A stretch of DNA of 64,000 bases from Hydractinia symbiolongicarpus. Its lineage: Eukaryota; Cnidaria; Hydrozoa; Anthoathecata; Hydractiniidae. The notes below the pieces were generated by a model, which was not told the DNA's origin, made no database searches, and worked only from the letters and a program-made list of their open reading frames with translations. A program made the position numbers and the translations under genes. Of this stretch, positions 1 to 64,000 are shown piece by piece (position 1 is the first letter of the stretch; each line of letters begins with the position of its first letter). The stretch lies in assembly GCF_029227915.1 (NCBI RefSeq), contig NC_079885.1:22321001-22385000 (forward strand). The letters are read 5' to 3'.

Positions 1-141
1 ATTCGGGGAAAACACGTGGTGTGGCTAAAATTCTGTTTATTTTCTAATTCACGTATTCAAACGAAAATAACTTCATTTATTTGCTTTTATTTCAAGTAAT
101 AGTAAGTATAGAAAGTTGTATCTGTCGCAGGGGAAAGATAA

Positions 142-700
142 TTAGAGACCAAGGTTGGAAGACACGGACAACAATGATTTTACACTGTCCTGAATATATC
201 CGTCTTTCGCTCTGTCAGATTTCCATCTGCCGTGTTTTTTAAACAATCGATCTGTAACTCCAAAGTTGGCCGCAGGCGTCGCTCCTCCAGAACGTAAACT
301 GCGTAATCCAAAGTTTTGTGGATCAAGATATTTCACTATATCGCATAAAACCTGCAAACCCCAAAATTAACATTGAAATGGTTCTGAGTTGAAGTAGTGA
401 ACATTTATCGCCATTTAAACTGTCGTATATTTTGTTTAAAATTGAAACGGTGATGGGGAGTTTTTTCTTCAAATCCTTTCTGCACATTCTAGCATTGCAT
501 ATTTTAGCATTGCATGGATTTATATTGCAAAATTTGTGATTGTGCTTTATTGCGTAAAACGAACTTTCTATTGTAGAGAAAGACTCGCCGGACTGTATCA
601 GGTTGACTAGATAAAGAGCAACGAACTTATCTTCAGTGGGATAAGATTTGGCTTCGGGAAATCAACTACACCAAGTTTCAAATTTCTGAAAATAACAAGC
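142..700 (-). pseudogene. Tyrosine recombinase of the DIRS-like element, internally deleted
   Basis: The C-terminal part (142-357) carries LRSLRSGGA, then HGRWKSD and a candidate nucleophile Tyr in DGYIQDS, the usual end of a DIRS tyrosine recombinase. An N-terminal part can be read upstream at about 700-400 (EAKSYPTEDKFVALYLVNLI). The two pieces are in different frames and the central catalytic region is missing, with the stretch GFAGFMRYSEI running out of frame into the C-terminal block. The position usually held by His in the HxxR box appears to be Arg here (GLRSLRS). The enzyme cannot be functional as it stands. Confidence 0.75.
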
Positions 701-960
701 TTATTTTTTATTCGTGTTTTTACTCCTAGCGTTTGTTAACAAATCGGTAACTCTACGAGCTAACAATTTTAAACGGTTGTCTTTTACTTGAAAACACAAT
801 TCATCACGGACATTATCTAAAAGTAAATAAAGATATAAAATTCATTTTCTTTATAAGAAAAGTCAATTACTCTTAATTCCACTTTTTTGTTTTATTCTCG
901 AAAGACTTTATCTCTGTGATATTTGAAATTAACACAAGTTTAGCAATTAGTATCAAAACT

Positions 961-1395
961 AGTTACCCGGTACCCTATTTTTTTCTAAAATAGTACGCAG
1001 TAATCTTTAAAAATTGTAACCTAGTACAATATCTTTCTTTAAAATAGCATCCAATACTATTGTAACTCAGTATTCAGTATCCTATCTCTTTCTAAAATAG
1101 TACGCAGTAATCTTTAAAAATTGTAACCTAGTACAATATCTTTCTTTAAAATAGCATCCAATACTATTTTGAACTCAGTATCGAGTACAATATCTGTTCT
1201 TAACATACTACACGGTACTCTTTAAAACTTGTACCCAGTACAATTTTTTTCTTTACAATAGTATTCAGTACTGTGTTGAACTTGGTATACCGTACTAAAT
1301 CATCCTCCGTAGTAGCACTCAGTGCTACTTTAAACTTGGTACCTAGTACCGAATCTTTCTCTATAATAGCACCTAGTACTATTTTAAAAAACGCA
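961..1395. repeat. Degenerate tandem repeat around TAGTAC/GTACAAT motifs
   Basis: A block of imperfect repeats of about 50 bp with a clear higher-order unit: a segment starting at 991 recurs at 1098 (107 bp later) almost unchanged. Each unit mixes AGTAC, TATCTTTCTTTAAAATAG and ACTCAGTA motifs. It sits between the RNase H and recombinase remnants of the DIRS-like element. Confidence 0.7.
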
Positions 1396-1420
1396 ACTCT
1401 AATAGCCTCTCACAATTACT

Positions 1421-2529
1421 TCACATTTGAGTAATTCTAGAGTCAATTTTAAAAGCTATAATTTCGCCTTTATATGTTTCTTTTCCGAGAATATAAAAGC
1501 CACTAGGACCTTCATTTAGATACGTCTGAGACACATTGTTAAAAATTCTGAAATCTTTTATAAATTTTAAAAAATGTTCCCCTTCTTTTAAAAGGGGCCA
1601 ATAAGTGGCAGAACGCCATAAAGGAACTACCAGTACACCTACAACTTCACTATTACATATTCTCTTTAAGACCAAAACTATATCATCCGTAGGGGGAACT
1701 AAATAATTGTTCTCATTAGTCCAAGGTTGCGAAAAAGCGTTAACACCTTCACTTCCTAAACAATAAAACTTTGAGTTAAATCTATTTGCTTTATGGTTAC
1801 GCGAGTCAGCGAACCTATCAACTATCAAAGGACCCCATAAAGAATTTAAATAATTAAACAATCTATAGCTTGTTTCCCAATCATCCCTATCAACAAAACA
1901 GGAGATAGTATCGGCCTTAGTATTCAAAGGTTTGAACACAATTTTATTTTCGCAACAAATATTATAAATTTCAACAGCCATCTGTTGTAAATCTTCCTTA
2001 TTACTTCCTGCTTTAAGAATTTTTGACACAGCATAATTATCTGTATGCCAAAGAACACTTTTATCTTTTAATATTTGACTAAAACATTGTACTGAAAAAT
2101 GAACCGCTTATAATTCTCTCCAAGTGGAACTGTTTTCCATTTCATTTACCGTAAAAGTTCTATGTGAAACGTTTTCCGTGTTATTAACCAATGCTCCTAA
2201 AGCGTATTTGCTTGCATCAGAGAAAACAGTTAATTATGTAAACTTTCATCTAAACATCTGTAATTAAGTCGATCAAGGTTCCTATCCCAAAAGAGTAATT
2301 CTTGATGAACACCTGAGAAATTCACAATATTAATTGTCGCGTCCCATGACGATCTCTTTTCAATTAACTTATAAAGTTCTCGCGTTTTTAAATTTACGAC
2401 ATCTCTCATGACGAATTTTTTAGAAACTAATTTCCCAGTTAATTCTGCAAGCTTTCTAGCTGTAGTATAAGGATGCGAAAGAAGAGATCGTAAATAAATC
2501 TTTGTAGAGCTCATGCGGTTTTTTGACAC
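1421..2529 (-). pseudogene. RNase H and trailing region of the DIRS-like element
   Basis: Minus-strand fragments of a DIRS RNase H region. Around 2230 the frame reads VFSDASKYALGALV, the first catalytic Asp motif of the domain. Further on LWHTDNYAVSKIL matches the later conserved segment. At 1421-2029 the open stretch contains VDRFADSRNHKANRF and NAFSQPWTNENN, typical of the segment that follows RNase H in DIRS-like polyproteins. A stop near 2111 and frame changes near 2030 and 2230 break the reading frame, so this is a relic. Confidence 0.7.
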
Positions 2530-2564
2530 TTTAATGATGTTTGTTTTGCAATCTAAGGTAAGTC

Positions 2565-3559
2565 CTAACCAAGTAAGATTTTGCGAAGGAGTCCAAACCG
2601 ATTTCTCGCAATTTGATACGAATCCCGTTTTTCTAATGAATCCTTAACAAAATTCGGATGATTTTTTGCTATGTTAAAACTATTTTCAATTCCTGCGCTG
2701 TCATCTAAATAAACACTAATCTTAATTCCATTTTCGTGCCAAAAAGCTACCAGAGGGCGAACCGCTTTTGTGAAAACGAATGGGGCAGTACTTAATCCAA
2801 AAGGCAATACTGCGAACACAAAATACTTCTTTATTCCGTCTATAACCCACGAAAAACCTATATAAGTTTGGTGTTCTTCAAACATTTCAATATGATGGTA
2901 ACCTTGTTTCAAATCAAACTTATATGCGTGACTGTTTTTTGACGCAAAAGATCTCAAAGATGTCCAATCGTGAAATTTAATGTAGTCTTTAGCTATAGAT
3001 GTTTATTAACGTATCGTAGATCTAGAATCAGTTTGTTACGACGTTTACGTTTAATTAAACCTCTACATTTTTTAAGGCTTTTCAGTGGTTCAGAAGTATA
3101 TCCATCTTTGATTAGAGATATGGCTTCATCAATTTTTTCGTCAATTTCATTGTTAAATGCCAGCTGTTTCTGGTTTGCCTTGAATTTTAAATCAGTGTTT
3201 AATTTTCTTGTTTTTGAAGGTGGCGGCGAAGGAACGGTGATTTGACGCTTCAAGTGTTCAAACTTTTTATCGAAATACGTCTTACACAAAGAAAACGTGT
3301 CGTTCACAGACATCATCTGGTTGTCATCAGCTTCATTGTCAGCACGGCTACTGCGACTTACTCGCTCGATATCCATTATTTCAACTTCTGGATCAAAAGC
3401 ATTCATAATCTCTGGACGATGTACTCTTTGTAAATTTACAGAATAATCAGACATGATCCTTCTCACAAGATTTCTATCGACGTGTGACTTGAAAACTTGA
3501 TTGAACGCCTTTAATTTACTAACCACGTGATAATTTGTTATGCAAATTATCAAGTGCAT
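2565..3559 (-). pseudogene. Reverse transcriptase of the DIRS-like element, frameshifted
   Basis: The upstream open part (2993-3559) has a charged, gag-like N-terminus and ends with KLILDLRYVNKHL, the first conserved RT block. The next part (2565-2957, another frame) has YKFDLKQGYHHIEM with the first catalytic Asp, then LPFGLSTAPFVFTK, then SVYLDDSAG with the YxDD-type active site. The frame changes between 2957 and 2993, and the downstream thumb is eroded. The family match (DIRS-type RT) rests on these blocks. No intact enzyme is encoded. Confidence 0.8.
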
Positions 3560-3747
3560 AATTTACATAATCGTAAATAAATTCATTTAATATATGATAC
3601 TGCGACAAATTTCCCGTCTCAATCCTCCTCTAAGCCAAAAAATGAGTATTACAATTCTTATTTTCGTATATAAAACGTTTTTAATCCCAGGCATGACTAT
3701 CTAAAGCAAAAACGTTCCTTTTACGCAGTTTTATAAAACATTCTGTA

Positions 3748-3938
3748 CCTAAATGGTACTAATTTTCGCTGGTACTAAATTTCGCAGTAATTTCCTAATT
3801 TTTTCGTGGGTATTATTTTTCACGAATAATATTTTCAGGAATATTTCGCGTGTACATAATTTCGCGAATTTTGCCATAATCCGCGGGAAAAGCGGAAAAG
3901 CGAAAAATTAATACCCGCGGAAGTTAGTACCATTAAGG
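3748..3938. mobile_element. Palindromic MITE with TA target duplication
   Basis: A 191-bp element whose ends mirror each other: CCTAAATGGTACTAATTTTC on the left and the complement of CCTTAATGGTACTAACTTCC on the right. TA lies on both sides (3746-3747 and 3939-3940). The interior is rich in TTCGCG/CGCGAA. No coding capacity. TA duplication is typical of Tc1/mariner-type mobilisation, but the source transposon is not in the window. Confidence 0.7.
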
Positions 3939-3959
3939 TAGTTTAAATGGAAATTGTTA

Positions 3960-4332
3960 CACTTTGAGGCCAATATAACATACCTTTGCCGTCAGAAGTG
4001 ATATTATGAACACTATGCTCCGAAGAATCTCTTTGAACAGACGCTTTTACGATAACAAAAGTTAGAAATAGACTCAAACGTCAACAAAAAATCTCTCAAC
4101 TAATTGTCCCCACATTGTGTCCCACAAGTTCGGAATAGACACATTACTCCATTGTTGAGACGAACATGGTTATAGGTCTGTAAATCTGTAACACAATACC
4201 ACAAAGTCCCTGCAGCATGACGGAAAAGGAAAAAAAGTGTTGCGCCCGTGATAATCAAGTTCTATTTTTTGAATGTGCCCTGTCCCCGAAAGTCGGTTCT
4301 CTACATGTGTCCCCAGAAGTCGGTTGAAGTGC
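3960..4332. other. No gene seen
   Basis: A+T-rich sequence between the small palindromic element and the GTAT tract. The open frames here have no recognisable protein features. Confidence 0.5.
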
Positions 4333-4386
4333 GTATGTATGTATGTATGTATGTATGTATGTATGTATGTATGTATGTATGTATAT
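4333..4386. repeat. (GTAT)n microsatellite
   Basis: About 13 uninterrupted GTAT units. The open frames across it on both strands are repeat artefacts. Confidence 0.95.
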
Positions 4387-4582
4387 ATTTCGTCAGAATA
4401 TTTTTTTTGAACATGTTTGTTCGCGTTTACAATCAAATGATGACTGGATCAAGTAGAAGACATATTTTGTCTTATCATCAAGCCCCATCTAGTTGAGATA
4501 GGTTAAAGAGAGGAGGTTAAAACTAACTTAAAAAAATATTTACAATACCTCTAGAGTTTTAAAAAATTACAAAAATGTGATA

Positions 4583-5450
4583 CTAAAAATATCGCGAATT
4601 ATCTAAATCATTAAATAACAAGAAATGATTTGTGGTTTTCTTAAAATGCGTCAACAAGCAAATAGTTTTTTTGTCTTTATCTAAAATCGTGTTCCATAAT
4701 AATGGCCCACGACAAGATATTGAGTATCGAGTGGTCACTAGAAAGGTCTTTGGAATGTTAAAATTATTTATTGAATATCTTGTGTCATACCTGTGTTTTA
4801 CTTCTAGAAGCTGATTTGTGAAGGCCTTGGGTGCAATGCCATATCTAATTTTATACATAAATAACAAAACCTGGTGTAGGTTCAATTGATAGATACTCAA
4901 GGCCCTTATTTTTCTCAATAACGGTTCTGCTGTGGTGTATCTGTCCTTGCCAAATATTATACGACATGCGTGATTCTGTTTACTGTAAATTTTTGTAAAT
5001 TTAGAATGATTAGTGCTAGCCCAGACAATGTTACAATATGTTAAGTAGCTGTGAATAAATGAAAAGTATAAATTTTTAAGACAATGAAAATTTAGTAATG
5101 GCTTCGCTTTGTATAATATTCGAATATTTTTCGAAATCTTATTCTCTACTGTTTGTATATGGCTTTTCCAAGACAGGTTTTCGTCAATAAGAACACCTAA
5201 AAAGTTTAAAGAGCTTTCCCTTTTTATGCTAATTTCATTTATACATAGATCTGGAAGTTTTAATGGCAAGTCGTCTGTTTTAGACTTTTGCAGAATAGCG
5301 TATATTTTGTTTTATTTACATTTAGAGACAGTTTGTTTGCTTTAAACCAATCATTAATACTACTCAGTTCTTTGTTTACCGTAGTAAAGAGTGTTTTTAT
5401 ATCTTTGTGAGCGTAGAATAAGTTAGTATCATCTGCAAAAGCAGATTAGG
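4583..5450 (-). pseudogene. 5'-truncated LINE, RT C-terminal half
   Basis: Non-LTR retrotransposon ORF2 remnant. The upstream end reads FADDTNLFYAH, the RT active-site box, from about 5450 downwards. A long open stretch (4583-5269) follows with LNFLGVLIDENLSWKSHI and YLTYCNIVWA, the conserved thumb and C-terminal region of CR1/Jockey-type RTs. A frameshift between about 5270 and 5295 separates the two parts. Homology stops abruptly just upstream of the FADD box, as expected for 5' truncation during target-primed reverse transcription. Confidence 0.85.
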
Positions 5451-7253
5451 GTAAACCTCCCAAAATAAAGTTGCCGTTCTATATTTGACTCAAAAAGAAC
5501 CGTTTTGAAATTGTGGGTAGAACGTCAATTTTTTGTAATTAAAATATAAATGTCATGCGAAAGTACTTTAAGCCTCAGGTGTACTTTACAGAACAGTTTC
5601 AAAACCCACTTTTGCGTGATACAAGTTAAGTTGCCGTAACCCAATACAATTTGCTCTTTCAGTTGTGTTTGATAGTTCGTTCCGACTTGGAAACGTGTAT
5701 ATAGTACCCAAATCGGGATTATAATTGAAAAAAACCAGCTGTTTCAGCACGAAGTTCAACGGCGTATTAATATTATAGTACCTCTACGGTGGAGTATTCG
5801 GCTTTAGTGCTCAAACTGTGCTGAAAGTTAATCTATATATTAATACGCCTTGTGTGTGCGCACAGTGAGGCCATGTCACACAAATCACGGGTCACTTTCT
5901 TACGACGTGGGGTTACGCTAAAATTTACAATTTAAATATTTAATTCTCTTTTCTTACTCTTTTTCCTTTTTTTATTAAAGCTATTTTTTTTTATTTTCAA
6001 ATGTTTTTATTTCTTTTTCTGTTGTAAAATACAGTGTGTTTATCCTAGAGAAGAATTTATATAAAATGTTACAGGGTTGCTGTTATAATAGACTAAACAG
6101 CTGATTTCTAAAAACTTCAGAAATAGAATAAAATGGAATAAAAAATAGAATCAAAGTCTGCAGATTGAATTTCCAAAATGCACCTAATTTAGCTATAGCT
6201 AGCTATAAGTTTCTTATAATTGAAAGACTAAGATAAGGACTAAATACATACATAAAAATCCACGACAAGTAACCAGCAACCAGTAACCATCCAACATCCA
6301 ATACATGTGAGATAAGACTAATATGGCAGAAAAATCAGTCAAACTTTTGTACGGGAAGCGAAATATGCGCCTTTTGCACAAAAATGAATAAACGGTGCGC
6401 CATTAAACAACTTTTCGTTCCTGAAGTTTCGTTTCGAAACACTAGCTATCTAAGGTGTGAGTCGGTAACTTGTACAGGAATATGAAATACGTTTATCTTA
6501 AGGTGGACTTAACTACACTATAATAAATACAACATTATGAGCACTAGATTTTAAAAAATTCTTTTAAAAATCATTAACCTGCTTTACAAATAAAAATTTT
6601 ACCGCCTCGGGCAGTTTCTCATGTAATCTTGCACATGAATTAGGTCCGCGTAAAATATTCACCAATGTGTTCAATCTTTATTCCAAGACGAAGAAAGGCT
6701 AAACCAAACACATATTCCTGCGGATTGTGTGAAAAAATAATAATTCCTGTACCGCTACACTAGACTGGCATCCTGTTGTACTTCACTAGTCTCGGTAGTC
6801 GGTAGTAGTTCTACCGGCTAAAGCCGTAGAACAATAATTTAATGATATTGCTCATAAGTTGGTAAAGAGTTATCACATTTTGGATCAGTTAGTAAACCTT
6901 TTTACTGACTTTTTTTACCGCATAAAAAACCAAATGCTCTTAATATTAGAATACAAAACATTTTCAATTTAACATTTTTTACGCCTCTTAGGGCGTTTCC
7001 TTTGCCAAGGACGCCCGCATAACCGTCGAGCGAAAAATATGATGTTGAGCTAGATAGCTATCAGATAACTAATTTTATATGGTTAAAAGTCAAAGTATAT
7101 ACGGCCAGCTATCCTTGAAAATTTCAGATATGACACAAATAATTTTGTGGCCTAACTAGCTAGGTACAACTTTGAACATACAATGAAAACAAGAGCGTGA
7201 TTTCAAAGATCGCCGGAACCACAAACAATTGAAAACGTCATTTCATAACTCGA
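5451..7253. other. Long A+T-rich stretch without a gene
   Basis: I see no convincing exon, RNA gene or transposon coding sequence on either strand. Only short unrelated open frames and poly-A/poly-T runs are present. Confidence 0.5.
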
Positions 7254-7610
7254 GCGGCGAGCGTTCACAGCGGCGAGCGTTCACAGCGGCGAGCGTTCAC
7301 AGCGGCGAGCGTTCACAGCGGCGAGCGTTCACAGCGGCGAGCGTTCACAGCGGCGAGCGTTCACAGCGGCGAGCGTTCACAGCGGCGAGCGTTCACAGCG
7401 GCGAGCGTTCACAGCGGCGAGCGTTCACAGCGGCGAGCGTTCACAGCGGCGAGCGTTCACAGCGGTGAGCGTTTAGAGCGGCGAACGTTCAGAGAGCCGA
7501 GAGTTCAGACAACCGAGAGTTCAGACAACCGAGAGTTCAGACAACCGAGAGTTCAGACAACCGAGAGTGCAGAGAGCCGAGAGTTCAGACAGCCGAGAGT
7601 TCCAAGCGGC
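7254..7610. repeat. 16-bp minisatellite (GCGGCGAGCGTTCACA)n
   Basis: About 13 near-perfect copies of a G+C-rich 16-mer (7254-7463) pass into diverged 16-mers of the form ACAACCGAGAGTTCAG up to about 7610. As 16 is not a multiple of 3, every forward frame reads the same 16-residue cycle, so the open frame at 7229-7468 is a repeat artefact. The base composition contrasts strongly with the surrounding A+T-rich DNA. Confidence 0.95.
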
Positions 7611-7619
7611 AAGTGTCCT

Positions 7620-9229
7620 TATTTTATATCCCACTATTAAGGCTAAACCGTTTCGGGTGTTTCGGTTTGTCCTTTTCAGGTACATAAAAAGTGCATTTTT
7701 TTGCATAATTAACCATAACCACGTTACTAATTTCCATTCGAAGCTGATAATTTCCGTTCGTTCAAATGTTTAAAAGAAACATCTGCTATAGTTTTCTACA
7801 TTCACAAAGTATGATACAGAACTACTGGTACAGCCTGGGTAAGGACGTAACAAAGAAATTTGTATTTAGTTTTCGTCTCCATCCTGTAGAAAGCGCAGGC
7901 TAAGGCATCGTTCTTATTTTCTTTACTTTTGTCAGCATTTACTGCCTCGCTGACACGAATCCTTCCTGCTATCTCGAACTTAAGGCCATCTCGGAATAGT
8001 TTTTAGTGCATTGGAACAAATTACAATATTTATTTCTAACTTTCCACTTTACGTCAATGCGTTTAATAAGATTGGTGAAGCCACTGTATTGCAGTTATAA
8101 CTTCAAGGATAGATAAGTTGGAAACGCCGTGGTGACATCAGGGTGACTAGGACACTCTGTGACCAAAATAGGTCATCGTGTGATTACGGTTGCTACTCAA
8201 AGCGTGATCCTACATTACTAATTCACTAACTAACTCACTCATTCACTCACTCACTCAAAAACAGGTCTCCTTAAAAAAGCATTTTAATGATTAGGAATCA
8301 CATTTGGAAGTTTTTCAGGAAAATCACTTCAAAGTTGAGAAGTATCATTGCTAAGCAATAATACCGTTAAGTGTGTTTCGTGGCCGTAACTGAATATTAA
8401 ATCAAACAATTTTTTATATATTTTTTTTAACTAATCGGCCCTAAAATCTTAAATAAACCCTCTAAGCTTTTTTTGACTTTTTTACCGTGTATTTAAGGGA
8501 CAGTTTGTTACTGAACGCCTAAAACTCCAGGTATAAAACAGGTGGACTTATCAATAATTAAATACATAAAAGAAAACGTCAGATTTGCTCGCAAGTGCCA
8601 TGGACTATACGGGATTTTTTATAAACAACACAAATTAATGATTGAAGGTTACATTTGAAAACAAATGAACAAACAAATGCTTTGCATTCCTTCTATCTCA
8701 CTGTCATCCGTCATCTTTCTGAAAACATCTCTATAATAATAGCCGTATTTTGTGTGTTCAAAAGGGTTACCGATATTCCTTTGATCTTTCCGCGATTTTT
8801 AAAAACCAGGGGGTTATTTAATCGCAAATCATATTATTAAGCTACAGAAAAAAAATGGGACATTTTACTGATAGTTTTACTGACTTTGTTTTGACCCGCT
8901 CGCACATAATACACTAAGCAAACGCTTGATTCTTTGAAAAACCAATCCAAGACTTTCACAGCCTGGGCAAACGAAGAAACATAAGGACCGAAACATGATG
9001 GCCATTTTAGTTTTTAAAGTAATGGTGGTCAGTGCTGTTTGTGTAAGTCTGTTTCACCTTTTTGTCTTCTATAAGCTTTTTATTTTCGTAACATTGGTTT
9101 TTTGTAAGTTCTAAAATGTTAAGATAAATATATTGTCACGTTTTTTAGCTACGTACAGATCTTAAACGCACCAGTTTTAGGAGTTTTGGCTAGGAACAAA
9201 TATTCTATTAGCTAATAGCCAGTTCGGGA
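7620..9229. other. No gene seen; one ACTC-rich tract
   Basis: A+T-rich non-coding sequence. An imperfect (ACTC)n tract lies at about 8222-8256. A 22-bp word at 8165-8186 recurs inverted at 10752-10773. Confidence 0.5.
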
Positions 9230-10773
9230 GATGACACTAAAAGGGAAACGGTTTCCTATGTTTTATAGGAAAATTCCCATGTCATACAAGGAAATGGTTT
9301 CACATATAGGAAACTGTTTCCTAAACTAATTTTTTTGATTTTAATTTGGGTTTCCCTTTTGGGAAACCGTTATCCATTCTCAGAACCATTTTACGGAATT
9401 GCGGAAAGAGGCTACGATAATTTTTTTTCCTTCGGTGAAAATTTGCGGGAAAATATTCCCTTTCTATTTGTTAAAAAATTTTTAGTGCGCTTCTTAACCA
9501 GCTCGTGCGCAGATCCCTTTTCATTTTGGTGGTTTCCTAATGGGAAACTATTGCCGTATTTCTGGCCTATTTAGGGTAACGGTTTTCAGAATGGGAAACT
9601 GTTTCCCAAATGGGTAGTGGTTCCTCTTTTTGACTCAACTCCTGAACTGATAGCCTTACTTTTTACTAATTTTGTTTGGTATAGGAGGTTTTTCTCCAAC
9701 CCAACATTTATTTTTATGTCGAGGATGTAGCCACTTAGCTAGCTCATATATTTACCTAAAAAGTGAGAGTATAAAAATTCAGTTTGGCTATCAATATCGC
9801 AATATTCTCAGCAATAAATCTTATGCTAAATGCAGTTTAGCTAGGTAGCTACATCTTTAATTATTTTCCTTAAAACATTTTTGCAAATAAAATAGCTGAG
9901 CAATTGCTTTAGCTGGAGGGGTAACGACAGGCTGTTTCCTGTTTTGTCATTTTAGCCGAAGTTGTGATAAAGTTTTTTTGGAGAAAGGTACTGTTTAAGT
10001 CTGTTTAACTGTACTAAGCGGTTAGCTCAGTGTTAACAATAGCCTGGTTTTTGGAAAAGGCTGTTACGCCTATGCGGGTCATCCCACTGTGATAATTAAT
10101 TTTTAAACTTTTTTGGGAATCACGCCTGTACGAATGTGCAACAATGTTTACCTGGACTAACCGCTTAGCCCTGTGCAAGAAGCGAAGGACTGTTTCTTGT
10201 GTTTTCATTTAAATAGAGTCTGCAAATAGAGTCTGGTGTCACGATTAATTTTTTAACTTTTACGAAAACTTATTCCGCAAAATAAAATAATATTGACCAA
10301 TTGTTTTTGCTATGACGGAGTCACAACGGTTGTAAACTGTGTTTTTATTTAAGCCTTTGTTGCGGAAAGTTATTTTTTGAAAATATGTTACAGTTGCAAC
10401 ACTATAATGGTGTGTGCGCTTCATTTGATTTACGACATACTGCATACCTGTACTAAAGCGCTCCATCTGACTGTGTCGCACAGTTTGCAGTTCTTTGTAA
10501 GCGCTCCTTAGGGCGTTCAACAACAGTTATTTGTGGCTCATCCCGGCGATTCGACGTCGGGTTTCCCGGCTAGTATAGTCACAGAATTTTCGCCAGCAAG
10601 CGTCTTTTTAATTATAGTTAACAAATATTTTTTTAAATAATATACGACAAGGTTAATCTTTACTGTGGTTAAAAAATTAGAACCTTGTTCTTATCTGCGC
10701 AATCCAGTCGAGTATAATTACAGCCCATTGTTGCCCATGCAACACTCAGCTTAATCACACGATGACCTATTTT
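8165..10773. repeat. Perfect 22-bp inverted pair 2.6 kb apart
   Basis: The 22-bp word at 8165-8186 (core TAGGTCATCGTGTGATTA) occurs as its exact reverse complement at 10752-10773. The pair could be terminal or subterminal repeats of a decayed DNA element covering this interval, or two copies of a dispersed repeat in opposite orientation. No transposase remnant is visible between them. Confidence 0.5.
9230..9625. mobile_element. Cluster of GGGAAACNGTTTCCC palindromes, MITE-like
   Basis: Within 400 bp there are at least five copies or half-copies of the palindrome GGGAAAC-N-GTTTCCC (near 9240, 9310, 9360, 9540 and 9592). This arrangement of repeated short palindromes at both ends of a small interval resembles a foldback or MITE element. 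The exact ends and a target duplication are not clear. Confidence 0.45.
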
Positions 10774-11940
10774 TTCTGGTTTGGCGCTTCTCCTACACCG
10801 CAAATTATATCGTAATTGCACTCTAGAATCTTAACTGCACTCTTTAGGGAGCGCCGATAACTTAAATATTTATTTTCTCGTGTTTTATGATAAGTCAAAA
10901 AAAGATATCTTTACAATGAATCGAACTAATTATAAATCGGGTAATAAAAAAATCAAAACATTGAAATTGACATCCTGTGCTACTCTTACAAAAATAGTTC
11001 ATTGTGTGATTAACTCGTAATCAAACGTTTACTCGTGCGATTGAAAATAATCGAACTCGTATTTTTTTTTTCTTTTTAAATTTATCCTCTGTAATTTTGA
11101 ACTACTTTTGTTTTAAATGTATTAATCTGTTGCCTTAATTGAGTTAAAACCTTGAACAAGATAATGTATGGGCTCATGACAAACAATTATAAAAACAAAG
11201 GTTTAAAGATTTTTGACAACATTTCATTGATTTCCAATCAGGTAAATTGGATTATCTTCAGAAAAATGTCTATTTCATTGTCATAAGTGAACCCTAGTTA
11301 ACAATGCTTGAGGTGACATCAGTTATTTTTGCCCCTTTTCAAGTTATTTCATCTCAAACATTTAAATATGAACAGTAAATATAAACATATATTACAACTC
11401 TTTACTAAACTTAATAAGGTATTAAACGTCCATGTAATGCAGTAACTCGTGTTGCAACGTTAAAAATTGACAAATATATGATAGAACATACCCCAACGAA
11501 GAATGTACATATATGCACTATAGGTGTTGCAGAGAGAGAGACATTGCGTATTATTATAAACAGACTAGTTCTGAAACCTCGGAAAGAAATCAGACAGAAA
11601 CTTTTTTAAATTTGTGTGTTCTTATCACAAAACGATTTGTTGTCAGAAGATTGGAAAATCAACCAATTAAAAACTTTAAAGCAAAATGGACAAAAACTCT
11701 ACCCATACAATAATTTATAGCAAAGCATTGAGAATTCCCGTGCTTTAAAACGCGTTACGGTAAATTAGCATACAATACTATTCCAAGCTAATTAAGTCGA
11801 TTTTTTTCTGAATAAATTAAAGGTGTAAACAAAAGTTTTATAAAATACTGAGCATTGTTTAGGGGATGTTTTATAGGTGCTTTTAAAGAAAATAATCAAC
11901 TCTGCCTATTACAGACAGAAACAATTACTTTATTATTATA
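9626..11940. other. No gene seen
   Basis: A+T-rich. Short open frames at 10014-10208, 10260-10523 and 11513-11713 have no family resemblance or splice support. The last one overlaps words (GCGTATTATTATA, GACTAGT) that recur near 31560, so it is probably repeat-derived. Confidence 0.45.
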
Positions 11941-13763
<1,823 letters not shown>

Positions 13764-13970
13764 TTAATTAATTAATTAATTAATTAATTAATTAATTAAT
13801 TAATTAATTAATTAATTAATTAATTAATTAATTAATTAATTAATTAATTAATTAATTAATTAATTAATTAATTAATTAATTAATTAATTAATTAATTAAT
13901 TAATTAATTAATTAATTAATTAATTAATTAATTAATTAATTAATTAATTAATTAATTAATTAATTAATTA
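13764..13970. repeat. (TAAT)n microsatellite, about 52 units
   Basis: 207 bp of uninterrupted tetranucleotide adjoining the 5' break of the LINE fragment. Confidence 0.98.
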
Positions 13971-15060
13971 TATTGATAACGTTTCGGCCGTATACGGTAA
14001 TTGATAATGTAGACCGTTCATATCTGAAATTTTTTATATACCTCCTCCAACTAAGATGATAACGAAAAAAAATGGACAAAAAAAAACAGTTGTAAATATC
14101 AAATAACCATAAAATGCATCCAGTGAAATATTTTAATCCATTGATAATGCTTCTTCTATCCTAATAGCAAATTTCTTTCATGATTGAGTGATAAATACCC
14201 TTGAAATTGCTGTTGCTTAAAAAAACGAACAAAAACGATTAAATAGCTTCTATTACAACAATCAAACTTTCGACATTCTTCAATATAATTGGATTAGGAT
14301 TAGAACTGCTTTCAAAAACACTATTTGCATCAAAGAAAGAATGTGGAAAGATACAACAGCGTCAACAACAGAAAAAAAGGGCTGCAACGTCAACGTCAAT
14401 GACGAGACGACGACAACAAAAATGACAACGTCACATTTTCTTTTAATAAAATTGTTTTCCCTATAGAGAATTTCTATTTTCTCTAAGTTCATTTCATTTA
14501 AAGAGGCATTAGCGATTAAACAACATAAATCGGATTTATTGAACAAAAAAGATGAAATAAGACGATTATCTGAAATTTGGGAAAACATACTATAATTTTT
14601 AACGACTTTTATTGTTAATAAACGATTTTTATACATTTTATTTTTATCAAGAGAATTTTTGACATTTTGTACATGCATGTTGAAAGACGTTTTTACTTGT
14701 GATCTGAAGATGCTCTGACAAAGATCAGGGAGAAAATTTATCAAAATTTAATTTGTTATTTATTGCCTTAAACCCAAGAAATATTTGCTAATATTATTAA
14801 CTAACAGAGCAAGAAGAGTTAGTAATATGTTTTAGAATTTATAACTGCGGATAATCTAAAAGCAATTATGTGTATATTAAAATTAGTTTTCCTCCTGCCT
14901 GCCTATTTCATTTATTTATAAGATTCTATTTTTAACTTTCACGCCACTGGCACCATACCACTACAAAGCAAATAGCATTGTTACAAAATGCAGTATCTAA
15001 TTATTTGTTATTTGTTAGTCTCGTAAAAAAATACTTTTAACTGACAAATAAAATTTTCCA
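13971..15060. other. Mostly empty; one weak ORF
   Basis: A+T-rich sequence. The only longer open frame is on the minus strand at 14280-14744 and is listed separately. Confidence 0.45.
14280..14744 (-). CDS. Unrecognised ORF with two hydrophobic segments (doubtful)
   Basis: Open for 154 codons, but the first true ATG lies about 23 codons in. The C-terminal third has two hydrophobic stretches (CDVVIFVVVVSSLTLTL and HILSLMQIVFLKAVLILI). I do not recognise a family, see no splice context, and the A+T-rich composition makes a chance frame plausible. It could be an exon of a small membrane protein. Confidence 0.2.
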   Translation of the reverse strand: MINFLPDLCQSIFRSQVKTSFNMHVQNVKNSLDKNKMYKNRLLTIKVVKNYSMFSQISDNRLISSFLFNKSDLCCLIANASLNEMNLEKIEILYRENNFIKRKCDVVIFVVVVSSLTLTLQPFFSVVDAVVSFHILSLMQIVFLKAVLILIQLY

Positions 15061-15466
15061 TGAAATATGACAATAAACTTGTACCAAACACACCAGACGT
15101 AAACAAGATTCTCATAATTACAATGTTGACTACAACTATGTTTCGTTAATTCAATGTAGATAAAAGCTTTGTACTAAGGTTGAATGATTGAGATTAGCCA
15201 AGTTATAGTGTTTCCTAAGGATTATAGAAGAACGACTTCTTGAATTCACTTGTTAAATACCTTTTTATCACTGACATTATAAAGCAGCATTGTATTAATA
15301 TATAAATGTGAGTAAAGTAGCAACGAAAGAAAACACTGGTTAGGACATACACTGAACAATGATAGGCCAGTAGTAGGGCAGTATTTCCTTTGAATGGGAC
15401 ACAAAAAATACCCTTCTTCCCTGAAAAAACAATGAAGATAATATGTTTATAATAAAGCTTATATTT

Positions 15467-15472
15467 TTTATT
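15467..15472 (-). terminator. Poly(A) signal AATAAA of copy 1
   Basis: AATAAA on the minus strand, about 60 nt downstream of the stop codon of the first four-TM gene. Confidence 0.5.
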
Positions 15473-15530
15473 TTTATCAGAGTAAATAATTTACGTTAAA
15501 TCCTAAATCCTCCATTGTTTTCTTTATAAT

Positions 15531-16064
15531 CTATAAAGCTTGATCACCAGTTAATAATGCACCAGGTAAGTCTGTCTGCCTTGGAACGTAGCTTTCACGC
15601 TGTCTGCAACAGCAACAAATTGACGAAAACAGCAAAATTATTTCAATCAAAGTGAGATAGACAAACGCTTCAAATATTTTGTATTCGAACTCTAAATCTT
15701 CTTTTGAGTTTTTCCAACATTTTATGAAACTGAGTTCGTTAATTCTAGAACATCTTTCCTCTTTGAGTAGTCGAATATTATATTTGTACTCGTTTGATAA
15801 TACTCCATGTAACGCCATAACACAAATCCACAATAACACTTGCCAAATGTCCAGAAAAAGCCTTATTTTAAAACATCCAGCAAGGCCAAGCAGAGGATTA
15901 AGAATCAGCAATAGATTAAGGACAACTGGACCGTACCATATTTTCATAAATGTGTAATTCTTTGAGGAGTTTTGAGGTAACCATATGTACAAACCTCCAA
16001 CAATAGCTGCTGAAAAATATATAAATATTTCAAAGTAGTAGAAATACTTTTTTGTCTTTAACAT
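15531..16064 (-). CDS. Four-transmembrane protein, family copy 1
   Basis: Unrecognised small membrane protein, one of five copies in this window. From the Met shared by copies 1, 3 and 4 (MLKTKKYFYYF) it is 177 residues long. Hydrophobic segments lie at about 7-29, 44-64, 69-90 and 131-152. The first loop has the sequon-containing word QNSSKNYT. The long second loop carries two Cys (one in SFIKCW). A Cys run (ICCCCRQ) follows TM4 and could be palmitoylated, and the tail ends LLTGDQAL. The frame stays open upstream to an earlier ATG at 16169, but copies 3 and 4 have a stop in that segment, so the inner start is preferred. An AATAAA lies about 60 nt after the stop. The topology resembles tetraspan families, but no family signature is visible and the role is unknown. 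Confidence 0.6.
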   Translation of the reverse strand: MLKTKKYFYYFEIFIYFSAAIVGGLYIWLPQNSSKNYTFMKIWYGPVVLNLLLILNPLLGLAGCFKIRLFLDIWQVLLWICVMALHGVLSNEYKYNIRLLKEERCSRINELSFIKCWKNSKEDLEFEYKIFEAFVYLTLIEIILLFSSICCCCRQRESYVPRQTDLPGALLTGDQAL

Positions 16065-16140
16065 CTCTTTCTTTTGCGTATGCGTAATAAATTTTTTGTC
16101 CTTTAGTCCTATAATAGGAACAATTTTGTACAGTAATAAC

Positions 16141-16270
16141 ATTTTAAAAGGTGAACGTAACGTGTTCATTTGTATTTTTTTAGTCTTATCGACTAGAACA
16201 TTACCTTTACTTAAGTTTCTTTCAAGATAACGCGACAGATAAGATATTTCTGTTTATGAGACTAAACATA
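16141..16270. promoter_or_regulatory. Conserved upstream block, candidate promoter
   Basis: About 130 bp directly upstream of the four-TM ORF is repeated with few changes at 23285-23420, 26565-26700 and 32475-32605. It contains TCTTATC and AGATAAGATA, GATA-type sites in opposite orientation, and the word GGTGAACGTAACGTG. Conservation may reflect only recent duplication, so regulatory function is inferred. Confidence 0.4.
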
Positions 16271-16343
16271 TAGTTTTTTTACATCATTTTTTTTTTGCAA
16301 TTTTTATATGCTCAGTTAAAAGATGCTTTCCAAAACATAATTT

Positions 16344-16575
16344 TAGGCATAAAAAAGTGGAAACAAAAACAGCGACAACACAAACACAAGAACGATAATA
16401 GTAATACCAATGATAGCAACCGTTATAACAGCAATAACAACATTAAAAATACACTGAATTAACAGAAAAAAAATCTTGGTCACTTGTTTCAAACTTCAAC
16501 GCAGATATGGAAACAACAATCTCTATCTTAATTTATATTGAAATAATTTTATTTTTAGCTGTCACACCACTTTTT
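16344..16575. repeat. Nearly identical duplicate of 23927-24158
   Basis: A 230-bp stretch starting TAGGCATAAAAAAGTGG and ending in ATTTTTAGCTGTCACACCAC recurs at 23927-24158 with hardly any difference. This is closer than the neighbouring parts of the same duplicated units and points to recent copying or gene conversion. Confidence 0.8.
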
Positions 16576-16659
16576 ATGTCACACCAAAGTAAGTATGACG
16601 TCAATTATTACTAATTACAAAGATTAATTAATTGACCTATTTCCATATCTATTTGATTG

Positions 16660-17328
16660 CACGAAATAAACCTTAACGAGATTAGTTATGAGAAATTTCG
16701 GGATGCTGGTTGTTTACATGCAAGTTTGAAGAACGTATCAACAAAATGTTGACTTTTACAGCCTTTAACTGGCAGTTTCACGAAATCGTAGTTAACACAG
16801 TTATAAAGAGGGTTTTGGTAGCGGTAGTGTGACAAAATAGTTAAAATATTGCAGATTTTGAGAGCGTATCTTTTGGCATACGTTAGCTAGCTAAACCTCT
16901 ACACTAGCCACGTTAAACCCAGTCACGCTAAACCCAGTCACGTTTTTGTACTAATGTGAATACATTTTTATTTACTGCTTCCGAGTATATTTAGAACTAA
17001 AACTACATATATAGTTTACTAACGCTCAGTGGCACTTCATATTACTTCTGATCAGTTCAAAAAATTAGCTTACTGGTTGCTAAGCTAAAGTAGCAAGCAG
17101 CTAAGCTAAAACCCTGGAAAAACATATTGTAAATACTATTTTGAGTTCTCCATTCCCCCAAAATCTATATTGAATATGCTTGACTGATGCTAACAGACGT
17201 ACTCCAGAAACACAGCACAGTAAAGAGATTTCAACTTCAAGAATAATGAAAAGGCTGTATTTTTTTATAGCATTTTCACAAGTATTTTTTCCAGGGGTTT
17301 TCCAGGATCTTCCAGCTCCATGAGTAAA
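16660..17328. other. No gene seen
   Basis: A+T-rich spacer. The open frame at 17101-17373 on the minus strand has no recognisable feature. Confidence 0.5.
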
Positions 17329-18280
17329 AAATAAATCATTTTTCAACATTTTTTGCGTAATATGATAACTCACAATTAATATTTTGAAGTTATTGGCTGT
17401 TATGATTATGTAACTGTCACACTCCCTCTGTCACTACTCTCTCTCTTACTGACTGTCAATAATCGTACATTTGTATCAAGCACAATGCTTCATACAAATG
17501 TGCGATTGGTTAACCTTTATCAAGCATTGTGATGTTAACCTTAATACTTACAGTTTGTAAATAATATGAATTGATAGAGCATAGAACTTATCATACATCG
17601 CCATATGTAGAAAAAGTGAAGTCTTTTTTTTAAATGGCACCCTGTTTTTTTTAGGTTTTTATCCAAAAGAAGGAGAATAAAATAATATAGATACTTTTCT
17701 GAGAAGAATGTCTGGTTTTCAGCTGTAAACGTGCTTAATATTTATCAAAATCTCAGTCTCAATGTTCTTAAAACCAGGTACTTACGTATTTTGTTTTCTT
17801 GCTTATATGAAATGTAACTATAGCTTAGCTGCATGAGTTATCAATAAATCATTTTTCAACAATTATTGTGTATATTGATATTTAAAATTAATATTTTGTA
17901 ACTGTCACACTCCCTCCATCACTACTCTATCTCTTACTGGCTGTCAATAATCGTACATTTGTATCAAGCATTGTGAAGATTAACCTTAACACTTACAGTT
18001 TGTAAGTAATATGAATTGATAGAGCATAGAGCTTATCATAAGTTCCCATATGTAGAAAAAGTGAAGTCTTTTTTTTAAATGGCACCCTGTTTTTTTAGGT
18101 TTTTATCCCCCCCCCCAAAAAAGGAAAATGAAATAATATACTTTTTCTTCTAAGAGTTCTGGATTTCAGCAATAAACGTGCTTAATATTTATCAAAATCT
18201 CGGTCTCAATGTTCATAAAACGATCCCATATATATTTTGTTTTCTTGCTTATATGACATCTTGAAAATGAATCTTGCAGA
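17329..18280. repeat. Tandem duplication of a unit of about 0.5 kb
   Basis: The segment starting AATAAATCATTTTTCAACA at 17329 repeats from 17844. Shared words include TAACTGTCACACTCCCTC (17411 and 17899), ATGAATTGATAGAGCATAGA and AAATGGCACCCTGTTTTTT. Copy 1 holds an inverted repeat (17459-17506, arms ACATTTGTAT/ATACAAATGT) that is lost by deletion in copy 2. Confidence 0.8.
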
Positions 18281-20367
18281 ATTGTTCAAATTGTTTATTT
18301 ACAAAAAATAATATCGATGATCTTTTTCCAAAATGTCGATTTGTGATAATACAAAACCCAAAATTTTCGACATCACAAAAAAATTTCACATTTTTTCACT
18401 TATTAAAGTTAATTGTTTTCACTTATTAAAGTTCGACATAACAAGCATGTTGTGGACAAAAGTTGAAAAAAAATTCTTTATTTCCAGGCAGTCAGTAAAC
18501 GTTTTTTTTAAGCATCAATTTTTCAATTATTTTGTGAAGTGATCCTCTCAAATTTTTGACCGATCACTGGACAATTTCATTTGCCTGAAGAAATACCAAG
18601 ATGGTAACTCTCTGAATACAAAGTTTAAAAAATTTTAAATAATTTTTTGTACCAAATTCAATCTACGATAGAGGCTTAAAATTTAACACAAATAAGCAAG
18701 AACATTCCAAGGAAAATTAAAGTCCAACCTTTCCCACCAAGTCAAATTAGTATCCTAATTCTGAAATCACAAATGTGTAAAATGTGAATTATAAATACTT
18801 CTAAAACTACCCTCAATTAACGAGTTTTAAGGCACCCACAAGGTCAACTCAACTACTATTTTAAAACCACAGTCAGTAGTATGTTAATTTCACATATGTT
18901 GCTTAAAAAATAAGGTACACTCAATAACTGGAGACACAGGATATATACCAGCAACATCACCAATTTTGGTAATCAGCTTGAAATTTCATGTTTGTTTGGA
19001 ACAAGTCAGCCAGCCAAGCCAACTAGCTACTCTATTCAATTCAAACCCAGCTAGCTAATACCTAGCTCATTAAACACCAGTAATAATAAACGAACCATTA
19101 GAACAGCCCAATGTTTGGCAGATACATGCTATTATCCCATATTATCACCAAATGTTAATAACAATCTGTATGACAAATTAATTTTGCAAATATTGCAAGT
19201 AAACAAACCATATCTGCACTACGTCGCTGCAAACTAAAAATTGCTCATAACTAATCTCGTTTTCATGTTATTCGGTATTTTGGTATGTATATTCCACGGA
19301 ACGAAAATGGATATGGAAATAGGTCTATTGTTCGTTGTTTTTTTTGTTTTTTTATTTTTTTTTTGTTGTTTTTTATTTGCCTTAATTCATAAACATTTAG
19401 TTCCAATATTAAATGTCGCAAAAGATCAGAGCTGTATCTGAATAGAAAATATTTGTATCGTAAAATAAAAAGATTTGCAGGCGAACGCAAAAAAGTCGCA
19501 AATTTGAAAAACATGGGGTACATTTAGGCGGATCCTGACCTTCAGCACAAGTATTTAAAAACGTTTTGGAATTTGTATTTTGTTTTTACCTCTCACATCG
19601 CTTTATATCACATACCACAATGAAGTAAGTATGACGTTGTCCATTATTAATAAAATAGATTAATTAATTGTTGTATATTGACAGTTAACGTACACAAAAA
19701 CAACATAAAGTAATCAAAAAATTGAATTTGCTATGAAAATCTGCCCGGTACCAAATACCTTATAGGAAAAATGGATTTGTTCATTCTCTTCCATACTTTC
19801 CACCGGGACACTTCTTGGCCTTTTTACATCTAAATGCTTTCTGTAATTTAAAAATGTTTGATTTTCAAATATTTTTGCGACTATGCCCAGTATAAGTCTT
19901 ATTAAGCTAAATAATAAGACTGACTAATTAATAATCAACATTTTATAAGGTGTTACTCTAGCCTGGCTAGTCGGCTACGTATTCTTCTCTTAAGTTTCTA
20001 TCCTAACCATATTATTATCATTGTTCTTTCTATCATTATTTGATTATCAACTAGTTGCAGTGTGGGTTTTGTTTACATTCGGCTACCTAGCTAATCAGTA
20101 AAATTGCATAGACGAATATTTCTCTGTTAATTTTTTCGTTTGGTATGTTTGAAGGCAGCTAGCTACTTGTGCAGTCTCAATAAACTATGTTTAATGTTTC
20201 ACTGTGGCTAGTTGACATACTGTTTTCATGCTCAAAATATACAACAATCACGCAAATCTATTTTTAAAGTAAAAATGCAGGGTAAATGTTTTAGCCGGAC
20301 GAAGGTGACGACAGCCTGTAGTCTGTGTTTTTATTTACAGTTAATTTTAAAACTTTTACATATAGAC
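18281..20367. other. No gene seen
   Basis: A+T-rich spacer. Short frames at 18333-18542 and 19241-19523 show only low-complexity sequence. Around 19589-19680 there is a diverged copy of the CTCACACCGCTTTTTATCACA module found after the four-TM units. Confidence 0.45.
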
Positions 20368-20985
20368 AGGCAAACTCGTCCCCAGCACATTTTGCCTCTT
20401 TTTTCTTCTTTACTGAATGGCGAGACAAAAAGACACTGGAATCGTAGGCCAGAATTCTGCACTTGATTGGTTGAGTATAATTACCGTAATTATACGCATT
20501 TCTAAGAATTATGCCGTAACCATGCAAGCACATTTCGACGATGAAAGAAAATTGTGTATAAGAAGTGATAGAAATATTTTTGTTGTTGTTTGTACTTTCA
20601 GTTGTTTTTGGTGACAAAATTTGTTAAAAACATTGTTGGCTTCTGTAATTCATTTGCAATTTACCCTGAAATTTACCCTAAAGAATACATTTGGAAAATG
20701 AAAGTCTTACGTAATCTATGGTAAGTCAATTCATTTCTCTTATAATCTTGGTGGTAAAAATATCAGTAATGCCTTCGAGTGTATCAATACTATGTCATGC
20801 ACAAAGGTATGTAAAAATACATCAACGTTTTTCTGTCTTTTGGTACCTTCTTTGTGTTTATCTATTTCCTGTTTACCTTTTGTATTGTAATGAGCATATA
20901 TGCGTGCATTCCCTCTAATACTTTTTTTTGTATTATTTTGGTAATAGATAGGCTGCATGGATATAGTTTTAAAATGTAAAAGGAG
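20368..20985. mobile_element. Inverted-repeat element with AAACTCGTCC ends
   Basis: The left end reads CAAACTCGTCCCCAGCAC and the right end is the complement of CAAACTCGTCCTCAGCTCC, about 600 bp apart. The same end sequence forms compact hairpins at 27641-27711, 34455-34572 and 63744-63777, so this is a longer member of that palindromic family. Open frames inside are not recognised. Confidence 0.5.
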
Positions 20986-22159
20986 CTGAGGACGAGTTTG
21001 ATAGACGGGGTAATCACAGATTATAACCTGTTTTTTTTGTTTTGTTTTACAGCAACAAGAGTTGCTGACTCCATGAAAGAGGAGCGTAATCTTAGTGAAG
21101 CTTGTTAATTGTTGCAGAAAACTTTTAAACTTGATATACTTGGTATACGTTTGATTACATTATTTTGAAATATTTTTTGTCGTTTTTTTACATCGTAAGT
21201 CGGATTTTGTTGTTGGACTATCAAAAGTGCACGTAGTTAGCTGTTAGTAGAGCTAGTAGTGAAGTAAAGGACAATGAAAGGAATATAAAAAGATTACATG
21301 GGATCGAGAAGAGCAACATTTCGTTAATATTGTAGCGAATTAAGCTATATGCAATTGCAGGTTGTCACATTTTTTGTTTGGCTAATTTCTAGCTTTCTTT
21401 ATAACTACTGTCCACTAACCTGACATTTCGTTAGCAAGAAGTTGTAAAATTTTGATATTTTAAATATTTGTTTACATCTTCCATACCGAATGAATTAAGC
21501 AAATTATGTGTTTTTGTTACCTTTGTAAGTTTTTAGTGATTGCAGTTTTTAATTAAATTGACTTTATTTTTCAAATAAATTTACTTTACCTCACATGTCG
21601 ATTAAAAAGTTTGTTGTGGTTTTAAAATATCCTGATTGGTTTAAATGCTCATAAAATCAAGCTGATTGTTTTAAAAAAAAATCTAGTAGCGGAATTACCT
21701 ATGACTAATTAGATAAACAATGCCGCTTTTTTCTCCATCTTGGATTTCGCATTTTCGTACAAAAATGCCGCAAACGCTTTCATGTTACATTTAGAAATGT
21801 GTTTTTATTTTTTAGCTGAAACAGCAAAACTTGAGTACAGTGGTATCAAATATGCATCTACTACACCCGACGCTGAAGAAACTCAATTAAGACGTAAATT
21901 GAATACATAATTTAAATAAAAAAACAAGAGAAATTAATACTTGTAATTCTTGTTCAAAATTTCACAAAAAAAGTAAAATTTAGACTCGTCGTTCAGGAGT
22001 TGATTTTTAAGCTGTTTTGGCCATCAGAGGGCATTAAAGAGCGGCGGTCCCGCTGTAAGACTCAAAACGCCCTCCAAACCCTCAGTTGCTTTTGAACGCC
22101 CTGATAAGCAATTAATCCTCTTTAAGCCTGTTTTACACCAGTTAAAAAAAATCTTAAAT
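20986..22159. other. No gene seen
   Basis: A+T-rich. A stretch near 21030-21075 (ATTATAACCTG, T-rich tract, then ACAG) recurs at about 34830-34870 and belongs to the duplicated units. Confidence 0.45.
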
Positions 22160-22480
22160 CCATCCCTAAATTCTGAGATTAAATCTCCGCATGTACGCCT
22201 TAAGGGCGTTTAAAGCAGAGGGGCGCTTAGTTTTCAAATCTTTCGTAATAGTGACACGCGCACTCATAAGGGGTACTTATTGGAGAGAGCGCCTTAGATT
22301 AAGCATCACATTGTGGAAGAAGTGTGTAATGTGAATTTATTTAGCGCCAGCAATCTTAGCCGAGGTAGTCTTCATTATAGCAAGATGTAAAGATGTAGAG
22401 GCAATGTAAAGGCAGGGGTTCCAAGTAAAGCTGCGAACCGCCATTTTAAATGGACAAAATACAGGTATTAGTATAGGAAA
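22160..22480. repeat. Duplicated block with GGGCGTTTA and AGCGCCAGCAATC words
   Basis: This block (TTAAATCTCC, GGGCGTTTA, GTGACACGCGCACTCATAAG, TTTATTTAGCGCCAGCAATC) recurs at about 28000-28330 and, more diverged, at 35030-35420. In each case it lies in the spacer after a four-TM copy, marking the period of the local duplications. Confidence 0.7.
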
Positions 22481-22579
22481 CTAGTCGGATTTGCTGCGGT
22501 CTTTCTTATACATATCGCATTTTATGTTTCCGTAGTACGACTTTTTTTCTTGCCTATTGACTGGCAGAATACGGGTATT

Positions 22580-22925
22580 AATAAAGATAATCGATAAAGC
22601 CCGTGGAAAAATCCACTGAGGCAGGATAAAAATGAAAAAAAAGATCATTTGAATTTTAGGACGTCAGCAACCCATTCACCAAAAAATTTAGAACCTTATT
22701 TTCACGTTGCCTCTATTGTGGGACGTCGGCAAGCCCGTCAAAACACAAAAATACAATTTTAGAAATTTGCATACCTGTTGCCTTCATCGTATAGATCTTG
22801 AAACGCTGATCAAAAAAATGTATAGGATCGTGTATCTTTTACAAATGATTGTAAAGATATTGGATGGGATTAATTAAAGGTTTTGTGATGACGTCATCAA
22901 CCCGTCCATTTCGAAACGGATTCGG
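22580..22925. repeat. TGACGTCA-module repeat, copy 2
   Basis: Starts GATAAAGCCCGTGGAAAAAT and ends GACGTCATCAACCCGTCCATT with a following CGAAACGGATTCGG. It replaces the C-terminal coding part of four-TM copy 2. Confidence 0.65.
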
Positions 22926-23280
22926 ATTCGACAATTGACGAAAATAACAAAATCATTTCAAAGAACGTGAGATAGAAAAAGGCTTGAAATATTTTGTATT
23001 CAAACTCTAAATCTTCTTTTGTGTTTTCCCAACATTTTATGAAACTGAGTTCCTTAATTTCAGAACATGTTCCGTCTTTGAGTCTTCGAATATTATCTTT
23101 GTACTCGTTGGAGAATAATTCAATATAGAACGTCACACCACAAATCCACCATAACAGTTGCCAAACGTCCCAATAAAATTTCATTTTATAGGATCCAAAA
23201 ATACCACACAGAGGATTAAGAATCAGCAATAGATTAAGGACAACTGGACCGTACCATATTTTCATAAATGTGTAATTTGT
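22897..23280 (-). pseudogene. Four-transmembrane family copy 2, truncated at both ends
   Basis: Nearly identical to copy 3 (25938-26492) over TM2 to TM4. The N-terminus with TM1 is lost: after TTACACATTTATG the sequence jumps straight to the upstream TACAGTAATAACATTTTAAAAG block, a deletion of roughly 250 bp. At the other end the Cys-rich tail is replaced by the TGACGTCA-module repeat (near 22925). What remains is an open frame from MKIWYGPVV to FSSIV, probably non-functional. Confidence 0.75.
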
Positions 23281-23439
23281 ACAGTAATAACATTTTAAAA
23301 GGTGAACGTAACGTGGTCATTTGTATTCTTTATGTCTTATCGACTAGAACATTACCTTCACTTAAGTGTCTTTCAGGATAACGCGACAGATAAGATATTT
23401 CTGTTTATGAGACTAAACATATAGTTTTTTTTACATCAT

Positions 23440-23682
23440 TTGCTTTTTGCAATTTTTATATGCTCGGTTAAAAGATGCTTTCAAAAACATTACTTTAGGC
23501 ATGAAGAAATGGAAAAATTGAGAAAACTGAACAACAAAGAGCGACAACAACAACAAAAGTACAAGAAACAACAACAACACCATTTAAGATACCTTGAACT
23601 AACAGAAAACAAAATTCATAAAGCAAATATAAAAGCAGCTATCTATCGTAATTTATTTATATTTGAAAGACTGTATTTTTAG
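23440..23682 (+). pseudogene. Divergent small basic ORF, copy 2 (no valid start)
   Basis: Corresponds to the short ORFs at 26686 and 32596. Here the ATG at 23407 is followed after five codons by TAG (MRLNI-stop). The rest (FAIFICSVKRCFQKHYF and a Lys/Arg/Gln-rich tail) is open but has no ATG at the expected place. Confidence 0.3.
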
Positions 23683-24639
23683 CTGTCACACCACTATTGT
23701 AAGTATGACATCAATCATTATTAATTTCAAAGATTAATTAATTGTTGGCTTTTTTATTTGGAAAAAATGGAGTACATTTAGGCGCACCCTGACTTTCAGC
23801 ACAAAGATTCAATTTCATCGACGACAACATTTTGTATAGGATAGTGTGCTTTAAATATTTAATATATAACGTATTAATATATAACATATAAGTATTTCGA
23901 AGTACTAGAATTCCTTTTTGTAACTTTAGGCATAAAAAAGTGGAAACAAAAACAGCGACAACACAAACACAAGAACGATAATAGTAATACCAATGACAGC
24001 AACCGTTATAACAGCAATAACAACATTAAAAATACACTGAATTAACAGAAAAAAAATCTTGGTCACTTGTTTCAAACTTCAACGCAGATATGGAAACAAC
24101 AATCTCTATCTTAATTTATATTGAAATAATTTTATTTTTAGCTGTCACACCACTTTTTATGTCAACCCACTATTAAGTAAGTATGACGTCATCCATTATT
24201 AATAACATAGATTAATTAATTGTTGTATATTGACATTTAACGCACAAAAATATCATAACGAAATAGAAAAATGGAATTTGCTATGAAAGTCTGCGTGGTA
24301 CTTAATTCCTTACAATATTACAAATTAAAATGTGTTTGAATGTTCCATACCTAAGAGCTTTATTTTAGTACTTTTTATGTGCATGTGTGCATAGCCTAAT
24401 AAAACTGCTCGCTATACAATAAGTTACGACTTGATCCTTGTTACTCAGACCTTGTTTTAACGAATTAGAAAGTACACTATCTTTATGTGTGTATGTAGTT
24501 ATGGCGACCAAATCTCCTAAAATTTTATGATCTTAATATTTTGTATTGTAAGCATATGGTCTTACTGTGTTGATTAAATTGGCCAGCTATCGTTTGTGCT
24601 TGTTTAATGGTATAAACACGTACAGACACACAAAATCAG

Positions 24640-25440
24640 AATTGTCATTACATTTTATTGACTTTATTACAAAAATTTTAAACACTGCATAACATTTTAT
24701 CTAATTGAAAAATGTTTCGACAACAACTAAGAACTCTGGCCATAATATTTTGCGAGAAGGGCGCGATTTAAAAGATTGCAACCACATCAATTAGGAATGT
24801 AAGTAATACGTGCTGCAAACTTGTCCATTCTGACATCATCTCAATGTTCACAGCGGACTTAGAACTTAGGATCTTGGAGGCTAATTTTTGCGACAACAGC
24901 ATGCCCCAATTCCACCATATTCATTCCACCATATGTCTCAGGTGGTGGATGGATTGTTCCACAATGTGGACATTGTGGAACGTGCAGTTGGCCCATTTTT
25001 GACGTTGGTTACTCGGCCTACACCCCTACCAAAATAGAACTTTTGCTGGCTGCAAAGCACTTGCTAAGTGACGCTGTTTCCCATTTCGAGAAAGCTCAAA
25101 AACAAACAATTTCGCAAATATTATTTTTAGCTTTGTATATCTATTTTAACAGTCTTTTCTTCTTGTGAATATTCCTAAAATGCAATTTATGAGGTTAAAC
25201 ACGGTTAATAAATATTCTCGTTCATGTTGTTACACTCTGTAAATACAGCTCGCGCGCTAACGCACGTTCAACAAATATCGATCATTGAAGAATTTCACCG
25301 TACATTCTAATTGAGCAATTAGTTTATGGTTCCTTACGTTTATGTAGATGCTTATTGATGCAATTTATTTTATTTTATGTATATAGTAGTCGTTTAAGCC
25401 CATGGTAAAATCAACAGAGACATAGGAACAATGAAAAAGA
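24640..25440. other. No gene; contains a perfect 12-bp-arm palindrome
   Basis: Spacer of the duplicated region. At 24956-24981 there is GTTCCACAATGT-GG-ACATTGTGGAAC, a perfect hairpin. No coding sequence recognised. Confidence 0.5.
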
Positions 25441-25937
25441 AAAGTTTGCCATGAAATACGACATGGTAATAATTTATACCAAACACACCAGACGTAAACA
25501 AGGTTCTCATAATTAAAATGTTGACTGCAACTATGTTTCGTTAATTCAAAGCAAAGTGTAAAATATAAAACTTTTGTACTAAGGTTGAATGATTGAAATT
25601 AGGCAAGTTATAGTGTTTCCTAAGGATTATAAAAGAACGAGTTCTTGTATCCACTTGCTAAATACTTTTTTTATCTCGGAAATTATAAAGCAGCATTGTA
25701 TTAATATATAAACGTGAGTAAAGTAGCAACGAGAGAAAACACTGGTTAGGACATACACTGAACAATGATAGGGCAGTAGTAGGGCAGTTTTTCCTTTGAG
25801 TGGGACACAAAAATACCCTTCTTCCTTAAAAAAGCTATGAAGATAATATGTTTATAATAAAGCTTAAATTTTTTATAATAAACATGTATCAGACTAAATA
25901 ATTTACGTTAAATCGTAAATCCTCCATTGTTTTCTTT

Positions 25938-26492
25938 TTATAAAGCTTGATCACCAGTTAATAATGCACCAGGTAAGTCTGTCTGCCTTTCAACATCGCT
26001 TTCACACTGTCTGCAACAACAGCAGGTAGTAATAAACCAAACAATTGACGAAAATAACACAATCATTTCAAAGAACGTGAGATAGAAAAAGGCTTGAAAT
26101 ATTCTATATTCGAACTCTAAATCTTCTTTTGTGTTTTCCCAACATTTTATGAAACTGAGTTCCTTAATTTCAGAACATGTTCCGTCTTTGAGTCTTCGAA
26201 TATTATCTTTGTACTCGTTGGAGAATAATTCAATATAGAACGTCACACCACAAATCCACCATAACAGTTGCCAAACGTCCCAATAAAATTTCATTTTATA
26301 AGATCCAAAAATACCACACAGAGGATTAAGAATCAGCAATAGATTAAGGACAACTGGACCGTACCATATTTTCATAATTGTGTAATTCTTTGAGGAGTTT
26401 TGAGGTAACCATATGTACAGACCTCCAACAATAGCTGTTGAAAAATATATAAATATTTCGAAGTAGTAGAAATACTTATTTGTCTTTAACAT
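25938..26492 (-). CDS. Four-transmembrane protein, family copy 3
   Basis: The best-preserved member, 184 residues from MLKTNKYFYYF. Predicted TM segments are at about 7-29, 44-64, 69-90 and 131-156. Loop 1 (30-43) has the possible N-glycosylation sites NSS (32) and NYT (36). Loop 2 (91-130) is charged, with Cys106 and Cys117 that could pair. After TM4 comes a run of four Cys (157-160), then RQCESD and the tail LPGALLTGDQAL shared with copy 1. With the N-terminus inside, both loops would face out. No known domain is recognised. The upstream sequence in the same frame has a stop, so the start is well constrained. The gene appears to be intronless or to have only an untranslated upstream exon. 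Confidence 0.65.
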   Translation of the reverse strand: MLKTNKYFYYFEIFIYFSTAIVGGLYIWLPQNSSKNYTIMKIWYGPVVLNLLLILNPLCGIFGSYKMKFYWDVWQLLWWICGVTFYIELFSNEYKDNIRRLKDGTCSEIKELSFIKCWENTKEDLEFEYRIFQAFFYLTFFEMIVLFSSIVWFITTCCCCRQCESDVERQTDLPGALLTGDQAL

Positions 26493-26564
26493 TTTCTTCC
26501 TTTGCAAATGCGTATATTACACTTTCTGCTCTTTTATCCTATAAAAGGAACCATTTTGTACAGT

Positions 26565-26700
26565 AATAACATTTTAAAAGGTGAACGTAACGTGGTCATT
26601 TGTATTCTTTATGTCTTATCGACTAGAACATTACCTTCACTTAAGTGTCTTTCAGGATAACGCGACAGATAAGATATTTCTGTTTATGAGACTAAACGTT
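26565..26700. promoter_or_regulatory. Conserved block between divergent ORFs, copy 3
   Basis: Same block as 16141-16270, with TCTTATC and AGATAAGATA GATA-type words. It lies between the four-TM ORF (minus) and the short signal-peptide ORF (plus), so it could act in both directions. Confidence 0.4.
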
Positions 26701-26823
26701 TTTTTACATCATTTGCTTTTTGCAATTTTTATATGCTCGGTTAAAAGATGCTTGCAAAAACATTACTCTAGGCATGAAAAAATGGACAATTTGAGAAAAA
26801 TCAACAACAAAAAGCGACATTGA
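26686..26823 (+). CDS. Short secreted-peptide-like ORF, copy 3 (doubtful)
   Basis: 45 codons. It starts MRLNVFLHHLLFAIFICS, which looks like a signal peptide, and continues with VKRC and a basic tail ending NNKKRH. Copy 4 (32596) is longer and shares the core, whereas copies 1 and 2 carry a stop at codon 6. Because the DNA is duplicated, shared sequence alone is weak evidence of translation. No known peptide family is recognised. Confidence 0.25.
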   Translation: MRLNVFLHHLLFAIFICSVKRCLQKHYSRHEKMDNLRKINNKKRH

Positions 26824-27640
26824 CAACATCAATACAACAAACAACAACAACAACATTTAAGATACATTGAACTAATAGAAAGAAATCTTGGTGACTTGTT
26901 TCAAACTTCATAACGCAGATATGGAAACAACAATCTCTATCTTAATTTATTTATATTTGAAAGATTTTATTTTTAACTGTCACGCCACTTTTTATGTCAC
27001 ACCACTATTGAGTAATTATGACGTCAATCATTACTAATTACAAAGATTAATTATGTGTTTGCTATTATTTTTTTTAAACTTAGTTAATTTTTATTTTCAA
27101 CATTTAATTTCGTAGACGAAAATGTTTTGGAATTTGTATTTTATTTTTAGCTCTCACACCGCTTTTTATCACATACCACAATCACCACAATATACATTAT
27201 TAACAACATAGATTAATTAATTCTTGTCAAGATTCTAGCACAAAATGTGTATGAAGCTTTATTTCACTACTTTTCTTATGCGCATGTGTGCATAGCCTAA
27301 TGAGCTCGCTATATAATAAGTTACAACTGGTTTGTTCCTGTTCTTGTTACTCAGACCTTGTTTCAACGAATTAAAAAGTATACTATCTCATGTGTGCTTT
27401 GTACATAACATTATTTCATAACAACATAGTATGCAGTTATGGCGACCAAATCTCCTAAAATTTATAGCCTGGATATTTTATGTTGTATGTATATATACAA
27501 CGAAATGGTCTTTTAACTGTTTTGATGGAATTGGCCATCTGTCGTTTGCGCTTGCGTGATGGTATAAACTCATACAGACACACAAAATCACAATTGTTGT
27601 ATATTTTTATTGCCTTAATTACGAATTTTTAAGTTCCGTA

Positions 27641-27711
27641 TACAAACTCGTTCCCAGCGCCTTTTATGTCTTTTTTTAAGATATACAAAAGGCGCTGGGG
27701 ACGAATTTGTA
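27641..27711. mobile_element. Compact hairpin element, AAACTCGTTCCCAGCGCC arms
   Basis: Arms of about 25 bp (ACAAACTCGTTCCCAGCGCC and its near complement) around a 20-nt centre. It lies in the same paralogous context (AATTTTTAAGTTCCGTA to the left) as the longer hairpin at 34455-34572, so both descend from one insertion before the unit was duplicated. Confidence 0.65.
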
Positions 27712-27999
27712 CCCTATAAAGTTTTATCTAATTGCTAAAAGTTCCGACAACAATCTACAACTCCGGACATAATACTTTGGGAAAAAGGGCGGTATTTTAA
27801 AGATTGCAATCACAGAAATTGAGAACCCGTTTGCTATATAAGTAACACGCACTGCCAACCTCGATGCCAGGGCTTTCTTCTCTTTTTGATACACAAGACG
27901 CTTGTCTGGTAGTTTGTCTCGCTCGCTCGCTTAGGGATTAAAAAAACGTTGACATCTAGACGGTGTAACCACAGATTATTCTGCCCGCAATTATAAAAT

Positions 28000-28395
28000 T
28001 AAATCTCCTCCTATGCGCCTTGAGGGCGTTTATAGAAGAGGTGCCCTTAGTTTTAAAATCTTTGTTAACAGTGACACGCGCACTCATAAGAGGCACTTAT
28101 TTAAGTGAGCGCCTTTGATTAAGCATTACATTGTGGAAGAAGTGTGTAATGTGAATTTATTTAGCGCCAGCAATCTTAGCCGAGGTAGTCTTATAGCAAG
28201 ATGTAAAGGCAATGTAAAGGCATTTTTCAGGGGTTTAAAAAAAGCTGCGCACCGCCATTTTAAATGGACAAAATACAGGTATTAGTATAGGAAACTAGTC
28301 GGATTTGCTGCGGTCTTTCTTTTACATATCGCATTTTATGTTTCCGTAGTACGACTTTTTTTCATGCCTATAGACTGGCAGAATACGGGTATTAA
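28000..28395. repeat. Duplicated block, second copy of 22160-22480
   Basis: Shares GGGCGTTTATAG, GTGACACGCGCACTCATAAG, the AGCGCCAGCAATCTTAGCC word and the TAGTATAGGAAACTAGTCGG word with the copy at 22160-22520. Confidence 0.7.
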
Positions 28396-28540
28396 TAAAG
28401 ATAATCGATAAAAATCCACTGAGGTCATTTGAATTTTGAAGACGTCAGCAACCCATCCACAAAAAAAATTCAGAACCTTGTTTTCACGTTGTCTCTATGG
28501 TGTAGAGCTTAAAGCACCGATCAAGAGAATGTATACAAGA
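28395..28540. repeat. TGACGTCA-module repeat, copy 3 (partial)
   Basis: Begins GATAATCGATAAAAATCCACTGAGG, has GACGTCAGCAACCCATCC and stops after AGAGCTTAAAGCACCGATCAAG. Confidence 0.6.
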
Positions 28541-29639
28541 AGCCCAGGGGCTTGAAGATTTCCGCCCTTAGCCTAAAAAAATTATGGCGTAAACAAATCA
28601 TTGAGTATATTGTTGTAACAAACCTGCAATGGTAAAATACAACTCAATAATAAAATTTTTACATATCTATATAAAGTATTCTAAAATAACAGTTAAAACT
28701 TTAGCTGGATATTTTTAAAACTGATCAGGAAAATGTTGTTATGTATAAACTTGACGATTCCAATATAATAACTTCTGAACGAGCTTAATTCAAATGATGA
28801 AGTAGTGCATTGTTAATTAAGTCAGCAATAAATACATATTAGCATTTGAATATTTCAGTATTTATGCCTTCAAAATTTACTCTCTTGTTGAAAATCTTTT
28901 GAAAATGCTGATGCTGCATGATTTGATAACAGCTGATCTGAAAAACAAAGTACGTTTGAGAAACAGCAGCACAATTATACCATATACTGCATTAACACCA
29001 GGTTGTTTAATTATTGTTTCTTTAACCTCTCTTTGCTTCTTTGATTTGAAAAGGGAATTTATTAAAAGGATACAAATCAATGCCATGGAATGCACAAGGT
29101 ATATTATATATATAAGTATATGTATATAAGTTAATCAAGCTGGCTTTTGATATTTTTGTTAAACAAGTAACATATTAAGCAGGCGATACATGATTTTGAA
29201 AGCTGTGGACAATACAGAATTTATTTTGTTGAAATCGATTTATTGAATTCAAACAAATTTGATTGTTTATTATCCTTTTTTTATTCAAACTTGAATTTCT
29301 ATCGGGGATTTGGATTAGTTGCAATTTATCATTTTGAGAAAACTGATTTGTCATTGTTTTGTTTGGCAAATCCAAAAAGTTGAACATATCTAACTTTTGA
29401 AATTGACAAATTGAATTCAACTCAATTCAATTCAAAAAAGGGTAAACACCCAATTAATGAATTTGCGAATTTGATAAATCGATGGTCGTTTTCGTGAATT
29501 TTCTAAAGATCAAGTCTTATCTAAGAAATCTTAGAAAAATATTACTTTGGGCCAGTTCAAAAAAGATTTTTAAGCAAATTAAGAGCTCAAGGAGAGCTGA
29601 TAATTCGCCAGTAACAGAATAGTTAGCTGTTTTCAATGG
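28541..29639. other. No gene seen
   Basis: A+T-rich. The short frames at 28877-29129 and 29175-29420 have no recognisable domain; the latter lies in a TTGAATTCAA-rich stretch. Confidence 0.45.
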
Positions 29640-29990
29640 TACGATAGATTAGTGGTTATAACTCAGGCATTTTATGCGTGAGAATGGGATTCAATTCCCC
29701 TTCTGGCGCAATTTCTCTCACATGCCTTGGGTTTCTAACACGGCTTGGGTTAACCCAAGCCATGTGAGGGAAATTGGGGAGAAAGCGCATTGTGTTGGTT
29801 GTTGGATGTTGCAGGAAGTTGTTTGGCAGAGCGCGGACCCTAATTGGTCTGCGTAGCTCAAAATGAGCATTAAATGCTCTACAACTCCCCATCTAAGCCA
29901 TGTCCCCATTCTGGAAGTAATAGACAGGGTATATCCCTCAATATTTGTGAGGCTAGCCATATAAATAATACAGATCATCTATTTATCTAT
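29640..29990 (+). mobile_element. tRNA-derived SINE, plus orientation
   Basis: The head carries pol III boxes: A-box-like TTAGTGGTTATAACTC and B-box GGGATTCAATTCC (about 29650-29700). The body includes GCATTAAATGCTCTA, ATAGACAGGGTATATCCCTC and TTTGTGAGGCTAGCCAT, shared with copies at 57440-58740, 60382-60475 and 62231-62403. This copy has an extra hairpin, with the perfect 20-bp palindrome GGCTTGGGTTAACCCAAGCC at 29742-29761, between head and body. The frames over it are artefacts. Confidence 0.8.
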
Positions 29991-31084
29991 GCAGAATAAT
30001 TATATACACAGTCCGTACAGTATAATCAGCCACTCATACAACTACTTATACAATAGAAATTTTTTTTACTTAAATTTTCACACTTTTCTTCGTTATTGAT
30101 CTTCCCATGGACATCCATAATTATATAGATCCACATAAAGTTGTGCTTCAATTAAAAAGATAAAAGGAACAAGAAACGATTGTGCAAAAAGGTTATTAAT
30201 TAGCCAGCAGTATGTCGCATAAACAACAACACTATTCTGATTTCAAGGAAAAGCACTGGAAAGACACATTTACCTAGCTGTGACGATCACAAAGACGCTT
30301 CTAACAGCTAAATATACTAGTATAGGGTATAATAATCCTGCGTTGCTAACTATATGTTCTATTTACAGGGTAATCATCAGTTCACCCTGACTGTTCGGAA
30401 GTTTTGAAAACTTTTCTCCAAAAAAATATAGAAAAAAAATCCTGTGCAAATATATATCTTTCAATGTGATAGAAGTAGCCCCAGTTACCCATAAGAACCA
30501 GTCCAGCCATGGAAATATTCCCAAAGAAAGGACAAAATTTTTTTGTTGCTGGCTTTTTAAGAGAAAAAGGCACTCCAATCAAAGCAGTATTTTATGTAGC
30601 TGGCTTGCTCGAAAGATAAGTAACTTCACGACTATAAAAAGATAATAATGTCAGCACCAATCAAACGGAGAGCCAAATCAGCACCAATAATTAAGATAGC
30701 TAGCTAGCCAGCACACTTTTCTCACTTATATATAAAATAATTCTTACCTGATAGGATACACAAATTTAAAGAATATATACTGTTTAGCTCCTCAGCTTCA
30801 TCAATAAAGCTACAACGACCAACCAACCAGCAAGGGGCGAATAACAAAATTTTAGCACTTTTAGTCATGGCTATACACAGAATGCTCTGGCCACACGAAG
30901 AGTAAACAAACTCTGTTCAGATTGGTGATTAAAATGGCAAAGATTAAAATAAAGTATCTCCATAGTCTTTTAAAAACGAGGTTTTAGCCTGGACATAAAG
31001 TTAGCAGCGTGCAGCCTAGCTGCGCTGTCTCTATCTATCTCCTCAGGCGATTTTTAAGATTCCGCCTTCGCTTGCGGAAATCAA
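29991..31084. other. No supported gene; one weak exon-like segment
   Basis: On the minus strand at about 30746-30868 a Met-initiated frame (MTKSAKILLFAPCWLV) ends in a good donor-like CAG|GTAAGA, but no following exon with matching phase or known family could be identified. Otherwise A+T-rich spacer. Confidence 0.35.
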
Positions 31085-31430
31085 TAATCATGTGTTTTTG
31101 ATAAACTGCCAATGAGATAAAAGGGTTTAAAAATTTTGCTAGCGTCAGCAAAGACATGTCAAAACACAAAAATATTTATGTAAGGAATTCGTACATCTGT
31201 TGCCTCTATCGTATAGATCTTGAAACGCTGATCAAGAAAATGTATAGAATCATGTATCAAACAGTTGCAGAGATATTGGGGTTTTAATGTTGTTTGTTGA
31301 TGTCATCAACCCGTTTATTCCGAAACGGATTTGAGGTTGCAGTTTTGGGAAACTTACTCAAATTGGTCGCAGGTGGTCCCTAGTTACCCACACGGTGAAA
31401 TGTGACTGGCGTCACCACCTCGTTAAAGGA
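31085..31430. repeat. TGACGTCA-module repeat, copy 4
   Basis: Matches the right two-thirds of the copy at 11941-12578: TTGAAACGCTGATCAAGAAA, GATGTCATCAACCCGTTTATT, GGTCGCAGGTGGTCCC and CACCACCTCGTT. The central CRE-like octamer is mutated here. Confidence 0.65.
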
Positions 31431-31778
31431 TATTGACGTTAAAGTAGTGTTGTTGACGTCGCGCCGTAACGTCATAAAATTTACCATTTCCGACATGCAT
31501 TTTTCGGCGGCATCAAAGAAAAATGAAGATAACGACTTTACCTGTTACAAACACACAGAACTGGCGTATTATTATAGAGAAGACTAGTTATTATCCCGTG
31601 AAATTATAAAGGGAAATTAGTGCGTACCGACCAAGATTACAAAACCGCCCTGACACAGACAAAAGAGAGGGAATTATCAATATAAAGATAGAAGATGTAT
31701 TTATCAAAGCACAAAAAAATTAAAGTAGTAACACAGAAAATTAAAAACGCTGATAGTTATTTTAGAAACGTGTTTAAA

Positions 31779-31784
31779 TTTATT
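31779..31784 (-). terminator. Poly(A) signal AATAAA of copy 4
   Basis: AATAAA on the minus strand about 55 nt past the stop of the four-TM copy 4 ORF. Confidence 0.5.
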
Positions 31785-31836
31785 TTATCTGAAAAACGAT
31801 CATCGGGTAAAATGCGTTTTGTTTACATAAAACATT

Positions 31837-32403
31837 TTAAAACGCTGGATATCTCTTTGTGTAAATGCTGAGCGACTCCTTGGGTGAGTCTGTCTGTCTT
31901 TGAACGTCGCTTTCACGCTGTCTGCAACAGCAACAGGTAATGATAAACCACACAATTGACGAAAACAGCAAAATTATTTCAAAGAACGTGAGAGAGACAA
32001 AGGCTTGAAATATTTTGTATTCGAACTCTAAATCTTCTTTTGTGTTTTCCCAACATTTTATGAAACTGAGTTCGTCAATTTCATAACATCTTCCGTCTTT
32101 GAGTTTTCGAATGTTATCTTTGTACTCGGTGGAGAATAATTCAATATAGAACGTCACACCACAAATCCACCATAACAGTTGCCAAACGTCCAGACAAAAC
32201 TTTGTTTTATAACACTCAACAATACCTAGCAAAGGATTAAGAATCAGCAATAGATTAAGGAAAACTGGAGCGTTGAATTTTTTCATAAATGTGTAATTCT
32301 TTGAGGAGTTTTGAGGTAACCATATGTACACACCTCCAACAATAGCTGTTGAAACATATATAAATATTTCAAAGTAGTAGAAATACTTTTTTGCCTTTAA
32401 CAT
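31837..32403 (-). CDS. Four-transmembrane protein, family copy 4
   Basis: 188 residues from MLKAKKYFYYF. It has the same four hydrophobic segments and the NSS/NYT sites in loop 1. In loop 2 the two Cys lie in GRCYEI and FIKCWEN. After TM4 comes the run TCCCCRQRESD. The tail differs from copies 1 and 3: after RQTDSP it diverges into KESLSIYTKRYPAF instead of the LLTGDQAL ending. Between TM1 and TM3 there are several changes (KKFNAPVFLNL, VECYKTKFCLD), so this is the most diverged of the intact copies. Role unknown. Confidence 0.6.
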   Translation of the reverse strand: MLKAKKYFYYFEIFIYVSTAIVGGVYIWLPQNSSKNYTFMKKFNAPVFLNLLLILNPLLGIVECYKTKFCLDVWQLLWWICGVTFYIELFSTEYKDNIRKLKDGRCYEIDELSFIKCWENTKEDLEFEYKIFQAFVSLTFFEIILLFSSIVWFIITCCCCRQRESDVQRQTDSPKESLSIYTKRYPAF

Positions 32404-32474
32404 TTTCTTCTTTTGCAACTGCGTATTAAATTTTTTGTTTTTTTTATCCTATAAAAGGAACCATTTTGTACAGT

Positions 32475-32605
32475 AATAAAATTTTAAAAGGTGAACGTAA
32501 CGTGGTCATTTGTATTCTTTATGTCTTATCGACTAGAACATTACCTTCACTTAAGTGTCTTTTAAAATAACGCGACAGATATGATACTCCTTTTTATGAG
32601 ACTAA
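32475..32605. promoter_or_regulatory. Conserved block between divergent ORFs, copy 4
   Basis: Same block as at 16141-16270 and 26565-26700. TCTTATCGACTAGAACATTACC is kept, while the second GATA word is changed to AGATATGATA. Confidence 0.35.
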
Positions 32606-32808
32606 ACATCATTTGTTTTTTTGCAATTTTTATATGCTCGGTTAAAAGATGCTTTCAAAAACATTACTTTAAGCATGGAAAAATGGGAAAATACAGAAAA
32701 CTCAACAACAAAAAGCGACAGCGACAACAAAAACACAACAAACAACAACATTTAAGATACATTGAACTAACAGAAAAATATATTGGTTACTTGTTTCAAA
32801 CTTCATAA
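32596..32808 (+). CDS. Short secreted-peptide-like ORF, copy 4 (doubtful)
   Basis: 70 residues from an ATG. The signal-peptide-like start MRLNIICFFAIFICS is followed by VKRCFQKHYFKHGKMGKYRK, a Lys/Arg/Gln-rich middle and the end ELTEKYIGYLFQTS. An upstream in-frame ATG at 32581 adds five residues. It lies head-to-head with four-TM copy 4 across the conserved block. It is the longest version in the array, and the frame survives in the ELTE(N/K) region of copy 2. Whether it is translated is not shown. Confidence 0.3.
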   Translation: MRLNIICFFAIFICSVKRCFQKHYFKHGKMGKYRKLNNKKRQRQQKHNKQQHLRYIELTEKYIGYLFQTS

Positions 32809-33171
32809 CGCAGATATGAAAAAAAACAATCTCTATCGTAATTTATTTATATTTGAAAGATTTTATTTTTAGCTGTCACACCACTAATAATTGTTGTCTA
32901 TTTTTTTTTTTTGATTCAGAAGAAATAGAGTACATTGAAGCGTACTTCAGCACAAAGATTTAATTTCGTCGACGACAACATTTTAGAATTTGTATTTTAT
33001 TTTTAACTCTCACACCACTTTTTATCACACACCACAATCAAGTAATTATGACGCATCCATTATTAATAATAAAGATTAATTAATTGTTGTAGATTGACAG
33101 TTAACGTGCACAAAAACAACATAACGAAATAGAAAAATGGAATTTGCTATGAAAGTCTGCCCGGTGTCACC

Positions 33172-34200
33172 GTAAAAATATACTCCCCTTAAAGTTTACT
33201 CCCCAGTAATAATTTACTGGGAAATAAGTGCTCCCCAGGACTCATTTCCCGGGATATTGTTACTCCCGGGAGTATCTATTTACCAGAAAATTATTACTTC
33301 CCGCAGGAAATTTTTACTCCCCGGTGGGGTGGGTCTGGCTTCTCTTTTTCAGTGGGACCATTAAAATCTATGTTTATATACAAGCTTTTATAAGAAACAA
33401 GAGTTGTTTAAAGAAGTGTCAATACAAAAAGCTTTCAGAATCAAATGATTTTAACTATTTCTTATAAATGGTTGGTGTATATCATAGAGATATCTCTATG
33501 TATATATGCAGCTAAACTTGACTTTAGAATAATCATTTCAAGATCATTTATAATCTTTTTTCTCACGATAACTACAACCTTACAACAAAAAACTGTAATA
33601 GGATGAATAGAAAATAAATTTAACAAATACAAAAACTACAATCGGTTTTGAGTTTAGAAACAAAATGATTATAGCTAACAAATCACAGGAGAAAAACTTT
33701 TCGGAGGTTGAAATCTTATAAAATCTGAAAAACATGAACTGCTTGAGCTTCAAAATTTATAAATGAAATAATAATAGATTATTAGAGCTTTAAAAAATAG
33801 AAAAACAAACTTTTGACCTTGAGCTTAAGAACTTATGGGATAAAGTAAATAATAGTATTTTGTTGTAGATAAAATAAACGTTTGAGTTTAAAAAATGTAT
33901 CAAACAAAGTAAAAATAACTGGAGCTTGACACTCTAGAAAAACGTAGAAAAAGAACTGCTTAAGATTAGAAGTCGATAAAACAAAGTATAAACAAAGTAT
34001 GAATAAAGAAAGCTCGCGCATTCAAATTTGCAATGGAATGTCTTCATGAGGGTTAGTTTTACTGGGAAAGTTAGTTTTTACTGGGAAGAAAGTAGTTCTC
34101 CCTTCAAGAAAGAGTGATTTTAAGGTAGTAATAATTTCTGTGTGGGAGTAACATTTTCCCGGGAAATTACCACTCCGGGAGTAATGGTTTCACAGGAAAT
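33172..34200. mobile_element. MITE-like element with clustered CTCCC / CCCGGGA motifs at both ends
   Basis: The left 180 bp contains ACTCCCC, TTACTGGGAA, TTTCCCGGGA and ACTCCCGGGAGTA. The right 150 bp contains the same motifs inverted (TTACTGGGAA, GGGAGTAAC, TTCCCGGGAAA, CCGGGAGTAA). The outer ends are weakly alike (TGTCACC..TACTCCC versus TGTGAAACC..TACTCCC). The A+T-rich core has no convincing coding sequence. It interrupts unit 4 of the duplicated region. Confidence 0.5.
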
Positions 34201-34247
34201 AGTCGCCATAACAACATAATAGGAAATAGTCGCCATAACAACATAGT
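34195..34247. repeat. 27-bp direct tandem pair
   Basis: AGGAAATAGTCGCCATAACA and the following bases occur twice in a row at the right edge of the MITE-like element, next to the inverted TATGTTGTTATGGCGAC. Confidence 0.8.
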
Positions 34248-34454
34248 ATGTTGTTATGGCGACCATAACTCTTATAAATGTAATAACCTGGATATTTTGT
34301 GTTGTATGTATATATACAACGGAATGGTCTTAACTGTGGTGATGGAATTCGCCACCTGTCGTTTGCGCTTGCGTGATGGTATAAACTCATACAGACACAC
34401 AAAATCACAATTGTTATATATTTTTATTGCCTTAATTACGAATTTTTAAGTTCC

Positions 34455-34572
34455 GTACACAAACTCGTTCCCAGCGCCTTTTGTTTCTTTCTTTTTTACT
34501 GGACGGCGAGACGAAATCTTTTTGTCTCGCCGACCAGTAAAAAAGAAAAACGCGTTTGGGACGAGGTTGTAC
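34455..34572. mobile_element. Long hairpin element, paralogue of 27641-27711
   Basis: Arms of about 55 bp: ACAAACTCGTTCCCAGCGCC, a T-rich run, ACTGGACGGCGAGACGAA, and their near complement. Both sides carry CCGTA. Compared with 27641-27711 the arms are longer, so the shorter copy probably lost its centre. Confidence 0.7.
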
Positions 34573-35029
34573 CGTATAATTTTTTATCTATTTGTAAAAA
34601 GTTTTGACAACAATCTACAACTCTTAATATTTTGGGAAAAAGGGCGGGATTTTAAAGATTGCAACCGCAGCAAATGAGAACACGGTTGGTATATAAGTAA
34701 CACGCACTGCCATTCTCGATCCCAGAGCATTTTTCTCTTTTTAATATACAGGACGCTTGTCTGGTAGTTTCTCTCGCTCGCTCACTTAGGGATCAAAAAA
34801 CCTTTTACATCTAGACGTTGTAACCACAGACTATAACCTGTTTGTTTTTCTACAGCTACAGGAGTTACAATAAGTTGTTATTTTTTTAAGAACAGATAAC
34901 TCCTGAAATTTCGGACCATTGCAATGAGTTTGCTAAACTTAAACATTAGTAATTGCTTCTTAACTGGAGAAAATTTTTACAGAATAGGCACGTATGGGTA
35001 CAGAATGACTTTGATCTCATTCTGCCCGC

Positions 35030-35420
35030 AATTATAAAATTAAATCTTCTCTGTGCATTAAGGGCGTTTATAGCAGAGGGGCGCTTAGTTTGAAAATCAT
35101 TGTTCACAGTGACACGCGCTTCATAAGAAGCACTTATTTGAGAGAGCGCCTTAGATTAAGCACCGCGATTCATACAAATTACGCAATGCTACTTATTGCA
35201 ACACGAGCAGTTGCCAAAAGAGCAGTTGAATCTACATCTAAGTACGTTTTACGTTTATGAACACTGTAGGTAAAAGCAGTTTCATTTTTTGATTCTCCCG
35301 CCACTTTTGATGACATTTTACTTCACATCATAATTTTAGATAATAGAAGTGTTTAATGTGAATTGGCCATAATTTTTGTATTTGGCGCCAGTATTGGTAA
35401 CTGAAATAGTTACAGTTTAT
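35030..35420. repeat. Duplicated block, third and most diverged copy
   Basis: Shares TTAAATCTTCTC, GGGCGTTTATAGCAGAGG, GTGACACGCGC and GAGAGAGCGCCTTAGATTAAG with 22160-22480 and 28000-28330. Confidence 0.6.
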
Positions 35421-35869
35421 AATATAGCAAATATAAAAAAATCGACTTCTTTAACTTAAGGCAATGTATAGGCATTTTCAGGGTTCCAAAATGAAGCTGC
35501 GCGCCGCCATTTTAGCCCGTGAAATAATAAAGGGAAATTTGCCGGTCATACATATGGCTCTCGTTATTTGATGCATAAATAATTCGTGTGTAATCACCAC
35601 CTTTTTTAAAACCGCCCTGACACAGATAAGAGAGGGGAAATTATCAATATAAAGATAGAAGATGTTTGTATAAAAATACAAAGAAATTAAAATGGTAACA
35701 TCACACAAAATTAACAATGCTGGTTATTATTTTAGAAACATAACATAAATTACTTTAAAACGCTGGATATCTGTCGGTGTAAATGTTAGATTTAATCGTT
35801 TTCAATTCTTATCGTGGGTAATTCTGTGTTTTCATCCACTTCATTATCCGCCTATGCATATCTGCAATA

Positions 35870-36334
35870 TCCACGTTGGATAAGGGCAAATCTAAGAGGT
35901 GACCAAAGCAATAACGTTGCTTCAATAATTGTGAGAATAAAAAAGACTAAAAATATTTTTTATTCCAGTTCTAAATCTTCTTTAGTCTGTTTGCCACAGT
36001 CGACTCTGAAGATATTCTCCTCCCAAGGTATTCTCGCAGGTTTCGAACAGCCATCAATACTAAATCTTTTGATATTAATTTTGTAGTCGTTTGGAGCATA
36101 TTTAATATAAAACGCTATACCGCCACTCCATAATGTTAGTAGCAAGAAATCGAAGCATACCTTTATTTTGTGAAATCCAAACAAACCAAAAAATGAATTG
36201 AGTAGCATATACAGGTTGACTATGACTGGTTCCTGTACAAATATAAGGGCAAGTAAAATAAATATGTATTTGTTACGCAAAATAAATTGAAATATGAACA
36301 AGGGAAAAAAAACTTCATGAAAAAAACCCGACAA
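35870..36334 (-). pseudogene. Four-transmembrane family copy 5, nonsense mutation
   Basis: A diverged member. TM2/TM3-like segments (EPVIVNLYMLLNSFFGLFG, FLLLTLWSGGIAFYI) and the signature TKEDLELE are present. In the intact copies KEDLEFE is followed by Tyr; here TAA (35960-35962) stands at that codon. Homologous sequence continues in frame beyond it (KIFLVFFILTIIEATLLLW, the TM4 equivalent) to about 35870, so one stop separates an otherwise recognisable protein. The N-terminus ends at a MITE that begins at 36337. Read-through or a separate short product is possible but less likely than a pseudogene. Confidence 0.65.
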
Positions 36335-36336
36335 TA

Positions 36337-36583
36337 TCGTATTTTCTCTAGTAAACGCCCCCTCTCTTTTAAACGGTCCTCTCTCTAATAAACGCCTTCT
36401 CTATAAGTAAAATATTATATAAACGCCCCTCTCCTGATTTTTTTATTTTTTAAACATTGAGGATATATAAAAAATATATCAAAAAAATATATTTTGTAAA
36501 TAAACGCCCCTCTCTTATTAACGCCCTTCCTAAATTCTTAAAGAAATATAAACGCCCAGGGCGTTTGATTGAAGAAAATACGG
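36337..36583. mobile_element. MITE with CGTATTTTCT..AAACGCCC terminal inverted repeats
   Basis: 247 bp. The left end is TCGTATTTTCTCTAGTAAAC and the right end is the complement of CCGTATTTTCTTCAATCAAA. TA is duplicated at 335-336 and 584-585 (36 kb coordinates). The interior repeats TAAACGCCCCTCTC several times. It sits at the 5' end of four-TM copy 5. Confidence 0.8.
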
Positions 36584-38903
36584 TAACTTTTTTTTTGCAC
36601 ACTTTAGTTTATTTTTAAAAATTTTCTTTTACTAAAAATATGAAAATTTTTTATCTTCTTATTCTTTTTTACAACAATAATAAAATATCAATTGAATAAA
36701 ATTGAGCGACCTTTAAGCAAAGATTTAGATATTGACTAATAAATAAGCCTCGAGGTCTGACCAAAACCTACCTTTCGAATAAAAAAATCATTGATGCGAC
36801 ATAATGAAAATTACTTCAGCATTACTTTAGCAGGTAACCACGTTCTTACCGAGCCTTCTCGTTTGTTAAACGTCGTCTCGTTATCCCACCAAACCGGATT
36901 TGCATTTCAGCATCAACCATTACAATCAATTTAAGAACTGCTGGTGTAGATCTTTGACTAATTCTTTTTGGTAAAATTAAATTTTCATATTTTCTTAGGA
37001 ATTTTGCTAGGGATTGACTTTAATCTAATAAAATTGTGTTAAAAGAAGCCCTATGCGTATATACGTTAAGAACTAAAATTTAAAAAACGTATGGATAAGT
37101 CTTTTAAACGAATTTTAACCAAATTTTAAAAGTAAAGATTACGGGAAATGACACAAAAAGAAGGCTAGAAGCATTTAAAGTGTACTTATATTCAATAAGA
37201 TCTAAAAAGGGGTCTTCAGGACTCAACTTTATAGATAGAGCCTCAGCCAAATGTGAAAATAACGAAAATAATAAGTTCAAAAACTACAGTTTTTATTGAT
37301 TTTCTAATTACCTTGTATATAATTTCCATGCACTGATCCTTTTTTAAAAAAATTAGAAAACCAAAATTTTCGGACAAAAAAAAATATGAAGTTTTTCCGC
37401 ACGAAAATTTTTGTTTTTAATGTAACCAGCTTTATACGACACTAGTTACCTTCGTAATTTATGAAAAAAGGAAAAGTCAAGCTGTTGTGACCTACAAGTT
37501 TCTTCCTTAATGTAGTATTGTTATATATACTCACATCTCTACGTTGGAGTGTATACTGATTCAGTGAATAGTCACTAATTGGTGGTCATGTAGGTCTGAT
37601 TTGCAAATGTAAGATAACGAGGATTACTTTATGCCGAAGCAAATACAATCAAAATTGAAAATTTTGAAGAGAGTATGATATCTGCAAATAATTCTACGTT
37701 TTGCAAAAAACTTAATACAATATCTGATCTGATAATTTTTACGATCTTAGCATAATTTATCGGTATTTCTAAGGTTTTGAGATATATTTCGATACGAAGA
37801 TTATTTCCACGATCTTAAGATAATTCTACGATTTGCCGATAATTTTTAAATTTCAACTTTAATAACGTTATACTAGGGCACAACTTTGACTGCATATTTG
37901 ACAGTCACTTTATAATCTTCTAGTCAACAAAATGTCACTTCACCATCGCTAATTACGAGGTTATATCAGGTTGTCTAGCGAATTTATTGGACCAAACTTA
38001 GGGTCACTTACCGAGTAATATCTAGTCCATTCTAATGATAATGTTTTTTCAGAGTTGTTTAGAAATTTAATCTAAATTTCAGGGTTCTTATAAGTCCACT
38101 TGTTCAAATTTAAGGTTGTTCAGGGTTTCCATGGTCTGCTAGAGACTCTATATATGTTGTCCGGATGTTTTCCCTACAGTGAAAACTGAAACACACATTT
38201 TTTAAAAGAAAATTAAAATTGAAGAAAGCCATTATATGTTCTTAACTTTTTAAAGTTAAACTCTCAAACTGTTCCTAAATTGTTCTAAATTTTTCTCTCA
38301 TTTTACCATTTTTGAAGTTCGAAGGAGCATTTCAGTACTTCTTGGTATTGACAAAGCCTTAATGTTCTACACATGTTTAAAGTTATGAACCTCTCCAGCC
38401 ATATATTCTCATATAGTTTGTTCTTATAAAAAATCGTGTAACGTCTGCTTGTTGAAATCAAAAATAAGAAAAAATTAAAATTTTGATTTTATTTAATTCT
38501 TTGCTATTGTTACTGATCTTCATAATTATTATAATTATAATAGCTCTAAAATTTATCATACATATATGCACACATAATTAGATAAAAAAAAATTTTTTTT
38601 AACATAAAACATAATTTATGTTGTCACTTCAAGTATTGCAATTTTTAGAATGATGAAGAAAACAGGCATGTCCAAAGGATCTGGGTCCCAAATAAGGTAT
38701 GTAGTCAGCACAATCTGGTTACTTTAAAAGCGTTACCCTTTGGCCTACAATTTTATGAATGTGCCCTTGTCCAGTAAATTTACCAGTTGTTACTATGGAA
38801 ACAGCAGTATCCACTACAACAAAGATAACGAAAACGGCCACAACAGTATAAAATCCGTCATAAAAATGACGGCAGTATTAGAATTGCAAAATCCTATAAA
38901 GCG
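36584..38903. other. Long A+T-rich intergenic stretch
   Basis: No exon, RNA gene or transposon recognised on either strand. Low-complexity A/T runs throughout. It separates the duplicated region from the conserved gene block. Confidence 0.5.
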
Positions 38904-39665
38904 TTACAACTTCGACTTAGAGTGTCGTAACAAATCCAAATATAATTGATACATCTCTGTTGATAAATTCTTTACATTTTCCATAGCGTCTTCGAAATAC
39001 GCCCCTCCGTACATAATATTCGCAGCAACGCATAGCAAACAAAACGTAAAACCAAAAGTTTCGTATTTTTGATTAGTGGCAACACCAGGTCGTGAAACAC
39101 ACGGCTGCCTCCATCCCAATTTCATTTTCTTGATTTCAGGTTTTCCACAAAACACTTTCAGAGGGACGGTAAACACATCCATAACTTCATGATTGTTCAA
39201 CTTCGCGTAAAAACTGTTCTTAACTAACGCGAATATCGGGTGGACTACGTGAATCTTCTTTCTTCTTGTCGACAACATGCTCACGAACTCAAATAAAACA
39301 TTGATATTACCCGCATGCAATCCGATTTCTTCCCATGCTTCTCGGGTTGCCGTTTCGAAAACACTTTCGTCTTGTCTGTCAAATTTCCCGCCAGGCAAGC
39401 AAACCTCGCCATGTAGTAACGAAATCTTTGAATGTCTAACCGTCAACAAGACTTCCAATTCATTATCGCGGTTAAACACTAAAGGCACCAGCACAGCTGA
39501 TTTTTGTACTTTTTTAACCGGGTATTTTTCATAAGCAGCTTTGCGAGCAAACTCTGTAAATCTCGCTCTGTTTTTATCCGCGGCGAATCGTAACTTTTCT
39601 AGCCTCTCCAATTCCGATTGCTGCTGCTCGAAAACCTGGATTAAGACAGTCTTCATCACGTGCAC
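38904..39665 (-). CDS. NUDT7: Peroxisomal coenzyme A diphosphatase (NUDT7-like Nudix hydrolase)
   Basis: 253 residues in one exon. This family cleaves CoA and acyl-CoA into 3',5'-ADP and (acyl-)phosphopantetheine, so it controls the peroxisomal CoA pool. Visible evidence: the CoA-pyrophosphatase signature at about 73-96 (LLTVRHSKISLLHGEVCLPG and on to GGKFD), overlapping a Nudix box whose metal-binding core is REAWEEIGL (108-116). The C-terminus is SKL, a textbook PTS1 signal, which favours NUDT7 over the mitochondrial relative NUDT8. Residues 10-35 look helical and charged. The next Met at position 4 is an alternative start. Length fits the family. Small 31-bp-like repeats (GCAGGTCT..TACAGG) lie just upstream at 39685-39750. 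Confidence 0.9.
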   Translation of the reverse strand: MHVMKTVLIQVFEQQQSELERLEKLRFAADKNRARFTEFARKAAYEKYPVKKVQKSAVLVPLVFNRDNELEVLLTVRHSKISLLHGEVCLPGGKFDRQDESVFETATREAWEEIGLHAGNINVLFEFVSMLSTRRKKIHVVHPIFALVKNSFYAKLNNHEVMDVFTVPLKVFCGKPEIKKMKLGWRQPCVSRPGVATNQKYETFGFTFCLLCVAANIMYGGAYFEDAMENVKNLSTEMYQLYLDLLRHSKSKL

Positions 39666-41071
39666 GCTACGTTACACAATACACGCAGGTCTCCTATTAC
39701 AGGTGAGCAGGTCTTTTATACAAGTGAGTCAGCAGGTCTTTAATACAGGATACACAATATTTACTATTAGTCTGTAGTTTCAGAAGTAAAAAGTACATAA
39801 AACAGAACACATAGGCAAAACCTTACACATTAGAAATGCTTTCTACTACAAGGAACAAACATCTGCAACAAGCTAGGATGAACAAATGCAGAAGAAAAAT
39901 TTCATAACATACTGCGTAGCTACATTATTTAAAATTATATACAGGTACATCAAATGCGTATGGATGTTTTTTACCATCCATTGCAAAAGTTTTAGGAAAA
40001 GAAGAGCAAATTCAAGCTAAAGGAATTAAACATTTGAAACTCCAATACCTCTACACAAAACCCCAAACAAATTAGTCACGCCTAGAACCCTTATTTTTTT
40101 ATTCGAAACATTTTTTATCTAGCGAAAAATTTTACGTTAAAAAACTATTTTACCTGATTTAAAGTTTTTTTTACGTAATTCAAAATTCTTGAGAATTTTA
40201 ATATCACAACAAACGCGATAAAAACTTAGCACATCAACTTAACTAAGTAATCTTCGTTTAAAGTAGATAGACAACGCTAAAAAAAACTAAATTGTTTACA
40301 CAGATATCAGATGTAATTATTAATATTATTGAAATAAAATGCTTATGCAGAAGGTCAGAGTGCGCTTAAACATACCTCATTTTTCGAATTTTTGCGTTCA
40401 CCTACGAACCTTTTTATTTTACGACAATGTTTGCGATTCAGATACCGCTCTGATATTTTAACGACACTTCATTTTGTGATTTTAGACATAATTCACAAAC
40501 ATTTTAGTCCCACCTTTTTAGTACATCGCAAACATTTTAGTCGCATTCTTTCATGTAAGCATTAATTTACGACTCTACAGAAGTCGAAATGACGTCGATA
40601 ATAGCCAATATCAACTGAGAGCTGGCGTAAGAAAGTCAACATAACCGTAAAATTGATCGCCATAGCACAAACATAAATAAAAAACTTCAAATCGATGAAA
40701 AAATAATTATGATAGCTTATATATAGAAAACTTGCAGAAACACAAAAAACATAGCTAAGTTGGCGCTACAGTTATTAAGCCACCCATATGACCGTCAACA
40801 AACACAAATTTTCTTCACATATTAACTTTTCGCAGAAAGTTACTTTAAAGCTTTGCTTTTGCGAGATACAATCGACAAAACTAAAGCATTTTTGAAAGAA
40901 ACAGTTAAATCTTTATTATAAAAAAAAGGCTTAGGCGATTCTCATATTTCACACAATTAGCGAAAATCCAATCCCATGGGAATTTAGCACTTAACATAGG
41001 TATCAGACTCTGTAACTTGGTAGCATTGAATCGTCTATGTTAAGCTTAAGACTCTTAAAGCGAAAATCATG
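39666..41071. other. Intergenic between NUDT7-like and NIT1 genes
   Basis: A+T-rich. It holds the NIT1 poly(A) signal at 40912-40917 and presumably the NUDT7-like promoter near 39670-39800. No further gene seen. Confidence 0.5.
40912..40917 (-). terminator. Poly(A) signal AATAAA of NIT1
   Basis: AATAAA on the minus strand about 155 nt downstream of the NIT1 stop codon. Confidence 0.55.
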
Positions 41072-41959
41072 TCACATGTACATAAAACGTTTGTTATACA
41101 AGTCGTAACGTCGATGTTGTGACACTGGCATCCTTGTCCTCACTTTCTCAAGTAAATCTAAATCAATTTCCGTCATTGCAAATGTGTTTCCTTCACTGCA
41201 TTCACACACGACTGTTCCCCATGGATCAACAATCAACGCATGACCATAGCTCTCTCTTTTCGAATTATGTTTCCCTGTTTGCGCAGCCGCGATGACGTAG
41301 CACTGATTTTCAACTGCGCGTGCGCGTAGCAACAAATGCCAATGCGCCATTCCTGTCGGTACCGTAAAAGCGGATGGGTATGTTAGTATATCTGCTCCTT
41401 GATGTCTTTGGACAAGGGAAAGTTCTGGAAATCGTAAATCATAACATATTTGCAATCCGATTTTACCAATGGGCGTGTCTACAGGGGGGAGAATTGTGCA
41501 CCCTTTCTTCGTGTATGAACTTTCCAGTAAAGAATTCTCGCCTGTGTTAACATCAAATAAATGCGTTTTCCGGTACACACACACTACTTCACCTTTGGCG
41601 TTCAAAACTACATGAGAAATATAAATTTTCTCTTCAGTATCGCACTTCTCGTGGAAACCACCCAAGGACAGCCACACTTGGTGTTTCGACGCAATGTTTT
41701 TAAACCTTTCGATAGTTGGTCCATCTAATTTTTCAGCCATTTTAACAGACTCGTCTTTGTTACTCCCAACATAATCAAAACATTCTGGTAAAAACACCAT
41801 ACGCGCACCGCCTTTGGCTGCTTGACTTATCAAGTCATAGCAAATAGTTGCGTTCTTGTCTCTATCGTTCGTTGCGTTCATTTGACATACAGCAGCCCAA
41901 ACTTTTCGATGAGACATAGCTCGAACTTGCGAGACAGCTACACGTATTATACTTTTCAT
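41072..41959 (-). CDS. NIT1: NIT1, deaminated glutathione amidase (nitrilase superfamily)
   Basis: 295 residues, one exon. The enzyme hydrolyses deaminated glutathione, a transaminase side product, to alpha-ketoglutarate and Cys-Gly, a metabolite-repair reaction in cytosol and mitochondria. The nitrilase catalytic triad is visible: Glu59 in VFLPECFDY, Lys131 in VYRKTHLFD and Cys172 in LQICYDLRFPE. GHALIVDPWG and the C-terminal RRYDLY are further family marks. The first 14 residues before MSHRKVW are basic/hydrophobic and could act as a mitochondrial presequence, with Met15 giving a cytosolic form, as described for mammalian NIT1. In flies and worms the homologue is fused to Fhit; here the ORF ends without an Fhit domain and none is seen nearby. 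Confidence 0.93.
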   Translation of the reverse strand: MKSIIRVAVSQVRAMSHRKVWAAVCQMNATNDRDKNATICYDLISQAAKGGARMVFLPECFDYVGSNKDESVKMAEKLDGPTIERFKNIASKHQVWLSLGGFHEKCDTEEKIYISHVVLNAKGEVVCVYRKTHLFDVNTGENSLLESSYTKKGCTILPPVDTPIGKIGLQICYDLRFPELSLVQRHQGADILTYPSAFTVPTGMAHWHLLLRARAVENQCYVIAAAQTGKHNSKRESYGHALIVDPWGTVVCECSEGNTFAMTEIDLDLLEKVRTRMPVSQHRRYDLYNKRFMYM

Positions 41960-43119
41960 ATGATCGTGTAAAGTCTATAATTAACAGCTGCAATTTAGTT
42001 ACATCTAAAGGCCGCTTCACACGAAAGCGTTTTAGGTTACAGCTCTATTGTTTCAAAGTAAGCGGACATTACGCTTAATCTATGATTCGTCTCAACTACC
42101 AAAGATGCAGATACATAGGCGTTGCAGACGAAAAGATGTAATAAACATGCCCGGATGCTAAACGTTGAGAGCTGCCCTCTACTGGAAGCGACCTTTAAAG
42201 GTATATACTCACAAACTGAAACTGTACGTTAGAAAGTATTTTAAACAGATTGTTCGGTGACATGCTTTACAGAAGTGTTAGATACCAAATTTTTTTTTTT
42301 ACATTGTATATGGTAGGGAATAAGAGGTTTGACCTTTACTTTGACGTTTAACGCACGGTATTCGATTTGCGAGCCATTACGAAGACAAACATCGTGTTAA
42401 AAAAAAACACTATAAAAATGGTATCTAGAATCTACAGTTAGGGATTAATTTTGCTGCTTATCAGAAAAAATATTTTCATTTCCAACAAGTTTTTAGACCA
42501 TAAGAATACTGTATAAAAAAACGCAAAATTAAACGAAAACGCAAATTAAAACAAAAACAAAAACGCAAAATAAGATACTTAAAAATACGTTATGTTGAAA
42601 ATACACTAGATTTAAAAAAATTATTCGGAAGAGTTACTAAATTCACCAACGGTTGTGCTCGAAAATTTTGCGAGAAAAAAAAACTCGTCCTACAAAAATT
42701 GACCAGACCTTACAGTAACGAAAATTTGTCCGATGAAGTAACATCACACAAAACTCCAACGATAATTACAACAACAACATGGAGTGAGTAAATTTTTTAT
42801 ATACATATAAAATTTTTCACATATGAGTGGTCTACATAACAACAAAAACACAAATGCCAGCCGTTTACATAAAATCACTTCAACTACACTCATTCGCACA
42901 TGCGCACTTTTTTAAAATTATAGTTTTTCTATAAAAAAATGTGCTTGATCAACATTATACAACACTTGCTATACGCATGCGCGGATAGTATTCACCGTTT
43001 TGAAGTTCAAACTTAGGCACACGATATTACATGTCCATAAACACTCAACTCTGTTATACTTGTGTAAAATACGCTTCACTGAATTCACAACACACACACA
43101 CATTAGTAAAAGTGCTCTC
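41960..43119. other. Intergenic between NIT1 and AFG3L2
   Basis: Contains the NIT1 upstream region and an A-rich tract with repeated AAAACGCAAA words (about 42518-42575). No gene seen. Confidence 0.5.
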
Positions 43120-58959
<15,840 letters not shown>

Positions 58960-59501
58960 GTTGTGTCTGCAATACCCAACTAATTTAGCCAGATTAAGTC
59001 CATTAATACTACACCGTATAAAAGGAGCATTAATTATTCCTCGTCCTGTTTCTTCGATGTATTCTGCGTGTTCCTGCTGTCTAGTGGCAATCCATATACT
59101 TTACTTCGCTTTACTTTCCTTTCGCTTTTATTTTGCTGATTCATCAAAATCCGTAACTGCGCATAGGAATCTGTAAAAAGTCGGTAAAAAGTTACAAAAC
59201 TCTGGCATAGTGGACGAATGTTTCTGACCAAAGTTTTTAACCGCCCTTATTTCTACCGACAAACTATTTTTTACTGTCTTTATTTTTTTCCGACTTAGTT
59301 TTTCGTCAATTTTTCTTTTTTACACCAAAATGACATGACAAGAAGAAAAGCAAAAGGATATATTAGCCAAATCCCAGTTTTGGTTGAAAATCTGTTACAG
59401 ATTTTATTGCATTACTTCAATTTTATAAACTATACAAGCGCAGTTCGAAAAATTATACCATGTGACTACATTGTGTACTGACTTTTTATACAGATAATGT
59501 T
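58960..59501. promoter_or_regulatory. Upstream region of AFG3L2
   Basis: The 5' flank of AFG3L2 (minus) up to the tRNA gene. It must hold the AFG3L2 promoter and 5' UTR, but no TATA box or other clear element can be named. Frames at 58904-59231 are shadows. Confidence 0.35.
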
Positions 59502-59506
59502 CAAAA
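59502..59506 (-). terminator. Pol III terminator (T5) of tRNA-Glu
   Basis: TTTTT on the minus strand 10 nt after the tRNA 3' end. Confidence 0.8.
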
Positions 59507-59516
59507 AGAGTCTTTC

Positions 59517-59588
59517 CTCCCGCACCGGGAATCGAACCCGGGCCGCCTGGGTGAAAACCAGAAATCCTAACCACTAGACCATGCGGGA
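59517..59588 (-). tRNA. trnE-UUC: tRNA-Glu (anticodon UUC)
   Basis: A 72-nt cloverleaf without intron. The acceptor stem TCCCGCA/TGCGGGA pairs fully, with discriminator G. The D-arm region GGTCTAGTGGTTAGGA holds the A box. The anticodon arm TCTGG-TTTTCAC-CCAGG gives anticodon TTC. The T-arm CCCGG-GTTCGAT-CCCGG holds the B box GGTTCGATTCC. It closely resembles other metazoan nuclear tRNA-Glu genes. It lies between the divergent AFG3L2 and MsrA genes. The first anticodon-stem pair is T:G. Confidence 0.97.
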
Positions 59589-60016
59589 CTGTGAGGAGAA
59601 ACTATTTTTCAGTTATTATTTATGACAAATACAAAAGTTATATAACTTAATTTGCGGCACAAACGTTAGCAAAAAATTTTTCTCTGAAATATTTTACATA
59701 AGATGCCCTCCAGTGTTGTGCTTGTCGACTTGTGTCCTTCTTTATTATAATTTTTCGAATTGATGTAAATATATAAAATAACTCTAAGAAATTACTACTT
59801 TTATTTAAGAAATATTAAGTTGGATTCACACAAGTTATTTTAAAAAATGTAGATTCATATTGTATAAACAAAAATGAATAACGGTGGAGAGCGTACTTTC
59901 TAGAAGTGGCCTGTCACGATGAGTTTGCGTTAAAAAGTTAGATTTGTCATTCATCATCATTTAATCATGTAAATAAACTGCAAATAAATAAAACTGTAGC
60001 CAACAGAAAACAGCAC

Positions 60017-62941
60017 ATGAATTTAAGTTCGTTGCGTACGTACATTGGTGGTTCATTTTTCAGATTATTTGGAATATTCTCATATTTGCCTGCAACGAGA
60101 CCAGCAGATAACATTATGGATCTATCTCCCGCTGAAACCAAGTAAGTATATAACTTTTAGCCAGCAAGGTGGTGGCTATCCCTAACCCTAACTCTAACCC
60201 TTTGTTTTCCTTTTATTCATAAAATTTGTGAACAAAAGTAAGGCCTCCGTTTACCCCAGAATCTACTAGCTGGCCTTAATAACAAGTTTCAATGTTGATG
60301 TTGATGTTGATTGGGGGGAATACTCACACATCTGTTGAAACAACCTGAAAAATGGCAGGCAATAAAATGCAGCATTTGGTGGATAGATAGATAGATGTGC
60401 ATATTTTACATGGCTAGCCTCACTAATATCGAGGGATATACCCTGTCTATTACTTCAGGGTCCTAGAGTATTTAATGATTTTGTGTTATTCAAAATTGTT
60501 TATCACAGATGACTTCTATGAACTGATTTCAGCGCAAACAAAAATTGTATGCTGATCAATATATTGATAATAAAGCAAATCCTGATACTGCAACATTAGC
60601 TATATGTTGCCTGAAAACTGAACTGAACTGCGAAATGTGTGGAACATTTTAATTTGGGAGCCTAAAATTATCATTGTGACGCATATATGTCCCGCGGGCA
60701 CATTTGCAGTGACGTATATGTACGTCCCGTGAGATCAATAATTATTTAAGGCATAAGTATAAAAAAACGGTGTGATCTTATAAAATGCTTGTAATTTACT
60801 AAAACTTTATATTGATACATTAATGTAAACATTTTTACAAAGTTTAGGTGATTAAAAAAAATGATTTTTTTCCTATATATACTTGTGCCTAACTCTATAC
60901 GATTCTTAGTTTTTTCTCCTAAAAGAGATCCCGAACCTAAATTCTCCTAAAATTGCAAAATTTTAAAGTTGTGTCCACCCTGTTGAAACATTTCTTAAAG
61001 AAATATTGCAATGTTTAGCCTGTAGTAAGGTTTTTTTAAGCAGCCTTCATTTGTGTATTGATCAACATCATTTTGTGTTTAGGGTAGCTACTTTTGCTAT
61101 GAGCTGATTTTGGTTTCCCGAAGCACAATTTGGTAGTGCTTTGGGAGTGGTTAGAACTAAAGTTGGTTATACTGGTGGAAAAACAAAGTTTCCAACGTAT
61201 CACAATTTGTATGTATTATTATTAATATTCATTATTATTTTTCATTACCAGATTTGTGTTGGTTTCTAATAAAGAAATTTTTGTAATTTTAACATTATTT
61301 ACACACAATTCTTCAAAGTAGTCACACAACTGTATGTTGAACTTTTGCCTGATTCTTTGGTACACTTCTAAATAAAAACGCTAAAAGCGGCTTTGTAAAT
61401 TTCAAATTATAGCTTTACCGTTACAGATATTATCATCTATATAATATTTAATTCAAGTTAAGCCTAAATTAATAACATTATATGTTTCAATGTGGTTCCA
61501 TCACATTAAGTTATAAATCTCCACAAGTCAGAACTTTGTTTTCGCAACTAATAAATCATAATAGGCGGTGGCCATTTTCTTACCTCACCATTATGGCTAT
61601 ATTTTTTTTAGAGCTAATCACACAGAAACTCTTCAGTTGGAATATAATCCAAAAGTGACTGATTACAGAAAACTGTTGGATATATTCTGGACAAACCATA
61701 ACCCAGCTGCAATCAACAGACCACAGTACATGTCTGCCATTTTTTACCATGACAATGAACAAAAAGACCTGGCAGAAAAGACCATGGCAGAACATCAGAA
61801 GACACTTGCTCGAAAAATACAAACACAGATTTTACCAGCAGATGTTTTTTATGATGCTGAAGGGTGAGTTTTGTTGTTCTGATTGAAAGCAAAGGTAAAC
61901 CAACCAATTTCGGTTTCCTGATGTTGTGACATAGTTTTATTAAGTAGGGTTTGATCCAAAAATTCTGGACTATAGCGGTTTGGGTCCCATATGGAATTGG
62001 TATAGGATATCCTGTAGGGAAAATTGAGTTTGCATGTCTTCTCTTATAAGAGTTAATAAATGCATTATATTTCTGTTGCATTGGAAAATTTAAGTTAAAA
62101 TTTTATTGTGACGTAGCCTTATATTGTTTAAATGTTTGCGTACAACCATTCAGGACAAGAATGTGTGATAATTAAGCCTGACCTGCAATGGCAAGACTAG
62201 GAAATGAAGATATCGTTTTTGCAAAAATAAGACTCACAAATATAGAGGGATCTACCCTGTCTATTTCCAGGATGGGACATGGCTTAAATTGGTAGTCCTA
62301 GAGTATATTATACTCGCCCATATTGAATCGTCGCCAAGGAATTGAACCCCAATCTACTGCACAAAGTACGAGAGTTGTAACCACTAAGCTACGGCGTTAC
62401 AAAACTTGTCCAATTAAAGCATTACAATCTTTCATCTAACAAACCTTTATAAACCTTTCCAGCTTCTAACTTGCCCTTTCCTTAAGTCAGTTTTGAAATT
62501 CACTTCAGTGACTGATAAATAATATAACCCTCTTGCTAGACATATTTGGATATGTGTCTTTTTAAAGTCTTCTATTTCCCTTTAGTTCCCGTTAATAGCA
62601 TATTCCAATTGATTATGGAGTGATTGGAAGTGAATACAAAAAATTGTTGCAAAATTTTTACTTTTTTCCGGATGATTGTATATTTTCACAATTCTAGATA
62701 CCATCAGAAATATTTGCTTCGACGTCATACGACAATCTTTAAAAGTTTAAATTTATCGGAGCAAGAAATAATCAAATCCACAGTCGCTGCAAGATTGAAC
62801 GGTTACCTCAATGGTCATGGAAGCATTAAAAGTTTAATGGAAGAACTTCCAAGTTGGCAATTGAACGAGAAGCAAAACAATGCTATTATAAGTGTGGCCG
62901 AAAAAAAGAATTGCGCTGGAGGCTATTGCGGTGTTCGATAA
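60017..62941 (+). CDS. MSRA: Peptide methionine sulfoxide reductase A, predicted selenoprotein
   Basis: Reduces methionine-S-sulfoxide, free or in proteins. Exons 60017-60141, 61083-61208, 61612-61863 and 62698-62941 have GT-AG borders, and every intron is in phase 2. The product is 248 residues. In exon 2 the MsrA active site GCFWxxE reads S-(TGA)-FWFPE: the in-frame TGA at 61105-61107 is codon 50, exactly the catalytic Cys, with Glu55 in the right place. Then come GVVRTKVGYTGG, PTYHNL, HTETLQLEYNP (exon 3), AEGYHQKYL (exon 4) and a C-terminal CAGGYC (Cys240, Cys245), candidates for resolving Cys. No other stop interrupts the frame, and a SECIS-like hairpin lies downstream. I therefore read TGA as selenocysteine. 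The basic N-terminus (Arg7, Arg16, Arg27) could be mitochondrial. Alternative: a nonsense allele or pseudogene, unlikely given the rest. Confidence 0.92.
60180..60200. repeat. Short interstitial telomere-like repeat (CCCTAA)n
   Basis: CCCTAACCCTAACTCTAACC in MsrA intron 1, matching the metazoan telomere motif for about three and a half units. Confidence 0.75.
60382..60475 (-). mobile_element. 5'-truncated SINE copy in MsrA intron 1
   Basis: Minus strand: AAATACTCTAGGACCCTGAA, AATAGACAGGGTATATCCCT, GAGGCTAGCCATGTAAAATA, TGCACATCTATCTATC. It is the 3' half of the same SINE family with its (ATCT)n tail; the tRNA-like head is missing. Confidence 0.8.
62231..62403 (-). mobile_element. tRNA-derived SINE with intact pol III boxes, in MsrA intron 3
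   Basis: Minus strand, about 170 bp: GTAGCTTAGTGGTTACAACT (A box) and GGGGTTCAATTCC (B box), then ATATACTCTAGGACTACCAA, AAGCCATGTCCCATCCTGGA, AATAGACAGGGTAGATCCCT. The head is tRNA-like but does not fold into a true tRNA gene. This copy has the clearest family structure in the window. Confidence 0.85.
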
Positions 62942-63349
62942 TTCGATAGCATCTAATCCTGACTTGAAGCTGTTCAAGCTATTGTTAGTTGCCATTTTGC
63001 TTTGGCGAGGGTATCTTAAACAAACATAGTAATGGGTGTAGTTCGAAATGCGTCTTAAAACTTGCACCGCGCTATTTTGATTCCATAACTTTTTTATGGG
63101 TTTATTACCTAAGTAAACATTTAGTTAAAAAGTGTGTGTACTTATGTCAAAATATGTAATACTCCTGCTTTGAGCCTAACTCTTTTTCTCTGTAATTTCT
63201 TAAAAAATCCGGCTAGTTTTTCTAGTCCAACTGATTTTAGATGAATTACTACCAGCTATTTACGTACACTTTCGATACTAAATTCGATTTTATCACAGTC
63301 CCTTTAAATTAACATGTTTATAATTTGTGTATATATTACAATAACCTTA

Positions 63350-63420
63350 GTGATATTTACAAGTTTATGATATAGAGATACTGAAAACACGAAAAAGGTA
63401 TCTTTATTGATGTATGTAAA
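63350..63420 (+). promoter_or_regulatory. Candidate SECIS element in the MsrA 3' UTR
   Basis: SECIS hairpins recruit SBP2 and the Sec elongation factor so that UGA is read as selenocysteine. Here the non-Watson-Crick core is ATGA (63367-63370) against TGAT (63408-63411). Helix 2 is ATAGAGATAC (63372-63381) against GTATCTTTAT (63398-63407), ten consecutive pairs with one G-U. The apical loop (63382-63397) holds AAAA at 63384-63387, about 13 nt after ATGA, as required for the unpaired AA. Below the core TTTACA (about 63355-63360) can pair with TGTAAA (63415-63420) as helix 1. It lies 425 nt after the MsrA stop, a normal distance. A form I SECIS is likely, judged from manual folding only. Confidence 0.78.
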
Positions 63421-64000
63421 ATGCTACTTGAAATATATCATGAAAATTCAAAATTATTAGCTTTGAGCTTTCTATTTAGAACTTCAACGTGTAAGTGGGA
63501 CCACGAGAAAGAAAAAGAAAACAGCTGTAGTTAGAAACTACCGATATGTTACGCTTAGATTGTTTGCTAGATCGCTGTGAAATTAGGTCTTATGCTTCTT
63601 AAAAAATTTTGATGGCAAGGTTTGTATAATTGAAAACCCGATTTTACGAAACAAGTAGTTACCAGCGTATACTACACGGGATGTATTAGTAAAAATGGTG
63701 TCCTGTCTGCAAAATACAATTTTGATCAGCTGATCCTGATGTTCAACCTCGTCCCCAGGGTCTTGGGGACGAGGTTGCCTGATGTCATGTTTTTTTTTAC
63801 TGTGGTGCAAGTATTAGTGGATGATTACCTGTAATGGTGACAGATATTAAAAATCGAATTAAGGTTTGGCCATTATTTAAACTTTTATAGTCGTGCTACG
63901 GAAACACGAAATTGAAAAAATCTTGTTATTAACCCTCGCCCCTCTAATTTCAGAAAAATCATTTTCTTTTAAATTTTTTACGTACCGATAGTTTACGAGT
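63421..64000. other. Downstream of MsrA, no further gene seen
   Basis: Holds the rest of the possible MsrA 3' UTR. No AATAAA is seen; ATTAAA at 63846-63851 is a weak candidate poly(A) signal. A mini-palindrome lies at 63744-63777. Confidence 0.45.
63744..63777. mobile_element. 34-bp palindrome flanked by an 8-bp direct repeat
   Basis: CAACCTCGTCCCCA and its exact complement TGGGGACGAGGTTG with a 6-nt loop. CCTGATGT occurs directly on both sides (63735-63742 and 63778-63785), looking like an 8-bp target duplication. The arm sequence is related to the hairpins at 27641 and 34455. Confidence 0.7.

What the first reader, a model, noticed from the sequence alone, without database searches (positions are those of the whole stretch)
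61083..61208. MsrA with an in-frame TGA exactly at the catalytic cysteine
Seen: four exons join in the same phase into 248 codons, and the only internal stop is TGA at 61105-61107. It falls on the Cys of the GCFWxxE active site, with FW and Glu intact around it. Known: Cys-to-Sec replacement at this very residue exists in some MsrA proteins (for example in Chlamydomonas) and raises catalytic rate, but most animal MsrA enzymes use Cys. Inference: this animal encodes a selenoprotein MsrA.
Basis: partly seen in the sequence, partly recalled or inferred. Interest (0 to 1): 0.93.

Follow-up and report, generated by a model that had tools for sequence, protein, structure and literature searches.

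The report
Selenoprotein MsrA in a hydrozoan-like animal
The gene looks like a genuine methionine-repair enzyme that uses selenocysteine, read from a stop codon, at its active site; this kind of enzyme is already known from many marine invertebrates, so it is a good but ordinary example.

Summary
Four exons with GT..AG borders and phase-2 introns join into 248 sense codons plus a stop; the only internal stop is TGA at 61105-61107, on MsrA's catalytic column. The residue before it is Ser, not Gly. A SECIS-like element lies at 63367-63411: ATGA/GA core, 11-pair helix, AAAA in the loop. It is the window's only plus-strand pattern match; 6 of 3000 shuffles of the 3' region do as well. Rfam finds no SECIS there. 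Of 120 listed homologues, 49 have Trp on that column (best read as TGA under another code), 16 Cys, 55 no letter; four named animal records begin just after it. The genome has SPS2 with an in-frame TGA and tRNA-Sec. Sec-MsrA is already published for 5 of 6 marine invertebrates, including a sea anemone (PMC3473315): a new member of a known kind. Side finding: a tandem array of 37 tRNA-Sec-like genes.

The parts
60017..60141 (+). exon 1: start codon, putative N-terminal leader, first codons of the enzyme
   Evidence: donor GTAAGT; start codon chosen as an ATG of the open frame, not proven
61083..61208 (+). exon 2: active-site exon (VATFAMSUFWFPEAQFGSALGVVRTKVGYTGGKTKFPTYHNL)
61105..61107 (+). 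in-frame TGA, codon 50, read as selenocysteine (catalytic residue of MsrA)
   Evidence: the reading as Sec is inferred
61612..61863 (+). exon 3: rest of the PMSR domain; one match (itself) at E <= 0.001 in the own genome
62698..62941 (+). exon 4: end of PMSR domain, MsrA_helical domain, stop TAA
62912..62914 (+). Cys240, first of the only two cysteines in the protein (C-terminal CX4C)
62927..62929 (+). Cys245, second cysteine of CX4C; candidate resolving Cys (inferred)
63367..63411 (+). SECIS-like core: ATGAT, 11-pair helix, AAAA in the loop, TGAT
   Evidence: not listed by Rfam

Best explanation
A nuclear selenoprotein MsrA gene of a cnidarian, probably a hydrozoan. Shown: intact four-exon gene model, one TGA at the catalytic codon, SECIS-like hairpin in the 3' region, SPS2 with its own in-frame TGA and tRNA-Sec in the same genome. 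Inferred: relatives have TGA on the same column; the SECIS recruits SBP2 and eEFSec with Sec-tRNA so that UGA 50 is read as Sec; Sec50 attacks the sulfoxide of Met-S-oxide, the oxidised selenium is resolved by a C-terminal cysteine (Cys245 or Cys240, the only cysteines of the protein) or directly by a thiol reductant, and thioredoxin regenerates the enzyme.
For: Gene model and single internal TGA; PMSR and MsrA_helical domains, the latter described by Pfam as a selenoprotein MsrA domain; best PDB matches are MsrA, E 1.6e-50; SECIS pattern found once on the plus strand of 64 kb, 6 of 3000 dinucleotide shuffles of the 1059-base 3' region reach its 11 pairs, and only one match with 11 pairs in 233,006 strand-bases of this genome; 49 Trp, 16 Cys, 55 no letter on the column among the 120 listed of 794 hits, four named animal records starting directly after it; tree places the window protein in a 9-row clade (97/92) of 5 Trp rows and 4 without a letter there, no Cys row; SPS2 with in-frame TGA in LKG*GCKVPQQ; tRNA-Sec with anticodon TCA.
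Against: No Rfam SECIS family listed in the 3' region. Overall folding energy modest (z -1.72, 14 of 200 shuffles fold as well). The pattern scan also gives a 10-pair match on the minus strand inside the gene (61559-61517), so near-matches arise by chance; 18 of 3000 shuffles reach 10 pairs. The same scan finds no good element 3' of SPS2, only weak ones when relaxed, so it is not validated on a second gene of this genome. No transcript data. DNA behind the Trp-bearing relatives was not seen. SecS searches did not complete; SBP2, eEFSec and PSTK were not searched.
Confidence: 0.95

Rival explanations
1. Sequencing error or rare allele: the functional gene has TGC or TGT (Cys) and the TGA is an artefact.
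For: One base is enough to turn TGC or TGT into TGA; no reads were available.
Against: SECIS-like element in the right place; the nearest relatives with a letter there carry Trp, not Cys, in the same MS-x-FWFPEAQ context; Ser before the column goes with Trp in 44 of 49 rows, Gly with Cys in 15 of 16.
Confidence: 0.02
2. Pseudogene or dying copy: MsrA inactivated by a nonsense change.
For: In-frame stop; PMC3473315 reports an incomplete Capitella MsrA copy without SECIS.
Against: No other stop, frameshift or broken splice site in 747 nt; the seven best hits are 55-69% identical over 75-97% of the query; SECIS-like element present; exon 3 has one match in the own genome, itself.
Confidence: 0.02
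3. TGA is read through as another residue, or acts as a regulated stop giving a 49-residue product, without Sec.
For: Programmed stop readthrough exists in animals (recalled).
Against: The stop sits on the catalytic residue; a SECIS-like element and Sec machinery genes are present.
Confidence: 0.01

Closest known systems
Sec-containing MsrA of marine invertebrates (Nematostella, Amphimedon, Trichoplax, Capitella, Branchiostoma; PMC3473315, passages)
   Same: Published as MsrA selenoproteins; partial Nematostella, Amphimedon and Trichoplax records found here begin FWFPEAQ just after the Sec position
   Different: Here a C-terminal CX4C pair is present; the Nematostella, Lytechinus and Amphimedon records found have no Cys near their C-terminal end (records marked partial, completeness at that end not checked)
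Chlamydomonas Sec-MsrA (Kim et al. 2006; known here from a citation in PMC4244043 and recall, paper not held)
   Same: Sec in MsrA; higher activity of the Sec form is recalled
   Different: Alga; not compared by sequence here
MsrA of PDB 4lwj/4lwk (from an Alkaliphilus/Clostridium species, recalled)
   Same: Best PDB match over residues 41-237 of the window protein
   Different: Bacterial by recall; Sec there would need a bacterial SECIS (recalled)
Cys-type MsrA such as PDB 1fva and 1ff3
   Same: PMSR catalytic domain (E about 1e-20)
   Different: Catalytic Cys (recalled); the match ends at residue 176, before the MsrA_helical region

Membership tests
MsrA (PMSR) | PMSR domain above the curated score | tested here: met
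   131.6 bits against a cut-off of 23.7; NCBIfam msrA 115.6 against 108.1
MsrA (PMSR) | catalytic residue followed by FW | tested here: met
   TGA codon 50 followed by FW; aligned to the Cys of GCFW in PDB MsrA chains
MsrA (PMSR) | reduces methionine-S-sulfoxide | not testable with these tools
   needs an enzyme assay
eukaryotic selenoprotein | in-frame TGA at a position that is Cys or Sec in homologues | tested here: met
   49 Trp (read as TGA, DNA not seen), 16 Cys, 55 no letter among 120 listed homologues
eukaryotic selenoprotein | SECIS in the 3' region: AUGA core, helix, AA in the apical loop, GA on the 3' side | tested here: met
   63367-63411 by pattern and by folding
eukaryotic selenoprotein | SECIS recognised by Rfam covariance models (a sensitivity check, not a defining feature) | tested here: not met
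   no SECIS family listed at E <= 5 or <= 10; none at the SPS2 locus either. That SECIS families are among the 4227 is recalled, not checked
eukaryotic selenoprotein | SPS2 and tRNA-Sec in the genome | tested here: met
   SPS exons with E 3.0e-29 and 2.4e-15, each below the whole-protein cut-off, TGA in LKG*GCKVPQQ; tRNA-Sec over the gathering score
eukaryotic selenoprotein | SecS, SBP2, eEFSec and PSTK in the genome | not tested
   SecS (PF05889) requested, never answered; the others not searched
eukaryotic selenoprotein | Sec incorporated in the protein | not testable with these tools
   needs 75Se labelling or mass spectrometry

The most novel reading that the evidence does not exclude
The animal's Sec decoding is unusually heavily equipped: beside a single tRNA-Sec on contig C14, contig C12 carries a ~35-kb tandem array of 37 tRNA-Sec-like genes (period about 968 bp), 16 with all counted stems paired and G73 (15 of these with anticodon TCA), most with a conserved TATA-like box, and with the tRNA part less variable than the spacer. 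If transcribed, this would be far more tRNA-Sec genes than the at most four well-supported copies (eleven raw predictions in a diatom) of the Secmarker survey, feeding clients such as this MsrA.
Probability: 0.4. Interest if true: 0.5.

Novelty: new member of a known kind. Interest (0 to 1): 0.3.

Why it matters
It adds an apparently hydrozoan case to the Sec-MsrA family and is a further example of a gene that ordinary gene callers would truncate. The Sec-plus-CX4C tail makes a simple test of how an animal Sec-MsrA is regenerated. The tRNA-Sec array, if active, would make gene dosage of the Sec tRNA testable in an animal, where one gene is assumed to be the rule (PMC5330540, passages).

Tried and rejected
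Exon borders typed a few bases off gave a scrambled translation; corrected. The SECIS scan used the wrong pairing register: it listed 2 plus-strand and 5 minus-strand rows elsewhere and missed the element; corrected. Rfam for SECIS: none. A DNA pattern over the Sec site in viral contigs (1 match) and genome contigs (3 matches): none of the 4 encodes MsrA in that frame. SECIS 3' of SPS2: nothing with the strict scan, one weak hairpin by folding and two weak matches with a relaxed scan. The pairing table used a shifted anticodon stem and shows anticodon TTC and 17 'fully paired'; one search replaces it. Genome searches for MsrA paralogues (PF01625), SecS (PF05889) and SECIS (RF00031) did not complete. 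No structure prediction was run.

Full report
Observation. Four exons (60017-60141, 61083-61208, 61612-61863, 62698-62941, plus strand) have GT..AG borders, all introns are phase 2, and the joined frame has 248 sense codons and a TAA stop with one internal stop, TGA at 61105-61107 (one search had borders a few bases off). The protein matches PMSR (E 3.8e-38) and MsrA_helical (E 2.2e-9), NCBIfam msrA above its cut-off, and MsrA chains in the PDB over residues 41-237 (E 1.6e-50). Residue 50 falls on the Cys of GCFW in those chains. The preceding residue is Ser, not Gly. Twenty-nine other codons are one change from TGA, so a random nonsense change would rarely hit just this codon.

SECIS. Downstream of the stop the window holds a hairpin with ATGAT, an 11-pair helix, AAAA at the 5' side of the loop, and TGAT, at 63367-63411, 425 bases after the stop. 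The helix forms in each stretch folded; the flanks pair differently from stretch to stretch, one of them (63355-63430) giving a lower helix. My pattern scan finds it as the only plus-strand match in 64,000 bases; the minus strand has two with 8 or more pairs, one of them with 10 at 61559-61517; of 3000 shuffles of the 1059-base 3' region, 84 reach 8 pairs, 39 reach 9, 18 reach 10 and 6 reach its 11. In 233,006 strand-bases of this genome (window plus six loci, both strands) the scan gives 3 matches with 9 or more pairs, 2 with 10 or more and 1 with 11. Against it: no Rfam SECIS hit and only modest folding energy over 116 nt (z -1.72, 14 of 200 shuffles as good). The same scan finds no good element 3' of SPS2 in this genome, and Rfam lists none there either, so neither method is calibrated on a second gene here.

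Relatives. The search gave 794 proteins at E <= 0.001, of which 120 were listed and all 120 were aligned. On the Sec column 49 have Trp, 16 Cys and 55 no letter, the last mostly because the row begins further downstream. Trp in place of the catalytic residue is best read as TGA translated with a code in which it is Trp; the DNA was not seen, so this is inference. The residue before is Ser in 44 of 49 Trp rows and Gly in 15 of 16 Cys rows. Four named records, of Lytechinus, Nematostella, Amphimedon and Trichoplax, start with FWFPEAQ directly after the column. A tree of 66 rows (42 Trp; 16 Cys; 8 in no group, namely the window and seven partial rows that I chose) puts the window protein in a clade of 9 with support 97/92: five Trp rows and four rows without a letter there, no Cys row. 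Seven of the 49 Trp rows were dropped by my length limits (195-280), and 48 of the 55 rows without a letter were not used. Sec and Cys labels need three changes on the tree.

Machinery. The window lies in a 480.9-Mb genome of 76 contigs at C11:22321001-22385000; exon 3 of the MsrA has one match at E <= 0.001 there, itself. SPS is on C14: two exons match TIGR00476 (109.6 and 64.1 bits, each below the whole-protein cut-off of 125), and upstream lies LKG*GCKVPQQ with the stop being TGA at 12243391, the pattern of SPS2 (recalled). tRNA-Sec is present. Searches for MsrA paralogues and SecS did not complete, so these remain open. A neighbouring nitrilase-like ORF has an unnamed 96% match; the best match named as a cnidarian is Hydra vulgaris (62%), second among named records by E-value after a nematode record of 43% identity. 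A hydrozoan is likely; the species is not shown.

Mechanism. Most likely UGA 50 is decoded as Sec through the 3' SECIS. MsrA chemistry as summarised in PMC13188914 (passages): the catalytic residue attacks the sulfoxide, an oxidised intermediate forms, a resolving Cys makes a bond with it, thioredoxin reduces it. The window protein has only two cysteines, Cys240 and Cys245, in a C-terminal CX4C; 9 of the 120 listed relatives end in the same CX4C arrangement, and P0002 and P0012 of the window's clade, and P0008 (not in the tree), keep a single Cys near the end. I infer a Sec50-Cys245 (or Cys240) resolving step; the partial Nematostella, Lytechinus and Amphimedon records have no such tail.

Known or new. 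Sec-MsrA in animals is published: PMC3473315 lists MsrA selenoproteins in 5 of 6 marine invertebrates, two in Nematostella (passages); PMC3828610 in planarians (passages); PMC4244043 in centipede, Daphnia, Ixodes and Branchiostoma, with a Sec-containing MsrA inferred for their common ancestor (passages). Algae have it too (PMC7539508, passages). I saw no paper on a hydrozoan case in the listings (20 of 914 shown), which cover open-licence papers only. Verdict: new member of a known kind.

Side finding. Contig C12:19440535-19475820 (minus) holds a tandem array of tRNA-Sec-like genes: 36 over the gathering score (only 53 of 26,406 first-look candidates were scored, so a lower bound) plus one at 19441503. 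ARAGORN, run on the same stretch. Spacing of the 36 is 957-970 bp apart from three intervals of 1870, 1871 and 495. Of 37, 36 have G73, 33 have GGATAAAA at -33 to -26, and 16 have all counted stems paired plus G73, one of these with anticodon TCG; another copy has TAA, and the 87-nt copy was not scored. So 21 of 37 fail that strict test. Mean pairwise difference is 0.033 in the tRNA and 0.091 in the spacer, the lowest 87-column spacer window being 0.050, in 32 units of the common length. The lone C14 gene differs from the array majority at 8 sites, two pairs of which are double changes that keep a base pair (4/83 and 16/23); similarity between the two loci is confined to the tRNA and a few bases beside it. 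The Secmarker survey reports at most four well-supported copies in a eukaryote and eleven raw predictions in a diatom (PMC5330540, passages). [quoted passage not shown] Sec is not named in the passages seen. The listings (20 of 47 shown; 20 of 36; 3 of 4; 19 of 19) showed me no report of such an array. Whether it is transcribed is unknown.

Noticed in passing
own genome G000:C12:19440535-19475820 (L017-L020) and C14:3902976-3903061 (L021): Tandem array of 37 tRNA-Sec-like genes, period about 968 bp, plus a lone tRNA-Sec elsewhere; tRNA part less variable than spacer, TATA-like box conserved.
   Followed up: partly
L017-L020, just 3' of the array tRNA in the majority unit: A stretch resembling a decayed 3' half of tRNA-Sec (GATTCAATTCCACCTTCAGGG) follows the tRNA in the majority unit.
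   Followed up: no
own genome G000:C14:7625230-7840966: Twelve tRNA-Sec-like hits below the gathering score, some 623 bases apart, perhaps an array of another tRNA.
   Followed up: no
own genome G000:C14:12243391 (L008:1792-1794): SPS2-like gene with in-frame TGA in LKG*GCKVPQQ; no clear SECIS found 3' of it.
   Followed up: partly
59517-59588 (-): tRNA-Glu (TTC) gene just upstream of the MsrA gene.
   Followed up: no
63738-63788: Inverted repeat AACCTCGTCCCCA..TGGGGACGAGGTT in the MsrA 3' flank; weak mir-7445 match far below the gathering score.
   Followed up: no
22900-23316, 25941-26516, 31840-32448 (-): Three ORFs with shared stretches (such as WYGPVVLNLL, YFYYFEIFIY), probably duplicates; the one scanned (25941-26516) has no Pfam match.
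   Followed up: no
12500-13127: Long 4-base simple repeat giving RQTD/LSVC frames on the two strands.
   Followed up: no
41075-41974, 38907-39671, 51896-52273, 2568-3002 (-): ORFs with a carbon-nitrogen hydrolase, a NUDIX, an FtsH_ext (AFG3-like by recall) and a reverse transcriptase domain.
   Followed up: no
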